Source of the DNA: Microbacterium sp. SORGH_AS_0969
Lineage (GTDB): Bacteria; Actinomycetota; Actinomycetes; Actinomycetales; Microbacteriaceae
Reading direction: 5' to 3'
Assembly: GCF_030818255.1 (NCBI RefSeq)
Contig: NZ_JAUTAG010000001.1
Coordinates: 248,001 to 312,000 of the forward strand
DNA: 64,000 nt
Shown: positions 1 to 64,000 of the stretch, piece by piece
How the letters are laid out: the number at the start of each line of letters is the position of its first letter
Position numbering within the stretch: position 1 is the stretch's first letter
Made by a program: the position numbers and the translations under genes
Notes under the pieces: model-generated
Database searches by the model: none
The model's input: only the letters and a program-made list of their open reading frames with translations
What the model was told of the DNA's origin: nothing

Positions 1-162
1 GATCACCGCGAGGATGTGGGTGGCGCGGTCGCGCATCCCTTCGAGGGCGTGAACCACGTAATCGTCGACACCGCCACGCCGGTCGTACACGACGTAGACG
101 ACGAGTCGTCGTCCATCGGAGGGGAAAACCAACGCATGCTCCACTTCAGCCCCTCGATTCAT
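1..162 (-). CDS. RgpF-like rhamnan synthesis protein, N-terminal fragment
   Basis: The gene runs off the left edge; only the first 54 codons are present, from an ATG at 162. The visible peptide begins MNRGAEVEHALVFPSDGRRL and continues with a short beta-strand segment (LVVYVVYDRRGG) and DDYVVHALEGMRD. This pattern of hydrophobic strand, YD, then a V-D-Y-V-x-H-A-L helix resembles the start of the glycosyltransferase-like domain of RgpF-type proteins, which build rhamnose-containing cell-wall glycans. Its position next to the dTDP-rhamnose genes supports this. The family call rests on a short stretch and on context, so it is moderate. Confidence 0.55.
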   Translation of the reverse strand, partial: MNRGAEVEHALVFPSDGRRLVVYVVYDRRGGVDDYVVHALEGMRDRATHILAVI

Positions 163-219
163 CCCGCGGTTCTCTAGAATGCGGCAGGGGCCTTGACCGC
201 ACGCAGACCAACGGCGAGC

Positions 220-3604
<3,385 letters not shown>

Positions 3605-3607
3605 CAG

Positions 3608-3645
3608 GATCCGTGCGGGGGCGGCCGTCCGCCCCCGCACGGATC
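3608..3645. terminator. Bidirectional terminator hairpin between convergent genes
   Basis: A perfect 17-bp stem (arm GATCCGTGCGGGGGCGG) with a CCGT loop lies between the end of the rmlC-rmlD fusion and the convergent membrane-protein gene, and overlaps the stop codon of the latter. There is no long T tract. Its position suggests it ends transcription in both directions. Confidence 0.75.
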
Positions 3646-5684
3646 ACTTGACGACCTCGTAGATGTGCATCGTCGTCGGGCCTTCCTGGACGGTGTCCGA
3701 CAGCGTGACGCACGCCGAGTCGATCGGAGCTTCGCTCAACACCCACGTGACGTGTTCGCGCGCGAAGGGCGCGCAGGCGTCGAAGGTCATCTGCACCTGA
3801 TCGGGATACGGGTTGCGCGGCGACGGGTCGCCCGTGCCCAGGACCCAGGACACCATCCCCAGACGGTTCCATCGCTCTTCGGCGGCACCGGTCGGGTCGA
3901 TCTCCGACCACATCTCGCGGGACGGCGCACCCTGGAACCCGTTCAACGCCGTGACGCCCGACTCGACGAGCATCATGGTGGGGAGCTGGCTCGATGTGAT
4001 GCCGACCCATGTGCCCGGTTCTTCTTCGTCGCGCTGCTGGATCGCATGCACCGTCGCCGTGTCCCTCAGGTCGAGCACACCCCGGTAGAGCGGGTTGACA
4101 CCCAGCCCGGCCAGGAGGGACACCACCAGCAGACCGATGGCACCGGTGGTCATCCCTCCGCGGGCGATGGCGACGACGGATGCCACGAGCAGCAGCGCCG
4201 AAATGACGCCGACCGCGACGGCCGACGGTTCGATCCCGTCGAAGTGCACGTCCAGCCCGGTCTCACGGTGGATGCGCCACAGCACGACCGCCATCGACGC
4301 GAGGGCGACGGCGGCGGTGGCGCCGGCGACCCACCACGGAGGCCGCCCGGCCCGGCGCGCGCGACGTTCGTCGATCTCGCGACCGACGACGAGGACGAGG
4401 ACGAAGCTGAGCACGCCGAAGCCGATGCGGATTCGCGGCGAGGTCGTGCGATCGAGGAAGAGGAGGTGGGCGATGGCATCCCACCCCGGAACGATCAGGA
4501 AAGCGAGCATCACCGCTCCCACGACCAGGAGCGCGATCGTCACGGGATCCAGCCGTCGTGACGCCCGCCACCGGACGACGAGCAACCAGACGACGGCGAC
4601 GATGAGCAGGATGCCCGGCAGGAAGAAGGTCGACGCTTCCGACATGTTCACGGCGAACGGCAGGCCCGCGGTGCGGCCCAGATCGAACGAGAGGAACCCC
4701 CAGAACAATTGGGCGGTTTCCGACCAGCCGCCCTCGCCGACCTTCTGCAGCCGCTCCCCCGGGTACACGGTGGACGTGAAGCCCTGGATGGTGGACCACC
4801 GGGTGACGAGCCAGATCAGCGTCACCAACACCGCGGCGGCACCGCCGACGAGCAGGGGGACGAGCCGGCGGACGCGGACACCGAAGGACTCGGCCTGCGG
4901 CACGGGGGTGAGGACGACACCGACGACGAACGCCGCCGAGACGAGCACCACGGGCACGATGAACGGGGCGTACACGCCGACGGCCATGGCTGCAGTCGTC
5001 CACGCGGTGAGCGCCGACAGCACCCACGCTCCGACGCGTCTGCTCGATCGCACGCACCACATCGCCGTGGCCATGACCAGGAACGCCCATGCCGCCGGAT
5101 ACAGGGTCGTCGACAGGTACCACCACTGGAAGAACGGGGCGAAGAAGAATCCGACCGAGAGAGCCGCCGCGGCCACGGGCCGGCGGGGCATCAGCACGAC
5201 CGCGAGAAGGTACCCCGCGCCGATGACCGCGAACCCGGGTAGCCACCATTTCAGTGCCATCGCCTGATCGAGAGGGAGGAAGAAGAAGCCCCACAGGTGC
5301 GGACGCAGCACCGTCGACCAGTCGGTCGTGGGCAGGTCGTTCTGCACGGTGGCATCCATGCCGCCGGGGAAGGTCTCGTTCCGGGCGGGGAGATCCTGCT
5401 CCACCTGCGAGATCACCCACGAGGTCTGCACGAACCACTCGTCGCTGCGGATCGCTTCCGGCTCTCCCGCGATGAGGGCCGGGTCGTCTCCCTGGCTGAT
5501 CAGGGTCGTGGACGATCCCCGTCGACGAGCCGGTGAGTCCCAGCGCGACGAAGGCCACGAGTACCACGCCCAGCAGACCGAGCGGGAAGCCGACCACGGC
5601 GCGGTTCGGCAGCCCGTCAGCGCGCGGGGTCGTCCAACGTGTGTATCGCTCGCGCAGCGCGCTCAAGGAAGAAGTGTGTGTCAC
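3644..5684 (-). pseudogene. Polytopic membrane protein of the surface polysaccharide cluster, frameshifted
   Basis: The long C-terminal part has about a dozen hydrophobic segments and a loop reading RSDEWFVQTSWVISQVEQD, resembling GT-C-type membrane glycosyltransferases found in actinobacterial cell-wall glycan clusters. The natural N-terminus, including the first membrane helix LGLLGVVLVAFVALGLTGSS, lies in another frame. Removing one base from the CCCC run at 5517-5520 joins the halves as GLTGSSTGSSTTLISQGDDP. The likely start is GTG 5684 (MTHTSSLSALRERY), with ATG 5729 as an alternative. The rest looks intact, so this may be a recent mutation or an assembly error. The substrate is unknown. 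Confidence 0.7.
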
Positions 5685-5788
5685 AGAGCAGGTCTCTCTC
5701 GAAAAGGCCGACCCTCCAGTGTCGGGCATGGACCTGTGCGTCGCGGACGTATCCGGTGCCGCGACCGACTCCTGTCGGCGGACCCGGA

Positions 5789-8164
5789 TCAGCGGATCTG
5801 CGCCATCACGTCCCACCCGATGCCGGCACGGAACCGATCTCCCTGCCACCCGCCACCGCCGTCGCCGCGGTAGAGGTAGAGGTCGCCGTTCGAGGCGCGG
5901 CCGAGGACGTCGGGGCCACCGTTCCCATCGAAGTTGCCCGGGCTGAAGACCGTCTTGAAGACATTCCAGCCGGTTCCGATCTGGCGGATGGACCCCCAGC
6001 TGCCCCGTCCGTTCGTGCCGTACAACCACAGGGTGCCGTCCGTCTTGCGCGCGACGAAATCGTTGAGGCTGTCGCCGTCGACGTCACCGGCCGCGGAGAG
6101 CGAATTGATGACGTTCCATCCCACCCCGATGACCTCGCCCTGACCGGTGAGCCAACCGCCCATCCCGTCGCCGCGGTAGAGCCGCAGGGCGCCGGTGGCA
6201 TCGCGAGCGACAACATCGACCCGCCGATCACCGTCGAAATCGATGCCGCCGGTCACCAGGCCGAAGCCGCTCCACCCACTGCCGATCGTGGTTGCGGAGG
6301 CGAAGGTGCCGTCTCCCTTGCCCCGCAGGAGCTGGAACGTCCCATCCGAGGTGATGCGCCCCAGATCGGCACGCCCGTCGCCGTCGAAGTCGCCGAGCGG
6401 GACGACCGTCGCCGAGCCCCACTTGGCCTGCACCTGGATCGGGCCGAGCCACCCACCGGACCCGTTGCCCGGGTACACGCTCATCACGCCCTTGTTCGAT
6501 ACGGCAACGACGTCGCTCGCCCCATCGCCCGTGAGGTCTCCGGCGCCGCCCGGGAAGGACTTGCGCCATCCGGGCTTGGGTCCCTCGCTGGTCACGACGC
6601 TCATCACCGACCATCCGCTGCCCACGGGCGTGGACACGCGACCGAACGTGCCGCCGTCGCCGCGCGTGTAGGCCCACATCACGCCGGACCGGTCGACCGC
6701 CAAGATGTCCGTGCGGCCGTTCCCCGTGAAGTCGCCCGGTGCGAGGATGGACCGCATCGTGTCCCAGCCGCCGCCCAGATAGTCCCGCCCGTCTCGAAAG
6801 CCGCCCGAGCCGTCGCCGCGATAGACCCAGAGAGCACCGGAGGCGTCACGCGCGAGGATGTCGGGGGTGCCGTCACCGGAGATGTCCGCGCCGCCGACGA
6901 GCGCGGTGAACCCCGTCCATCCGCTGCCCACCTGCCGCGGGGCGGCGAACGTCCCGTAACCCGTGCCCTTCCAGAGCAGCAGCAGGCCGGCCTTGGTGGT
7001 CGTATAGACGTCGGGGACCCCGTCGCCGTCGGCATCGCCCGCGGCCGTGATCAGCGCGGCGTCCGACCAGTCGACGCCGATGCGCTTCGCGGGGAGATCG
7101 CCGTCGCGCGATTGCAACGGGCGGAGCCACACCTTCTTCGACGAATCGAGGACGATCATGTCGCGGCGGCCGTCACCGTCGAAATCGCCCATCGAGAGCA
7201 CCCGATCCGACTTCGACAGCCCCCCGGCCGTCTGCACGCGGTCACCCCACGTGCTGCTCTTGAAGGGGTAGGAGACGACGTTGCCCGACGGGTCCACCGC
7301 GACGACCGAGGAGTCCACGCCGTAGGTCGGCCGGGGCGGTGTGTACCGGGTCGTCCCGAACCAGTCCGTGAACGTCCGCCAGAAGTTGCGGTTGCCGTAG
7401 GCCGAGCAGCGGTCTCCGGTGCCGTACAGGTTGTTGAGGGCGGCCTGGTTCGGCACGTACGGCGTGTAGATGTACAGGCCCGCGGTGGCCGCATTCTCGA
7501 TGAAGACACGCTGCGTGCCGCAGCTGCTGTCGGGGTTGTAGAGGATGTTGTTCCACCGACCCTGCTGGTAACCCCACCAGGTCGGGTTGAGACGGTAGAC
7601 CTCGAACTGCCGCGCGCCGTAATAGACCTGGTAGAAGAAGCCCGAGGTCGACGGATCGCACGGAGCCGTGTCGGGGCATCCCTGGCCCGTGGCCGCTTGG
7701 TAGTTCCAGTCCGACGGCGCCGTCGACGTGATCAGGCCCTGTTCCTTCTGCAGGAGGACGAGAAGCGCCTTCTGACTGATCCCGCAGGAACGCGCGACCT
7801 TGTCGATGATGGTCGACGCGCTCTCGTTGGGCCGTCCCTGGTAGCCGTTGCAGTACTTGTCCGCGGGCCGGTCGTCGGTGTTCTGCCGATAGTCCTTGAT
7901 GCAGGTGTAGCCCGACCGGCAGGACGGCACCTGGCGCTCCATGAATGCCTGGATATCGTTGGAGCTCATCGCGTCACCGTTGTAGAACACGGCGTCATCG
8001 ATGATGTTGCCCGCGTTCCAGTCCGAGGCGTTGGCGGCCGCGGCGGAGTCGACGGGAGCGACCGTAGCCGGCAGCGCCACGGGCACCGCGACCAGGACGG
8101 CGATCGCGCAGGCCCAGGCCGCGATGACCGCCGCAACGCTGCGGCGGCGCGAGCGCGCCGTCAC
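5789..8164 (-). CDS. Secreted FG-GAP/VCBS repeat protein
   Basis: A 791-residue exported protein. Residues 1-45 form a signal peptide: Arg-rich start, long hydrophobic core and Ala-rich end. Residues about 50-260 form a Cys-rich domain containing ALLVLLQKEQGLI, which resembles the helix carrying the catalytic Glu in lysozyme-like folds; that is only a suggestion. The rest has about nine FG-GAP/VCBS-type repeats, each with a calcium-loop pattern such as GDFDGDGRRD, GDADGDGVPD or GDFTGNGRTD followed by W/L-Y-RGDG, which should form beta-propeller blades. The GTG start at 8164 overlaps the stop of the upstream lipoprotein gene. A role in adhesion or cell-wall attachment is inferred from architecture and context. 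Confidence 0.8.
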   Translation of the reverse strand: MTARSRRRSVAAVIAAWACAIAVLVAVPVALPATVAPVDSAAAANASDWNAGNIIDDAVFYNGDAMSSNDIQAFMERQVPSCRSGYTCIKDYRQNTDDRPADKYCNGYQGRPNESASTIIDKVARSCGISQKALLVLLQKEQGLITSTAPSDWNYQAATGQGCPDTAPCDPSTSGFFYQVYYGARQFEVYRLNPTWWGYQQGRWNNILYNPDSSCGTQRVFIENAATAGLYIYTPYVPNQAALNNLYGTGDRCSAYGNRNFWRTFTDWFGTTRYTPPRPTYGVDSSVVAVDPSGNVVSYPFKSSTWGDRVQTAGGLSKSDRVLSMGDFDGDGRRDMIVLDSSKKVWLRPLQSRDGDLPAKRIGVDWSDAALITAAGDADGDGVPDVYTTTKAGLLLLWKGTGYGTFAAPRQVGSGWTGFTALVGGADISGDGTPDILARDASGALWVYRGDGSGGFRDGRDYLGGGWDTMRSILAPGDFTGNGRTDILAVDRSGVMWAYTRGDGGTFGRVSTPVGSGWSVMSVVTSEGPKPGWRKSFPGGAGDLTGDGASDVVAVSNKGVMSVYPGNGSGGWLGPIQVQAKWGSATVVPLGDFDGDGRADLGRITSDGTFQLLRGKGDGTFASATTIGSGWSGFGLVTGGIDFDGDRRVDVVARDATGALRLYRGDGMGGWLTGQGEVIGVGWNVINSLSAAGDVDGDSLNDFVARKTDGTLWLYGTNGRGSWGSIRQIGTGWNVFKTVFSPGNFDGNGGPDVLGRASNGDLYLYRGDGGGGWQGDRFRAGIGWDVMAQIR

Positions 8165-8685
8165 TGACCGGTCTCGATCGTCGCGGTCGCCGAGAACGCG
8201 CGCAGTTGCGGCGACTCGTAGCCGACGTGGAAGGCCACCTCGGTTGCGCCGTCGGTGATGGGCAGCGACATCAGCCCGCAGTACGTGACGCCCTTGCCCT
8301 CGGTGGCCGTCACCGAGACGGTCTCGTCGGTGTCGTTGCGCGTCAACGTGCACGTCCCGCCCGACTCGGCGACCCCCGGCACCATCGCCGTGACCTCGAG
8401 TGATCCCTCGCGCACCTCCGACGTCACCACGAGGATCTCGCCGTTGTAGGGCGTGTTCGGTGTAGCGCTCTCGCTCGGCGTCGGATCGGGCGTCTGCGTG
8501 GCCGTGGGCGCGGGCGACATGGTCGACGAAGAGGACAGGGAGGGGCTGGGTGAGGGAGCCGCCCCGCGGATCGGCGTCGCGCAGGCCGACAGCGACAGGG
8601 CTCCGACGAGGAGGAGCAGAGCGGGCAGCGCGACACGCGCGCGCCTCGAGCGAGACGGGACAACGGTGTCGTGGCGGGGGTTCAC
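8161..8685 (-). CDS. Small lipoprotein, function unknown
   Basis: A 174-residue protein with a positively charged N-terminus, a hydrophobic core and a lipobox ALSLSAC with Cys35 as the predicted lipidated residue. A Pro/Ser/Thr-rich linker (about residues 40-75) resembles a wall-spanning spacer. It is followed by an Ig-like beta-rich domain of about 95 residues with two cysteines (GGTCTL and VTYCGL) that could form a disulfide. No named family recognised. The GTG at 8685 is chosen because a CATAAT box lies exactly 6 nt upstream and the next ATG is out of frame. It is coupled to the FG-GAP gene by a GTGA overlap, so the two may act together. Confidence 0.75.
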   Translation of the reverse strand: MNPRHDTVVPSRSRRARVALPALLLLVGALSLSACATPIRGAAPSPSPSLSSSSTMSPAPTATQTPDPTPSESATPNTPYNGEILVVTSEVREGSLEVTAMVPGVAESGGTCTLTRNDTDETVSVTATEGKGVTYCGLMSLPITDGATEVAFHVGYESPQLRAFSATATIETGQ

Positions 8686-8747
8686 GCGTTCATTATGCGG
8701 GGCGCGGAGTCCGAATCGCGGTATTGTCCGCGATCGGTAGACGCCCG

Positions 8748-9677
8748 TTATCGACGTCCGAACCGGCGACGAAGCCCACGGACGCGCGAGAGAAGGGGCT
8801 GATGCGCGTCGATCTCGCGACGGACGTCCTCGCGCAGCTCGGCCCTCAGACGGTCGACGGCCGCGTCGACATGCGCGGCTAGCTGCGTGTGGAGGGACGA
8901 GAGGTACAGCGGCAGCCCGGGGCCCTCGCGCTGTACCCACTCGGCGAGAGCGCGGTCGCGCACCACCGCGTCGTCGCGCGCGTGCTCGGCCGCGAGACCG
9001 AACATGCTGTTCGCGTCCAGACCGACCGAGTCGGGCCGCTGCGTCCAGAACGCGAGCGGCTCCCCCGCGAGGAACCCGATCTCGTGCTCGCGCAGGATCC
9101 GCAGATACAGATCCCAGTCCTCGACGGCATCCAGGGTCTCGTCGTACCAGCCGACCTCGTCGTGCAGGCGGCGACGATAGACGACCGAGATGGGAACGGC
9201 CCGGTTCACGCTCATCATCTCGCCGAGCGAGATCCGGCTCATGCCCGCCCAGAACGGGGCTCGATCGACCTCGATCCACGTCCCGCCGCGGTTCTCCTCG
9301 TACACGATCTCGGTCGCGGCCGACACCGCGCCGTGCGCGGGGTGCGCGTCGAGCCACGCGACCGTGCGCTCGAGGAAGGCGGGATGCCAGCGGTCGTCGT
9401 CGTCGTGGAGAACGACGTACTCCGTGTCGAGGGCGCGCACTCCCGTGTTCGCCGCGATGCAGCGCCCACCCTCGCCCGCGGGGATGTGGATCACCTCGGC
9501 GCGCTCGCCGAGCCCCGCCGTCTCGACGACGGCGTCGACCTCGGCCGCGTCACCGCCGTCGTTGACGACGATCAGCCGCCAGTCCTCGAACCGCTGGGCG
9601 GCGATGTCGCCGAGGGCCCGGCGGAGGAACGCCGGGCGGTGACGGGTGCGGATGACGATCCCGGCGCGTGCAGGCAT
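8748..9677 (-). CDS. Family 2 glycosyltransferase
   Basis: A 309-residue GT-A fold transferase. It opens with AGIVIRTRHRPAFLRRAL, then WRLIVVNDGGD (the nucleotide-sugar-binding strand and Asp), and has a D-D-D metal-binding region at VLHDDDDRWHPAFLE near residue 95. The C-terminal 60 residues are charged and helical, with no membrane segment. The start at ATG 9677 (MPARAG) is preferred over 9689 because TATGCT lies 7 nt upstream. It probably adds a sugar, possibly rhamnose, to the surface glycan; donor and acceptor cannot be read from the sequence. Confidence 0.85.
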   Translation of the reverse strand: MPARAGIVIRTRHRPAFLRRALGDIAAQRFEDWRLIVVNDGGDAAEVDAVVETAGLGERAEVIHIPAGEGGRCIAANTGVRALDTEYVVLHDDDDRWHPAFLERTVAWLDAHPAHGAVSAATEIVYEENRGGTWIEVDRAPFWAGMSRISLGEMMSVNRAVPISVVYRRRLHDEVGWYDETLDAVEDWDLYLRILREHEIGFLAGEPLAFWTQRPDSVGLDANSMFGLAAEHARDDAVVRDRALAEWVQREGPGLPLYLSSLHTQLAAHVDAAVDRLRAELREDVRREIDAHQPLLSRVRGLRRRFGRR

Positions 9678-9684
9678 GCGTCCG

Positions 9685-9690
9685 AGCATA
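9685..9690 (-). promoter_or_regulatory. -10 box of the family 2 glycosyltransferase (TATGCT)
   Basis: On the minus strand TATGCT ends 7 nt before ATG 9677. This decides between two in-frame ATG codons: the upstream ATG at 9689 falls inside the box itself. Confidence 0.5.
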
Positions 9691-9728
9691 GGGGCCGGAG
9701 AGTGCCGAGACGCGGCACCGGGCCGGTC

Positions 9729-10832
9729 TCAGAGTTCGGCGTGCAGCGCCCAGATCCGGTCGGCGCAGGCCTCCCACGCGAAGCCCTTGGCGCGGTCGCC
9801 GGCGAGCACGCGCAGCCGTGCGCCGTCGTCCCCGAGGGCCCTCTCCAACGCGCCCCCGAGGGCGTCCGCGGGGGCGAGCGCCGCGGCATCCGCCAGTACT
9901 TCCCGGTGGACGGGGGTGTCGACCGCGACGATCGGGATGCCGACGGCCAGGGCGTCCACGGCGCGCCAGGGCCAGTCCGTCCGTGCGCACCCGGTCACGA
10001 ACGCGGCGGCGTGCGAGAGCACCGCGGCGCGGTCCCACTGGTCGAGCGAACCGCGGGCGTGAACGCGCGCCTCGGCGATGCCCGCGGCGGCGGCGAGCTC
10101 CACGACGGCGGGCTCCTCCCCCTCGGGCACGTCGAGGACGACGACGTCGCCGTCCCACCCAGCGGCGGTGACGGCGGCGAATGCGTCGGCGACTCCGTCG
10201 GACGGGGCGCGGCCACCCGCGAGCGCGAGGAACGATGTCGGAAGCTCGAGGGCGCGCAGGCGTCCCACCGCGTCGGACGGGACGCGCATGCCGGCGGCGG
10301 GGGCTCCCCCAATCACGCGGACCTTCGCCACGAGCTTGGACTTGGCCACTTCTCCCAGCCGCGCGGCCATTGCGTGGGTCGGGACGACCACGGCGTCGGC
10401 GTGCTTCGTCACGCGGGAGAGCAGCGCGCGCGAGGCGAGCGCCTCGGCGCGGGGCAGTTCGTCGGGCGCTTCCCACGCGCGCAGGTCCCACAGGGTCACC
10501 ACGATCTGGTGCGTCTCGTTGACGCGGTCGTGGCGCACAAGCGGGGCAAGAGCGGTCGGCGAGTGGATCAGTCCCTTCCCGACGCCGGGGGCGACCCCGA
10601 GCTGCCAGGATGCCGCGAGCTCGCGCCGTCGCATGCTGAGGCGCGTCTCGGCCGACAGGCCGGTCACCCCGGCGTCATCGCCGAGCCCGGGTGCGGGAAC
10701 GATGCTCGCGACATCGCAGCCGCGCGGGGCGGTGTCGACGAGAGCCTGAGCCAAGGAGGCCGACGCCTCGGCGAGATCGCGGGACGTGGGGGCGACGAGC
10801 TGATCCAGCACGACGCGCAGCGTGACGGTCAC
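9729..10832 (-). CDS. Glycosyltransferase, group 1 (GT-B) type
   Basis: A 367-residue GT-B-like protein that starts [15 protein letters not shown]. The N-terminal half has DAVVVPTHAMAARLGE, typical of GT4 proteins just before the linker. The C-terminal half has FLALAGGRAPSDGV, DVVVLDVPEGE and a donor-site-like region ALAVGIPIVAVDTPVHREVL, which stands where GT4 enzymes carry the E-x7-E sugar-binding segment. The GTG start overlaps the stop of the LCP gene, so the pair is coupled. It likely extends or modifies the same surface polysaccharide; substrate unknown. Confidence 0.78.
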   Translation of the reverse strand: MTVTLRVVLDQLVAPTSRDLAEASASLAQALVDTAPRGCDVASIVPAPGLGDDAGVTGLSAETRLSMRRRELAASWQLGVAPGVGKGLIHSPTALAPLVRHDRVNETHQIVVTLWDLRAWEAPDELPRAEALASRALLSRVTKHADAVVVPTHAMAARLGEVAKSKLVAKVRVIGGAPAAGMRVPSDAVGRLRALELPTSFLALAGGRAPSDGVADAFAAVTAAGWDGDVVVLDVPEGEEPAVVELAAAAGIAEARVHARGSLDQWDRAAVLSHAAAFVTGCARTDWPWRAVDALAVGIPIVAVDTPVHREVLADAAALAPADALGGALERALGDDGARLRVLAGDRAKGFAWEACADRIWALHAEL

Positions 10833-12292
10833 GGGGAGGGCGCCTCCGTCTCGGTGGGCGGATGCAGCTTGTCGTGGACGATCTGCTGGACCTGGGCGTA
10901 GTCGGGGTCGAACTCGTCGATCCCGCCCTCCGGCGTCAGCTCGATGGTCGAGACGGGCTGGTCCTTGGCCTTGAGGGCGAGATCGACCAGCGTGGGGGCG
11001 ATCAGGCTCTGGGGAAGGTCGGTCTCGACGGTGTTGGTCCCGGCCGCCGCGACCTCTTGGAAGTGCGTGAGGACGTTCTGAGGGGTGAACTGCGCGAGGA
11101 TCGCCTCCTGCAGCTGCCGCTGACGCCGCATCCGGTCGAAGTCGCTCGTGGTGTACCGCGAACGCGCGTACCACTGCGCCGTGTCGCCGTCCATGTGCTG
11201 TGCACCCGGTTCGATCCACCCGAATGCCCAGTCGTCGACGGGCTGCCCGTCGTAGGCGGGGCCGCCCTTCGGGAGTCGCTCGTCGACCGTGATGTCGACG
11301 CCGCCGAGGGCGTCCACCACGTCGGCGAACCCCTTCATGTCGAGGAGCACGTAGTACGGGATCTGGATGCCGAGGATGCCCTCGGCCGCGTCCTTGGTGG
11401 CCTCGATGCCCGGCTCGGACCCCCGTGACTCGGCATCCGGGTACAGGGCTTTGCCGTCCTGACAGACTTCGACCTCGGTGCGCAGCTGGTTGATGCCGCT
11501 GCCCCACCCGCAGTCCGGGTCGAACTTGCCCTCGTGGCCGTTCGGGTACTTGTCCTGCATCGGACCAGGCGCGAAGGGGAAGTGGGGCATGTCGCGCGGG
11601 ATGCCGGTGATCGTGACGGCACCCGTGGAGGCGTTGATGGAGACCACCGAGATGCTGTCGAAGCGCATCGAGTCGCGCCCTTCGCCGGAGTCGCCGCCGA
11701 GCAGCAGGATGTTGTAGTACCCGTCGGAGGGCGGGACGACGGGGGCGGACTGAGCGAAGATCTCGGCGATTGTGTCGCGGGTCGTCCCCGCGGTCTGCAC
11801 CGCCCACCCCGCCCCGGCCACGAGCATGCTGGTGAGGCCGATCGAGACGATCGCGATGCCGAATCGCGCGAGCGGGCCGGTCCGGACGAGGCGGACGAGG
11901 CGGAGCGTGTCGATGGTCAACACGATCCACAGCACGGCGTACCCCACGAGCAGCGCTTGCACGATCGTGAGCGGAACCCAGCGGAACCACGACAAGAAGT
12001 CGGGGATGAACGATCCGGTCGCCAGGGCGAACAGGCTGCTCGGCGCCAGCAGGGCACCGAGAGCGACGAGCACGAGTCCGACCCACAGTGCCAGGGTCGC
12101 GGCGAGGCCGAAGCGCCCGAGACGCCTGTTGCCTGCGAGCACCTGAGCGGAGCCCGGGATGAGGAGGTTCGCGACGACGAGCCACCAACCGCGCCGGGTC
12201 ATGACCGCGGTGGATCCGAGATCGGGGTTGCGCAGCGGACGCTGTTCGACCAGCGGCGAGCGCGACGACGCGCGCGGGGGCGCGAGGGTCAT
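10829..12292 (-). CDS. LytR-CpsA-Psr (LCP) family cell-wall glycopolymer ligase
   Basis: A 487-residue membrane protein. LCP enzymes transfer lipid-linked glycopolymers to peptidoglycan outside the membrane. Several hydrophobic helices (about residues 40-165) precede the LCP domain, which has [28 protein letters not shown] and the later arginine-rich [20 protein letters not shown] segment that contacts the lipid pyrophosphate in this family. The ATG at 12292 overlaps the purE stop (ATGA). Its place at the end of the glycan cluster suggests it attaches the rhamnose-containing polymer made by neighbouring genes. Confidence 0.9.
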
Positions 12293-12804
12293 AGCGACTC
12301 CTTGAGCCGTCGGTTCTTGTCTTCGACCTGACTCTCGAGGTCGCGGGCGTATGCCTCGATCCGATCCGCGATCTCGGCGTCCGCCGACCCGAGGATGCGT
12401 GCGGCGAGGAGCCCCGCGTTCTTCGCCCCGTTGATCGACACCGTGGCGACCGGGATCCCCGCCGGCATCTGCACGATGCTCAGCAGCGAGTCCAGCCCAT
12501 CGAGGGTGGCCAGCTGGACGGGCACGCCGATCACGGGAAGAGCGGTGACGGATGCCAACATGCCGGGCAGGTGAGCGGCTCCCCCGGCACCGGCGATGAT
12601 CGCGCGAAGCCCGCGGCTCCGGGCCTCGCGGCCGTACCGCACGAGCTTGTCCGGCGTGCGGTGGGCCGAGACGACCTCCACCTCGTGCGGGATGCCGAAC
12701 TCGCTCAGTACCTCGGAGGCGGCGTTCATCACGCGCCAATCCGAGTCGGAGCCCATGACGACGCCGACCACGGGCGTCTCGGAGGAATGCAGCGGCCGGG
12801 TCAC
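12289..12804 (-). CDS. purE: N5-carboxyaminoimidazole ribonucleotide mutase PurE
   Basis: Purine synthesis step that moves the carboxylate of N5-CAIR to give CAIR. The 171-residue protein is family length, with GSDSDW at residues 18-23, SAHRTP at 46-51 and [14 protein letters not shown] in the middle, all class I PurE signatures. The GTG start at 12804 follows TAGCCT by 6 nt. It is downstream of purK, its partner enzyme, but has its own promoter-like box, and it overlaps the LCP gene. Confidence 0.96.
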
Positions 12805-12810
12805 CGGTCC

Positions 12811-12816
12811 AGGCTA
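12811..12816 (-). promoter_or_regulatory. -10 box of purE (TAGCCT)
   Basis: On the minus strand TAGCCT is followed by 6 nt (GGACCG) and then GTG 12804. This supports a leaderless purE transcript separate from purK. Confidence 0.5.
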
Positions 12817-12863
12817 GGGCGGCTCGCTGGAAGAAGGCGGAACGGCGCGCTCAGACGCTCAGC

Positions 12864-13997
12864 TCAATCGAAGAAGGCGGCCGTCGCGCGTGCCTCGTAC
12901 ACGGCGTCGTCGAGGTCGTCGCCCGTCACGTTGACGTGCCCGACCTTGCGGCCGGGGCGCGGAGCCTTGCCGTACGTGTGGATCTTGGCGTGCGGGTGTG
13001 CGTCGAGCGCCGCGGGGAATCGCTCCTCGAGCGTCCCCTCGGCGGGCCCGCCGAGCACGTTGATCATGACGGACCACGGGGCCTTGGCATCCGTCGCTCC
13101 GAGGGGGAGGTCGAGGACCGCCCGCAGGTGCTGCTCGAACTGGCTGGTGACCGCCCCGTCCTGCGTCCAGTGGCCGCTGTTGTGGGGACGCATTGCGAGC
13201 TCGTTGATGAGGATGCGCTCGTCGCTGGTCTCGAACAGCTCGACAGCCAGCATCCCGGTGACGCCGAGGCCCTCGGCCACGGCGACGCCGATGTCGGCGG
13301 CGACCCGCTGGACACGCCCGTCGGCACGGGGCGCGGGTGCGACGACCTCGGCGCACACTCCCCCGCGCTGCACGGTCTCGACGACGGGATAGGCGCGCAC
13401 CTCGCCGGACGGCCGGCGCGCCACCTGCTGCGCGAGTTCGCGCGTGAAGTCGACGAGCTCTTCGGCGAGCAGCGATCCCCCGTGGCCGTCCTCGGCGAGA
13501 GCGGCGAACCAGTCATCCGCCTCGGTCGCCGCGGCGACGACGCGCACGCCCTTGCCGTCGTAGCCACCGCGGGGCGTCTTCACCACGGCGCGACCGCCGT
13601 GAGAGTCGAGGAAGTCCTGCAGCTCGGCGACGTCGGCGACGGCGGCCCAGTCGGGCTGGGGAAGGCCCAGTTCGGCCATGCGCGTCCGCATGACGAGCTT
13701 GTCCTGGGCGACGGCGAGCGGGGCGGGTCCGGGGTGAACGGAGACCCCCGCGTCGACGAGGGCGGCGAGGACATCCTGCGGGACGTGCTCGTGGTCGAAG
13801 GTGATGACGTCGACGTCGCGCGCGAAGGCCAGGACGGTATCGGCGTCGCGGTAGTCGCCCACCGCCGACGCGGCGAGCGCCGCCGACATTCCCTCGTCCT
13901 CGGCGAGGACACGGATGTCGATCCCCAGTTCGACGGCGGGCGCGATCATCATCCGCGCCAGCTGTCCGCCACCGATCACTCCGACTCGCAGCGTCAT
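12864..13997 (-). CDS. purK: N5-carboxyaminoimidazole ribonucleotide synthase PurK
   Basis: ATP-grasp enzyme that carboxylates AIR with bicarbonate, feeding PurE. The 377 residues start with VGVIGGGQLARMM, then the ATP-grasp lysine segment VVKTPRGGYDGKGV near residue 145 and the acidic metal-binding strand with INELAMRPHNSGHWT near 270. The ATG at 13997 is preceded by a GGGAGCGG ribosome-binding site. It lies 59 bp upstream of purE on the same strand. Several repeat units lie just upstream. Confidence 0.95.
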   Translation of the reverse strand: MTLRVGVIGGGQLARMMIAPAVELGIDIRVLAEDEGMSAALAASAVGDYRDADTVLAFARDVDVITFDHEHVPQDVLAALVDAGVSVHPGPAPLAVAQDKLVMRTRMAELGLPQPDWAAVADVAELQDFLDSHGGRAVVKTPRGGYDGKGVRVVAAATEADDWFAALAEDGHGGSLLAEELVDFTRELAQQVARRPSGEVRAYPVVETVQRGGVCAEVVAPAPRADGRVQRVAADIGVAVAEGLGVTGMLAVELFETSDERILINELAMRPHNSGHWTQDGAVTSQFEQHLRAVLDLPLGATDAKAPWSVMINVLGGPAEGTLEERFPAALDAHPHAKIHTYGKAPRPGRKVGHVNVTGDDLDDAVYEARATAAFFD

Positions 13998-14287
13998 GCC
14001 GCTCCCTTCGTCGGCATCCATTCTGTCGGGCTGCTCGCGGGGGCGCGAGCCGAGGCGGGACGGCGCGGGGGTACCGGTGGCTTCGACAAGCTCAGCCACC
14101 TCGACGCGACCGGGGTCCCTCAGCATGTCGAAGGGACCCGAACTCCCCCGGACGCCGGTTGCTTCGACAGGCTCAGCCACCTCGACGCGACCGGGGTCCC
14201 TGAGCTTGACGAAGGGACCGGAGCTCCCTCGGACGCCGTCGGCTTCGAGGGGCTCGGCCGGGTCCGGCGACGAGACCGCAGCCCGCG
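13998..14287. repeat. Cluster of dispersed TCGACAGGCTC-type palindromic repeats upstream of purK
   Basis: This 290-bp gap holds four clear units in alternating orientation at 14076-14100, 14115-14138, 14157-14181 and 14195-14219, and a degenerate fifth at about 14250-14271. Each has a TCGACAAGCTC-like core flanked by complementary arms, GGTGGCT/AGCCACC in one class and GGTCCCT/AGGGACC in the other. Units 1-2 and 3-4 form a tandem duplication with a period of about 80 bp. Nothing coding is visible. Confidence 0.85.
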
Positions 14288-14842
14288 TCAGAGACCGACC
14301 GCGCCGGAGCCGAACGCCTGGGAGTCGCGGTGAGCGAGGATCTGGTTGACCTCGACCTGGTCGACCAGGGTCTCGTGCAGCAGCACGGCGTTCGGGACGT
14401 TCTTCAACCGCAACGGGGGCTCGACACCGTTCGACAGCGTCAGCGTCCCCGCACCCCACAGGCGCTGCAGCACGCCACGGCGCATCTGGATCGAGTACCC
14501 GCGCACGTGCGAGATCTCCTGGCTGCGCGAGCCGAAGAAGCCCGAGCGCTCGATCACGCGACGGGTCGTGATCGTCCACGTGTGCGACAGCCAGACGAGG
14601 TAGGGGACCACGACGAGCAGCAGCACGATCGCGGCCGCCGCGCTCACCAGCATCCAGTTCTCGAACGGCGCGGGCAGATTGTCGTAGAAGTACGCCGTCG
14701 CGCCGGCGACGCCGATCAGCACCATCGCCGACCACACGAGACGTCGCGCGTGCGCGTGGATCCGCGCGATGCGCAGCTCGGGCGCTGCGGCACCCGGCGC
14801 CGGCATACGCGGGCGCCCTCCGTAGCTGGTCGGCTGGGTCAC
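14288..14842 (-). CDS. PH-domain membrane protein
   Basis: A 184-residue protein with two membrane helices (VWSAMVLIGVAGATAYFY and AAIVLLLVVVPYLVWL, about residues 36-85) followed by a bacterial PH (bPH2-type) domain: TITTRRVIERSGFFGSRSQE, then ISHVRGYSIQMRR and GAGTLTLSN. Function unknown. It neighbours birA and purK, as does Rv3278c in M. tuberculosis. A CACAAT box 6 nt before GTG 14842 suggests a leaderless start. Confidence 0.85.
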   Translation of the reverse strand: MTQPTSYGGRPRMPAPGAAAPELRIARIHAHARRLVWSAMVLIGVAGATAYFYDNLPAPFENWMLVSAAAAIVLLLVVVPYLVWLSHTWTITTRRVIERSGFFGSRSQEISHVRGYSIQMRRGVLQRLWGAGTLTLSNGVEPPLRLKNVPNAVLLHETLVDQVEVNQILAHRDSQAFGSGAVGL

Positions 14843-14902
14843 CCTCTCATTGTGCGGGGTCGCGCCCGCAGCCCGCGGCGCACACGCGGGACGCCCGGGG
14901 CC

Positions 14903-15685
14903 TCAGCGCACGTGCACCACGTCGCCCGCCGACACCGCCTCGACGATCGTCCCCGCCTCCACGACGAGTCGGCCCGTCTCGTCGAGCCGCGTCGCGCGGC
15001 CCGACAGCGTCGTCCCGTCGGGCAGCGAGACCGACACCTCGCGGCCGACCGTCGCACAGAGCTTCTCGACGTCGCCGTGCACGCGTTCCTCCTGCCCGGC
15101 CGCGAGAGCCGCGAGCGACTCCGAGAGCCCCGAGACGTAGTCCGCCAGCAGCTGGTCCTCGTCGCACTCCGCCCCGAGCGCCGCGAACGACGTCGCGGTC
15201 GCCACGGGAAGATCCGCGCGGCTCATGCGGGTGTTCACTCCCGCTCCGACCACCACGGTGTCGAAGGTTCCGGGCACGGCTTCGGCCAGGATGCCGCAGA
15301 TCTTGCCGCCCTCCACGAGCACGTCGTTCGGCCACTTCAACTCCACTGCGCCGCCGTGCCCGCCGAGCTGCGCACGCACCGCGCGGGTCATCGCCGCCCC
15401 GGCCACCAGCGGAATCCAGCCCCGCAGCGGCAGCGGCACGCGGGAGGCGTCCACGACGACCGAGACGGCGATCGCGGTTCCCGCGGGCGCGGTCCACGTG
15501 CGATCGAGGCGCCCGCGCCCCGCGCGCTGGTCGCGCGTGACGAGGAGAGAGAGGTGCGGCCAGCCGGCCGGGTCCGCCGTCACGGCCGCGACAACATCGG
15601 CATTGGTGGAACCGGTGGTCTCGACCACCTGGACGCGGGGGCTGACGGCGGCGGTCCGCGGGTATCCGGCTTCGGGGATCGGCAT
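14903..15685 (-). CDS. birA: Biotin-[acetyl-CoA-carboxylase] ligase BirA
   Basis: Attaches biotin to the lysine of the biotin carrier domain. The 260-residue protein has the catalytic loop RAGRGRLDRTW, the strand KWPNDVLVEGGKICGIL with the key lysine, and a small C-terminal SH3-like domain (SLPDGTTLSGRATRLDE). It lacks an N-terminal helix-turn-helix, so it is the non-repressor (group I) type. The start is placed at ATG 15685 rather than GTG 15691 because TAGGGT lies exactly 6 nt upstream of the ATG. It is divergent from accD; its likely substrate is the carrier domain encoded at 23270-25036. Confidence 0.94.
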   Translation of the reverse strand: MPIPEAGYPRTAAVSPRVQVVETTGSTNADVVAAVTADPAGWPHLSLLVTRDQRAGRGRLDRTWTAPAGTAIAVSVVVDASRVPLPLRGWIPLVAGAAMTRAVRAQLGGHGGAVELKWPNDVLVEGGKICGILAEAVPGTFDTVVVGAGVNTRMSRADLPVATATSFAALGAECDEDQLLADYVSGLSESLAALAAGQEERVHGDVEKLCATVGREVSVSLPDGTTLSGRATRLDETGRLVVEAGTIVEAVSAGDVVHVR

Positions 15686-15691
15686 GCCCAC

Positions 15692-15697
15692 ACCCTA
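15692..15697 (-). promoter_or_regulatory. -10 box of birA (TAGGGT)
   Basis: On the minus strand TAGGGT is followed by GTGGGC and ATG 15685. The upstream GTG at 15691 would lie directly against the box, so the ATG is favoured. Confidence 0.5.
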
Positions 15698-15844
15698 GAG
15701 AATCGTCGAGGCGATGGCATCCGCTTGCGCTTCATCGTTTCGGCGGCGGCGCCCAGCGACCCGAAGCGGATGACTGGACGGATGCCACAGCGCCTCACCG
15801 TTTCGCTTGTGCGCACCCTCCAACCTCGCCGCGGAGGCTGTCGC

Positions 15845-15850
15845 TAGGGT
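15845..15850 (+). promoter_or_regulatory. -10 box of accD (TAGGGT)
   Basis: TAGGGT is followed by 7 nt and GTG 15858, which fixes the accD start well downstream of the first in-frame ATG at 15807. Confidence 0.5.
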
Positions 15851-15857
15851 GGAAGGC

Positions 15858-17465
15858 GTGACCGACCAGCCCGATCTCTTCACCACCGCCGGCAAGATCG
15901 CCGACCTGCGCACCCGGTACCAGGAAGCGGTCGTCGACGCCGAAGCCGCCGCCCGCGACAAGCAGCACGCGAAGGGCAAGCTCACCGCCCGCGAGCGCAT
16001 CGAGATGCTTGTCGATCCGGGCTCGTTCGTCGAGATCGACGAGTACGTGCGCCACCGCACCACGGCCTTCGGCATGGACAAGTCCCGTCCCTACGGCGAC
16101 TCGGTCGTGACGGGCACGGGCACGATCCACGGCCGCACCGTCGCGGTCTACGCGCAGGACTTCTCGACCTTCGGCGGCTCGCTCGGCGAGGTCGCCGGCG
16201 ACAAGATCATCAAGGTCATGGAACTCGCGCTGCGCAGCGGCATCCCGATCATCGGCATCCTGGACTCCGGCGGCGCGCGCATCCAGGAGGGCGTGGTCGC
16301 CCTCGGCAAGTACGGCGAGATCTTCCGCCTGAACACGGCGGCCTCCGGCGTGATCCCGCAGATCTCGCTCATCATGGGCCCCGCCGCGGGCGGCGCGGTG
16401 TACTCCCCCGCGCTCACCGACTTCGTCATCATGGTCGACAAGACCAGCCAGATGTTCGTCACCGGGCCGGACGTCATCAAGACCGTGACCGGCGAAGACG
16501 TCGGCATGGAAGAGCTGGGGGGCGCGCTCACCCACAACAGCCGGTCGGGCGTCGCGCACTACCTCGCCGACGACGAGGACGACGCGATCGACTACGCGCG
16601 CACGCTGATCGGCTACCTGCCCGACAACAACCTCGCCGAGATCCCGGTCTACGAGACACCGTTCGAGTTCGAGACGACGGATGCCGATCGCTCGCTGAAC
16701 ACGATCATCCCCGACTCCCCCAACCAGCCCTACGACATCCACACGGTGATCTCGGGGATCGTGGACCCTTCGACAGGCTCAGGGACCGGAGAGTTCTTGG
16801 AGGTGCAGCCGCTGTTCGCCCCGAACATCGTCATCGGCTTCGGGCGGATCGAGGGGCGCACCGTCGGCATCATCGCCAACCAGCCCTCGCAGATGGCCGG
16901 CACGCTGAACATCGACGCCGGCGAGAAGGCCTCGCGATTCGTGCGCTTCTGCGACGCGTTCTCGATCCCGATCGTGACGCTCGTCGACGTGCCCGGCTAC
17001 CTCCCCGGCACCGATCAGGAGTGGACCGGCGTCATCCGCCGCGGCGCGAAGCTGCTCTACGCCTACGCCGAGGCCACCGTGCCGCTGGTGACCGTGATCC
17101 TGCGCAAGGCCTACGGCGGTGCGTACATCGTCATGGGCTCGAAGCAGCTCGGTGCCGACATCAACCTCGCGTGGCCCACGGCCGAGATCGCCGTCATGGG
17201 CGGGCAGGGCGCGGTCAACATCCTCTACCGCGGCGAGATCAAGCGCGCCGAAGAGGCGGGCGAAGACGTCGCCGCGGTGCGCACGCGCCTCGCGAACGAG
17301 TACACCTACAACGTGGCATCCCCGTTCCTCGCGGCCGAGCGCGGCGAGCTCGACGGGATCATCGAGCCCGCGCAGACGCGCGTGTCGATCGCCAAGGCGC
17401 TGCGGGCGCTGCGGAACAAGCGCGCGAGCCTGCCCGCGAAGAAGCACGGGAACATCCCGCTGTGA
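15858..17465 (+). CDS. accD: Acyl-CoA carboxylase beta (carboxyltransferase) subunit
   Basis: Transfers the carboxyl group from biotin to acetyl- or propionyl-CoA for fatty-acid and methylmalonyl-CoA supply. The 535-residue protein has both crotonase-fold halves, with oxyanion-hole glycine pairs at [12 protein letters not shown] and [15 protein letters not shown] and the [13 protein letters not shown] region. It matches the AccD5/PccB type. An insertion (DPSTGSGTG, about residue 302-310) is encoded by a dispersed repeat at 16763-16787, between the two halves. The stop overlaps the accE start. Its biotin partner is encoded at 23270-25036. Confidence 0.95.
16763..16787. repeat. Dispersed palindromic repeat inside accD
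   Basis: A GGACCCT-TCGACAGGCTC-AGGGACC unit, the same family as the intergenic copies at 14 kb, 22 kb and 61.8 kb. It reads in frame as D-P-S-T-G-S-G-T inside accD. Confidence 0.85.
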
Positions 17466-17695
17466 GCGAGAACGCACCGCTGGACCCGCCCGAAGCCGTC
17501 GCGCGCGTCGTGCGCGGCACTCCCACGCCCGAGGAGCTCGCAGCGGCGATCGTCGTGGTGGGCGAGGCCTACGCGCGGGAGAGGGCGGATGCCACGGCCC
17601 CCGAGGCCACGGCGCGGTCGAGCTGGGAGCTGTCCGCGCGGGGTCTGCGCGCCCCGCTGAACCGCGACGCCGGTTGGCGCGGGTTCACCGGCTGA
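17462..17695 (+). CDS. accE: Acyl-CoA carboxylase epsilon subunit
   Basis: A 77-residue protein ([19 protein letters not shown]...) that overlaps the accD stop by GTGA. It has the AccE pattern: an N-terminal V-V-R-G-x-P-T-x-E-E-L-A-A motif, a helix, then a C-terminal [11 protein letters not shown] segment and a final WRGF. Epsilon subunits stabilise and activate the actinobacterial alpha-beta carboxylase. Position and motif make the call strong despite the small size. Confidence 0.9.
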
Positions 17696-18000
17696 CTGTC
17701 CCCCGAAATACCTACAGACGCGCTGGAGCGCGTCGCGGATACTGGAGGAGCTGGAACGCTTTGTGCGTTCGGCCGGGCCGCTCATCGAGCCGGTTCCGGC
17801 CACCGCGGCCGGTTTTCGGGTAACCGTCCGCATGGGTGAGGGGCCGGCGCTATCGCCGCCCCTCACCCCCATCCCCCTGGTTTGTGCGACTCCGGCGCGG
17901 CCGCGATCGGCGATCAGGCGGGGGCCGATCGGCTCCCGGTCCACCCAGGACGCGCGGGCCCGACGTCGCCGGTGATCCCGCTGAGCCGACTCCCCGATCG
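17696..18000. other. Intergenic gap between convergent accE and the kinase-like gene
   Basis: About 305 bp with no credible coding region. The only strong structure is the long bulged hairpin at 17834-17868. A GGCCGG-rich stretch (CCGGTTCCGGCCACCGCGG) just before it may form alternative structure. Confidence 0.6.
17834..17868. terminator. Long bulged hairpin, likely bidirectional terminator
   Basis: Arms GGGTGAGGGG and CCCCTCACCC (10 bp) enclose a second 5-bp stem CGGCG/CGCCG with a CTAT loop, with one bulged C. There is no T tract. It lies between genes that converge, so it may stop both transcripts. Confidence 0.65.
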
Positions 18001-19038
18001 TCAGCGCGGGCGACGGATCTCGCGCCAGAGGTCGACCTCGTCGTCATCTCCGCCCGCACCCTCGCCGGTCGAGCGGCCCACGACCGTGACCGCGATCCCG
18101 TTGTGCGGCGAGGTGCGGATGATGAGCCGCTCCGACACGGCGCCGCGCAAAATGTCGGCGAGCTCTGCACGGATCTCCCCCAGCGCCGGCGCATCGAGAC
18201 CGTCGAGACCACCCTCATCGAACAGAGTGACCGCCGAACCCCGGCGCCGCGCGGCATCGATCTCCGCGCGCACGCCCTGGTCGAGCAGACGCGGACTCCG
18301 CAACTCGTCGCGGAGGCTCTGCTCAGCCAAGCGCGCGGTCTCCCGCTCGGACGGGCGGAGGTTGCCGCCCGTCTCGATCACACGAGCGAGCACCGGTCCG
18401 GCGACCGCGAGCGCGCGCTGGACGTGCAGTCGCCGCTCCCGCTGGCGGCCGCTCTGCGCCGCCTGCCACGCGGACGCCGCCTGTTGCAGGTCGGATAATT
18501 GAGCCGCGTCACGCGCGGTGCGGTCGAGGGCGATCGACATGAGCTGGGCCACGGTCACCCAGACGAGCGAGCCGACCAGCCCGAGGCTCAAGGCCGAGAC
18601 CACGCCGAGCCAGACGGACGCCGACACCGTCAGGGCCGCCATACCGATCCAGGCGATGATCGGCCGGTGCCGAACCATGACGATGGTCATGAGGGCGCCG
18701 ATACCGCCGATGACCCACGTGACGAAAGGTTGGGTCCGCCCATCGGGCACGACGGCGAGGAAAGCCGCGTTCGGCACCACGACGGACGCCACGAGCGCGA
18801 GCGCCGCGGCCCACCCTGGCATCGTGGATCGCTCGCCCGGCGCCCCGACCGGGGCGCCGGGGCGCCGCGAACCGGGCAACAGGATCCACAGCCACGTGAT
18901 CGGCAGGTAGATCACCAGAGCGGCGATGATCAGCCAGCCCCGCTCCACCGTTTCGGGGCTCGTCCACAGCAGACCCCGCGCCGCGAGGTAGGCCGTGAAG
19001 GCGAGAGCGATCACGGACAGCACGGCGCGGACGGTCAC
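18001..19038 (-). CDS. Membrane protein resembling a degenerate sensor kinase
   Basis: A 345-residue protein with about six hydrophobic helices in residues 1-180 (for example AVLSVIALAFTAYLAARGLL) and a cytoplasmic region of about 160 residues. That region has helical stretches like a kinase dimerisation domain (RERRLHVQRALAVAGPVLAR) but no H-box histidine, and no clear N, G1 or G2 box, so it is unlikely to phosphorylate. The GTG start overlaps the stop of the histidine kinase by GTGA. It is probably an accessory or sensing partner of the adjacent two-component system. Function unknown. Confidence 0.7.
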   Translation of the reverse strand: MTVRAVLSVIALAFTAYLAARGLLWTSPETVERGWLIIAALVIYLPITWLWILLPGSRRPGAPVGAPGERSTMPGWAAALALVASVVVPNAAFLAVVPDGRTQPFVTWVIGGIGALMTIVMVRHRPIIAWIGMAALTVSASVWLGVVSALSLGLVGSLVWVTVAQLMSIALDRTARDAAQLSDLQQAASAWQAAQSGRQRERRLHVQRALAVAGPVLARVIETGGNLRPSERETARLAEQSLRDELRSPRLLDQGVRAEIDAARRRGSAVTLFDEGGLDGLDAPALGEIRAELADILRGAVSERLIIRTSPHNGIAVTVVGRSTGEGAGGDDDEVDLWREIRRPR

Positions 19039-20306
19039 CAGCGGTCCCCGCTCTCCCACTCGAGCGTCACGGTCGTGCCCGAGGGCCCGGACTCGATGTC
19101 CGAGCGTCCTCCCACCGCCGTCACGCGCGCCATGATCGATCCGCGGATGCCGAGGCGATCCGCCGGGATCGCGTCGAGGTCGAACCCGGCACCCGCGTCA
19201 CGCACCCGTACGACGACGCTCCCGGGATCGGCGTAGCCCGACACCTCCACCGCGAGCCCTCGGGCTTCGGCGTGCTGCACGGCATTGGCGACGGCCTGCA
19301 TGGCCGCGAGGACGAGCGCGCGCGCGACGCGTCCGGGGACACGCGGCGTGGCATCCTCCAATCGCCGTCGAACGGTGAGGTTCACTCCGAAGTCGCGTGC
19401 GGACGCCTCGATGTCGTCGGCGAGGCGCGCGGCATCCACCGGCGCGTCGCTGCCCTCGAGGGCGTCCTTCTCGGCGTTCGCGAGGCGGGTCAGCGCCTCC
19501 CGCGCCATGCTCACCGCGAGCGTGCGTTCACGAGGCGTCGAGGCCCGCTCAGCCGCGAGGAGCGCTCCCAGAACGCTGTCGTGCATGAGAGCGGCGACCG
19601 CCACGCGCTCGTTCTCCGTCGCTGCCGTGGCGGCCGCCTCGGCGTAGCTCGACACCGCCTGCGCGCGCGTCTCGTCGACGTGAGCGGCGATCGAGCGGTA
19701 CATCCAGACCAACGTCACCAGGACGCTGCCGAGGATCAAGGCGAATGAGACGTCGAGGGCGACGGGGACGAAGAACTCGCTGCGGCCGCCGGCCTGGATC
19801 AGCCGCACCACACCGAAGAGAAGAGGAGCGGCAACCGTCCAGACGATCTGCAGCGACATCGGGAAGGCGACCACGGCCGCCACCGTCGCGACGTTGATCA
19901 GGTAGAAGATCCAGGGGTTCTCCAACGGCGACGGAGGTGGCCCTCCGGCTGTCGCGAGGGGCCAGAGCGCCAGAGCGGCCATGAAGACGACGGCGAACAG
20001 TCCGGTGAACAGCCGAGCGAACCGCCCCACCGCGCACGCCACGATCATCGCGGCGAGCGGCACGAACACCCCGAGCACCAACGGGAGGTGCCAGCCGTCG
20101 CGCTCGTCGGCCCGGCCGAACGCCGCGACGAGCGCTTGGGACCCGAGGGCGAGCGAGGCAGGGCCGACGAAGATCGTCAGGACGCGTTCGATGCGCTTCT
20201 GGGTGAACGAGCCGGGGTCGTCGCTGGATTCGCGCGAGTGCGGAATCCTCCCCCAGGCCTCTTCGAGAACCGTCCGCTGGGCCTCCGAGCGGAGGTTCTC
20301 AGGCAT
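19035..20306 (-). CDS. Sensor histidine kinase, NarL/LuxR-partner type
   Basis: A 423-residue membrane kinase. About six hydrophobic helices (residues 45-220) are followed by a dimerisation region with ALMHDSVLGALLAAER, whose His is the likely phosphorylated residue of HisKA_3-type kinases. A HATPase domain follows, with AVANAVQHAEA (N box), RVRDAGAGFDLDAIP (G1) and RLGIRGSIMARV (G2). It overlaps the response regulator stop by 8 bp and the kinase-like gene start by 4 bp, giving a three-gene operon. The stimulus cannot be read from the sequence. Confidence 0.92.
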   Translation of the reverse strand: MPENLRSEAQRTVLEEAWGRIPHSRESSDDPGSFTQKRIERVLTIFVGPASLALGSQALVAAFGRADERDGWHLPLVLGVFVPLAAMIVACAVGRFARLFTGLFAVVFMAALALWPLATAGGPPPSPLENPWIFYLINVATVAAVVAFPMSLQIVWTVAAPLLFGVVRLIQAGGRSEFFVPVALDVSFALILGSVLVTLVWMYRSIAAHVDETRAQAVSSYAEAAATAATENERVAVAALMHDSVLGALLAAERASTPRERTLAVSMAREALTRLANAEKDALEGSDAPVDAARLADDIEASARDFGVNLTVRRRLEDATPRVPGRVARALVLAAMQAVANAVQHAEARGLAVEVSGYADPGSVVVRVRDAGAGFDLDAIPADRLGIRGSIMARVTAVGGRSDIESGPSGTTVTLEWESGDRW

Positions 20307-20964
20307 CGTTCCCGGCTTCGGGGGCGTCTTGCAGGATGCCGTCCTCCATCGCCCGCCGCAGCAGGTCGACCTTCGTCGGGGCGGGACGGCCGACCTCGAC
20401 GTACTTCACGCGGACCCGCGTGATGTTCTCCTTCGCGGTGGAGTACGCGACGCCGAGTCGCTCCGCGACGGCTTTGAGCGGCAGTCCCGCCGCGTACAGG
20501 CGCAGCACCTCTCGCTCGCGAGCGGAGAGCTGAGCGTCCGCGAAGGCGCGGTCGCCCTCGACGGCACTGGCCCATTCGACGTTGTCGAGCAGGTCGCCGC
20601 GAGCAACCGTCCTGATCGCCCCGAGCACCTCGTGCGTCGGCGACGATTTGCTCACGATGCCGGCCGCTCCCGCGGCGAGGGCCTCGCGCACGGCCGCCGG
20701 GCGGTCGGCGACGCTGTGGATGATCACGCTCGAGCCGTCGCGCACGACCCGGTCGACGTTCTCGGAGACGGTCGTGCCGTCGCCGAGGGTGAGGTCGAGA
20801 ACCACGACGTCGGCCGGGGACTGGACCGCTGCGCGACGCCAGTCGAGGTACGCGGCGACGTTCGCGCCCGAGAACACGACTTCGGTCGCGGCGGTCTGGG
20901 TCAGCGCCGCCTCGAGACCGAGACGAACCGACTCGTGATCATCGATGAGGGCGACGCGCGTCAT
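20299..20964 (-). CDS. LuxR/NarL-family response regulator
   Basis: A 221-residue regulator. The receiver domain has the acidic pair in ALIDDH, the phosphoacceptor Asp57 in VVVLDLTLGDG and the conserved lysine in VSKSSP. The C-terminal helix-turn-helix reads LSAREREVLRLYAAGLPLKA and AERLGVAYSTAKENITRVRV. The start is set at ATG 20964 because TACGAT lies 6 nt upstream; an upstream ATG at 21009 would add a poor leader peptide. First gene of the operon with the kinase. Confidence 0.93.
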   Translation of the reverse strand: MTRVALIDDHESVRLGLEAALTQTAATEVVFSGANVAAYLDWRRAAVQSPADVVVLDLTLGDGTTVSENVDRVVRDGSSVIIHSVADRPAAVREALAAGAAGIVSKSSPTHEVLGAIRTVARGDLLDNVEWASAVEGDRAFADAQLSAREREVLRLYAAGLPLKAVAERLGVAYSTAKENITRVRVKYVEVGRPAPTKVDLLRRAMEDGILQDAPEAGNDA

Positions 20965-20970
20965 CCCCTC

Positions 20971-20976
20971 ATCGTA
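20971..20976 (-). promoter_or_regulatory. -10 box of the response regulator operon (TACGAT)
   Basis: On the minus strand TACGAT is followed by GAGGGG and ATG 20964. It fixes the response-regulator start and is the only promoter-like signal seen for the three-gene operon. Confidence 0.5.
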
Positions 20977-21024
20977 TCCACGGGATTTCTCAGCGCAGGG
21001 CCTGGACATCCCCCGGTCGGCGGG

Positions 21025-22278
21025 TCATCGGCGCAGAACGACGACCGCTTCGACGTGGTGGGTGTGAGGGAAGAGATCGACGCCGCGGATGCCGTTCGCG
21101 GCGACGTAGCCGTGTTCGGCGAAGGTGGCCAGGTCGCGCGAGAGCGCGACGGGGTCGCACGCGACGTACACCACCGTCGACGGTGTCAGCGCCGCGATGC
21201 CCTCGACGACCTCGCGCCCGGCCCCCGCGCGGGGCGGATCGAGCAGGACGACGCCGTGGGAGAGACGCTCGCGCTCCCGCTCCGACGCGCCGGCGGCGAG
21301 CGACGCGACGAAACGATCCGCCCGGGCGGTCTCGGCCCGCGCCCCGATCCACTCCGCGAGGTTCTCGCCAGCGTGCTCGGTCGCGCGCGGGTCGGACTCG
21401 ACGCTGATCACCCGCGTCGACGAACCGCCCAGTTCGGCGAGCGTCGCCGCGAACAGGCCGACACCGCCGTAGAGGTCGAGATGGAGCCCCTCGGGGTCGA
21501 CTCCCCCCGCCGCCGTCAGCTCGTCTCTGACGAGACTGGTCAGGGTCCGCGCGGCGAGCCGGTGCACCTGCCAGAAACCTCCCGCATCCACCCGGAACAG
21601 GCGCTCGCCGACCCGCTCCTCGACGACCTCGGGGGTCGGACGCGAGCGGTCGCCGTCCGGACGCGCCAGCACCCGCACGCGCCCGTCGGCCGGCTGCACG
21701 AGGTCGACACGGCCGGGTCGCGCTCCGCGCACAGCGGCGGCGGCCCGCGCGACCTCGGCCGTCGCCAAGGGCAGGTCGGGGGTCTCGATGACCCGATGCG
21801 AGCGCGCAGCGAACGGGCCGATCCGGCCCTCGTCGTCGACATGCAGGCTGAGGCGCGTGCGCCAGCCCGTGCCGTCCGCGTTCTCTGCATCGCCGGGGAC
21901 GCCGGCCGGGCGCACGTCGACCGAGAGGTCGAGCTTGCCCACGCGTTCGAGAGCCTCGCGGATCACGCGCTCTTTCAGCCGTCGTTGATGCCCGAGCTCG
22001 ATGTGTCCGAACTCCGCCCCACCGGGACGGTCCTCGGGCGCCACGTCGATGTCGGCCGCCGCCCAGACGTGCCGCCGACGCTCGGGAGCCGCCTCGAGCA
22101 CCTCGACGGCGTCGGCCCGCCAGAACGCCTTCTTGCGCGTGTCGGTGACGCGCGCCCGGACGCGCTCCCCGGGAAGGGTGTCGGGAACGAAGACCACGCG
22201 GCCCTCGTGCCGGCCGACGAACACTCCCCCGTGGGCGATGCCGGTGATGTCGAGATCGATGAGGTCGCCGTCGTGCAT
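21025..22278 (-). CDS. TrmA/RumA-family RNA (uracil-5-)-methyltransferase
   Basis: A 417-residue SAM-dependent RNA methyltransferase. An N-terminal TRAM-like RNA-binding domain (DLDITGIAHGGVFVGRHEGR) is followed by the Rossmann domain with LHLDLYGGVGLFAATLA (SAM loop), VVLLDPPRAGAGREV (catalytic base strand) and the nucleophile Cys in VYVACDPVALSRDL. No N-terminal iron-sulfur Cys cluster of the RlmD kind is visible. The exact uridine target (23S rRNA or tRNA) is not decided by sequence. A CAGGCT box 6 nt before ATG 22278 suggests a leaderless start. Confidence 0.88.
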   Translation of the reverse strand: MHDGDLIDLDITGIAHGGVFVGRHEGRVVFVPDTLPGERVRARVTDTRKKAFWRADAVEVLEAAPERRRHVWAAADIDVAPEDRPGGAEFGHIELGHQRRLKERVIREALERVGKLDLSVDVRPAGVPGDAENADGTGWRTRLSLHVDDEGRIGPFAARSHRVIETPDLPLATAEVARAAAAVRGARPGRVDLVQPADGRVRVLARPDGDRSRPTPEVVEERVGERLFRVDAGGFWQVHRLAARTLTSLVRDELTAAGGVDPEGLHLDLYGGVGLFAATLAELGGSSTRVISVESDPRATEHAGENLAEWIGARAETARADRFVASLAAGASERERERLSHGVVLLDPPRAGAGREVVEGIAALTPSTVVYVACDPVALSRDLATFAEHGYVAANGIRGVDLFPHTHHVEAVVVLRR

Positions 22279-22544
22279 TGTCCGAGCCTGTCACACGCGG
22301 CCGGGAGATCGCCGGGCCGGTGGCTTCGACAGGCTCAGCCACCTCCGCCGCGAGGACACTGCGTCTGCCGCCGGGTCCGGCGGCTTCGACGGGCTCAGCC
22401 ACCTCCGCCGTGAGAACCCGGGCCCCCGAAAGGTCCGGCGGCTTCGACATGCCGACCACCGCGGCCCCAGGACCCTGAGCCCGTCGAAGGGTCCGGTACC
22501 GGGACGGAGTCAACAGCGAGGGCCGCGATGACTACCGTGGACGC
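22279..22544. repeat. Cluster of dispersed TCGACAGGCTC-type repeats between trmA-like gene and maf
   Basis: This divergent gap holds units at 22319-22343 and 22379-22403 (arms GGTGGCT or GGCGGCT with AGCCACC), a degenerate copy at 22440-22460, and a CCCT/AGGG-class unit at 22470-22494 in the opposite orientation. The first two are a tandem duplication with a 60-bp period. No coding potential. Confidence 0.85.
22533..22538 (+). promoter_or_regulatory. -10 box of maf (TACCGT)
   Basis: TACCGT is followed by 6 nt and ATG 22545. Confidence 0.45.
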
Positions 22545-23192
22545 ATGCGCGTGTGCTTGGCATCCACTTCTCCCGCTCGTCTCATGCTCCTGCGGCAGGC
22601 GGGCATCGAGCCCGAGGCGCGAGCGCCCCGGGTCGACGAGGAGGCGGTGATCGCGGAGGTCGAGGAAGCGGACGGTCGGCGCCTTCCCGCTCCCGAGCAC
22701 GTGCTGCTCCTCGCGCGACGCAAGGCCGCCGATGTCGCCTTCCGTCTGCACGAGGAGGACCCGAGCTTCGACGGCGTGGTGATCGGCGGCGACTCGATGT
22801 TCGAACTCGGCGACGAGATCCTCGGCAAGCCCTACACGCCCGAAGCTGCGACGGAGCGCTGGCGCGGAATGAGGGGGCGGACGGGCGTGCTGCATTCCGG
22901 ACACAGCGTGTTCCGCGTCACCCCCGGCGCTGCGCCGACCGAGGCGCACGCGGTCGCCGAGGCGAGCGTGACCTTCGCGGCCGACGTCGACGACGACGAG
23001 ATCGCCGCCTATGTCGCCAGCGGCGAGCCGCTGCTGGTCGCCGGGGCGTTCACCGTGGACAGTCTCGGCGGCGCTTTCATCGAGCGAGTCGAGGGCGATC
23101 CGTCGACCGTCGTCGGAATGTCGCTGTCGACGGTGCGCCGACTCGTCCGCGAGCTCGGGGTCTCGTGGACGGACCTCTGGAATCGTTCGTAG
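22545..23192 (+). CDS. maf: Maf-family nucleoside triphosphate pyrophosphatase
   Basis: House-cleaning enzyme that hydrolyses non-canonical dNTPs. The 215 residues begin CLASTSPARLMLLRQAGI (Maf signature of Ser/Ser/Arg), then FDGVVIGGDSMFELGDEILGK with the catalytic Asp, and YVASGEPLLVAGAFTVDSLG near residue 155. In M. tuberculosis maf also lies between accE5 and accA3, as here. Intact and full length. Confidence 0.94.
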   Translation: MRVCLASTSPARLMLLRQAGIEPEARAPRVDEEAVIAEVEEADGRRLPAPEHVLLLARRKAADVAFRLHEEDPSFDGVVIGGDSMFELGDEILGKPYTPEAATERWRGMRGRTGVLHSGHSVFRVTPGAAPTEAHAVAEASVTFAADVDDDEIAAYVASGEPLLVAGAFTVDSLGGAFIERVEGDPSTVVGMSLSTVRRLVRELGVSWTDLWNRS

Positions 23193-23242
23193 GGTCCCGC
23201 ACACGTTTTTCGGCGTTTCTTGTCGAGGAGGGTCAAAAGACC

Positions 23243-23252
23243 GGGGTACCCC
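23243..23252. promoter_or_regulatory. Perfect palindrome in the accA promoter
   Basis: GGGGTACCCC is a perfect 10-bp palindrome starting 15 bp upstream of the TAGGCT -10 box and lying inside the -35/-10 spacer. A repressor site is possible; no regulator is identified. Confidence 0.3.
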
Positions 23253-23257
23253 CTCGA

Positions 23258-23263
23258 TAGGCT
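23258..23263 (+). promoter_or_regulatory. -10 box of the carboxylase alpha gene (TAGGCT)
   Basis: TAGGCT is followed by GGGAGG and ATG 23270. The GGGAGG touches the ATG, too close to act as a ribosome-binding site, so a leaderless start is likelier. Confidence 0.5.
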
Positions 23264-23269
23264 GGGAGG

Positions 23270-25036
23270 ATGCCGAAGATCGCCAAGGTCCTTGTCGCCA
23301 ACCGCGGCGAGATCGCCGTCCGAGTCATCCGCGCCGCCCGAGATTCGGGCAAGGCCTCCGTCGCCGTCTACGCCGATCAGGACCGCGACGCCCTGCACAC
23401 CCGCCTGGCTGACGAGGCGTACGCCCTCGACGGCTCCACGAGCGCCGACACCTACCTGTCGATCGAGAAGATCCTCTCGGTCGCCCGTCGTTCCGGTGCC
23501 GACGCCGTGCACCCCGGCTACGGCTTCCTCGCCGAGAACGCCGACTTCGCTCGCGCCGTCATCGCCGCGGGTCTGGTCTGGATCGGCCCCTCGCCCGACG
23601 CGATCGAAGCGCTCGGCGACAAGGTGACCGCGCGTCACGTCGCCGAGAAGGTCGGCGCCCCGCTCGCCCCCGGCACCCCCGGCCCCGTCTCGGGTGCCGA
23701 CGAGGTGATCGCGTTCGCCGAGCAGGTCGGCCTCCCCATCGCCATCAAGGCCGCCTACGGCGGAGGCGGACGCGGTCTCAAGGTCGCCCGCGAGCTCGAC
23801 GAGGTCGCCGAGATGTTCGAGTCGGCCACGCGAGAGGCCGTCGCGGCGTTCGGCCGCGGCGAGTGCTTCGTCGAGAAGTACCTCGACAAGCCGCGCCACG
23901 TCGAGACGCAGTGCCTCGCGGATGCCGCCGGCAACGTCGTGGTCGTCTCCACGCGCGACTGCTCGCTGCAGCGCCGCCACCAGAAGCTCGTTGAGGAGGC
24001 CCCGGCGCCGTTCCTCAGCGACGAGCAGAACGCCATCCTCTACTCGGCGTCGAAGGCCATCCTCAAGGAGGTCGGCTATGTCGGCGCCGGGACCTGCGAG
24101 TTCCTCATCGGCGCCGACGGCACGATCTCGTTCCTCGAGGTGAACACGCGCCTCCAGGTCGAGCACCCCGTCTCCGAAGAGGTCACGGGCATCGACCTGG
24201 TGCGCGAGCAGTTCCGCCTCGCCGAGGGCGAGGAGCTCGGGTACGACGACCCCGCACCCACGGGCCACTCGATCGAGTTCCGCATCAACGGCGAAGACCC
24301 GGGCCGGGGCTTCCTTCCGCAGCCCGGCCCGATCCACGTCTTCAAGACGTTCGGCGGCCCCGGCATCCGTCTCGACTCCGGGGTGACCGCGGGCGACAGC
24401 GTCTCGGGAGCCTTCGACTCGCTGCTCGCAAAGATCATCGTGACCGGCCGCGACCGCGCCGAGGCGCTCGAGCGCTCGCGCCGCGCCCTCGACGAGTTCG
24501 AGGTCGCCGGCATGCCGACCGTGCTGCCCTTCCACCGCAAGGTCGTGCGCGACCCCGCATTCACCGCCGAGAACGGCGAGTTCGGCGTGTACACGCGCTG
24601 GATCGAGACCGAGTTCGTGAACGACATCCCCGCGTGGGACGGCGAGCTCGAGGCCCCCGCCGAGGAGCAGGGTCGGCACACCGTCGTCGTCGAAGTCGGC
24701 GGCAAGCGCCTCGAGGTCAGTCTCCCCGACCGCATCGCGGCTCCCGCAGCCAAGCCCGGGCGTCCGGCCGCCGCCCCGCCGTCGCGGCGCTCGCACGCAG
24801 CCTCCCCCACCGCCGGCGCCACCGGCGATGCGGTGAAGTCGCCCATGCAAGCCACGATCGTCAAGGTCGCCGTCGAAGAGGGACAGCAGGTCGTCAAGGG
24901 CGACCTCGTGGTCGTGCTCGAGGCGATGAAGATGGAGCAGCCCATCCAGGCGCACAAGGACGGCACGATCGCCGGCATCGACGCGAACCCCGGCACGACG
25001 GTGTCGGCGGGCCACCAGCTGCTGCTCATCAGCTGA
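23270..25036 (+). CDS. accA: Acyl-CoA carboxylase alpha subunit (biotin carboxylase plus biotin carrier)
   Basis: A 588-residue protein with an N-terminal biotin carboxylase ([18 protein letters not shown]), an ATP-grasp domain ([12 protein letters not shown] glycine loop; [14 protein letters not shown] active-site segment), a Pro/Ala-rich linker near residues 495-520, and a biotinyl domain with the acceptor Lys554 in LEAMKMEQP. It matches the AccA3/BccA type that serves several carboxyltransferases. Partners here are AccD and AccE; BirA should biotinylate it. A strong terminator follows. Confidence 0.95.
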
Positions 25037-25051
25037 CCAGCCCTTCGTCCG

Positions 25052-25085
25052 TACGGCGCCGCACTCCCTCGGGGGTGCGGCGCCG
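25052..25085 (+). terminator. Terminator after the carboxylase alpha gene
   Basis: A 12-bp perfect stem (ACGGCGCCGCAC with GTGCGGCGCCGT) and a 10-nt loop begin 16 bp after the stop codon, followed by CGTTCGT. Confidence 0.7.
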
Positions 25086-25107
25086 TCGTTCGTACGGTCT
25101 CCCCTGA

Positions 25108-25363
25108 CACATAAACGCGATCCACGCGCATAAACGCGAGCACACCGCGTTTGTGCGCGCAAACAGCGTTTATGCGTCGACCGACACCTCACGAAACACC
25201 CCAAAGCGACGCATGCCGCGAGTCCGCGGCATCCGCAATGCTCGGCACCCGTCGGATCGCCCCATCCCCGCACATAAACGCGATCCACGCGCATAAACGC
25301 GAGCACACCGCGTTTATGCGCGCAAACAGCGTTTATGCGTCGTTCGACACCTCACGAGACACC
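25108..25363. repeat. Two tandem copies of a 93-bp inverted-repeat element (CATAAACGCG family)
   Basis: Copies at 25108-25200 and 25271-25363 (period 163) differ at only a few positions. Each holds an outer ATAAACGC/GCGTTTAT pair and an inner hairpin. In copy 2 the inner arms GCGCATAAACGCG (25289-25301) and CGCGTTTATGCGC (25309-25321) are a perfect 13-bp inverted repeat with a 7-nt loop AGCACAC; copy 1 has one mismatch (GTTTGTG). Both end with ACACCTCACGA-A/G-ACACC. The gap between accA and lpdA (365 bp) has no coding region. Confidence 0.85.
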
Positions 25364-25372
25364 GGAGGACAA

Positions 25373-25395
25373 CGGATGCCGGGGCCCGGCATCCG
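25373..25395 (-). terminator. Terminator of lpdA built from an inverted GGATGCC pair
   Basis: CGGATGCCGG and CCGGCATCCG form a 10-bp stem with a 3-nt loop just downstream of the lpdA stop on the minus strand. A related weaker hairpin (ATGCCGCG/CGCGGCAT) lies at 25213-25232 after the first repeat copy. Confidence 0.6.
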
Positions 25396-25401
25396 CCTTG
25401 C

Positions 25402-26853
25402 TCAGTCCTCGCCGGGATCGTCGCGGTCGACGATGTGCATCGCGCGCGCCGCGTCGGTGATGCTCGACGTGAGCGAGGGGTAGACCGCGAAGACGCGGGC
25501 GACCTGGTCGACGGTCAGCCGGCGTTCGACCGCGATCGCCAAGGGGTAGATGAGCTCGGATGCCTTCGGTCCGACGATGACGCCGCCCATGACGGTGCCG
25601 CTGCCCTTGCGGGCGATGAGCTTCACGAACCCGTCGGTGATGCCCTGCATCTTCGCGCGGGGGTTCGCCGACAACGGCAGCTTCTTCACGACGCCGGCGA
25701 TCTTGCCGTCGACGACGTCCTGCTCGCTGAACCCCACCGTCGCGATCTCGGGCGCGGTGAAGATGTTCGCCGTGATCCGGCGCGTCTCGAGCGGGATCAC
25801 GATGTCACCGAGCGCGTGGAAGATCGCCTGACGGCCCTGCATGGACGCCACGGATGCCAGGGGGAAGAAGTTCGTGCAGTCGCCGGCCGCGTAGATGTTC
25901 GGCACCGAGGTGCGCGCGACGCGGTTGACGCGGATGTGCCCGGACGAGGTCATCTGCACCCCCGCCTCCGCGAGGCCGATCCCCGCGGTGTTCGGGATCG
26001 AGCCGACCGCCATGAGGCAGTGGCTGCCCTCGATCGTGCGGCCGTCCGCGAGGGTCACGGTGACACCGTCACCGGTGTTCACGACCGAATCGGCACGAGC
26101 CTTCGCCAGCAGCGTCATACCGCCGCGCTGGAACACGCGTTCGAGGACGGCCGCGGCATCCTGATCCTCCCCGGGAAGCACCTGGTCGCGGCTCGAGACG
26201 AGTGTCACCTTGGCGCCGAGGTTCATGTAGGCCGAGGCGAACTCGGCGCCCGTGACACCCGAGCCGACGACGATGAGGTGCGTGGGAACGGACTTCATGT
26301 TGTAGAGCTGCGTCCACGTGAGGATGCGCTCGCCGTCGGGCTTGGCCGAGGGCAGCTCGCGCGGCGAGGCCCCCACCGAGACGACGAGGGTCTCGGCCTC
26401 GATGCGGTCGAAGTCGGTGCCGCCGGCCTCGGTCGACACGACCACGGCGCCCGGACCGTCCAGCCGTCCGTGACCCGCGATGATGCGGACGCCCGCCTCG
26501 AGCAGCGACGCCCGCATGTCGTCGGACTGCTGCCGAGCGAGCGAGAGAAGGCGCTGGTTGACCGCCGCGAGGTTGATCGCGACCTCGGGGGTGAGGGGCT
26601 TGCCCCGGTCGTCGCGCGCGAAGAGCTGCACGCCGAGCTCGCTGGCGTTGCGGATGGCGACGGCCGCATCGGCGGTCGCGATGAGTGTCTTCGACGGCAC
26701 GACGTCGGTGATGACGGCCGAGCCGCCCACGCCCGCCCGTTCCACCAGAGTCACGTCGGCGCCCAACTGGGCGGCCGAGAGAGCCGCTTCGTAGCCGCCG
26801 GGGCCACCGCCGACGATCGCGACGGACTGCTTGCGCTCGAAGCTCTGCACCAT
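25402..26853 (-). CDS. lpdA: LpdA-type NAD(P)H-quinone dehydrogenase flavoprotein
   Basis: A 483-residue pyridine nucleotide-disulfide oxidoreductase-fold flavoprotein. The FAD motif is VAIVGGGPGGYEAALSAAQL, the NAD(P)H motif LIVVGSGVTGAEFASAYM, and NIYAAGDCTNFFPLASVA is the second FAD motif. The region that holds the redox disulfide in lipoamide dehydrogenase reads GGSAVITDVVPSKTLI, with no cysteines, as in M. tuberculosis LpdA (Rv3303c), which reduces quinones. It is therefore not a lipoamide dehydrogenase. The start may be ATG 26853 or 26862; an AAGAAT box 7 nt before 26853 slightly favours that one. Confidence 0.9.
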   Translation of the reverse strand: MVQSFERKQSVAIVGGGPGGYEAALSAAQLGADVTLVERAGVGGSAVITDVVPSKTLIATADAAVAIRNASELGVQLFARDDRGKPLTPEVAINLAAVNQRLLSLARQQSDDMRASLLEAGVRIIAGHGRLDGPGAVVVSTEAGGTDFDRIEAETLVVSVGASPRELPSAKPDGERILTWTQLYNMKSVPTHLIVVGSGVTGAEFASAYMNLGAKVTLVSSRDQVLPGEDQDAAAVLERVFQRGGMTLLAKARADSVVNTGDGVTVTLADGRTIEGSHCLMAVGSIPNTAGIGLAEAGVQMTSSGHIRVNRVARTSVPNIYAAGDCTNFFPLASVASMQGRQAIFHALGDIVIPLETRRITANIFTAPEIATVGFSEQDVVDGKIAGVVKKLPLSANPRAKMQGITDGFVKLIARKGSGTVMGGVIVGPKASELIYPLAIAVERRLTVDQVARVFAVYPSLTSSITDAARAMHIVDRDDPGED

Positions 26854-26928
26854 GGCATCCATTCTTCCCTAGGGTGCTTCCTTCGAACGACGCGCGGTCC
26901 GCGTCTGGCCCGCGAGCCCGCCGCTTTC

Positions 26929-26934
26929 TAGAGT
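26929..26934 (+). promoter_or_regulatory. -10 box of the punA operon (TAGAGT)
   Basis: TAGAGT is followed by six G residues and ATG 26941, a leaderless arrangement. Confidence 0.45.
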
Positions 26935-26940
26935 GGGGGG

Positions 26941-27774
26941 ATGTCCAACAGCACTTCTCACCCGCTCGACGATCCGGCCGTCGACCCGTTCGAGGTCGCC
27001 GCAGCCGCGGCGGCCGACATCGCCCGCCTTTCCGGTGTCGAGCACCACGACATCGCCGTCACCCTCGGGTCGGGCTGGGGCCGCGCCGCCGAGCTCATCG
27101 GCGAGGAGACGGCGTCGTTCCCCGCGACCGAGGTCGTCGGTTTCTCGAAGCCCGCCCTCGAGGGGCACGTCGGCACGCTCCGGAGCGTCCGCACCCCCGG
27201 CGGCAAGAACGTCCTCGTGATCGGCGCCCGCACCCACTACTACGAGGGCCACGGCGTGCGCCGGGTCGTGCACAGCGTCCGCACGGCGGCCGCCACCGGC
27301 GCCACCACGATGATCCTCACGAACGGAGCCGGTGGCATCCGCGAGACGTGGAAGCCCGGACAGCCCGTGCTGATCAGCGATCACATCAACCTCACGGCCG
27401 ACTCCCCTCTCGAGGGTGCGACCTTCATCGACCTCACCGACCTGTACTCGAAGCGCCTGCGCGACCTCGCCCGATCGATCGACCCGACGCTCGACGAGGG
27501 TGTGTACACGCAGTTCCGGGGACCCCACTACGAGACTCCCGCCGAAGTGCAGATGGCGAAGACGATCGGTGGGCACATCGTCGGCATGTCGACGTCGCTC
27601 GAGGCGATCGCGGCCCGCCAGGCCGGCATGGAGATCCTCGGCTTCTCGCTCATCACGAACCTGGCCGCCGGCATCCAGCAGACGCCACTGAGCCACGCCG
27701 AGGTCCTCGAAGCCGGTCGCGAGGCGGAGCCCGTCATCTCGGCGCTGCTCGCCCGCGTGGTCAACGCATTGTGA
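26941..27774 (+). CDS. punA: Purine nucleoside phosphorylase
   Basis: Cleaves inosine and guanosine with phosphate to free base and ribose 1-phosphate. The 277-residue protein is the trimeric (PNP class) type, with TLGSGWGRAAE phosphate-site residues, VIGARTHYYEGHG, ILTNGAGGIRETWKPGQPVL and FRGPHYETPAEVQM. Its TGA overlaps the GTG of the phosphohexomutase by GTGA, so ribose 1-phosphate formation and sugar-phosphate conversion are translationally coupled. Confidence 0.94.
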   Translation: MSNSTSHPLDDPAVDPFEVAAAAAADIARLSGVEHHDIAVTLGSGWGRAAELIGEETASFPATEVVGFSKPALEGHVGTLRSVRTPGGKNVLVIGARTHYYEGHGVRRVVHSVRTAAATGATTMILTNGAGGIRETWKPGQPVLISDHINLTADSPLEGATFIDLTDLYSKRLRDLARSIDPTLDEGVYTQFRGPHYETPAEVQMAKTIGGHIVGMSTSLEAIAARQAGMEILGFSLITNLAAGIQQTPLSHAEVLEAGREAEPVISALLARVVNAL

Positions 27775-29438
27775 GCGAGTACCTGGCCGCGGCCCGCGCC
27801 TGGTTGGCGCAGGACCCGGATGCCGTCACCCGCGAGGAGCTCGCCGCGCTCATCACCCGCGTCGAAGACGGCGACGACGCGGCCGCCGCCGACCTCGCGG
27901 ACCGCTTCTCGACGCGCTTGGCCTTCGGGACGGCGGGACTGCGCGGCACGCTCGGCGCCGGCTCGAACCGCATGAACCGCGTGCTCGTGGCTCAAGCGGC
28001 GGCCGGTTTCGCCGCGTATCTCCGCGAGAAGCAGCCGGACGGAACGCCGACCGTGGTCGTCGGGTACGACGGTCGACGCAACTCGGACGTGTTCGCGCGC
28101 GACTCGGTCGAGATCTTCGCGGGGGCGGGGCTGCACGCGATCCTCCTGCCACGCCTGTTGCCCACGCCCGTGCTCGCTTTCGCCGTGCGGCACCTCGGCG
28201 CGGATGCCGGCGTCATGGTCACGGCGAGCCACAACCCGCCCGACGACAACGGCTACAAGGTCTACCTCGGCGGCGCCGACGACGGCGCGCAGATCGTCTC
28301 GCCGGCCGACGCCGAGATCGCCGCGCACATCCAGCGCGTGGCGGACGACGGTGACGTCACGATCTTGCCGCGCTCGGTCGGGTACGCCAATGCCCCGGAA
28401 TCGGTCGTGGAGGCGTACGTCGCCGCGACCGCCGCCGTCGCCCCGGCGCCGGCGGGCGCGGAGGGGCTCCGCTGGGTCTACACCGCGATGCACGGCGTGG
28501 GATGGGAGACCGTCTCGCTGGTGCTCGCCGAGGCCGGCTACCCGGCGCCGGTGGTCGTCGAGGCGCAGATCCACCCCGACGGACGCTTCCCCACCGTCGC
28601 GTTCCCGAATCCCGAAGAGCCGGGCGCGATGGATCTCGCGTTCGAGACCGCGCGCGCGGCCGACGCCGAACTGGTGATCGCGAACGACCCGGATGCCGAT
28701 CGCCTCGCGGTCGCGATCCCGGATGCCGAGACCGACGGCGGATGGCGCCGGTTGAGCGGCAACGAGATCGGTCTGCTGCTGGGCTGGCGTGCAGCGCGCG
28801 CCGCGGCGGCGGGGACGGGCGGGACGCTCGCGTGCTCGCTCGTGTCGTCGCCCGGGCTGCAGGCGGTGGCCGAGCACTACGGCCTCGACTTCCGCTCGAC
28901 GCTCACCGGGTTCAAGTGGATCTCGCGCGCCCCGGGCATCGTCTTCGGCTTCGAGGAGGCATTGGGCTACCTCGTGAACCCCGAGGTCGTCCGCGATAAG
29001 GACGGGATCTCTGCCGCCGTCGCCCTGCTGGGCATGGCCGCCGACGCTCGAGCCGAGGGCCGGACCGTGGCCGACCTGCTGCGTGAGTTCCGCGAGCTGT
29101 TCGGGGCCTTCGCGAGCGACCAGATCTCGATCCGCGTCACCGACGTGAGCGAGATCGCCGGGATCATGGCATCCCTCCGCGCCCAGCCACCGTCCGCGGT
29201 CGGCGAGGTCGCTGTGTCGAGAATCGACGACCTGATGCTCGGGGTCGACGGGTTGCCCCCGGGCGACGTACTGCGCATCTGGCTCGAGGACGGCTCGCGC
29301 CTCATCGTGCGCCCGAGCGGCACCGAGCCGAAGCTCAAGCTGTACCTCGACGTGCAGGCGAGCTCGGCGAAGAAGGCGAACCGGCGTCTGGCCGCGCTGC
29401 GCGCCGGTGCCGAGGCGTTGCTGACCGCGGTGCGCTGA
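27771..29438 (+). CDS. Phosphohexomutase (phosphomannomutase/phosphopentomutase-like, PmmB type)
   Basis: A 555-residue alpha-D-phosphohexomutase. It has the substrate-entry motif TAGLRGTLGAGSNRMN, the catalytic phosphoserine loop MVTASHNPPDDNGYK, the metal-binding loop IANDPDADRLAVA, the sugar-binding loop GFEEALGYLV and the phosphate-binding RPSGTEPKLKLYLD. All four catalytic sites are intact. Coupling with purine nucleoside phosphorylase hints that ribose 1-phosphate could be a substrate, as for phosphopentomutases of this family; hexose specificity cannot be excluded. Confidence 0.9.
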   Translation: MSEYLAAARAWLAQDPDAVTREELAALITRVEDGDDAAAADLADRFSTRLAFGTAGLRGTLGAGSNRMNRVLVAQAAAGFAAYLREKQPDGTPTVVVGYDGRRNSDVFARDSVEIFAGAGLHAILLPRLLPTPVLAFAVRHLGADAGVMVTASHNPPDDNGYKVYLGGADDGAQIVSPADAEIAAHIQRVADDGDVTILPRSVGYANAPESVVEAYVAATAAVAPAPAGAEGLRWVYTAMHGVGWETVSLVLAEAGYPAPVVVEAQIHPDGRFPTVAFPNPEEPGAMDLAFETARAADAELVIANDPDADRLAVAIPDAETDGGWRRLSGNEIGLLLGWRAARAAAAGTGGTLACSLVSSPGLQAVAEHYGLDFRSTLTGFKWISRAPGIVFGFEEALGYLVNPEVVRDKDGISAAVALLGMAADARAEGRTVADLLREFRELFGAFASDQISIRVTDVSEIAGIMASLRAQPPSAVGEVAVSRIDDLMLGVDGLPPGDVLRIWLEDGSRLIVRPSGTEPKLKLYLDVQASSAKKANRRLAALRAGAEALLTAVR

Positions 29439-29455
29439 CCCGCCCTGCCCCGTTT

Positions 29456-29833
29456 GGGGCGCGTTTCCGCTCTGCGGCTCGGGGCTTAGGGCGCGTTTCT
29501 TCCGCCGGGGCGCGATTCTTGCGCCCTGACGAGAGAATCGCGCCCCAGACCCGGGTTGCGCGTGACGCCCGAACTACTCCTCCCCAGGACGCAATCTTCC
29601 GGCACACATCACGGGATGCCACGGAGCCGGGTGCCGCGGTCGCGAACCCCGCCACACTGTCGGTCATGTCCGCACTCGTTCTGCTGTCCCGCGACGACCT
29701 CGCCGAGGACGGCGTGAGCTCGTCGGCACTCCGACGACTTCTTGAGACCCGTGAGATGATCCGACTCCGGCTTTGGGGCGCGAACCTTCCGCCGGGGCGT
29801 ACTTCCGACGCCCCATCCCACGAAACGCGCCCC
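29456..29833. repeat. Inverted-repeat region of the GGGGCGCGTTTC family
   Basis: The 492-bp gap after the phosphohexomutase holds four direct copies of a GGGGCGCG-(T/A)-TTC-like word (29456, 29489, 29507, 29775) and two inverted ones (29534, 29822). Copies 29507-29519 and 29534-29546 make a perfect 13-bp inverted repeat (GGGGCGCGATTCT) with a 14-nt loop. GGGGCGT/ACGCCCC at 29794-29814 forms a further hairpin inside the 29775-29833 pair. Both ends share CTTCCGCCGGGGCG. A gene remnant lies between the two halves. Confidence 0.8.
29666..29770 (+). pseudogene. Remnant resembling the N-terminus of an AbiEi/DUF559-type gene
   Basis: From ATG 29666 about 35 codons read MSALVLLSRDDLAEDGVSSS followed by ALRRLLETREMIRLRLWG, then run into repeat sequence. 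The pattern (hydrophobic, LSRDDL-x-x-x-G-V-S-S-S-A-L-x-x-L, then a basic strand) matches the winged-helix AbiEi-like N-terminus of actinobacterial DUF559 proteins and parallels the intact gene at 39039, which has WTTRELHAAGWSRRALARAV. The nuclease part is missing. The call rests on pattern similarity only. Confidence 0.5.
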
Positions 29834-29930
29834 GAACACGGAAGGCGGACGGATGCCGCCGCCCCGGGATCCGCGGATACGACCACCCCGAGCCCCAGAT
29901 CGCGGGCGAGCGAGGATGCGTAGCCGCGCC

Positions 29931-31859
29931 TCAGCCGTCGATCACCGCGACCAGCTCGTCGAGGAACGCCGCGAAGTCCGTGCCCCGCCGCACGATGCGC
30001 TGAACGCTCTCGCGCTCGCTGAACACCTCGACGAACTGCTCGAACACCGTCTGGAACGCCTCGCGGTCGGCCTCGCTGAACGCCACGAGGGCCACGACCT
30101 GCACGCGACCCTCGCCCCACGCGATCGAGGGGTCGGCGATGCCGATCGCGATGCGCGTCTGGGTCGCGGTCATCCCCATCGCGTGGGGCACCGCGAGGGC
30201 GTCGGTGAACGCCGTCGACGAGATGGCCTCGCGCTCCACGGCCCGGGTGACGTAGTCGTCGTCGATGACCCCCTGGTTCGTCAGCAGCGCGCCCAGGTCG
30301 CGGATGACGCCCGCCTCGCCGTCGGCCCCGTCGAGGCCGCGCACGAAGGCGTCCGGAGAGAAGTAGCGCTCCAGCTCGGCCCGGAGCCGCGCGAGGCGCC
30401 TCCCCCGCCGCACACGCCCGGCCGCCGCCTGCACGCGCTCGACGTCGGCGTCGGTGAGGAACGGCTGGATGCGGACGAACCGGTCGCCCGTGCGGGGAGG
30501 GTCGATCGTCGTCAGCACCAGGTCGGTATCGATGCCCTCCCAGACGGGGTCGATGCGCGTCTCGACGCCGACGACCTCGATCGCCTGCCCGAGCGAACGG
30601 TCGACGCTGGAGCGCAGCAGCTCGTGCAGTTCGTAGTACCCCGGGCACACGATCGTCGCGGTGAGGAGCTGATCGGCGCGGCGGCTGCGCTCGAGGCGCC
30701 CGCCGACGTGCATCGCGACATACGCGATCTCGTCGTCGAGGATCGGGATGCCCAGCGAGTCCTGGAGCCCGGTCGCGATGTAGACCGCCACCTCGAAGAT
30801 CATCGGGTACGTCGACTTCAACGACCGCGTCAGGGGGTTCCGCGACCACGCCTGCTCTCGAGAGCGGTGCAGCAGGTTCTGCACGTGCAGCGCGAGGCGC
30901 AGGATGAAGTCCTCGTGCGCGATGTCGACGAGGAACTGGGATGCCGCCGCCTCGACGACCGCGCGGACGGCTGCCTCGACCTCGGGCGACAGGCGGGAAC
31001 GGACGTCGTCGGCCGCGGGGGCGCCCGGAGCGACGATCCGTGTGAGCACCAGGGTCGCGAGGTGGCGGAGGTCGCCCTGCCCGAGCTGCACCCCGATGTG
31101 CTTGAGGGTCAGACGGTCCAACAGATCCGCGACCGCCGCCGTGGCATCCGATACGTCCGCACCGGTCGATCCGAGGGCCCGGTCGCGGGTGGTCCGGTCC
31201 GCGGCGATCGCGATGTGCATGACGACGTCGCCGATGCCGATCTCGTTCACGAAGTAGCCGAGGGCGCCGAGCTCGGCGACCAGCTCGGCCTTGAAGGGAC
31301 CGAAGGCCCGCGCGCCGACGGACCTCTCGCCGAGCGTTCGCCGCAGCGCGTCGAGGTCGAAGTGCCCGGCATCCATCTCGTCGTGCGCGAGCTTCGACAG
31401 CAAGCGACGCTGCGCCACCTCGGTGCCCCGGAGGCGAGCGAGGGATGCCGAGCGCTCGAGCGTCAGCTCGGTCCCGCCGAGCAGCCCCCGCACGCGTGAG
31501 AGATCCGCTTCGAGCGTGGCCGCGCTGACGTGCAGAGCGTCGGCCGTCTCGAAGACGTCGATGCCGTCGGCCGAGTCGAGGAGGCGCCGCACCAGGGTGT
31601 GGAGGCGATCGCGGGGGGTCCCGGCATCCAATCCCCCGTTCGCCCGCAGCGCGACGGCGGCGTCACTGCCGGCCCGGTAGCCGAGCGGCCCCGACTCGAT
31701 CGCGCTCATGCCCCCGGCGCGGGCGTTGATCGCCGTCACGTAGGAGCGGATGCTCCGCGGGGTCACCCCGAGGGCGTCCGCCAGAGATGCAGCCGTCGAC
31801 CACTCCCCGTCGCGCAGCAACAAGGCCAGCAGGCGGTCTTGGCGAGCTTTCGTCGTCAC
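29931..31859 (-). CDS. mtlR: PRD-domain transcriptional activator with EIIB/EIIA-like domains (MtlR type)
   Basis: A 642-residue PTS-controlled regulator. An N-terminal HTH (RQDRLLALLLRDGEWSTAAS) and a second HTH region (to about 170) are followed by two PRD domains with regulatory histidines in DVVMHIAIA and AYVAMHVGGRLERS, an EIIB-like segment near residues 400-480, and a C-terminal EIIA domain with the His in ALAVPHAMGMT. This matches the MtlR/ManR family, where phosphorylation by HPr and EII proteins sets activity. It is divergent from the mannitol PTS genes, which it very likely activates. The GTG start at 31859 follows a GGAGG ribosome-binding site. Confidence 0.9.
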   Translation of the reverse strand: MTTKARQDRLLALLLRDGEWSTAASLADALGVTPRSIRSYVTAINARAGGMSAIESGPLGYRAGSDAAVALRANGGLDAGTPRDRLHTLVRRLLDSADGIDVFETADALHVSAATLEADLSRVRGLLGGTELTLERSASLARLRGTEVAQRRLLSKLAHDEMDAGHFDLDALRRTLGERSVGARAFGPFKAELVAELGALGYFVNEIGIGDVVMHIAIAADRTTRDRALGSTGADVSDATAAVADLLDRLTLKHIGVQLGQGDLRHLATLVLTRIVAPGAPAADDVRSRLSPEVEAAVRAVVEAAASQFLVDIAHEDFILRLALHVQNLLHRSREQAWSRNPLTRSLKSTYPMIFEVAVYIATGLQDSLGIPILDDEIAYVAMHVGGRLERSRRADQLLTATIVCPGYYELHELLRSSVDRSLGQAIEVVGVETRIDPVWEGIDTDLVLTTIDPPRTGDRFVRIQPFLTDADVERVQAAAGRVRRGRRLARLRAELERYFSPDAFVRGLDGADGEAGVIRDLGALLTNQGVIDDDYVTRAVEREAISSTAFTDALAVPHAMGMTATQTRIAIGIADPSIAWGEGRVQVVALVAFSEADREAFQTVFEQFVEVFSERESVQRIVRRGTDFAAFLDELVAVIDG

Positions 31860-31982
31860 GATCCGTCCTCCGCGCCGCGCCCGGTATGGCAGCGCACCCT
31901 CCATCCAACCACGCGACCCGGGTCGCTGCGCGGGCGACCGGCATCCACGTTCCGGGGGGTGGGAAACGAACCTGGTTGTCCG

Positions 31983-31999
31983 CTGGGAGCCGCTTCCAG
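31983..31999. promoter_or_regulatory. Putative operator in the mtlR/PTS divergent region
   Basis: CTGGGAGCCGCTTCCAG is a 17-bp palindrome with one mismatch, lying 29 bp before the EIIB start. Flanking TTGTC and GACAA give a second symmetric layer. It could be an MtlR site or a leader RNA hairpin. Confidence 0.35.
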
Positions 32000-32027
32000 A
32001 CAATCGAGAGGTAAGGAGGCGGGTTCG

Positions 32028-32360
32028 ATGAGGATCCTGGTGGTCTGTGGTGCGGGTGCGTCCAGCACGTTCGTCGCGCAGCGGGTACGCCGCGCGGCCC
32101 ACGAGCGCGGCCTCGACTATGCCGCCTCCGCGGGAACGCTGCGTTCGCTCCCGATCGATCTCGACGGATGCGATGTCGTCCTCGTCGGCCCCCACCTCGC
32201 GGGCGACCTCGACGCGATCGAACGGGATGCCGCGACGCGCGGCGTCAAGGTGGTCCTGCTGCCACCCGACGTGTTCGCCGACCTCGACGGCACGCGCGCC
32301 CTCGCCCTCGTCCAGGGGGCGCTCGGCGCCCGACCGCTTCTGACTCACGAGAAGGAGTGA
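32028..32360 (+). CDS. PTS EIIB-like protein, lactose/cellobiose fold
   Basis: A 110-residue protein that starts MRILVVCGAGASSTFVAQRV. The P-loop-like CGAGASST with Cys7 is the phosphocysteine signature of lactose/cellobiose-type EIIB domains. No matching EIIC or EIIA is present in the window, since MtlA carries its own EIIB. The ATG is preceded by AAGGAGG. It is the first gene of the rightward PTS run, 4 bp before ptsH. It may serve an EIIC elsewhere or have a signalling role with MtlR. Confidence 0.85.
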   Translation: MRILVVCGAGASSTFVAQRVRRAAHERGLDYAASAGTLRSLPIDLDGCDVVLVGPHLAGDLDAIERDAATRGVKVVLLPPDVFADLDGTRALALVQGALGARPLLTHEKE

Positions 32361-32364
32361 TCCC

Positions 32365-32640
32365 ATGCCTCGACTCACCCGCACCGTCCGGATCGGATCG
32401 TCCCACGGCCTGCACGCACGCCCCGCGAAGCTGTTCGCACAGGCGGCGAAGGAGTCCGGAATCCCGGTGACCATCGCCAAGGATGCCGGCGCCCCGGTCA
32501 ACGCCGCGAGCATCCTCGGCATCATCGCGCTGGGCCTGGAGTACGGCGACTACGTCACCCTCACGGCCGACGGCGACAACGCCGAAGCGACCATCGATCG
32601 TCTCAGCGAACTGCTGACCACCGACCACGACGCCGCATAA
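32365..32640 (+). CDS. ptsH: Phosphocarrier protein HPr
   Basis: Relays phosphate from enzyme I to the EIIA proteins. The 91-residue protein has the active-site histidine H17 in SSHGLHARPAK and a serine (S49) in NAASILGI at the position equivalent to regulatory Ser46, which in Gram-positive HPr can be phosphorylated by HPr kinase. Follows the EIIB gene directly; 26 bp precede ptsI. Confidence 0.95.
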   Translation: MPRLTRTVRIGSSHGLHARPAKLFAQAAKESGIPVTIAKDAGAPVNAASILGIIALGLEYGDYVTLTADGDNAEATIDRLSELLTTDHDAA

Positions 32641-32666
32641 CGGCGCGCAGTAAAGGAAACGAGCAC

Positions 32667-34364
32667 ATGACGGAACTCCGTGGAGTCGGAATCGGACTGG
32701 GCGTCGCCCAGGGACCCATCGCGCGCATGGCGGAGCCCCTGCCCGCCCCGAAGGACGCGAAGAGCGAGCTGAGCGTCGAGGACGAGACCGCGCGCGTGCG
32801 CGAGGCCATCGGCGCCGTCGCGCGCGAGCTCGAGGCCCGCGGGGCACAAGCGGGCGGCGCCGCCCGCGACGTGCTCGAGGCCCAGGCGATGATCGCCGAG
32901 GACCCGACCCTCGAAGCCGAGGTCGACAGCCGTCTCGCCGCGGGCAAGACCGGCGAGTTCGCCGTGCACGACGCCTTCGCCTCGTTCCGTGAGCAGCTCG
33001 TCGCCCTGGGCGGCTACCTCGGCGAGCGCGCCGCCGACCTCGACGACGTCGCCCAGCGCGTCATCGCGCGCCTGCGCGGCGTCGCGGCCCCCGGCATCCC
33101 GGATCCCGGTCACCCATTCGTGCTTGTCGCGAAAGACCTGGCCCCCGCCGACACCGCCCTGCTCGACCTCGACAAGGTGCTCGCGCTGGTCACGACCGAG
33201 GGCGGCCCCACCTCGCACACGGCGATCCTCGCCCGCGAGAAGTCGATCGTCGCCGTCGTCGGCGCCGCGGGCGCCAAGGACCTCGTCGATGGACAGTCCG
33301 TGATCGTCGACGCCGCCGCGGGCGTCGTCACCGTCGACCCGACCGACGACGAGAAGGCCCGCGCGGCGAACCGTGCCGAGGCCCGTGCCGCCGCGGCATC
33401 CGCCCCTCTCACCGACGGCGCCCTCGCCGACGGCACCAAAGTGCCCCTGCTCGCCAACCTCGGAAAGCCGGGCGGCGCCGCCGAGGCCGTCGAGCTGGGG
33501 GCCGAGGGCGTGGGCCTGTTCCGCACCGAGTTCCTCTTCCTCAGCTCCAGCTCCGCCCCGACCGTCGAGGAGCAGCGCGCCGCGTACACCGAGCTGCTGA
33601 GCGCCTTCCCGGGCAAGAAGGTCGTCGTGCGCATGCTCGACGCCGGTGCCGACAAGCCGCTGCCGTTCCTCAACGACGCGCACGAGGAGAACCCGGCTCT
33701 CGGCCTCCGTGGCCTCCGCGCACTCCGCGCGAGCGAGGACATCCTCCGCGAGCAGCTGACCGCGCTGGCGGAGGCGGATGCCGCGACCCGCAAGACCGAA
33801 GCCGGACCCGCCGACCTGTGGGTCATGGCCCCCATGGTCTCGACCGTCGAGGAGACGCGCTACTTCACCGAGCTGGCCCGCGACTACGGCCTGAAGACGA
33901 CCGGCGTGATGGTCGAAGTCCCCTCGTCCGCGCTGATGGCGGACCGCATCCTCCAGATCGCGGACTTCGTCTCGATCGGGACGAACGACCTCACGCAGTA
34001 CACGCTCGCCGCCGACCGCCTGCTCGGTTCCGTCGCGTCGTTCCAGGACCCGTGGCATCCGGCCGTTCTCCGCCTCATCCGCGAGGTCGGTGCGGCGGGC
34101 CGCGTGAACGGCAAGCCCGTCGGCATCTGCGGTGAGGCCGCGGCCGACCCGCTGCTCGCCGTCGTCCTCGTCGGGCTCGGTGCGACCACGCTCTCGATGG
34201 CGCCCACCGCTCTCGCGGACGTGCGCGCCACCCTCCTCGACCACACCCTTGACGACGCCCTGCGCATCGCCGAGGCCGCCCTGTCCGCCGATGACGCGGC
34301 ATCCGCCCGCGAAGCAGCCCAGGCCGCTTCCTCGACCCGTGAGGCCGTCCCCGCGGCCTCGTGA
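32667..34364 (+). CDS. ptsI: Phosphoenolpyruvate-protein phosphotransferase (PTS enzyme I)
   Basis: Starts the PTS relay by autophosphorylation from PEP. The 565-residue protein has the HPr-binding helical domain, the phosphohistidine loop GGPTSHTAILAREKSI with His184, and the PEP-binding barrel with RTEFLFLSS, VVRMLDAGADKPLPFL, IGTNDLTQYTLAADR and GICGEAAADPLL. It is followed by a GC-rich hairpin before mtlA. Confidence 0.96.
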   Translation: MTELRGVGIGLGVAQGPIARMAEPLPAPKDAKSELSVEDETARVREAIGAVARELEARGAQAGGAARDVLEAQAMIAEDPTLEAEVDSRLAAGKTGEFAVHDAFASFREQLVALGGYLGERAADLDDVAQRVIARLRGVAAPGIPDPGHPFVLVAKDLAPADTALLDLDKVLALVTTEGGPTSHTAILAREKSIVAVVGAAGAKDLVDGQSVIVDAAAGVVTVDPTDDEKARAANRAEARAAAASAPLTDGALADGTKVPLLANLGKPGGAAEAVELGAEGVGLFRTEFLFLSSSSAPTVEEQRAAYTELLSAFPGKKVVVRMLDAGADKPLPFLNDAHEENPALGLRGLRALRASEDILREQLTALAEADAATRKTEAGPADLWVMAPMVSTVEETRYFTELARDYGLKTTGVMVEVPSSALMADRILQIADFVSIGTNDLTQYTLAADRLLGSVASFQDPWHPAVLRLIREVGAAGRVNGKPVGICGEAAADPLLAVVLVGLGATTLSMAPTALADVRATLLDHTLDDALRIAEAALSADDAASAREAAQAASSTREAVPAAS

Positions 34365-34371
34365 ACCACCC

Positions 34372-34393
34372 GGGGGCGGTGACCGCCGCCCCC
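34372..34393 (+). terminator. Hairpin between ptsI and mtlA
   Basis: GGGGGCGG and CCGCCCCC pair in an 8-bp stem plus one wobble pair, with a GACC loop, starting 8 bp after the ptsI stop. It may partly stop transcription or protect mRNA ends, separating general PTS and mannitol gene expression. Confidence 0.5.
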
Positions 34394-34466
34394 ACCTGCA
34401 CCACGGCACACGCCGTTCCCCCCACCAGCGCGGCGCCCGCCGCGCACCATACAAGGAGACACAGCA

Positions 34467-36137
34467 ATGACGACGACGTCACCCGCCAAGAAGCCGGGAG
34501 GGGCTCGGATCGCGGTACAGCGATTCGGCACGTTCCTCTCCGGCATGATCATGCCGAACATCGCGGCCTTCATCGCATGGGGTTTCATCACCATGCTCTT
34601 CATCCCGGCCGGATTCTTCGGTGCGGAAAGCCCCTTCGGACCCGCGTGGCACTGGGCACCGGTCGCCGAGATCCTCGGCGGCGGCGGCGACGCCGCCACC
34701 ATCGGCTGGCCCGGCGCGATGACCGCCCTCAGCGCGACCGAAGACGGCACGACCTACCAGGGCTACGTGGGCCTCGTGAGCATCATGATCACGTACCTGC
34801 TGCCGCTGCTCATCGCCAACACCGGTGGACGCATCGTCTACGGTGCGCGCGGTGGCGTGGTCGGCACGATCGCCGTGATGGGCGTCATCGCCGGTACCAA
34901 CATCCCCATGTTCCTCGGCGCGATGATCATGGGCCCGCTCGCGGCCTGGATCACCAAGCAGATGGACAAGCTGTGGGACGGCAAGATCCGCCCCGGCTTC
35001 GAGATGCTCGTCAACAACTTCTCGGCCGGCATCCTCGGCATGGTCCTCGCGATCGTCGGTTTCTTCGCCTTCGGCCCGGTCTTCCTCGGCATCAGCGCGG
35101 TCCTCGGCGGCATCGTCGGCTTCCTGGTGCAGTTCAACCTGCTGCCGGTGCTGTCGATCATCGTCGAGCCCGCCAAGGTGCTGTTCCTCAACAACGCCAT
35201 CAACCACGGCGTGTTCACCCCGCTCGGCGTCGAACAGGTCGCCGACACGGGCAAGTCGATCCTCTTCCTCATCGAAGCGAACCCCGGCCCGGGCCTCGGC
35301 CTGCTCCTCGCCTTCACCTTCTTCGGTGTGGGCGCGGCGAAGGCCTCTGCCCCCGGCGCCATCGTCATCCAGTTCCTCGGTGGCATCCACGAGATCTACT
35401 TCCCGTACGCCCTCGCCAAGCCCATGACGATCCTCGCCCTGATCGCCGGTGGCGCCTCGGGTGTCGCCACGAACATGATCTTCCAGGGCGGTCTGGTCTT
35501 CCCCGCGGCCCCGGGCAGCATCATCGCGGTGACGGCTGCCGCCGCCGGCGGTGGCGTCGCGAACGTACTCGTCGTCCTGCTGTCGGTCGTCGTCGCCGCT
35601 GTCGTGACCTTCCTGATCGCCGGCATCATCCTCCGCGCCTCGCGCAAGCGCGACCAGGAGGCCGAGGGCGACAGCTTCGCCGCGGCCATCGACCAGACCG
35701 CCGCGAACAAGGGCAAGGAGTCCGCCGCCCTCGGCGCCCTGCGCACCCGCGCGGCCGGCACCACGGGCGCGGGCACGACCGACGCCGCCGAGAGCGACGT
35801 CGACGGCGCCCTCGGCGGTCTCGAGGGCGGCGTGGCCACGAAGCAGCTGAATACCATTGTGTTCGCCTGCGACGCGGGCATGGGCTCCTCGGCCATGGGC
35901 GCGAGCGTGCTGCGCAACAAGATCAAGAAGGCCGGCATCGAGGGGGTCACGGTCACCAACCAGGCGATCGCGAACCTCGACGGCTCGGCCGACCTGATCA
36001 TCACGCAGAACCAGCTGACCGACCGCGCGAAGGCGCAGTCGCCCGACGCGGTGCACGTGTCGGTGGACAACTTCATGAACTCGCCGAAGTACGACGAGGT
36101 CGTCGAAATGGTCCGCTCGCAGCACGAGACGAAGTAA
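34467..36137 (+). CDS. mtlA: Mannitol-specific PTS permease EIICB (MtlA)
   Basis: Imports and phosphorylates mannitol. The 556-residue protein begins with the EIIC-mannitol pattern VQRFGTFLSGMIMPNIAAFI, has about eight membrane helices, the conserved GGIHEIYFPY motif in the substrate-binding loop, and a linker near residues 400-455. The cytoplasmic EIIB ends the protein, with phosphocysteine C468 in IVFACDAGMGSSAMG. EIIA is not fused and is encoded by the next gene. An AAGGAGA ribosome-binding site precedes ATG 34467. Confidence 0.95.
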   Translation: MTTTSPAKKPGGARIAVQRFGTFLSGMIMPNIAAFIAWGFITMLFIPAGFFGAESPFGPAWHWAPVAEILGGGGDAATIGWPGAMTALSATEDGTTYQGYVGLVSIMITYLLPLLIANTGGRIVYGARGGVVGTIAVMGVIAGTNIPMFLGAMIMGPLAAWITKQMDKLWDGKIRPGFEMLVNNFSAGILGMVLAIVGFFAFGPVFLGISAVLGGIVGFLVQFNLLPVLSIIVEPAKVLFLNNAINHGVFTPLGVEQVADTGKSILFLIEANPGPGLGLLLAFTFFGVGAAKASAPGAIVIQFLGGIHEIYFPYALAKPMTILALIAGGASGVATNMIFQGGLVFPAAPGSIIAVTAAAAGGGVANVLVVLLSVVVAAVVTFLIAGIILRASRKRDQEAEGDSFAAAIDQTAANKGKESAALGALRTRAAGTTGAGTTDAAESDVDGALGGLEGGVATKQLNTIVFACDAGMGSSAMGASVLRNKIKKAGIEGVTVTNQAIANLDGSADLIITQNQLTDRAKAQSPDAVHVSVDNFMNSPKYDEVVEMVRSQHETK

Positions 36138-36147
36138 TCCCCTAGCA

Positions 36148-36180
36148 CGGAGGGGCCGGGACACAACCCCGGCCCCTCCG
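36148..36180 (+). terminator. Strong hairpin between mtlA and mtlF
   Basis: CGGAGGGGCCGGG and CCCGGCCCCTCCG make a perfect 13-bp stem with a 7-nt ACACAAC loop, followed by TCTTCC. It lies inside an apparent operon, so it may cause partial termination or stabilise the upstream message. Confidence 0.65.
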
Positions 36181-36240
36181 TCTTCCCGTCCGGCCCGCGG
36201 TTTGCGAGGCTGGACAGCACGACGAGAAAGGCGAGAACCC

Positions 36241-36678
36241 ATGTCGAACGTCCTCCGCATCGAATCCGTCCGCATCCACCCCGGAAGCGCCACCCGCGAG
36301 GAGGCGATGAAGGAAGCCGCCGATCTGCTCGAAGCCGCCGGCTCCGTCACGGGTGAGTACTTCGCCGCCATGCAGCAGCGCGAGGAGACGGTGTCCACCT
36401 ACATGGGCAACGAGCTCGCCATCCCCCACGGCACGAACGAGACCAAGCAGGCGATCCTCGAGTCCGGCCTCTCGGTCGTCCGCTACGACGGCGGTGTCGA
36501 CTGGGGCGGAGAGCCCGTCACCTTCGTGATCGGCATCGCCGGCAAGGGCGACGAGCACCTCGAGATCCTGTCGCAGATCGCGATCCTCTTCTCGGAGGAA
36601 GACGACGTCGCGCGTTTGAAGGCGGCCTCGTCGCCCGAGGAACTGTTCGAGGCCCTCTCCGGGTCCGTCAACGCATGA
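36241..36678 (+). CDS. mtlF: Mannitol-specific PTS EIIA component (MtlF)
   Basis: Passes phosphate from HPr to the EIIB domain of MtlA. The 145-residue protein has the EIIA-Fru/Mtl signature with the active-site His63 in ELAIPHGTNETKQAI and a C-terminal LFSEEDDVARLKAASSPEEL. ATG 36241 follows GAAAGGCGAG. Its stop overlaps the mtlD ATG, so both are coupled. Confidence 0.95.
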   Translation: MSNVLRIESVRIHPGSATREEAMKEAADLLEAAGSVTGEYFAAMQQREETVSTYMGNELAIPHGTNETKQAILESGLSVVRYDGGVDWGGEPVTFVIGIAGKGDEHLEILSQIAILFSEEDDVARLKAASSPEELFEALSGSVNA

Positions 36679-37826
36679 AGGCCGTCCACTTCGGCGCCGG
36701 CAACATCGGGCGCGGCTTCGTCGGACTGCTGCTGCACGAGGGCGGGTACGACCTCGTCTTCTCCGACGTGTCCGCCGCGCTCGTCGAGGCCATCAACGCA
36801 GCGTCCTCGTACACCGTCCACGAGGTGGGCGAAGGGGGCGTCGACAAGGAGGTGACCGGTTTCCGGGCGATCGACAGTTCCGTGGATGCCGAGACCCTGA
36901 TCGACGAGATCGCCACCGCCGAGGTCGTCACGACCGCCGTCGGTCCCACGATCCTGAAGTTCGTGGCTCCGCACATCGTCGCGGGCCTCGCCCTGCGCGA
37001 CCCGGCGCTCGCTCCCCTGCAGATCATGGCGTGCGAGAACGCGATCGGCGCGACCGACCAGTTGCGCGAGCACGTCATCGAGCTCGCGGGAGAGTCCTGG
37101 GACGCTCTGGCATCCCGTGCCGTCTTCGCCAACACCGCGGTCGACCGGATCGTGCCGGCGCAGTCGGGTGGAGGCGTCGACGTCACCGTGGAGCCGTTCT
37201 ACGAGTGGGCGATCGAACGCGCGCCCTTCGGCGACACTCCCCCGCACATCCCCGGCGCGCACTTCGTCGACGACCTCGAGCCGTACATCGAGCGCAAGCT
37301 CTTCACGGTCAACACCGGCCACGCCACGACCGCGTACTTCGGGGCGCGTGCCGGGATCGAGCGCATCTCGGACGCGCTCGCCGACCCGGCCATCGCCGCC
37401 GACGTCGAAGCGGTGCTGGAGGAGACCAGCGCGCTGTTGGTCGAGAAGCACGAGCTCGACGCCGACGTGCAGGGTGAGTACCGCGCGACGATCCTGCGCC
37501 GTTTCCGCAACCCCGCACTGCCCGACACCGTCTGGCGCGTCGGCCGGCAGCCGCTGCGCAAGCTCTCGCGCCACGAGCGCTTCGTCGGTCCCGCCGCCGA
37601 GGCGGTCGAGCGCGGCCTCCCCGTCGACGCCCTCGTCGCCGCGATGGCCGCCGCCCTCGAGTTCCAGGATGCCGAAGACATCCAGGCCGTCGACCTGCAG
37701 CGCATGCTGCGCGAGCTCGATGCCGAGGCGTTCACCGCCGAGGTGACGGGCCTGGAGCCTTCGCATCCTCTGTTCGCCCGCGTGGTCGAGATCGTCGCCG
37801 CACGACAGGCGGCGATCGGCGCCTGA
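36675..37826 (+). CDS. mtlD: Mannitol-1-phosphate 5-dehydrogenase
   Basis: NAD-dependent oxidation of mannitol 1-phosphate to fructose 6-phosphate. The 383-residue protein starts MKAVHFGAGNIGRGFVGLLL, the family's nucleotide-binding motif, and has ENAIGATDQLREHV, the catalytic region ERKLFTVNTGHATTAYFGA with conserved lysine, asparagine and histidine, and the length typical of polyol-specific long-chain dehydrogenases. Last gene of the mannitol run; a hairpin follows. Confidence 0.95.
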   Translation: MKAVHFGAGNIGRGFVGLLLHEGGYDLVFSDVSAALVEAINAASSYTVHEVGEGGVDKEVTGFRAIDSSVDAETLIDEIATAEVVTTAVGPTILKFVAPHIVAGLALRDPALAPLQIMACENAIGATDQLREHVIELAGESWDALASRAVFANTAVDRIVPAQSGGGVDVTVEPFYEWAIERAPFGDTPPHIPGAHFVDDLEPYIERKLFTVNTGHATTAYFGARAGIERISDALADPAIAADVEAVLEETSALLVEKHELDADVQGEYRATILRRFRNPALPDTVWRVGRQPLRKLSRHERFVGPAAEAVERGLPVDALVAAMAAALEFQDAEDIQAVDLQRMLRELDAEAFTAEVTGLEPSHPLFARVVEIVAARQAAIGA

Positions 37827-37846
37827 GACGTCCGTTGTTCGGACAT

Positions 37847-37885
37847 CACCGCCGACGTGTCGCCTCGCGCGCGACGTCGGCGGTG
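37847..37885 (+). terminator. Terminator after mtlD
   Basis: CACCGCCGACGT and ACGTCGGCGGTG form a perfect 12-bp stem about 20 bp after the mtlD stop, followed by GCGTTTGG. Confidence 0.65.
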
Positions 37886-37921
37886 GCGTTTGGTGCGAGG
37901 CATGGTCCCGGCGGGCGGGGA

Positions 37922-37927
37922 TACGCT
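37922..37927 (+). promoter_or_regulatory. -10 box of the hydrolase gene (TACGCT)
   Basis: TACGCT is followed by CGAGAG and GTG 37934, fixing this GTG as the start; the open frame extends about 100 bp further upstream without a better signal. Confidence 0.5.
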
Positions 37928-37933
37928 CGAGAG

Positions 37934-38713
37934 GTGACCGATCGCGAGCCCCCTGCCGACTCCCCTGCCGCGCCCCCGCGCCGTCGACGTCGGTGGCTCC
38001 GCTGGACGCTTGGCGGCCTGGGTGCCCTCGTGATCCTGCTGGTCGGTGGCATCCTGATCTACAGCCAGGTCGGCGTGATGGGTCCCGAAGCGGGCCCGCT
38101 CGCCGAGGCCGAGGCGAACCCCGGGCTCACGATCACCGACGACGGCGCGGGCATCGTGCTCACGCCGACGTCGGGGGCGTCCGGCCAGGGTCTGGTGTTC
38201 ATCCCCGGAGCCAAGGTGGCGGCCGAGGGCTACATCGCGACCTTCGCCGACACGGTGGTCGATGACGGCGTCACGGTCGTCATCACGCGCCCGTGGCTGA
38301 ACCTCGCGTTCTTCGACCCGCGCCCCCTCTCGACGTTCACCGACCTCGCACCGGATGTCGCTGTGTGGGCGGTGGGCGGACACTCCCTGGGAGGCGTGCG
38401 CGCGTGCCGGCTCGCCACCGACGCCGACGCGCTCGTGCTCTTCGCCTCGTACTGCGCGAACGACCTCTCGGCATCCGGAATCCCCGTGCTGAGCCTGTCC
38501 GGTTCGGAAGACGGGCTGAGCACCCCGCAGAAGATCGCGGATGCCAAGGCCGAACTGCCCGCGAACGCCACCTTCGTCGAGATTCCCGGCGCTTCCCACG
38601 CCTCCTTCGGCGCCTACGGCCCGCAGCCCGGCGACGGCACCCCCACCGCGGATCCTGCCGAGGTCGACCGTGTGATCGCCGAGGAGCTCGCGGGCTTCCT
38701 GCCGCCGCCGTAG
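37934..38713 (+). CDS. Membrane-anchored alpha/beta hydrolase
   Basis: A 259-residue protein with a basic, Pro-rich N-terminus, one membrane anchor (LGGLGALVILLVGGILIYSQ) and an outside-facing alpha/beta hydrolase domain. The nucleophile elbow is GGHSLGGVRACRL, the likely acid Asp lies in SGSEDGLSTPQ, and the catalytic His is in PGASHASFGAYG. Substrate unknown; esterase or lipase activity is plausible. Single-gene unit with its own promoter. Confidence 0.85.
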   Translation: MTDREPPADSPAAPPRRRRRWLRWTLGGLGALVILLVGGILIYSQVGVMGPEAGPLAEAEANPGLTITDDGAGIVLTPTSGASGQGLVFIPGAKVAAEGYIATFADTVVDDGVTVVITRPWLNLAFFDPRPLSTFTDLAPDVAVWAVGGHSLGGVRACRLATDADALVLFASYCANDLSASGIPVLSLSGSEDGLSTPQKIADAKAELPANATFVEIPGASHASFGAYGPQPGDGTPTADPAEVDRVIAEELAGFLPPP

Positions 38714-39038
38714 CGCGCGTCGGCGTTTGCGGCCGCTCCGGCGCCCTGCCATCAGGTCGCCTCGCCGCCCCGGCGCGCTGCCACCCGGCGCACTGCCACC
38801 CGCGCCCCGCCGCCCCGGCCGTGCGGGCTCAGGGCGTTCCGGGCGCCCGGAGCGAGCGAAACTCCTGAAAAACCCGCGCTCGCACGCGAGGTCATCCTGC
38901 CACGGGGCGTCTCACGACGAAAAGTCAGGAGTTTCGCCCAAGCGAGAGAGCCGATGGACTCCTCCTCCCCCGCGGGAGTTGTCCACAGATCTGGCCCCAC
39001 AGCCGTTCCACGGCGGTCGGAACGGCCAGGGTGGGCCG
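38714..39038. other. Intergenic gap upstream of the AbiEi/DUF559 gene
   Basis: About 325 bp. The first 140 bp are C-rich low-complexity sequence with imperfect GCCACCCG-type repeats. The inverted-repeat element at 38856-38937 fills the middle. A CAGGGT box lies 6 nt before ATG 39039. No coding region is credible. Confidence 0.6.
38856..38937. repeat. Inverted-repeat element A (GCGAAACTCCTGA family, 82 bp)
   Basis: Left arm GCGAAACTCCTGA at 38856-38868 and right arm TCAGGAGTTTCGC at 38925-38937 are perfect 13-bp complements separated by 56 nt. The spacer has no similarity to the spacers of elements B and C beyond its length. Confidence 0.9.
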
Positions 39039-39887
39039 ATGGCATCCCTTCCTCCTCCGTCCGGAGAGAATCGCGATGTGGTGTGGACGACGCGCGAGCT
39101 CCACGCGGCCGGGTGGTCACGGCGGGCTCTCGCCCGCGCTGTCATCGACGGGACCATCAGGCGGGTGCGGCAGGGGCGGTTCGTCGCAGCCGACACGCAC
39201 GATGACGTCACCGCGGCGGCGCGTGTCGGCGGGCGGCTCGATTGCATCAGCCTCCTGGCGCTGCGTGGAGTGTTCGTGCACCGTCATGCGGAACGCCACG
39301 TGCAGCAAAACCGCTCGGCCAGTCGACGTCCCCCGGCTCCGGACGGCGTCGTCTACCACTGGCGCTCCTCGTCTGCACCGCGAGACTGCTCGACCGTCGG
39401 CCTCGTGGAGGCTCTCGCGCAGGCGATCCGCTGCCAACCGCCTCGATCGGCCATTGCGACGCTCGACAGCGCATGGCATCTCGGACTGGTGGACGAAGCC
39501 GACATCGCCGAGATCTTCGCGCGCGTCCCGCGTCGCTTCCGGGTGCTGCGTCGCCTGTTGGACCCGCGTGCCGAAGCCGGCACTGAATCGCTCGTCCGTC
39601 TGCTGCTTCGCCACCTCGGCTGCGACGTGGAGCTCCAGGTCCGCATCGACGGAGTGGGTCGCGTGGATCTCCTGGTGAACGGGTGGCTCATCGTCGAGTG
39701 CGACAGCGAGCGATTCCACGGCACGTGGCACGTCCACAAGAGTGACCGGCGCCGCGACATGGCGGCGCTGGAGCGCGGCTATGCCACGCTTCGCCTCCTC
39801 GCCGAAGACATCCTGTACCACCCGGACCGCGTCCGCACCGCACTCGAGCGCATCCTCGCGCACGGCGTACCCGGGCGAAACTCCTGA
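39039..39887 (+). CDS. AbiEi-like winged-helix plus DUF559 endonuclease-like protein
   Basis: A 282-residue protein of unproven function. Residues about 15-55 (WTTRELHAAGWSRRALARAV then IRRVRQGRFVA) match the AbiEi-type winged helix. The C-terminal 110 residues have the DUF559/Vsr-like restriction-endonuclease fold: VELQVRIDGVGRVDLLVNGW, LIVECDSERFHG with the likely catalytic Asp and Glu, KSDRRRDMAALERGYATLRL, and EDILYHPDRVRTAL. Start ATG 39039 follows CAGGGT by 6 nt. Its last codons (R-N-S-stop) are formed by the left arm of repeat element B. Such proteins are common in Actinobacteria; here it may act on the flanking repeats, which is inference. Confidence 0.8.
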   Translation: MASLPPPSGENRDVVWTTRELHAAGWSRRALARAVIDGTIRRVRQGRFVAADTHDDVTAAARVGGRLDCISLLALRGVFVHRHAERHVQQNRSASRRPPAPDGVVYHWRSSSAPRDCSTVGLVEALAQAIRCQPPRSAIATLDSAWHLGLVDEADIAEIFARVPRRFRVLRRLLDPRAEAGTESLVRLLLRHLGCDVELQVRIDGVGRVDLLVNGWLIVECDSERFHGTWHVHKSDRRRDMAALERGYATLRLLAEDILYHPDRVRTALERILAHGVPGRNS

Positions 39888-39955
39888 AATTTTGGTCCTT
39901 CGAGCCTGACGAGACCGCTCCTGCCGCCAATCCACCGGATTCTCAGGAGTTCCGC
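39875..39955. repeat. Inverted-repeat element B (GCGAAACTCCTGA family, 81 bp)
   Basis: Left arm GCGAAACTCCTGA (39875-39887) and right arm TCAGGAGTTCCGC (39943-39955; one mismatch) enclose 55 nt. The left arm encodes the last residues and stop codon of the DUF559-type gene. Confidence 0.9.
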
Positions 39956-40000
39956 ACGACACTGCCCGCCGCTGCTGCTCGGCGACGTGCCGCGGCCCGG

Positions 40001-40060
40001 CCTGCGGTGAGCAGCAGTCAGGCGGGCCCCCGCCTGCGGTGGGCAGCAGTCAGGCGGGCC
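40001..40060. repeat. Tandem 28-bp direct repeat next to element C
   Basis: Two copies (40001-40028, 40033-40060) starting CCTGCGGTG and ending CAGTCAGGCGGGCC differ at a single base, with a 32-bp period. The second copy abuts the left arm of element C. Confidence 0.85.
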
Positions 40061-40139
40061 AAACTCCTGAGAAACAGAGCGGGCGCGGGCGCGAACCGGG
40101 TCTGGTTGACCTCGCGAGCGCGAATCTCAGGAGTTTCGC
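40058..40139. repeat. Inverted-repeat element C (GCGAAACTCCTGA family, 82 bp)
   Basis: Left arm GCCAAACTCCTGA (40058-40070; one mismatch) and right arm TCAGGAGTTTCGC (40127-40139) enclose 56 nt. Same geometry as elements A and B, with an unrelated spacer. Confidence 0.88.
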
Positions 40140-40175
40140 ACGCCGGCACGAGAGACCGCCCTCGCGGGACGCGAA

Positions 40176-40205
40176 GGGGCGCGGACCGAGAACGGCCCGC
40201 GCCCC
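40176..40205 (-). terminator. Terminator of the nucleoside-salvage operon
   Basis: GGGGCGCGG and CCGCGCCCC form a 9-bp stem with a 12-nt loop just past the add stop on the minus strand. Confidence 0.6.
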
Positions 40206-40217
40206 TGACGGCGCTCC

Positions 40218-41325
40218 TCAGCGCCGGAAGCCCTCCGAGATGATCTCGATCAGCTCCTCGCGCTCCTCCACGGGCAGGAAGGCGCCGGCCGCGGCGTTCA
40301 GCTGGAACGCCTCGAGGTCGTCGAGGTCGTACTCGAACGCCTGCGCCAGCAGCCCCAGCTCGCGAGTGAGCGAGGTCGCGCTCATCAGGCGGTTGTCGAC
40401 GTTCACGGTGACCGAGAAGTCGAGCTGGTAGAGCAGGTCGAACGGGTGCGCGTCCATCGTGTCGCCCCACGCCGTGACGGCCCCCGACTGCAGGTTCGAC
40501 GGTCGGCGACAGCTCGAGCGTGATCTCGCGGTCGCGCACCCAGCGGGCCAGGTCACCGAAGGTGACCTGCACCTCTTCGCCCTCGCGCGAGACGACGTCG
40601 AGGTCGTTGGCGATGCGCACGCCGTGGCCGAGACGCAGCGCGCGCCCGTCGATGAGGGCGGAGCGGATGGATGCCAGACCGGCACCCTCTCCGGCGTGCA
40701 CGGTCGTGGGGAAGAACTGTTCCGCGAGGTAGTCGAAGGCCTCGCGGTGACGCGACGGCAGGAAGCCGTCCTCGGGACCCGCGATGTCGAAGCCCACCAC
40801 GCCTCGGCCGCGCCACGCGACCGCGAGCTCGGCGATGTCGCGCGCGTTGTCGTTGTGACGCAGCGCGGTGAGCAGCTGACCGACTCGGATGTCGTGACCG
40901 CGGGCGTCCGCGGCATCCTCTCCCGCTTCAATACCCTCCTGCACGGCGTCCACGACCTCGTCGAGGCTGAGGCCTCGGGTGAGGTGCTGTTCCGGAGCCC
41001 ACCGCACCTCGCCGTACACGACGCCGTCGGCCGCGAGATCTTCGACGAACTCCTTCGCCGTGCGCACGAGGCCCTCGCGCGTCTGCATCACACCGACCGT
41101 GACCGAGAACTTCTCGAGGTAGTCCTCGAGCGAGCCGCCGTCGATGTGGTCGGAGAACCACGTCTCGAGACCCTTCGCGTCGTCGGCGGGCAGGTCGAGA
41201 TCGATCTCGTCGGCCAGCTCGAGCACCGTCTGCGGGCGGAGACCCCCGTCGAGGTGATCGTGCAATGAGACCTTGGGGAGGTCGGCGATTCTCTTTCGCC
41301 CGATGCGGAACTCTTCGGATGCCAT
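40218..41325 (-). pseudogene. add: Adenosine deaminase, interrupted by a one-base insertion
   Basis: Converts adenosine to inosine. Catalytic features are present: zinc ligands in SLHDHLDGGL, the substrate loop in VVGFDIAGPEDGF, the HAGEGAG motif with catalytic His and Glu, and VTVNVDNRLMS for the last zinc Asp. The frame shifts after ITLELSPT: dropping one G from the GG at 40501-40502 restores LSPTSNLQSGAVTAWGDTMD, the family sequence. Everything else is intact, so a sequencing error or a very recent mutation is likely. Start ATG 41325 has a GAAGAG ribosome-binding site; ATG 41349 overlapping the deoA stop is possible. Confidence 0.85.
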
Positions 41326-41348
41326 GGAGCTCTTCTTCCCGGATGCCA

Positions 41349-42662
41349 TTACGCGGTGATCCGTTCGCGAACGAGCGGCGACGCGGCGGGAGCGGTGTCG
41401 CCGATCTCCAGCGCACCCTCGACGGCACCGAGAGCACGCTCGAAGCGCGACCCGTCGTCGGCCGACAGGGTGAACAGCGGCTGACCGGCGGTGACGGACT
41501 GTCCGACGGTCACGTGCAGGTCGATGCCCGCCGCGTGCACGACGGCGTCCTCGGCGCGCGCGCGTCCGGCACCCAGGCGCCAGGCTCCGATGCCGAAGGG
41601 CAGCGCCTCGACGCGGGTGACGACACCGGAGCGCTCGGCGACGACCGTGTGGGTCTCGCGCGGCGTGGGGAGGGCGGCATCCGGATCCCCATCCTGGGCG
41701 CGGATCATGCGGTTCCACACGTCCATCGCGCGGCCGTCCTGCAGCGCGGCCTCGACGTCGGCGTCGGGCTGGCCGGCGAGCGTCAGCATCTCGCGCGCCA
41801 GGGCGACGGTCAGCTCGACGACGTCGGCGGGGCCGCCGCCGGCGAGCACCTCGACCGACTCGCGCACCTCGTTGGCGTTGCCGATGGCGAGACCCAGCGG
41901 GGTGTTCATGTCGGTGAGCAGGGCCGTCGTGTTCACGCCCGAGTCGGTGCCGAGCGCGACCATCGTCTCGGCGAGCTCGCGCGCGCGGTCGATGTCCTGC
42001 ATGAAGGCGCCGGAGCCGAACTTCACGTCGAGCACGAGCGAGTCGGTGCCCTCGGCGATCTTCTTCGACATGATGCTCGACGCGATCAGCGGGATGGCCT
42101 CGACGGTGCCGGTGACGTCGCGCAGCGCGTAGAGCTTCTTGTCGGCGGGGGCCAGCCCCGTGCCGGCGGCGCAGATGACCGCGCCCACGTCGCGCAGCTG
42201 CGCCATGATCTCGTCGTTCGACAGCGCTGCGCGCCAACCCGGGATCGACTCGAGTTTGTCGAGCGTGCCGCCGGTGTGGCCCAGGCCACGACCCGAGAGC
42301 TGCGGCACGGCGACACCGAAAGCGGCGACCAGCGGGGCGAGCGGGAGGGTGATCTTGTCGCCCACTCCCCCGGTGGAGTGCTTGTCGACGGTGACCTTGC
42401 CGAGGGACGAGAAATCCATGCGCTCGCCCGAGGCGATCATCGCGTCGGTGAGCACGCGGATCTGGTCACGGCCGAGGCCGTTCAGCAGAACCGCCATCGT
42501 GAACGCGGACATCTGCGCGTCCATGACGTAGCCACGCGTGTAGGCGTCGACCAGCCAGCGGATCTCGCCCTCGGTGATCGCCCGCCCGTCGCGCTGCGCG
42601 CGGATGATGTCGACGGCGTCGTAGGCCTCCGGCACCGGTCCCTGAGCCTGTCGAAGGGTCAC
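41349..42662 (-). CDS. deoA: Thymidine phosphorylase
   Basis: Cleaves thymidine or deoxyuridine with phosphate. The 437-residue protein has AFTMAVLLNGLGRDQI, the phosphate loop VDKHSTGGVGDKITLPLAP, SGRGLGHTGGTLDKLESIPG and SSIMSKKIAEGTDSLVLDVK. The first residues ([10 protein letters not shown]) are encoded by a dispersed repeat, so the ancestral N-terminus was probably near VPEAYDAVDIIRAQRDG. The GTG start overlaps the cdd stop. Confidence 0.95.
   Translation of the reverse strand: MTLRQAQGPVPEAYDAVDIIRAQRDGRAITEGEIRWLVDAYTRGYVMDAQMSAFTMAVLLNGLGRDQIRVLTDAMIASGERMDFSSLGKVTVDKHSTGGVGDKITLPLAPLVAAFGVAVPQLSGRGLGHTGGTLDKLESIPGWRAALSNDEIMAQLRDVGAVICAAGTGLAPADKKLYALRDVTGTVEAIPLIASSIMSKKIAEGTDSLVLDVKFGSGAFMQDIDRARELAETMVALGTDSGVNTTALLTDMNTPLGLAIGNANEVRESVEVLAGGGPADVVELTVALAREMLTLAGQPDADVEAALQDGRAMDVWNRMIRAQDGDPDAALPTPRETHTVVAERSGVVTRVEALPFGIGAWRLGAGRARAEDAVVHAAGIDLHVTVGQSVTAGQPLFTLSADDGSRFERALGAVEGALEIGDTAPAASPLVRERITA
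42637..42661. repeat. Dispersed palindromic repeat at the deoA start
   Basis: A GGTCCCT-GAGCCTGTCGA-AGGGTCA unit, inverse orientation of the copy in accD. It encodes deoA residues 2-9. Confidence 0.85.
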
Positions 42663-43060
42663 CGCGCCGCCTCCTCGAGGTCGCGCGGGCCGAAGGCGTC
42701 GGGCAGGACCTCATCGATGGTCCGGATGCCGCTGACGGTCTCGAGCAGCATGCCCGGGATCGCGTGCTCGAACAGAAGCTGACGGCAGCGTCCGCACGGC
42801 ATGAGCGTGCGCCCCTCGCCGTCCACGCAGACGAACGCGACCAGCTGGCCACCGCCCGACATGTGCAGTTCGGACACCAGTCCGCACTCGGCGCACAGCG
42901 TCACGCCGTACGAGGCGTTCTCGACGTTGCATCCGGAGACGATGCGGCCGTCGGCGACCAGCGCCGCGGCGCCCACCTTGAAGCGGGAGTAGGGCGCGTA
43001 CGCGCGGTGCATGGCGTCCGTCGCGGCGGAACGGAGTTCGTCCCAATCGATGTCGGTCAT
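42659..43060 (-). CDS. cdd: Cytidine deaminase
   Basis: Deaminates cytidine and deoxycytidine to uridine forms. The 133-residue protein has AYAPYSRFKVGAA, the substrate motif SGCNVENASYG, the catalytic glutamate and zinc cysteine in LCAECG, and the zinc pair in PCGRCRQLL, as in tetrameric bacterial enzymes. It lies 42 bp after the second permease gene and couples to deoA by overlap. Confidence 0.95.
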   Translation of the reverse strand: MTDIDWDELRSAATDAMHRAYAPYSRFKVGAAALVADGRIVSGCNVENASYGVTLCAECGLVSELHMSGGGQLVAFVCVDGEGRTLMPCGRCRQLLFEHAIPGMLLETVSGIRTIDEVLPDAFGPRDLEEAAR

Positions 43061-43102
43061 CGTGGAGCAGGGGGTCCTCTCGTGAAGGGAAAGCGGGCTG
43101 GG

Positions 43103-44395
43103 TCAGCCCTTGACGTACGGTTTACCGGCGGCCGCGGGGCCGCGGACCTTTCCGACGAGACCGGCGACGGCGAAGATCGTGACCACGTACGGCAGCATCA
43201 GCATGAACTCGCTGGGCACGGGTGAACCGATGACGCCGAGGGTGTTCTGCAGGTTCGACGCGAAGCCGAAGAGCAGAGCCGCGAGCGTCGCGCGAATCGG
43301 GTCCCACTGGCCGAAGATGACCGCCGCCAGGGCGATGTAACCGGCACCGGCCGTCATCTCCTTGTTGAACGCGCCGACGGAGCCGAGCGTGAAGAACGCG
43401 CCGCCGAGGCCGGCGATGGCGCCGCCGAGCGAGACGTTCCAGAAGCGGGTCTTGGCGATGTTGATGCCGACGGTATCGGCGGCCTGCGGGTGCTCGCCCA
43501 CGGCACGCAGACGCAGACCCCAGCGGGTGTGGAAGAGGCCGACGTAGACCAGAGCGACCGTGACGTACATCAGATACACGATGATCGTCTGGTTGAACAG
43601 CATCGGGCCGATGATCGGGATGTCCGCGAGCACGGGAATCGGCAGGCGCGGGAAGCGCGGCGGGGAGTTGAGCGTGGTGGCGTTGGGCGACAGGACCTGC
43701 GAGAACAGGAAGCTGGTCAGGCCGACGACGAGCACGTTCAGCACCACACCGACGATCACCTGGTCGACGAAGTACTTGATGGCGAAAGCTGCCAGCACGA
43801 ACGACACCAGGACGCCCGACACGGCAGCCGCGAGCAGACCGACGAAGGGGTTGCCCGTCGCCGTCGCGACCACCGCCGAGGTGAAGGCACCCGCGAGCAT
43901 CTGGCCCTCGATCGCGATATTGACCACGCCGACGCGCTCGCTGAGCACTCCGGCCATGGCACCGAAGATCAGCGGCACCGAGAGACTGAGCCCGCCGGCG
44001 AGAAGACCCGTCAGCGGGATGACCGCCGTCGTGGCGCCCGCGGCCGCCCACGTCAAGAACCCCACCATGAAGACCACCGCGAAGATGACGGCGAGCCAGA
44101 TGGGCGGACGGCGGCGGGCGCGCACCATGAGCGCGCTCACCACGGTGACCACGGCGAGCAGCACCGTGCACACGATGCCGGTGACGACGCCGCCGAGCAC
44201 CACCTCGGGCAGCTGCAGGAACTCACCGGGGCTGGAGATGCGGAACACCGCGTCACCGTCCTGGCGGGCGATGACGAAGAGCACGAGCGCCAGCAGCGTG
44301 ATCACGCCGTAGACGATGGGCGCCTTCCACCCGACGACGACGGCCTTGTCGAGCGCGGGCGCGGCGGCCTCGGGCTGTGCGGCGGTGGTGGTCAC
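43103..44395 (-). CDS. Nucleoside ABC transporter permease (second)
   Basis: A 430-residue inner-membrane protein of the BPD_transp_2 (BmpC/YufQ-like) family. It has about ten helices, with GVLSERVGVVNIAIEGQMLAGA, the conserved cytoplasmic coupling region, and LRAVGEHPQAADTVGINIAK near residue 300. Its ATG overlaps the stop of the first permease (44392). Together with that permease, the ATPase and the BMP lipoprotein it should import nucleosides. Confidence 0.92.
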   Translation of the reverse strand: MTTTAAQPEAAAPALDKAVVVGWKAPIVYGVITLLALVLFVIARQDGDAVFRISSPGEFLQLPEVVLGGVVTGIVCTVLLAVVTVVSALMVRARRRPPIWLAVIFAVVFMVGFLTWAAAGATTAVIPLTGLLAGGLSLSVPLIFGAMAGVLSERVGVVNIAIEGQMLAGAFTSAVVATATGNPFVGLLAAAVSGVLVSFVLAAFAIKYFVDQVIVGVVLNVLVVGLTSFLFSQVLSPNATTLNSPPRFPRLPIPVLADIPIIGPMLFNQTIIVYLMYVTVALVYVGLFHTRWGLRLRAVGEHPQAADTVGINIAKTRFWNVSLGGAIAGLGGAFFTLGSVGAFNKEMTAGAGYIALAAVIFGQWDPIRATLAALLFGFASNLQNTLGVIGSPVPSEFMLMLPYVVTIFAVAGLVGKVRGPAAAGKPYVKG

Positions 44396-45756
44396 CGGGC
44401 CGCCTCCTTCTTCTTGGCGACGCGAGCCTTCGCGGGGCGCGCTCCGGGGGTCGGCAGGCGGAAGATCGCACGCACCAACGGGGGCGCCGCGATGAAGAGC
44501 ACGATGAGCGACTGCACGACGAGGACGATGTCGACGGGAACGCCGTTGGCGGCCTGCATGGCGAAGCCGCCGGCCTTGAACGCACCGAACAGGATGCCGG
44601 CCACGAGGACGCCGACGGGGGTGGAACGACCGAGCAGCGCCACCGTGATGGCGTCGAAGCCGATGCCGGCGTCAATGCCGCTGGAGAAGCCGGTCGTGAC
44701 GGTCCCGAGCACCTGATCGACACCCGCGAGCCCGACCAGCGCGCCGGAGATGAGCATCGCGTAGACGTACATCGACTTGACGTTGATACCCGCCACGCGT
44801 GCGGCGTTGGGGTTCAGACCGACGGCACGGAAGCGGAAACCGAGCGAGGACCGCTCGAGGATCCACCAGACCACCGCGACGGCGACGATCGAGAGGATGA
44901 AGCCGAAGTGCAGGTTGTATCCCGGGCCGAGGAGGTCGGGGAACACCGCGGTGTCCTTCATCGCCGGGGTCGTGGGGTTGTTCGAGCCCGGGGCCTGCAG
45001 CAGGCCGGGCGTGCGCAGCAGGTAGTACACGATGTAGAACGCGACGTAGTTGAGCATGATCGTGACGATCACCTCGTGCGCCCCGGTGCGCGCCTTGAGC
45101 ACACCCGCGATGCCGGCCCAGACCGCACCGGCGACGACACCGGCGACGAGGGCGACGATCATGTGGATGCCCCAAGGCAGGTCGAACGCGAAGGCGACCC
45201 AGCCGCCGGCGGCAGCCGCCACGAGCATCTGGCCGCGGCCACCGATGTTGAACATGCCGACGCGGAAGGCCAGGGCCACACCGAGTCCGGCCGCGATGAG
45301 CGGCGTCGCGAACGTCAGCGTCTCGGTGAGCGGGCGGATGCCGGTCGCGAACTCCGGACGGCGGAAGTTGTAGATCGCGCCCTGGAAGAACGACGAGTAT
45401 GCACCCGACACCGACGTCCAGATGGCCGACAGCGTGTCGCCCGGGCGGGCGAAGAAGTACGCGGAGGCCGCCTGGACGTTCTCGTCGGTCGCGGCGATCA
45501 TGACCGCGCCGACGAGCAGGGCGAGGATCACCGCGAGGACGGAGATGATGGCGTTGCCCGTGGCGATCTCTCGGAGGGCACGGCGCCAGCGGTTCTCGTC
45601 GTCGACCGGTTGGGGGGCGACCTTGCGGGCGCCGGAGGCGGGATCGACGGCGGCGCCGCCCTCGAGCGCGAGGTCGGCCTGTCCGGCCTCGGCGACCTCG
45701 GCGGCGCGGTCCGCGCGCGCGGCGGTCGGATCGTGGGGGCTGTGCGAATCGCTCAC
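44392..45756 (-). CDS. Nucleoside ABC transporter permease (first)
   Basis: A 454-residue permease of the YufP/BmpB-like type. A hydrophilic N-terminus of about 70 residues precedes the membrane helices. Family motifs are FRVGMFNIGGRGQMLVAA and FRFRAVGLNPNAARVAGINV. It overlaps the ATPase stop upstream and the second permease downstream, so the three are translationally coupled. Confidence 0.92.
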   Translation of the reverse strand: MSDSHSPHDPTAARADRAAEVAEAGQADLALEGGAAVDPASGARKVAPQPVDDENRWRRALREIATGNAIISVLAVILALLVGAVMIAATDENVQAASAYFFARPGDTLSAIWTSVSGAYSSFFQGAIYNFRRPEFATGIRPLTETLTFATPLIAAGLGVALAFRVGMFNIGGRGQMLVAAAAGGWVAFAFDLPWGIHMIVALVAGVVAGAVWAGIAGVLKARTGAHEVIVTIMLNYVAFYIVYYLLRTPGLLQAPGSNNPTTPAMKDTAVFPDLLGPGYNLHFGFILSIVAVAVVWWILERSSLGFRFRAVGLNPNAARVAGINVKSMYVYAMLISGALVGLAGVDQVLGTVTTGFSSGIDAGIGFDAITVALLGRSTPVGVLVAGILFGAFKAGGFAMQAANGVPVDIVLVVQSLIVLFIAAPPLVRAIFRLPTPGARPAKARVAKKKEAAR

Positions 45757-47273
45757 GCGGCGACTCCTTCGTTCTGGGGCGCTTCGCCGGCCATCATGAG
45801 GCCGAGCACGTCGCGCGAGGTGTCTCCGGGGACGATGCCCACGACGCGACCGCGATACATGACCATGATGCGGTCGGCCAGAGCGGTGACCTCGTCGAGC
45901 TCGGTCGAGACGACGATGACGGGGACGCCGGCGTCGCGCGTCTCGATGACGCGCTTGTGGATGAACTCGATCGATCCGACGTCGACACCGCGGGTGGGCT
46001 GCGCCGCCACGAACAGCCGCAGGTCGCGGCTGAGTTCGCGCGCGAGCACGACCTTCTGCTGGTTACCGCCCGACAGACGCCCGACGGGGGTCTCGATCGA
46101 GGGGGTGCGCACGTCGAATTCCGAGACCTTCTCGCGGGCGAAGTCGGCGAGCGCCGAGAGCTGGATGGCTCCGCCCTTGATGAACGGCGCTCCGTCGGCA
46201 CGGTCGAGCATGAGGTTCTCGGCGATGGAGAACTCCCCCACGAGCCCGTCTTCCTTGCGGTCCTCGGGGACGAATCCGACGCCCGCATCGAGAACCGCGC
46301 GCACGCTCCGGCCGTTCAGCTCGGAGCCGTCGAGCACGATGGACCCCTCGACGCGCTCCTGCAGACCCAGCAGCGCCTCGGTGAGTTCGGTCTGCCCGTT
46401 GCCCTGGACACCCGCGATCGCGAGGACCTCGCCGCGGCGGACGTCGAAGCTCACGTCATTGACGACGAGCTGACCGATCGCGTCGACGACCGTGAGGTTC
46501 GCGACCTTCAGACCGACCTCGCCGAGGGTGGGCGCCTCTTTCTGCACCGTGAGCTCGACGGCGCGACCGACCATGAGCGAGGCCAGTTCGGCGTTGGAGG
46601 CGCTGGGCTCGGCTTCTCCGACGACCTTGCCGAGTCGGATGACCGTGATGCGGTCGGCGACCTCGCGCACCTCGCGCAGCTTGTGCGTGATGAACACGAT
46701 CGAGGTGCCCGCGTCGCGCAGCTGACGCATGATCGCCATCAGCTCGTCGGTCTCCTGCGGCGTCAAGACGGCGGTGGGCTCGTCGAAGACCAGAACCCTG
46801 GCATCACGCGAGAGCGCCTTGATGATCTCGACACGCTGCTGCACGCCGACGGGGAGGTCGTCGACGAGCGCGTCGGGGTCGACGTCGAACCCGAAGCGGT
46901 CGGAGATCTCGCGCACCTTGGCCCGCGCAGCGGCGAGGTCGAGGCGACCGCCGATCTTGGTGGGCTCGTGCCCGAGCATGACGTTCTCGGCGACGGTGAA
47001 GACGGGGATGAGCATGAAGTGCTGGTGCACCATGCCGATACCGGCGCGCATCGCGTCGCCGGGGCCGGAGAAGTGCTGGACGACGTCGTCGAGCAGGATC
47101 TCTCCGCCATCGGCCTGATACAGGCCGTAGAGGACGTTCATGAGGGTGGACTTGCCGGCACCGTTCTCGCCGAGCAGGCAGTGGATCTCTCCGGCCTCCA
47201 CGGTGAGGTCGATGTGATCGTTCGCCACCAGGGATCCGAAGGTTTTCGTGATCCCGCGGAGTTCGAGCTTCAT
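45753..47273 (-). CDS. Nucleoside ABC transporter ATPase (two nucleotide-binding domains)
   Basis: A 506-residue YufO-type ATPase with two fused domains. The first has Walker A LLGENGAGKSTLMNVLYG, an ABC-signature-equivalent region LPVGVQQRVEIIKAL and Walker B RVLVFDEPTAVL. The second has VQGNGQTELTEALLG in place of a full Walker A, LSGGNQQKVVLAREL and the degenerate Walker B LFVAAQPTRGVD. One incompetent site is usual in this family. ATG 47273 follows TAGGAT by 7 nt. Confidence 0.94.
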   Translation of the reverse strand: MKLELRGITKTFGSLVANDHIDLTVEAGEIHCLLGENGAGKSTLMNVLYGLYQADGGEILLDDVVQHFSGPGDAMRAGIGMVHQHFMLIPVFTVAENVMLGHEPTKIGGRLDLAAARAKVREISDRFGFDVDPDALVDDLPVGVQQRVEIIKALSRDARVLVFDEPTAVLTPQETDELMAIMRQLRDAGTSIVFITHKLREVREVADRITVIRLGKVVGEAEPSASNAELASLMVGRAVELTVQKEAPTLGEVGLKVANLTVVDAIGQLVVNDVSFDVRRGEVLAIAGVQGNGQTELTEALLGLQERVEGSIVLDGSELNGRSVRAVLDAGVGFVPEDRKEDGLVGEFSIAENLMLDRADGAPFIKGGAIQLSALADFAREKVSEFDVRTPSIETPVGRLSGGNQQKVVLARELSRDLRLFVAAQPTRGVDVGSIEFIHKRVIETRDAGVPVIVVSTELDEVTALADRIMVMYRGRVVGIVPGDTSRDVLGLMMAGEAPQNEGVAA

Positions 47274-47280
47274 GTTCCCG

Positions 47281-47286
47281 ATCCTA
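47281..47286 (-). promoter_or_regulatory. -10 box of the nucleoside transporter/salvage operon (TAGGAT)
   Basis: On the minus strand TAGGAT is followed by CGGGAAC and ATG 47273. It gives the ATPase-permease-cdd-deoA-add genes a promoter separate from the BMP gene. Confidence 0.5.
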
Positions 47287-47357
47287 AGTTCTGTGGCATC
47301 GGACGCGGGAGGCATCCGACGAGACCGACCGGCCTTGTGGGCGGATCGGAGTCTGGC

Positions 47358-47382
47358 GAAGCGGGCGGGATCCGCCCGCTTC
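47358..47382 (-). terminator. Hairpin downstream of the BMP gene, outer
   Basis: GAAGCGGGCGG and CCGCCCGCTTC pair over 11 bp with a GAT loop. It is the second of two hairpins past the BMP stop. Confidence 0.5.
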
Positions 47383-47389
47383 ATGAGGA

Positions 47390-47418
47390 GGGGAGGCCGG
47401 CAAGACGCCGACCTCCCC
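47390..47418 (-). terminator. Terminator of the BMP lipoprotein gene
   Basis: GGGGAGGCCGGC and GCCGACCTCCCC pair over 12 bp with one mismatch and a 5-nt loop, 16 bp past the BMP stop on the minus strand. It would allow more solute-binding protein than transporter to be made. Confidence 0.6.
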
Positions 47419-47434
47419 CGGAGAGTGGGTTCTC

Positions 47435-48547
47435 TCAGCCGGCCAGGTAGGACTCGACCTTGATCTTGCCGCTGATGATGTCCGCCTTGAGGGCGTCGAC
47501 CTTCGCGGTCAGGTCGGACGACACGCGGTCGGACCAGTCGTGGTACGGCGCGAGGCCGACGCCGTCGTTCTCGAGCGTGCCGATGAACGGAGCGGTGTCG
47601 AAGTTGCCCTGACCCGCGGCGACGATGGCGTCCTTCGTGCCCACGTCGATCCCCTTGAGGATCGAGGTCAGCAGGATCTTCTGGACGTTCGCGTCCGTGT
47701 CGGTCTCGTACACGTCGGCGTCGACGCCGACCATGGCGATCTCGCGACCGGCGTCCTGGATGGCGACGGCGGCCGACTGGTAGATCGGGCCACCGACGGG
47801 CAGGAGCACGTCGACGTTCTGGTCGATCAGGGCCTGCGCGGTCTGGCGAGCGGTGTCGTTGGCCTCGAAGCCACCGGTGAACGATCCGTCCTTCGCGGTG
47901 CGGTCCCAGCCGACCACGCGGACGTTGGCACCGTTGTCGGCGTTGTACTTCTCGACGCCCTGCGCGAAGCCGTCCATGAAGATGGTGACGGTCGGGATGT
48001 TCATGCCGCCGAAGGTGCCGACGACGCCGGTCTTCGACGTGCCCGCGGCCAGGTAGCCGGCGAGGTACGCCGCCTGGGCGGTGTCGAAGATGATCGGCTT
48101 GATGTTGGGCGCGTCGGTCTTGCCGTCGAAGTCCTGGTCGACGGTGTCGTCGATCGAGACGTACTGCAGCTCGGGGTTGGCCTTGGCCGACTCGAGAGCG
48201 GCGGGGGCCAGCAGGAAGCCGACGGTGATGATCGTGTTGCAGCCCTGGTCGACCAGGTTCTGCAGGTTCGACGCGAAGTCGGTCTCGGACTGCGACTGCA
48301 CCTCGATGGGCTTCTTCGACCCGAGCTCGGACGCGGCGGCGTCGAGGCCCTCCTTGCCGAGCTGGTTGAACGACTTGTCGTCGAATCCACCCGAGTCGGA
48401 CACCATGCAGGGCAGGTAGTCGCTGGCGCCGGCGGCGGCACCACCGGATGCGCCGTTGCTCTCGGGCGCGGCGCCGCAGCCGGCGAGCAGCGCAGCGGCG
48501 CCGATCATGGCGAGGCCGCTGACGACGGCCTTCTTCGTGGTCTTCAC
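47435..48547 (-). CDS. BMP-family nucleoside-binding lipoprotein
   Basis: A 370-residue extracellular solute-binding lipoprotein. It has a lipoprotein signal peptide with lipobox LLAGC (Cys24), then a BMP/PnrA-like domain with GGFDDKSFNQLGKEGLDAA (ligand-binding Asp and Asn), QSETDFASNLQNLVDQGCNTI, GTFGGMNIPTVTIFMDGFAQ and VLLPVGGPIYQSAA. In this family the ligand is usually a purine nucleoside. The GTG at 48547 follows a GGAGG ribosome-binding site. First of the leftward nucleoside uptake genes. Confidence 0.94.
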   Translation of the reverse strand: MKTTKKAVVSGLAMIGAAALLAGCGAAPESNGASGGAAAGASDYLPCMVSDSGGFDDKSFNQLGKEGLDAAASELGSKKPIEVQSQSETDFASNLQNLVDQGCNTIITVGFLLAPAALESAKANPELQYVSIDDTVDQDFDGKTDAPNIKPIIFDTAQAAYLAGYLAAGTSKTGVVGTFGGMNIPTVTIFMDGFAQGVEKYNADNGANVRVVGWDRTAKDGSFTGGFEANDTARQTAQALIDQNVDVLLPVGGPIYQSAAVAIQDAGREIAMVGVDADVYETDTDANVQKILLTSILKGIDVGTKDAIVAAGQGNFDTAPFIGTLENDGVGLAPYHDWSDRVSSDLTAKVDALKADIISGKIKVESYLAG

Positions 48548-48713
48548 GAATGGTCCTCCAAGACGGATGCCCCCAACGGGTTCGGGGGACGATCCCGTCA
48601 CGTTACCCACTGTGACGATCGGCTTGTGCACCGGGAGGCCCCGTGCGCGCCAATGGTTACAAAGACGCAATCTCGCGTGATCCGTCCGCCACACTCCACG
48701 GGAGAGCGAGGAA

Positions 48714-48740
48714 CCGGATGCCACGAGTCGTGGCATCCGG
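48714..48740 (-). terminator. Terminator of manC built from an inverted GGATGCC pair
   Basis: CCGGATGCCACG and CGTGGCATCCGG make a perfect 12-bp stem with a 3-nt loop, just past the manC stop on the minus strand. Confidence 0.7.
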
Positions 48741-48744
48741 TGTC

Positions 48745-49860
48745 TTAGAGGACGTCGCCGCGGCCGGTGAGCTTGAGGGCGTCGACGACGCCCTTGACCC
48801 GCTGCGCGTTCTCGGCCGTGGTGACCAGGAGCGCATCGGGGGTGTCGACCACGACGATGTCGCGCACGCCGATGAGGCTGATCACGCGCTTGGTCTGGGT
48901 GACGACGATGCCACTGGAGGCATCGGCGAGCACACGCGCGTCCTCTCCGAGGATCGCCAGCTCGTTACGCCCGTGCGAGTTGAGCTTCGACAGGCTCGCG
49001 AAGTCGCCCACGTCGTCCCAGTCGAAGTGACCGGGGATGACGGCCAGGCGCCCCTTCTCGGCCGCGGGCTCGGCGACGGAGTAGTCGATGGCGATCTTCT
49101 TCAGGCTCGGCCAGAGGCGATCGACCGCGGGGCCGCGACGATCGCGATCGTCCCAGGCCTCGGCCAGCTCGAGCAGCGCGGCGTGAAGCTCGGGCTCGTT
49201 GACGGCGAGCTCGGCGAGCAGCACGTCGGCGCGCGTGATGAACATGCCCGCGTTCCAGAGGTAGGCGCGGTCTTCGAAGTACTGCTTGGCCGTGTCGAGG
49301 TCGGGCTTCTCGACGAAGCGCTCCACCATGTACGCCTCGGGGGCGCCGTCCACGATCAGTTCGCCGGCCTGCTTGATGTAGCCGAAGCCCACCGAGGGCT
49401 CGCTGGGCTGGATGCCGATCGTGCAGATGTATCCCTCGCGGGCGACGGCGACGGCCTGACGCACGGCGAACTCGAACTGGCGCGTCTGACGGATGACGTG
49501 GTCGGCCGCGAACGAGCCGATGATGACGTCGGGCTCGCGGCGCACGAGGATGGCGGCGGCGAGACCGATGGCGGCGGAGGAGTCTCGGGGCTCGGACTCG
49601 AGGAAGACGTTGTGGTCGGGCACGCCGGGGAGCTCCCGTTCCACGGCGGCGCGGTGCGCGCGACCCGTGACCACGGCGATGCGCCCCTCCCCCGACAGCG
49701 GCGCGAGGCGATCCCAGGTGTCGCGCAGCAGGGTCTGCCCCGACCCGGTCAGGTCATGGAGGAACTTGGGGGCGTCGGCGCGCGAGAGCGGCCAGAGCCT
49801 GCTCCCGATCCCTCCGGCGGGGATCACGGCGTAGAAGTCGTCGATAGCGGGGTCTGCCAT
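48745..49860 (-). CDS. manC: Mannose-1-phosphate guanylyltransferase
   Basis: Makes GDP-mannose from GTP and mannose 1-phosphate for glycan synthesis. The 371-residue protein has the nucleotidyltransferase motif VIPAGGIGSRLWPLSRADAP near residue 12, the FVEKPDLDTAK region and the YLWNAGMFI motif. It lacks a C-terminal cupin (phosphomannose isomerase) domain. Start ATG 49860 is chosen because TAGGGT lies 7 nt upstream; a longer frame to 49890 has no such signal. Divergent from sdhC. Confidence 0.93.
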   Translation of the reverse strand: MADPAIDDFYAVIPAGGIGSRLWPLSRADAPKFLHDLTGSGQTLLRDTWDRLAPLSGEGRIAVVTGRAHRAAVERELPGVPDHNVFLESEPRDSSAAIGLAAAILVRREPDVIIGSFAADHVIRQTRQFEFAVRQAVAVAREGYICTIGIQPSEPSVGFGYIKQAGELIVDGAPEAYMVERFVEKPDLDTAKQYFEDRAYLWNAGMFITRADVLLAELAVNEPELHAALLELAEAWDDRDRRGPAVDRLWPSLKKIAIDYSVAEPAAEKGRLAVIPGHFDWDDVGDFASLSKLNSHGRNELAILGEDARVLADASSGIVVTQTKRVISLIGVRDIVVVDTPDALLVTTAENAQRVKGVVDALKLTGRGDVL

Positions 49861-49867
49861 GGCACCG

Positions 49868-49873
49868 ACCCTA
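49868..49873 (-). promoter_or_regulatory. -10 box of manC (TAGGGT)
   Basis: On the minus strand TAGGGT ends 7 nt before ATG 49860. It decides the start against the upstream in-frame ATG at 49890. Confidence 0.5.
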
Positions 49874-49945
49874 GCGGCATCGTGTTTCACCCCCTTGTCG
49901 CGCGGGCCGCGGGCGCATGGCGTCGACTGCGACGGACACGCGGAA

Positions 49946-49967
49946 AGTATCTCGATGTCGAGAGACT
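49946..49967. promoter_or_regulatory. Putative operator upstream of sdhCDAB
   Basis: AGTaTCTCGA-TG-TCGAGAgACT is a 22-bp palindrome with one mismatched pair around a perfect TCTCGA/TCGAGA core. It lies about 40 bp upstream of a TAGTAT hexamer (50007-50012) that may be the sdhC -10 box. A dimeric regulator of succinate dehydrogenase, or of the divergent manC, could bind; none is identified. Confidence 0.5.
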
Positions 49968-50006
49968 GTTAGGCCGCCCTAATCCCCTCGATTCATAGCT
50001 CGGACG

Positions 50007-50012
50007 TAGTAT
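50007..50012 (+). promoter_or_regulatory. Candidate -10 box of sdhCDAB (TAGTAT)
   Basis: TAGTAT fits the TANNNT consensus and would give a leader of about 65 nt before GTG 50083, which has its own GGGAGG ribosome-binding site, so this operon is not leaderless. No good -35 is visible. Confidence 0.35.
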
Positions 50013-50082
50013 TTCCTGGCGCCCGTGTGACGCTTGGGGCCTCTGCCGGCTCCCCCACCGTGTTCGATCAGGGAGGACGACC

Positions 50083-50517
50083 GTGTCAGCACCAGCACGT
50101 GCCACGCCGTCGGTGAAAGAGACCACCTCGAAGAGACCGCGCGGCACTCTGTACCGCGGTCGCGAGGGCATGTGGTCATGGGTCCTGCATCGCATCACGG
50201 GTGTGGCGATCTTCTTCTTCCTCCTCGTGCACATCCTCGACACGGCACTCATCCGCGTGTCCCCCGAGGCGTACGACGCGGTGATCGGCACCTACAAGAA
50301 CCCGATCATGGGCCTCGGCGAGGTCGCCCTCGTCGGCGCGATCGCGTACCACGCCTTCAACGGTCTGCGCATCATCCTCGTCGACTTCTGGCCGTGGGCC
50401 ACGCGTCACCAGCGTCAGCTCTGGTGGGGTGTCCTGGGCCTCTGGGTCGTCACGATGCTCGGCTTCACCCCGCGCCACCTCATCAACGTCTTCAGCGCCG
50501 TCACCGGGAGCCACTGA
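50083..50517 (+). CDS. sdhC: Succinate dehydrogenase cytochrome b556 subunit
   Basis: Membrane subunit binding haem and quinone. The 144-residue protein has three hydrophobic helices, the signature WSWVLHRITGVAIFFFLLVHILD with the haem-ligand-type His and Arg, and a second YHAFNGLRIIL helix. The GTG start follows GGGAGGACGACC. First of sdhCDAB; its stop overlaps the sdhD ATG. Confidence 0.94.
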   Translation: MSAPARATPSVKETTSKRPRGTLYRGREGMWSWVLHRITGVAIFFFLLVHILDTALIRVSPEAYDAVIGTYKNPIMGLGEVALVGAIAYHAFNGLRIILVDFWPWATRHQRQLWWGVLGLWVVTMLGFTPRHLINVFSAVTGSH

Positions 50518-50975
50518 TGTCCGTCGCCCAGGAAGCCAGCACGATCCCCGCCCCGCGCACGCCCAGCGTGCGCAAGAAGGGCTCCAACCTCGAGAAGTGG
50601 GGATGGATCTACATGCGCGCCTCCGGCGTGCTGTTGATCGTCCTCATCTTCGGCCACCTGTTCGTCAACCTGATGACGAACGAGGGCATCCACCAGATCG
50701 ACTTCGCGTTCGTCGCCGGCAAGCTCGCCTCGCCCTTCTGGCAGTGGTGGGACGTGCTCATGCTGTGGCTCGCCCTCATCCACGGCGCGAACGGCATGCG
50801 CACGATCGTGAACGACTACGTGACGAACGCCACGGTCCGCAAGGTCCTCGTGTGGTCGCTGTGGCTGTCCGCCGGATTCCTCATCCTGCTCGGCACGCTC
50901 GTCGTCTTCACCTTCGACCCCTGCCTCGGTGTCACCGAGAGCAGCTCCCTGTGGGACGTGTGCCAAGCGGCGTGA
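50517..50975 (+). CDS. sdhD: Succinate dehydrogenase hydrophobic membrane anchor subunit
   Basis: A 152-residue protein with three membrane helices: [20 protein letters not shown] with a likely haem or quinone His, [19 protein letters not shown], and [20 protein letters not shown]. Starts at the ATG overlapping the sdhC stop (TGATG). Position between sdhC and sdhA fixes the identity. Confidence 0.92.
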
Positions 50976-51021
50976 GCCCGTGGCATCCCTTCTTTCCCCT
51001 GACAGCAGAGGTATCGCACAC

Positions 51022-52851
51022 GTGAGCACTCAGACTTCTTCGGACTCCGTCGTCAAGGACGGCGTCCACTACCACCAGTTCGACGTCGTCATCGTCGGCG
51101 CGGGCGGCGCGGGTATGCGCGCGGCCATCGAGGCCGGTCCCGGCGCGAAGACCGCCGTCATCTCGAAGCTCTACCCGACCCGCTCGCACACCGGTGCTGC
51201 GCAGGGCGGTATGGCGGCGGCCCTGGCCAACGTCGAAGAGGACTCGTGGGAGTGGCACACCTTCGACACCATCAAGGGCGGCGACTACCTCGTCGATCAG
51301 GATGCCGCGGAGATCCTCGCCAAAGAGGCCATCGACGCCGTCATCGACCTCGAGAACATGGGCCTGCCGTTCAACCGCACGCCCGAGGGCAAGATCGACC
51401 AGCGCCGCTTCGGCGGCCACACGGCTGATCACGGCAAGACCCCCGTGCGCCGCGCGTGCTACGCCGCCGACCGCACGGGCCACATGATCCTGCAGACACT
51501 GTTCCAGAACTGCGTCAAGCTCGGCATCAACTTCTTCAACGAGTTCTACGTGCTCGACCTCATCACGGTGAAGGATGCCGCGGGCAAGACGCAGGTCGCC
51601 GGCGTCGTCGCGTATGACCTCGCCACCGGCGAGCTGCACGTGTTCCAGTCGAAGGCCGTCATCTTCGCGACCGGCGGCTTCGGCAAGATCTTCAAGACCA
51701 CCTCGAACGCCCACACCCTCACCGGCGACGGCGTCGGCATCGTGTGGCGCAAGGGCCTGCCTCTCGAGGACATGGAGTTCTTCCAGTTCCACCCGACCGG
51801 TCTCGCCGGCCTCGGCATCCTCCTCACCGAAGGGGCTCGAGGCGAGGGAGCGATCCTGCGCAACGCCAGCGGTGAGCGCTTCATGGAGCGCTACGCCCCC
51901 ACGATCAAAGACCTCGCTCCCCGCGACATCGTCGCGCGCTGCATGGTGCAAGAGGTCGCCGAGGGTCGCGGAGCCGGCCCCCACCGCGACTACGTGCTGC
52001 TGGACTGCACGCACCTGGGCGCCGAGGTGCTCGAGACGAAGCTCCCCGACATCACCGAGTTCGCCCGCACCTACCTGGGCGTCGACCCCGTCGTCGAGCC
52101 GGTTCCGGTCATGCCGACCGCGCACTACGCGATGGGAGGCATCCCGACCAACATCAAGGCCGAGGTGCTCGCCGACAATGACACCGTCGTCCCGGGTCTG
52201 TACGCCGCAGGCGAGTGCGCCTGCGTCTCGGTGCACGGCTCGAACCGCCTCGGCACCAACTCGCTCCTCGACATCAACGTCTTCGGCAAGCGCGCCGGCC
52301 GCAACGCGGTCGAGTACGTCCAGACCGCTGACTTCGTGCCGCTGCCCGAAGACCCGGCGGCCGAGGTGCGCGGCCTCATCGAGGGCCTCCGCAACAACAG
52401 CGGCACCGAGCGCATCGCCGTGCTCCGTAAGACGCTGCAGGACGAGATGGACAAGGGCGCGCAGGTGTTCCGCACGCACGAGTCCCTCGCGCACGTCATG
52501 GACGTGATCGCGGACCTCCGCGAGCGCTACAAGAACATCCACGTCGACGACAAGGGCAAGCGGTTCAACACCGACCTGCTCGAAGCCGTCGAGCTGGGCT
52601 TCCTGCTCGACCTCGCCGAGGTCGTCGTCTACTCGGCGCAGAACCGCGAAGAGAGCCGGGGCGGTCACATGCGCGACGACTTCCCCACGCGCGACGACGA
52701 GAAGTACATGCAGCACACCATGGCGTACCTGTCGGGCGATCCCCACTCGTCGCACCCCGCCGATCACATCGAGCTCGGCTGGAAGCCCGTGGTCTTCACC
52801 AAGAACGAGGCGGGCGAGTTGCGTTACCCGCCGCTGGAGAGGAAGTACTGA
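51022..52851 (+). CDS. sdhA: Succinate dehydrogenase flavoprotein subunit
   Basis: Oxidises succinate to fumarate with covalent FAD. The 609-residue protein has [17 protein letters not shown], the FAD-attachment histidine in [17 protein letters not shown], substrate residues in [20 protein letters not shown], the catalytic Arg region, [10 protein letters not shown] and [15 protein letters not shown]. The GTG at 51022 is 46 bp after sdhD. One base separates its stop from sdhB. Confidence 0.96.
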
Positions 52852-52852
52852 G

Positions 52853-53659
52853 ATGGCATCCACCGCCCTTCGACAGGCTCAGGGACCGGAGACCTCAGCG
52901 GACACCTCGGACGAGGTCGAGCAGACTCCTGAGGACACCGGCATCCAGTCGTTCCTCGTCACCTTCAACATCCGTCGTTTCGACCCCGAGGTCGACGACG
53001 AGCCCCGCTGGGTCGACTACGACGTCGAGCTGTACTCGACCGACCGAGTGCTCGACGCCCTCCACAAGATCAAGTGGGAGGTCGACGGTTCGCTGTCGTT
53101 CCGCCGCTCGTGCGCGCACGGCATCTGCGGATCGGATGCCATGCGCATCAACGGTCGCAACCGCCTGGCGTGCAAGACACTGATCAAGGATCTCGACATC
53201 TCGCAGCCGATCTACGTCGAGGCGATCAAGGGGCTGCCGCTCGAGAAGGACCTCATCGTCGACATGGAGCCGTTCTTCGCCTCCTACCGCGAGGTGCAGC
53301 CCTTCCTCATCTCGAACTCGAAGCCCGAGCCCGGCAAGGAGCGCATCCAGTCGATCGTCGACCGCGAGGTCTTCGACGACACGACCAAGTGCATCCTGTG
53401 CGCCGCGTGCACCTCGTCGTGCCCCGTGTTCTGGACCGACGGCCAGTACTTCGGCCCCGCCGCGATCGTGAACGCGCACCGCTTTATCTTCGACTCGCGC
53501 GACGACGCGGGCGATGTGCGCCTCGACATCCTCAACGACAAGGAAGGCGTGTGGCGGTGCCGCACGACCTTCAACTGCACCGAGGCGTGCCCCCGCGGCA
53601 TCGAGGTCACCAAGGCCATCGCCGAGGTCAAGCAGGCCGTCCTCCGCGGCGGTCGCTGA
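52853..53659 (+). CDS. sdhB: Succinate dehydrogenase iron-sulfur subunit
   Basis: Carries electrons from FAD to quinone through three clusters. The 268-residue protein has the [2Fe-2S] cysteines in RRSCAHGICGSDAM and RLACKT, the [4Fe-4S] ligands in CILCAACTSSCPVFW, and the final cluster in CTEACPRGIEV. The first dozen residues ([13 protein letters not shown]) come from a dispersed repeat at 52866-52887, making the N-terminus unusual. A terminator follows. Confidence 0.96.
   Translation: MASTALRQAQGPETSADTSDEVEQTPEDTGIQSFLVTFNIRRFDPEVDDEPRWVDYDVELYSTDRVLDALHKIKWEVDGSLSFRRSCAHGICGSDAMRINGRNRLACKTLIKDLDISQPIYVEAIKGLPLEKDLIVDMEPFFASYREVQPFLISNSKPEPGKERIQSIVDREVFDDTTKCILCAACTSSCPVFWTDGQYFGPAAIVNAHRFIFDSRDDAGDVRLDILNDKEGVWRCRTTFNCTEACPRGIEVTKAIAEVKQAVLRGGR
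52866..52887. repeat. Dispersed palindromic repeat at the sdhB start
   Basis: A GCCCT-TCGACAGGCTC-AGGGAC unit in the same family as the copies in accD and deoA. It encodes sdhB residues 5-12. Confidence 0.85.
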
Positions 53660-53671
53660 CCCCTTCCTTCC

Positions 53672-53706
53672 CGAACGGCGGGTACGCGCAGGCGCCCCGC
53701 CGTTCG
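53672..53706 (+). terminator. Terminator of sdhCDAB
   Basis: CGAACGGCGGG and CCCGCCGTTCG pair over 11 bp with a 13-nt loop, 13 bp after the sdhB stop. Confidence 0.65.
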
Positions 53707-53741
53707 GCGTCTGCGGGCCCGCCCCCGTGGCATCCATTCAT

Positions 53742-53747
53742 TAGGCT
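53742..53747 (+). promoter_or_regulatory. -10 box of the YihY-family gene (TAGGCT)
   Basis: TAGGCT is followed by CGACGC and GTG 53754. Confidence 0.5.
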
Positions 53748-53753
53748 CGACGC

Positions 53754-54953
53754 GTGACCGACAGCCGCCACGACCCGCGCCCGCTCCCCGCGGCCGGCGA
53801 AGAGGAGCGCACGCTGCGCGACCGCTTCGACGCGGCTCAGCTGGCGGTGCGTGAGCGCCTCGACGAACCGCTCGCACGGGCGGCCAAGGTCGTGCAGTGG
53901 TTCCCGATCCGCGTCTGGCGGCACTTCCTGCAGCACAACGGCTTCCTTCTCGCGGCGGGGATGAGCTACCAGGGCCTGTTCGCCGTGTTCTCGGCGCTCT
54001 ACCTGTCTTTCGCCGCGGTCGGGATCTGGCTCGGCGGAAGCAAGGCCGCCATCGACGGGCTCATCGGCATCATCAACAGCTATATCCCGGGCCTGATCAG
54101 TAAGAACGGTCTCGTCCAGCCCGACAAGGTCGAAGCGGTCGCCCAAGAGAGCGGCAAGCTGCTCGGTATCACCGGAGCGGTCGCCGCGATCGTCGTCATC
54201 TGGACGGCGATCGGTTTCGTGACCTTCACGCGCCGCGCCGTGCGCGACACGTTCGGCCTCCCCTTCGACATGCGCAACTACGCGCTGTTGAAGGCCCGAG
54301 ACTTCGTCGCATCCCTGCTGTTCGGGCTCGCGCTGCTGGTCGGCGCCCTCCTCGGTTCCATCACCACCGGCGCCGTCGACCTCGTGTTCGGCATCCTCGG
54401 GTGGGATCGCGAGACACCCGGGTGGACGATCGGTGCGCGGGCCATCTCGGCCCTGGTGGCGTTCGGGGTGAACACCGTGGCGCTCGCCGCGCTCTTCCGC
54501 TTCCTGACCGGGACGAGCCTGAGCTGGCGGCGGGCCTGGCCGGGCGCACTCGTGGGCGCCGGCGGAATGGTCGTCCTGCAGATCGGTGCGGGATTCCTCC
54601 TCGTGTACACCCCGACGAACCCCCTCCTCGGAACGTTCGCCGCCCTCATCGGTTTCCTTCTGTGGTTCCGCCTCATCGGAATCGTCATCCTCGTGTCGGC
54701 CGCCTGGATCGCCGTCGCGGCGGGCGACCGTGACGTGCCCCTGCGTTCGCCAGAGGACAGGCTCGCGATGGAGCAGGCGGCTCTCGTCATCGCCGCGCAG
54801 GTGGGGGTGCGCGAGGCCGAGCGAGCGGCCGCGACCGCCCGCTGGCCGTGGCGCTGGCGCGCACGCCGACGGGTCGCCGCGGCCCGGAGGAATCTCGCTC
54901 AGGCGCAGGCCGCCGTTCCGGCTCCCCGCCGCACGTCGCTCCTCCCCGACTGA
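53754..54953 (+). CDS. YihY/BrkB-family membrane protein
   Basis: A 399-residue inner-membrane protein. A charged N-terminus of about 55 residues leads to six helices with the family motif FLLAAGMSYQGLFAVFSALY, GFVTFTRRAVRDTFGLPFDM, and FLLVYTPTNPLLGTFAALI ending in LWFRLIGIVILVSAAWIAV. The C-terminal 80 residues are cytoplasmic and Arg-rich. The family has no settled function; older ribonuclease BN labels are wrong for it. Confidence 0.9.
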   Translation: MTDSRHDPRPLPAAGEEERTLRDRFDAAQLAVRERLDEPLARAAKVVQWFPIRVWRHFLQHNGFLLAAGMSYQGLFAVFSALYLSFAAVGIWLGGSKAAIDGLIGIINSYIPGLISKNGLVQPDKVEAVAQESGKLLGITGAVAAIVVIWTAIGFVTFTRRAVRDTFGLPFDMRNYALLKARDFVASLLFGLALLVGALLGSITTGAVDLVFGILGWDRETPGWTIGARAISALVAFGVNTVALAALFRFLTGTSLSWRRAWPGALVGAGGMVVLQIGAGFLLVYTPTNPLLGTFAALIGFLLWFRLIGIVILVSAAWIAVAAGDRDVPLRSPEDRLAMEQAALVIAAQVGVREAERAAATARWPWRWRARRRVAAARRNLAQAQAAVPAPRRTSLLPD

Positions 54954-54978
54954 CCGGGCCGATGTCGGAGGCCCCCAT

Positions 54979-54984
54979 TAGGCT
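54979..54984 (+). promoter_or_regulatory. -10 box of xth (TAGGCT)
   Basis: TAGGCT is followed by CGTGGG and GTG 54991. Confidence 0.5.
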
Positions 54985-54990
54985 CGTGGG

Positions 54991-55839
54991 GTGGCTCGTT
55001 CCGTACGCATCGTCTCGATCAACGTCAATGGCATCCGTGCCGCCGTCCGCAAGGGCATGACCGAATGGCTCGAAGCCTCGGGCGCCGACATCGTCGCCCT
55101 GCAAGAGGTGCGCGCCACCGCCGACCAGCTCGCGGAGGCCCTTCCCGGGTGGGAGATCGTCAACGACGAGGCGCTGCAGAAGGGCCGCGCGGGCGTCGCG
55201 ATCATCAGCCGGCTCCCCGGCGTCGACACCCGCACGCACCTCGGCCCCGAGCCTCTCGACGCGTCCGGCCGTTGGATCGAGACCGACTTCGACATCGACG
55301 GCGAGACCATCACGATCGTCAGCGCCTACGTGCACAGCGGTGAGGTCGACACCCCCAAACAAGACGCGAAGTGGTTGTTCCTGGATGCCATGGAGCAGCG
55401 TCTCCAGACCCTCAAGGCCGAGCGCGAGCTCGCTCTCGTCACGGGCGACCTGAACGTGGGGCACCGCGAGCTCGACATCAAGAATTGGCGCGGCAACCGC
55501 AAGAACGCGGGCTTCCTCCCGCGCGAACGTGCGTACTTCGACCGCTTCTTCGGGCCCGCCGGCGAGAAGGTCGAGGGAGTCGACGGCTCCGTCGGTACCG
55601 GCCTCGGCTGGATCGACGTCGGGCGTCGCGAGGTCGGCGAGGTCGAGGGGCCGTACACGTTCTGGTCGATGCGTGGGAAGGCGTTCGACACCGACAGCGG
55701 ATGGCGCATCGACTACCACGTCGCCACGCCCGCACTGGCGGAGCGGGTGACCGCGTACCGCGTCGATCGCGCCCCCTCGTACGACACGCGCTGGAGCGAC
55801 CACGCGCCGGTGATCGTGGACTATACGCTCGGGCGCTGA
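54991..55839 (+). CDS. xth: Exodeoxyribonuclease III (AP endonuclease)
   Basis: Repairs abasic sites and 3'-blocked ends. The 282-residue protein has the EEP-fold motifs INVNGIRAAVRKG, DIVALQEVRA with the metal Glu, VSAYVHSG, the catalytic LVTGDLNVGHRELDIKN (Asp and Asn), GWRIDYHVATP and the terminal SDHAPVIVDY with the His-Asp pair. Confidence 0.94.
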   Translation: MARSVRIVSINVNGIRAAVRKGMTEWLEASGADIVALQEVRATADQLAEALPGWEIVNDEALQKGRAGVAIISRLPGVDTRTHLGPEPLDASGRWIETDFDIDGETITIVSAYVHSGEVDTPKQDAKWLFLDAMEQRLQTLKAERELALVTGDLNVGHRELDIKNWRGNRKNAGFLPRERAYFDRFFGPAGEKVEGVDGSVGTGLGWIDVGRREVGEVEGPYTFWSMRGKAFDTDSGWRIDYHVATPALAERVTAYRVDRAPSYDTRWSDHAPVIVDYTLGR

Positions 55840-55988
55840 GGGCGGGTCCGCGGCCAGGCCGCGGGAGCGGGGTGCGGCATCCTGTGCTGGTGTCCGCGTC
55901 CAGGGCACGGGGGCGGAGTCCCGCGCGCGGTGCTGCGGCCCTCGCCACGATGCTCACCGCAGGGTCCGGGCGCGGCGTGCCCGACGCC

Positions 55989-57005
<1,017 letters not shown>

Positions 57006-57024
57006 ACGAGAGGTCTGCCGCGCA

Positions 57025-57083
57025 GCGGATTCGGAAACGGGCAGCAGATCCGGATGCCAGGGCTCACCGTCGTCCGAATCCGC
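57025..57083. repeat. Inverted repeat between trpS and the glycosylase gene
   Basis: GCGGATTCGGA (57025-57035) and TCCGAATCCGC (57073-57083) are perfect 11-bp complements separated by 37 nt; a third partial copy CTCCGAATCC lies at 57091-57100. It could act as a trpS terminator or belong to the same class of paired-arm elements seen elsewhere in the window. Confidence 0.6.
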
Positions 57084-57185
57084 GACGCATCTCCGAATCC
57101 AGCGCCCCCTGCCTCGACGAACCGAGACGCAGCGCACCGACGCAAGGGTCGTGACGATGTCGGAGACCCATGGCAGCATGGGCGC

Positions 57186-58050
57186 ATGCCGGAGATGCCT
57201 GAGGTCGAGGGGCTCGTGGGGTTCCTGCGCGGCCGTGTCACGGGGCTGCACGTTTCGAAGGCAACCGTGTCGGCGATCAATGCGCTGAAGACCTACGACC
57301 CGCCTTTGACGGCTCTGGTGGGCTCGGCCGTCACCGCCGTCGACCGGCACGGCAAGTTCGTCGACGTTTCGACCGACGCGGGAGTGCACCTGGTCTTCCA
57401 CCTCGCGAAGGCGGGGTGGCTGCGCTGGTACGACGCGTTGCCGTCCACGATCATCAAGCCCGGGAAGACCCCGATCGCCCTGCGCGTCGGCTTCGACGAC
57501 GCGCTCGGGCTTCGACCTCACCGAGGCCGGCACGAAGAAGTCGCTCGCCGTCTATGCGGTGCGCACCCCCGACGAGGTGCCCGGCATCGCGCGGCTCGGT
57601 CCCGACCCGCTGAGCGACGGCTTCGACCGCGCCGCGTTCGGCAAGCTGCTCACCGGTCGCCGCACGCAGATCAAGGGCGTGCTGCGCGATCAGTCGATCA
57701 TCGCCGGGGTCGGCAACGCGTACTCCGACGAGATCATGCACGCCGCGAAGATGTCTCCATATGCCCTCGCCGCGACGCTCACCGACGACGAGGTCGACCG
57801 GCTCTTCCGCGCGATGGTCGAGACGCTCACCGAGGCGATCGACGAAGCGCGCGGCAAACCGCCGGCGGAGCTGAAGGATGCCAAGAGGCGCGGCATGCGC
57901 GTGCACGGACGACGTGGCGAGGCGTGTCCCGTCTGCGGCGACGAGGTGCGCAGCGTGTTCTTCGCCGACAACTCGCTCGAGTACTGCCCGACGTGCCAGA
58001 CCGGCGGCAAGCTGCTGGCCGACCGGCGGCTGTCGCGGCTTCTGAAATAG
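57186..58050 (+). pseudogene. Fpg/Nei-family DNA glycosylase, interrupted by a one-base insertion
   Basis: Base-excision repair glycosylase. MPEMPEVEGLVGFL at the start has the catalytic Pro2-Glu3. HLAKAGWLRWYD and the H2TH region ILRD-equivalent (GVLRDQSIIAGVGNAYSDEI) follow, and the protein ends with a zinc finger (CPVCGDEV...YCPTCQTGGK). The frame breaks after GFDDALG: removing one G from GGG at 57507-57509 gives DDALGFDLTEAGTKKSL, the expected reading. All else is intact. A CAGCAT box lies 6 nt before ATG 57186. Confidence 0.85.
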
Positions 58051-58108
58051 CGCGCGGCCGGCGCCTTCGTGTCAATCCATGTCGGGGAATGAAACCGGCC
58101 ACACTGCG

Positions 58109-58137
58109 TTGACTACACTTCGAAGTGCAAACAACGT
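58109..58137 (+). promoter_or_regulatory. Candidate promoter of the rib operon
   Basis: TTGACT (58109-58114) and CAACGT (58132-58137) are separated by 17 bp and lie just before the riboswitch, as expected for a conventional promoter with a leader. Confidence 0.5.
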
Positions 58138-58278
58138 GCTCCGGGGTCGGTGAGAATCCGAACCGGCGGTGACAGTCCGCGAACCCCTCCGCCTGTGCGG
58201 TGGGGCCGATCCGGTGGAATTCCGGGACCGACGGTGATGCGACGGGAAACCGACGCTAGTCCGGATAGGAGGCAGCAC
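58138..58278 (+). ncRNA. FMN riboswitch (RFN element)
   Basis: The leader has the conserved RFN pattern: CTCCGGGGTCGGTGAGAAT, then CCGAACCGGCGGTGACAGTC, a variable CCTCCGCCTG stem, CGACGGTGATGCGACGGG, and the closing AGTCCGGATAGGAGGCAGCA. It lies 60 bp before ribD and should lower riboflavin gene expression when FMN is plentiful. The embedded AGGAGG suggests that access to ribosome binding or termination could be the control step. Confidence 0.95.
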
Positions 58279-58337
58279 GGACGGCGCATCGCGCCTTCCC
58301 GCTGGCCCTGCCCCGACGCCGCGGGAAGGACAGGGAA

Positions 58338-59369
58338 ATGGCATCCGCCGTCGAGATCGACGCCATGCGGCGAGCGCTGGAGCTCGCCCGGCGCGGCCCG
58401 CGCGGGCTCAACCCGCAGGTCGGCGCGGTCATTCTCTCCCCGACCGGCGAGATCCTCGCCGAGGGGTACCACCGCGGCGCAGGGACTTCGCACGCCGAGG
58501 TCGACGCCCTCTCGCAGCTCCCGCCCGGCGCGGCCCGCGGCACGACGGCGGTCGTGACCCTCGAGCCCTGCAACCACACCGGGCGCACCGGCCCGTGCGC
58601 GGTCGCCCTCATCGAAGCCGGCGTGGATCGTGTCGTCTTCGCTCTCGACGACCCCACGGATGCCGCGTCCGGTGGTGCCGACCGGCTCCGCGCCGCGGGG
58701 GTCGAGGTCGAGCGCGGCGTCGAGAAGGACGCCGCCGAGGAACTCATCCACGACTGGGCCGCCCTGCAGCGCACCGGTCGCCCGCACGTCACCGTCAAGT
58801 GGGCGCAGAGCCTCGATGGCCGTGCCGCCGCCGACGATGGGACGAGCCAGTGGATCACCGGACCGGCCGCGCGTCGCGACGTGCACTCCCGCCGAGCGGG
58901 CGCGGATGCGATCGTGGCCGGCACCGGGACGGTCCGCGCCGACGATCCGGCTCTGACCGCGCGGGATGAGAACGGCGCGCTCCTTCCCGCCCAGCCCGTA
59001 CCGGTCATCATCGGCGAGAGCGAAACGGCTCCGGATGCCGCCGTCCGCCGACACCCGCGAGAGCCCCTGTTCTTCGCGACGCACGACCTGCAGACGGTCC
59101 TCGCCGAGCTCGCCGGCCAGGGCATCCAGCGCGTCTTCGTCGAGGGCGGTCCGACCCTCGCGAGCGCCTTCATCCGGGACGGCCTCGCCGACGAGCTGCT
59201 CGTCTACGTCGCGCCGGTCCTGCTCGGAGGCTCGCGCCTCGCCCTCGGCGACATCGGCGTTCCCACCATCGACGCCGCCCGGCGCCTGGTCGTGGCATCC
59301 GTTCAGAACCTCGGCGACGATCTGCTGATCGTCGCCCACCCCACCACCCGAACGCAGGGAGATCACTGA
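58338..59369 (+). CDS. ribD: Bifunctional riboflavin deaminase/reductase RibD
   Basis: Catalyses deamination then reduction of the pyrimidine intermediate. The 343-residue protein has the zinc deaminase domain with TSHAEVDAL and EPCNHTGRTGPC, and a C-terminal RibD reductase domain with VKWAQSLDGRAAADDGTSQW, TGTVRADDPALT and VFVEGGPTLASAF. First gene after the riboswitch; its stop overlaps the ribE ATG by one base. Confidence 0.96.
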   Translation: MASAVEIDAMRRALELARRGPRGLNPQVGAVILSPTGEILAEGYHRGAGTSHAEVDALSQLPPGAARGTTAVVTLEPCNHTGRTGPCAVALIEAGVDRVVFALDDPTDAASGGADRLRAAGVEVERGVEKDAAEELIHDWAALQRTGRPHVTVKWAQSLDGRAAADDGTSQWITGPAARRDVHSRRAGADAIVAGTGTVRADDPALTARDENGALLPAQPVPVIIGESETAPDAAVRRHPREPLFFATHDLQTVLAELAGQGIQRVFVEGGPTLASAFIRDGLADELLVYVAPVLLGGSRLALGDIGVPTIDAARRLVVASVQNLGDDLLIVAHPTTRTQGDH

Positions 59370-60025
59370 TGTTCACCGGAATCGTCGAAGAGATGGGCGC
59401 CATCACCGCGGTCGAACCGTCGGGCGACGGCGTGCGCGTGACCGTACGCGCTCCCCTTTCGGTCTCGGATGCCGGCCACGGCGACTCGATCTCGGTCAGC
59501 GGCGTGTGCCTCACCGTCGTCGACCAGGGCGAGGACTGGTTCACCGCCGACGTGATGAAGCAGACGCTCGACATGTCGACGCTCGCCGACGTCGCACCGG
59601 GTCGCCCCGTGAACCTGGAGCGCGCGACGGCGGCGCACGGGCGCCTCGGCGGTCACATCGTCCAGGGCCACATCGACGGCACGGGCGTGGTGCGCGAGGT
59701 GCGTCCCGGTGCGCAGTGGAGCGTCGTGCGCATCGGCATCCCGAAGCACCTGGCTCCCCTCGTCGTCGACAAGGGGTCGATCGCGATCGACGGCGTCTCG
59801 CTCACCGTGAGCGCCGTGAGCGATGCCGGCGAGGCAGAGCAGTGGCTCGAGGTGTCGCTCATCCCTGAGACGCTCGCCGCGACAACCCTCGGTGAGGCGG
59901 TGGCCGGAACCCCGGTCAACCTCGAGACCGACATCCTCGCGCGCCACGTGCAGCGCATGCTCGCCTTCCGTGCATCTGAGAACCCCGCGGCTGACGCCGC
60001 ATCGACCGAGAGGGGCTCCGCATGA
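59369..60025 (+). CDS. ribE: Riboflavin synthase alpha subunit
   Basis: Dismutates two lumazine molecules to riboflavin. The 218-residue protein begins MFTGIVEEMGAI and has the two similar lumazine-binding halves, with GVCLTVVDQGEDWFTADVM and the second-half counterpart GVSLTVSAVSDAGE, and GGHIVQGHIDGTG between them. Overlaps ribBA at its stop. Confidence 0.96.
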   Translation: MFTGIVEEMGAITAVEPSGDGVRVTVRAPLSVSDAGHGDSISVSGVCLTVVDQGEDWFTADVMKQTLDMSTLADVAPGRPVNLERATAAHGRLGGHIVQGHIDGTGVVREVRPGAQWSVVRIGIPKHLAPLVVDKGSIAIDGVSLTVSAVSDAGEAEQWLEVSLIPETLAATTLGEAVAGTPVNLETDILARHVQRMLAFRASENPAADAASTERGSA

Positions 60026-61290
60026 GCCTGTCCACCATCCCCGAGGCCCTGGAGGCCCTGCGCGCCGGCCGGCCGATCCTGGTCGCCGACGACGAGAACC
60101 GCGAGAACGAGGGCGACGTCATCCTGTCGGCCGCGCTCGCGACCCGCGAAGCCCTGGCCTGGACCGTCCGCTGGTCCAGCGGGTACGTCTGCGCGCCCAT
60201 GCCCGCCGAGTGGGCGGACCGCCTCGACCTGCCGCCCATGGTCGCGGTCAACGAGGACGCGCGCGGCACCGCGTACACCGTGAGCGTCGACGCCGCGTCG
60301 GGTGTGACGACCGGCATCAGCGCCGCCGACCGCGCTCGCACGCTCAACGTCCTCGCCGACCCCGAGTCGGTGCCGACCAGCGTCATCCGCCCCGGGCACA
60401 TCCTCCCGCTGCGCGCCGTCGACGGCGGCGTCCGCGAGCGGGCCGGCCACACCGAGGCGGCGGTCGACCTCATGAAGCTCGCGGGCCTCGAACCGGTCGC
60501 CGCGATCGCCGAGGTCGTCGCCGAAGACGGCAGCATGATGCGCCTGCCCGGACTCTTCGAACTCGGCGAGCGCGACGGCATCCCGGTCATCACGATCGAG
60601 CAGCTCATCGGTTACCTCAACGAGACCGACCCGCTGCCCACATCGGCCCCCGCGCGCCGCCGTGTGAGCCTGCGTGCCGAGTCGAACGTGCCCACCACGC
60701 ACGGCGTCTTCCGCTTCCTCGCGTACAAGGACCGCGTCACCGGGACCGACCACATCGCGGTCGTCTCAGGTGAGCTGGGCACGGAGGCCCCACTCGTCCG
60801 CGTGCACTCCGAGTGCCTGACCGGCGAGGCGTTCGGCTCACTGAAGTGCGAATGCGGCCCCCAGCTCGACGCGGCACTCGACCGCATCGACAAGGACGGC
60901 GGCATCGTCATCTACATGCGCGGCCACGAGGGGCGCGGCATCGGCCTCATCAACAAGCTGCGGGCCTACAACCTGCAGGAGCGCGGCCTCGACACCGTGG
61001 ATGCCAACCTCGCCCTCGGCCTTCCCGCCGACGCGCGCGACTACGCCGCCGCGGCCGGCATCCTGGCCGACCTCGGTGTCGAACAGGTGCGCCTGTTGAC
61101 GAACAACACCGACAAGGTGAACCAGCTCCGCGGCTTCGGCCTCGACGTCGTCGAGCAGGTTCCGCTCCTCGTCGGCGTCGGCCCCAACAACCACCAGTAC
61201 CTCGAGACGAAGCGCGACCGGATGGGTCACATCATCGCCGAGGACGACCTGCGCGATGCCCTCGCGCACATGAAGGAAGAGAGCGCCTGA
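60022..61290 (+). CDS. ribBA: Bifunctional DHBP synthase/GTP cyclohydrolase II RibBA
   Basis: Supplies both precursors of lumazine. The 422-residue protein has the DHBP synthase domain with DDENRENEGDVILSA, TGISAADRARTL and GHTEAAVDLM. The GTP cyclohydrolase II domain has the zinc cysteines in CLTGEAFGSLKCECG, YMRGHEGRGIGLINKLRAY and LLTNNTDKV. Both halves look active. Coupled at both ends by overlapping codons. Confidence 0.96.
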   Translation: MSLSTIPEALEALRAGRPILVADDENRENEGDVILSAALATREALAWTVRWSSGYVCAPMPAEWADRLDLPPMVAVNEDARGTAYTVSVDAASGVTTGISAADRARTLNVLADPESVPTSVIRPGHILPLRAVDGGVRERAGHTEAAVDLMKLAGLEPVAAIAEVVAEDGSMMRLPGLFELGERDGIPVITIEQLIGYLNETDPLPTSAPARRRVSLRAESNVPTTHGVFRFLAYKDRVTGTDHIAVVSGELGTEAPLVRVHSECLTGEAFGSLKCECGPQLDAALDRIDKDGGIVIYMRGHEGRGIGLINKLRAYNLQERGLDTVDANLALGLPADARDYAAAAGILADLGVEQVRLLTNNTDKVNQLRGFGLDVVEQVPLLVGVGPNNHQYLETKRDRMGHIIAEDDLRDALAHMKEESA

Positions 61291-61763
61291 TGGCCGGTAG
61301 TGGAGCACCCGAGACCGGCGGCGTCGACGCGTCGGGCCTGAACGTCGTCGTCATCGCCGGCACCTGGCACGAGGTCATCACCGAGGGCCTGATCGCCGGG
61401 GCGAAGAAAGTGCTGGATGCCACGGGTGCCACGTACCGCGTGGTGCGCGTCCCAGGATCCTTCGAGCTGCCGGTCGCCGCGAAGGCCGCGTTCGACGGCG
61501 GGGCGGATGCCGTCGTCGCCCTCGGCGTGATCATCCGGGGCGGGACGCCGCACTTCGAGTTCGTCTCGTCGGCCGCGACCGACGGTCTCACCCGCGTCGC
61601 GCTCGACGCGGGCAAGCCCGTCGGCTTCGGCGTGCTGACCCTCGACGACGAGCAGCAGGGCCTCGACCGCGCCGGCCTCGAGGGGTCGAAGGAAGACAAG
61701 GGCGAAGAGGCCGCGGACGCGGCGATCCGTACCGCGCTGGTCCTGCGGGAGCTGCGCGGCTGA
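61290..61763 (+). CDS. ribH: 6,7-dimethyl-8-ribityllumazine synthase
   Basis: Condenses the two branches of the pathway to lumazine. The 157-residue protein has VRVPGSFELPVAAK, ALGVIIRGGTPHFEFVSSAA with the catalytic His, and GFGVLTLDDEQQGLDRAG. ATG overlaps the ribBA stop (TGATG). Last gene of the rib operon, followed by a strong terminator. Confidence 0.96.
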   Translation: MAGSGAPETGGVDASGLNVVVIAGTWHEVITEGLIAGAKKVLDATGATYRVVRVPGSFELPVAAKAAFDGGADAVVALGVIIRGGTPHFEFVSSAATDGLTRVALDAGKPVGFGVLTLDDEQQGLDRAGLEGSKEDKGEEAADAAIRTALVLRELRG

Positions 61764-61777
61764 GAGGTTCGGACGAG

Positions 61778-61808
61778 GGGCCCGGCGACCACTGCGGTCG
61801 CCGGGCCC
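61778..61808 (+). terminator. Terminator of the rib operon
   Basis: GGGCCCGGCGACC and GGTCGCCGGGCCC form a perfect 13-bp stem with an ACTGC loop, 15 bp after the ribH stop, followed by GTTCTCGTTC. Confidence 0.8.
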
Positions 61809-61833
61809 GTTCTCGTTCGCGGGGAGGGACGGA

Positions 61834-61950
61834 GGTGGCTGAGCCTGTCGAAGCCACCGGGGCGTCCGCGGGTCGGGGGCGGGCCCTTCGACAAGCTCAG
61901 GGACCGCGCGCGCGGGGCTCAGGGACCGCGCGCGGAGGTCAGGGACCGCG
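61834..61950. repeat. Cluster of dispersed TCGACAGGCTC-type repeats after the rib operon
   Basis: Units at 61834-61858 (GGTGGCT/AGCCACC arms, inverse orientation) and 61881-61905 (CCCT/AGGG arms), followed by two partial copies ending CTCAGGGACCGCG at about 61918-61950. Confidence 0.85.
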
Positions 61951-61994
61951 TCGCGGTGAGGCCCGCCTTCCTGGCGTCGGACCCGCGGGATCCC

Positions 61995-62000
61995 TACCCT
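61995..62000 (+). promoter_or_regulatory. -10 box of the small membrane protein gene (TACCCT)
   Basis: TACCCT ends 7 nt before ATG 62008. Confidence 0.45.
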
Positions 62001-62007
62001 GACCGGT

Positions 62008-62361
62008 ATGGAGATCCTGCGTCACGCCGTCGTCCTCGTCCACCTCGTGGGGTTCGCGATCCTCTTCGGCGCGTGGGTCGTCGAGGCCGTGGCGCGCCGC
62101 GTGCGCGTGACGCCGCTGATGAACTATGCCCTCGTGATCTCGCTCGTCTCGGGTCTGGCCCTGGCGGCCCCGTGGGGCCTGGAACACGACCTCAACTACA
62201 CCAAGATCGGCGTCAAACTCGTCGTCCTCCTCGCGATCGGCGCGCTCCTCGGCATCGGCTCGGCGCGGCAGAAGCGCGGCGCCGACCTGGCACCCGCGGT
62301 GTTCTGGCTCGTCGGCATCCTGACCCTGCTCAATGCCGCGCTCGCGGTGCTCTGGCGCTGA
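62008..62361 (+). CDS. Small four-helix membrane protein, function unknown
   Basis: A 117-residue protein with four hydrophobic helices: VVLVHLVGFAILFGAWVVEA, YALVISLVSGLALAAPWG, KLVVLLAIGALLGIG and FWLVGILTLLNAALAVLW. The conserved-looking H-x-x-G-F-A-I-L-F-G pattern and W-G-L-E-H-D-L-N-Y-x-K loop suggest a small integral membrane family, but I cannot name it. Single gene with its own promoter-like box. Confidence 0.75.
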   Translation: MEILRHAVVLVHLVGFAILFGAWVVEAVARRVRVTPLMNYALVISLVSGLALAAPWGLEHDLNYTKIGVKLVVLLAIGALLGIGSARQKRGADLAPAVFWLVGILTLLNAALAVLWR

Positions 62362-62445
62362 CGCGTCCGCCTTCCCAGCGCGCGCATAGACTGAACGGTC
62401 GGCGGTCCCCATCCGGGATCGCCTCCGGGTGCTGTTCGGCGATCC

Positions 62446-62470
62446 CGGATGCCAGCACCCCCGGCATCCG
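62446..62470. terminator. Hairpin with inverted GGATGCC pair downstream of the small membrane protein gene
   Basis: CGGATGCC and GGCATCCG pair over 8 bp with a 9-nt C-rich loop, between the small membrane protein and the MFS gene. Confidence 0.45.
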
Positions 62471-62530
62471 TCCCGCCCCACCCCGCGCTCCCACGACGGA
62501 CGCAACCGATCGCTCTCTCGTCAGGCAATC

Positions 62531-63982
62531 ATGACTTCCTCATCCCCCACCGTCCCCGCGTCGTCCGCTCCCGCCAATCCGCGCTCCCGTGTCATCACCG
62601 CGAGCCTCATCGGCACGACGATCGAGTTCTACGACTTCTACGCGTACGCCACCGCCGCGGTCCTCGTCTTCCCCGTCCTCTTCTTCCCGACCGGCAACGA
62701 CACGACCTCGCTGCTGCTGTCGTTCAGCGTCTTCGGCGCGGCGATGGTCGCGCGGCCCCTCGGCGCGATCGTGTTCGGCCACTTCGGCGACCGGTTCGGC
62801 CGCAAGGCCACGCTCGTGGCATCCCTTCTCACCATGGGTGTCGCGACCTTCCTCATCGGCTGCCTGCCGACCTTCAACGAGATCGGTGTCTGGGCGGCGA
62901 TCCTGCTGCTGATCATGCGTCTCGCGCAGGGGTTCGCCCTCGGCGGCGAGTGGTCGGGCGCGGCCCTCGTGGCGACCGAGAACGCCCCGAAGGGCAAGCG
63001 GGCCTGGTACGGCACGTTCCCGCAGCTGGGTGCGCCGATCGGCTTCATCATCGCCAACGGCATCTTCCTCATCATCAACTTCGCCCTGCCGCACCCCGAC
63101 GGCACCGCCCAGCGTTCGGCGGAGTTCCTCGCGTGGGGCTGGCGCGTGCCGTTCCTGTTCTCGGCCGTCATGGTGATCGTCGGCCTCTGGGTGCGACTCA
63201 AGCTCGTCGAGAGCGAGTCGTTCGCCAAGGCCGAGAAGACCGGCGTGATCAAGAAGTTCCCGCTCGGCGAGGCCATCCGCCGCAACTGGGTGCAGCTGAT
63301 CCTCGGCACGTTCATCATGCTGGCGACCTACGTGCTCTTCTATCTCATGACGAGCTTCACGCTCTCGTACGGCACCAAGCCCACGGAGGCCGGCGCCGCC
63401 GCGGCCGCGGAGAAGGCAGGAACGCCCTTCGATCCGGCCACGTACGTCCCCGGACTGGGCTTCGGCTACACCGACTTCGTCATCATGCAGATCATCGGCG
63501 TCGTCTTCTTCGGCATCTTCACGATGCTGTCGGGACCGGTGGCCGATCGTCTGGGGCGCAAGCGTCTGCTGATCGGGGTGACGATCGCGATCATCGTGTT
63601 CGGTCTGACGTTCTCGTTCTTCCTCACGCCGCAGACCGACGCGGGCTCCACGCGCCTCCTCGTCCAGGCCTTCCTCATCATCGGCTTCCTGCTGATGGGG
63701 ACGACGTTCGGCCCGATGGGCGCGGTGCTGCCCGAGCTGTTCCCGACGAACGTCCGCTACACCGGCTCGGCGATCTCGTACAACGTGTCGTCGATCCTGG
63801 GAGCGGCCCTCGCGCCGATCGTCGCGGTGGCGCTCTGGGCGGCCGGCGACGGCAACCCGTGGCTCGTGGGCGTCTACCTGTCGGCGATGGGTGTTCTCAC
63901 CCTCATCGCCGTGGTGCTCTCCCCCGAGACGAAGGACGTCGACTACGACGAGAACATCGCCGCCGGGGCGACCGCGCCGTAA
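62531..63982 (+). CDS. MFS transporter, metabolite:proton symporter type
   Basis: A 483-residue permease with twelve helices of the metabolite:H+ symporter (MHS) group. Signatures are IGTTIEFYDFYAYATAAVLV, the loop motif FGHFGDRFGRKATL, LRLAQGFALGGEWSGAAL-like RLAQGFALGGEWSGA, and ADRLGRKRLLIGV in the second half. A hydrophilic loop of about 30 residues lies mid-protein. Relatives carry alpha-ketoglutarate, proline/betaine or shikimate; the substrate here cannot be assigned. ATG 62531 is chosen by alignment to the first helix. Confidence 0.9.
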   Translation: MTSSSPTVPASSAPANPRSRVITASLIGTTIEFYDFYAYATAAVLVFPVLFFPTGNDTTSLLLSFSVFGAAMVARPLGAIVFGHFGDRFGRKATLVASLLTMGVATFLIGCLPTFNEIGVWAAILLLIMRLAQGFALGGEWSGAALVATENAPKGKRAWYGTFPQLGAPIGFIIANGIFLIINFALPHPDGTAQRSAEFLAWGWRVPFLFSAVMVIVGLWVRLKLVESESFAKAEKTGVIKKFPLGEAIRRNWVQLILGTFIMLATYVLFYLMTSFTLSYGTKPTEAGAAAAAEKAGTPFDPATYVPGLGFGYTDFVIMQIIGVVFFGIFTMLSGPVADRLGRKRLLIGVTIAIIVFGLTFSFFLTPQTDAGSTRLLVQAFLIIGFLLMGTTFGPMGAVLPELFPTNVRYTGSAISYNVSSILGAALAPIVAVALWAAGDGNPWLVGVYLSAMGVLTLIAVVLSPETKDVDYDENIAAGATAP

Positions 63983-64000
63983 CCTCCGGATGCGGAACAG

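Follow-up and report, generated by a model that had tools for sequence, protein, structure and literature searches.

RAYT proteins are HUH/Y1 (IS200-like) transposases, and the Vsr endonuclease and the homing endonuclease I-Bth0305I are enzymes of the EDxHD type. For genes that join an AbiEi-like part to a nuclease of the DUF559/MTES_1575 kind, we know of no tested role. GI REPINs are described as having 71 bp between repeat starts, with repeat groups that are linked to particular genes (PMC3116915). AbiEi is described as binding inverted repeats as two co-operating monomers that bend the DNA, and the same account reports the binding of Rv2827c as non-co-operative or weakly negative (PMC7319586). 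MTES_1575 is introduced as a Vsr-type domain of a giant HEPN protein, in a description that mentions no repeats (PMC3710099).

The locus described here lies in a window of 64,000 nucleotides (the whole stretch of DNA that was analysed) from a Microbacterium genome. It resembles the REPIN-RAYT arrangement in having short repeats in inverted pairs, mostly extragenic and with a spacing near 70 bp (69 or about 80 bp here), and in having a cognate gene flanked by repeats, as is true of the gene P0001 of the window and of 51 of 80 relatives. It differs in the enzyme, which combines an AbiEi-like winged helix with a Vsr-type nuclease and is not of the HUH type. From the AbiEi antitoxins of type IV TA (S. 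agalactiae AbiEi, M. tuberculosis Rv2827c), whose fold the N-terminal part of P0001 resembles, it is set apart by the additional nuclease domain, by the lack of an adjacent toxin gene and by sites that are dispersed genome-wide. In a fold-level comparison the nuclease part is like the Vsr-type nucleases, including the conserved acidic and histidine residues; unlike Vsr and I-Bth0305I, it is fused to an AbiEi-like domain, and its gene stands at fixed intergenic sites among intact presumed sites. The REase family MTES_1575 (PF18741) is the best Pfam match of the nuclease part, with an E of 1.6e-7 that lies below the curated cut-off, but the protein described in PMC3710099 is of the HEPN type and is presented there without repeats.

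On sequence comparison, genes of this family stand at few fixed sites and are often flanked by two-arm elements of about 60-100 bp, whose dispersed kin are mostly intergenic. Gene and elements probably form a nuclease-and-cognate-element system with a REPIN-RAYT-like logic and an unrelated enzyme. A search of open-access papers (preprints and subscription papers were outside its scope), by arm sequence and by family name, found no description of such a gene-element or nuclease-repeat partnership. The sequence-only reading had suggested that a partner of DUF559 type would be undescribed. Genes of the AbiEi-plus-DUF559/MTES_1575 type are frequent in Microbacteriaceae, and now that they are tied to specific DNA sites their function becomes directly testable. 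Should the elements be spread by the nuclease, this would represent a further solution, unrelated to HUH enzymes, for maintaining a tiny dispersed repeat population, and a natural point of reference in asking why REPINs are retained by bacteria.

Elements and nuclease gene in the window

The three inverted-repeat elements A, B and C, which had been recognized from the letters of the window alone, were all found at the positions collected in Table 1. The claim that they share one 13-bp arm is exact for element A, but the right arm of element B (TCAGGAGTTCCGC) and the left arm of element C (GCCAAACTCCTGA) have one mismatch each. When up to two mismatches are allowed, the arm occurs seven times in the 64-kb window, six of them within elements A-C, as compared with a mean of 1.54 and a maximum of 4 in 100 shuffles of the window.

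Table 1. Coordinates of the elements, the nuclease gene and its predicted domains in the window
Feature	Position	Strand	Description
Element A	38856-38937	.	82 bp outer span; arms 38856-38868 and 38925-38937; 5' of the nuclease gene
Element B	39875-39955	.	81 bp; arms 39875-39887 and 39943-39955; overlaps the gene end
Element C	40058-40139	.	82 bp; arms 40058-40070 and 40127-40139; between the nuclease and adenosine deaminase genes
Nuclease gene P0001	39039-39887	+	282 aa; AbiEi-like N-terminal part with winged helix, and Vsr/MTES_1575-type nuclease; start codon putative
Predicted recognition helix, residues 28-37	39120-39149	+	changes together with the arm triplet among family members
Vsr/I-Bth0305I-like nuclease domain, residues 178-278	39570-39872	+	assigned by fold and conserved residues

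Elements A and B were rightly said to flank an intact gene. Its stop codon (39885-39887) falls within the left arm of element B, and P0001 sits between intact copies of its presumed sites. The further claim of a winged helix joined to a Vsr/DUF559-like endonuclease agrees with Pfam, in which MTES_1575, AbiEi_4 and DUF559 are the only matches up to E 1 and no HUH transposase domain is among them, and with the fold-level assignment of the N-terminal part as AbiEi-like and of the nuclease part as Vsr/I-Bth0305I-like. Residues E183, D210, E220, D222, H227, D236, R237, R239 and D240 are invariant in 20 aligned proteins.

The nearest neighbours of P0001 are genes for an alpha/beta hydrolase and an adenosine deaminase; neither a DUF1814 toxin gene nor any other toxin or methylase gene adjoins it. 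Relatives at E 1e-25 occur in 91 of 199 genomes of the bacterial family. Partial matches were met in four plasmid records (22-68% of the protein) and one phage record (49%), and the scan of viral contigs found no relative, a result compatible with any role of a host gene. Carriage by phages or plasmids was considered and rejected: arm pairs are present in ten viral contigs, with spans of 70-71 and 89-92 that are not those of the family.

Two side observations concern the rest of the window. The adenosine deaminase gene beside element C (about 40218-41350, minus strand) has an apparent frame change near 40495, with profile positions 1-245 of 330 in one frame and the remainder apparently in another; this seems to be either a sequencing error or a broken gene. 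At gathering scores, Rfam gives a single match in the window, an FMN riboswitch at 58133-58281.

Dispersed elements and their helical spacing

The arm pair is present well beyond this locus. In the genome of the window (3,939,785 bases, one contig), there are 14 copies of the exact pair AAACTCCTGA-N-TCAGGAGTTT and none of its backwards control, and GNNAAACTCCTGA with at most one mismatch gives 74 arms genome-wide, against 5 for the control. When each plus arm was paired with the next minus arm starting within 150 bp, 50 of the 74 arms fell into 25 pairs. Stacking these 50 arms yielded a motif of about 22 bp, CGnGCGAAACTCCTGAGWWWYCG, which is longer than the 13 bp first noted. Among the 24 unpaired arms, the four without mismatch to GNNAAACTCCTGA each have a decayed partner with 2-3 mismatches; this partner is the best over all spans of 60-120 and lies at 82 in three cases and at 93 in one. 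By a rough codon-based gene calling, 24 of the 25 elements lie outside genes or touch only a gene end, and 11 of 24 elements outside genes are in gaps between convergent genes. Three paralogs in the same genome have no shared flanking arm pair.

The fixed length that had been noticed for elements A-C extends to the whole set: the outer spans of the 25 pairs are 81 (2), 82 (14), 83 (1), 92 (1), 93 (3) and 94 (4) bp and nothing else, i.e. two classes of 81-83 bp (17) and 92-94 bp (8) about one helical turn apart. In 11 other genomes, a hand count of the 53 elements listed (taking in 10 of the 13 of genome G104) gave spans of 75-77 (47) and 86-88 (6), though 66-96 was allowed. Near genes of the family, where AACTCC...GGAGTT distances of 30-140 were sought, 15 distinct elements have 63-64 and 100 have 73-75; elsewhere there are seven at 95-130 and none at 65-72 or 76-94. 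On this scale the longer class of the window's genome corresponds to 84-86, and the steps are about 10.5-11 bp. Pairs of TAACTCCTGCA in another genus have spans of 75-76, 85-87 and, once, 96. Steps of this size point to proteins bound on a fixed face of double-stranded DNA.

It had also been stated that the spacers share no sequence. This stands for the 82-bp class in the window's genome, where the inner identity of 14 elements is 0.352 against 0.346 in shuffled spacers, but not generally: five elements of 92/94 bp have a palindromic centre, CCGCGtGATCaCGCGG, with an information of 16.77 (mean 6.89 and maximum 11.97 in shuffles), and genome G085 has homologous spacers. Among elements of the 82-bp class, the 14 with an even length show no central dyad (information 3.13, shuffled maximum 4.34). 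In G275, which belongs to another genus, the 15 elements of even span, out of 19 in all, have a central dyad TTCCgCGnAATTnCGcGGAA with an information of 18.97 against a shuffled maximum of 3.38; for the four of odd span the values are 20.69 and 14.31. For G085, 16 of the 20 listed elements were used, and these show another central dyad (9.56 against a maximum of 3.03).

Just inside the arms there is no excess of pairing in the window's genome (58 of 150 symmetric positions, 66.7 when permuted), which speaks for reading as double-stranded DNA, and the spacers fold about as strongly as shuffled ones (mean z -0.63, with -4.6 for a single element). This distinguishes the elements from REPINs, for which hairpins with compensatory changes are described (PMC3116915), as do the helically quantised span, the central palindrome of some lineages and copies in tens rather than hundreds. 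The same figures bear on the idea that pairing of the arms gives an RNA-level signal such as a terminator or attenuator. The position of elements at gene ends would suit such a role; however, the spacer is at least 55 nt long, helical spacing would be needless for RNA, and the lone Rfam match of the window lies elsewhere. We regard this reading as extremely improbable, and a terminator or RNA hairpin was rejected on account of the helical-turn spacing and of the lack of excess pairing beyond the arms.

The resemblance to REPINs and RAYTs proposed from the sequence thus concerns architecture but not ancestry, as there is no HUH domain by Pfam and no excess pairing within the arms. Since enzyme class, lack of hairpin pairing and helical quantisation all differ, we do not count the locus as a REPIN-RAYT member, although it may function in a similar way. 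In the tests applied, no known element family matched either the enzyme or the repeats, and we therefore regard it as a new kind of system. If the shared logic were given more weight, it would count as one of the REPIN-RAYT kind.

As a separate observation, two families stand side by side at G000:C1:1103417-1103591, where a pair of CGCGCTCCGGA type (1103417-1103494) and a pair of GCGAAACTCCTGA type (1103509-1103591) are 14 bp apart.

Conservation and copying of element units

Stretches around listed elements align with element regions of the window's genome in 8 of 10 cases from G104 and in 7 of 7 from G070. Fourteen orthologous pairs were aligned, of which L192/L032 was misaligned and left out of the sums; the other 13 represent 10 sites of the window's genome, three of them compared with both relatives, and include L024 and L043, which are not among the 25 pairs. 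In these 13 alignments the length is nearly constant, and 320 of 338 arm positions and 546 of 751 spacer positions are identical, the figure for the arms being biased upward because the partners had been found by exact arms in the other genome.

Genome G085 has 35 exact copies of CGAACTCCTCMA pairs, and none of the other 197 genomes has more than 5; G275, with its other arm, has 19 exact copies. Twenty copies of G085 were examined. Neighbours up to 1.1 kb apart have spacers that are 98%, 92%, 79% and 77% identical, and some have about 20 bp of flank in common on one side, with local tandem duplication visible. The element at 951481 and an inverted copy 16 kb away, at 967950 beside the nuclease gene, agree at 38 of 54 spacer positions and at 24 of 24 arm positions, whereas their flanks are at chance level right up to the arms. 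For pairs more than 5 kb apart the mean identity is 0.44 (maximum 0.71), compared with 0.33 (maximum 0.46) after shuffling. The shared spacers, together with homology that ends at the arms, indicate that units of about 80 bp have been copied. In their common interior and sharp ends at the arms the G085 copies are like classical miniature inverted-repeat transposons, a likeness not seen in the window's genome. We infer that the copying is done by the nuclease.

In such a system, two monomers would occupy the two arms of the double-stranded DNA, in the manner of AbiEi monomers on their inverted repeats, and would meet through looping or bending, which would require a fixed rotational phase. The paired nuclease domains might then cleave one or both strands inside the element, most likely at the centre, which is palindromic in some lineages, and repair or recombination would copy the unit into new places. 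Selection on the site, or ongoing action of the nuclease, would keep arms and span while the spacers drift.

The main rival is regulation without movement. Here P0001 would mainly be an AbiEi-like autoregulator, a repressor that has its operators in the arms next to the gene, and the dispersed pairs would be sites of a regulon or of nucleoid architecture, held in place by host selection and not mobile. Elements at orthologous places whose arms are kept better than their spacers (with the bias mentioned above) would be expected of operators, and the AbiEi-like N-terminal part of P0001 recalls the co-operative binding of two monomers to inverted repeats, with bending of the DNA, described for AbiEi (PMC7319586). 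However, the gene has elements to its left and right, one of them at the stop codon, and the gaps between convergent genes that hold 11 of the 24 extragenic elements are, as far as rough gene calls can tell, a poor place for a promoter. The copying of sharp-ended units and the conserved nuclease residues would also be left unexplained. We consider this rival unlikely.

Some intervals were compared in more than one genome. At L263 of G085, 915 bp with three elements lie between two conserved genes; the interval measures roughly 30-90 bp in many relatives and 0.2-4 kb in others, and it holds a local tandem duplication that blurs the ends of any insertion. In the same region (G085:C1:950700-952900), the right part of an element and its downstream flank are tandemly duplicated, leaving a single arm. 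A clean empty site was sought at one site and rejected: the window's genome has another repeat family there and a left flank that is 99% identical to that of G104, which indicates replacement. This different repeat family, CCTGAGCCTGTCGAAGGGACC / CTTCGACAAGCTCAGCCACC, was observed at G000:C1:3642064-3642217 (L198), and also in L202, L203 and L204. It takes up the intergenic site at which paired-arm elements are present in G104, G073, G016 and G171, and a pair with CCGAACTCCTGA arms in G007.

Arm and nuclease alleles among relatives

The proposal that elements track the gene was mostly borne out among 198 genomes of the genus. Exact elements occur in 12 of them. All six genomes that have a close ortholog (at least 79% identity, the window's own genome included) have exact elements, compared with 6 of the 192 others (Fisher p 1.2e-8, uncorrected for relatedness). 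These six exceptions, which count against a strict one-to-one link of gene and element, are G104 (13 elements), G171 (6), G016 (4) and G009, G093 and G150 (1 each). The first three have, at the chromosomal site of the window's gene, a gene of 56-60% identity with CCGCGCTCCGGA-type arms; the last three have no relative at E 1e-40. Pairs with CGCGCTCCGGA arms were found in 9 of the 198 genomes, namely with the matching gene in G007, G016, G104 and G171, beside the other type of gene in the window's genome (2), G070 (3) and G084 (1), and in G044 and G058 (1 each). Such mismatched cases may be relics of a former allele.

The partnership is wider than had been guessed, in that relatives bear arms of their own. 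In many of the first 24 distant loci (L072-L095), paired arms peculiar to the locus were recognized by eye beside the gene. Among 198 named loci the best 80 were analysed (titled Microbacterium or Microbacteriaceae, with one Actinomycetes), and in 51 of these 80 the gene has the same 8-base arm, as an inverted pair, upstream as well as downstream. Control windows displaced by 1.3 kb gave 1 of 75, and shuffling gave 3 of 1600. The corresponding figures are 18 of 40 genes from other genera of the family, chosen from the listed matches and mostly the best of them (shifted 0 of 39, shuffled 3 of 1600), and 6 of 17 loci from other families of the class (shuffles 8 of 1700). The shuffle controls were added because windows shifted by 1.3-1.4 kb are largely coding.

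By eye, the arms follow the clades of the protein tree. Single-linkage grouping of 110 loci by the flanking DNA that they have in common placed 68 at the site of the window's gene and 34 and 6 at two other sites, in a set where at least seven genes are present twice and L086 and L101 were wrongly translated. Since the loci are concentrated at few sites, the genes seem largely fixed, with alleles of other arms swapping in.

These results bear on two further rivals. According to one of them, the elements are miniature elements of another transposase, and the winged-helix nuclease binds them, polices them or has settled beside them. Copying of a unit bounded by arms is the behaviour of miniature transposons, and the persistence of elements in genomes without a matching nuclease agrees with this; on the other hand, the sequence of the arms changes with the nuclease clade at one chromosomal site, and with the recognition helix, and a helically quantised span is unexpected for ordinary terminal repeats. 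This rival is decidedly unlikely. The other is defence or self-marking, in which the nuclease would attack foreign DNA and the chromosomal pairs would hold or restrain it. Its multi-allelic character, as in restriction systems, is exemplified by G104, whose flanks are 90-93% identical to those of the window's genome and whose nuclease is 60% identical, and AbiEi matches were obtained for P0001 in a defence library; but neither methylase nor toxin adjoins the gene, and there are only tens of sites per genome. We find it very improbable.

The link between arm and recognition helix was studied on 64 loci that have the core ACTCC, each given the following triplet as its label, with L086 and L101 left out. 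Clusters of equal label are more alike in helix 28-37 than elsewhere, an excess that was reached by none of 3000 label shuffles at 70% and at 80% clustering and by 10 of 3000 at 65%; it should be noted that this helix was singled out post hoc, after a first look that included L086 and L101. At 60% clustering (7 equal pairs) the helix gave no signal, residues 51-175 gave none, and the nuclease part gave a small one at 80% clustering (46 of 3000). The arm triplet thus appears to co-vary with residues 28-37 of the predicted recognition helix. Together with the helical-turn geometry, this may be the start of a recognition code.

A broader proposal is that we are dealing with a new class of enzyme-driven miniature element across the sampled actinobacterial class, in which a winged-helix Vsr-type nuclease would read two double-stranded arms on a fixed helix face, act at a central site and copy units of about 80 bp through the genome, and its gene would occupy few fixed sites with swapping specificity alleles. 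To our mind, the case for and against this proposal is evenly balanced.

Two minor observations on individual records may be added. For Microbacterium sp. B19 (L071, L101), the length of the ortholog match in L101 is not a multiple of three, and that record may therefore hold a frameshift. In several genomes (for example L139/L146, L126/L147, L106/L148), both of the two fixed sites are occupied by a nuclease gene; the two genes are oppositely oriented and separated by about 18 kb.
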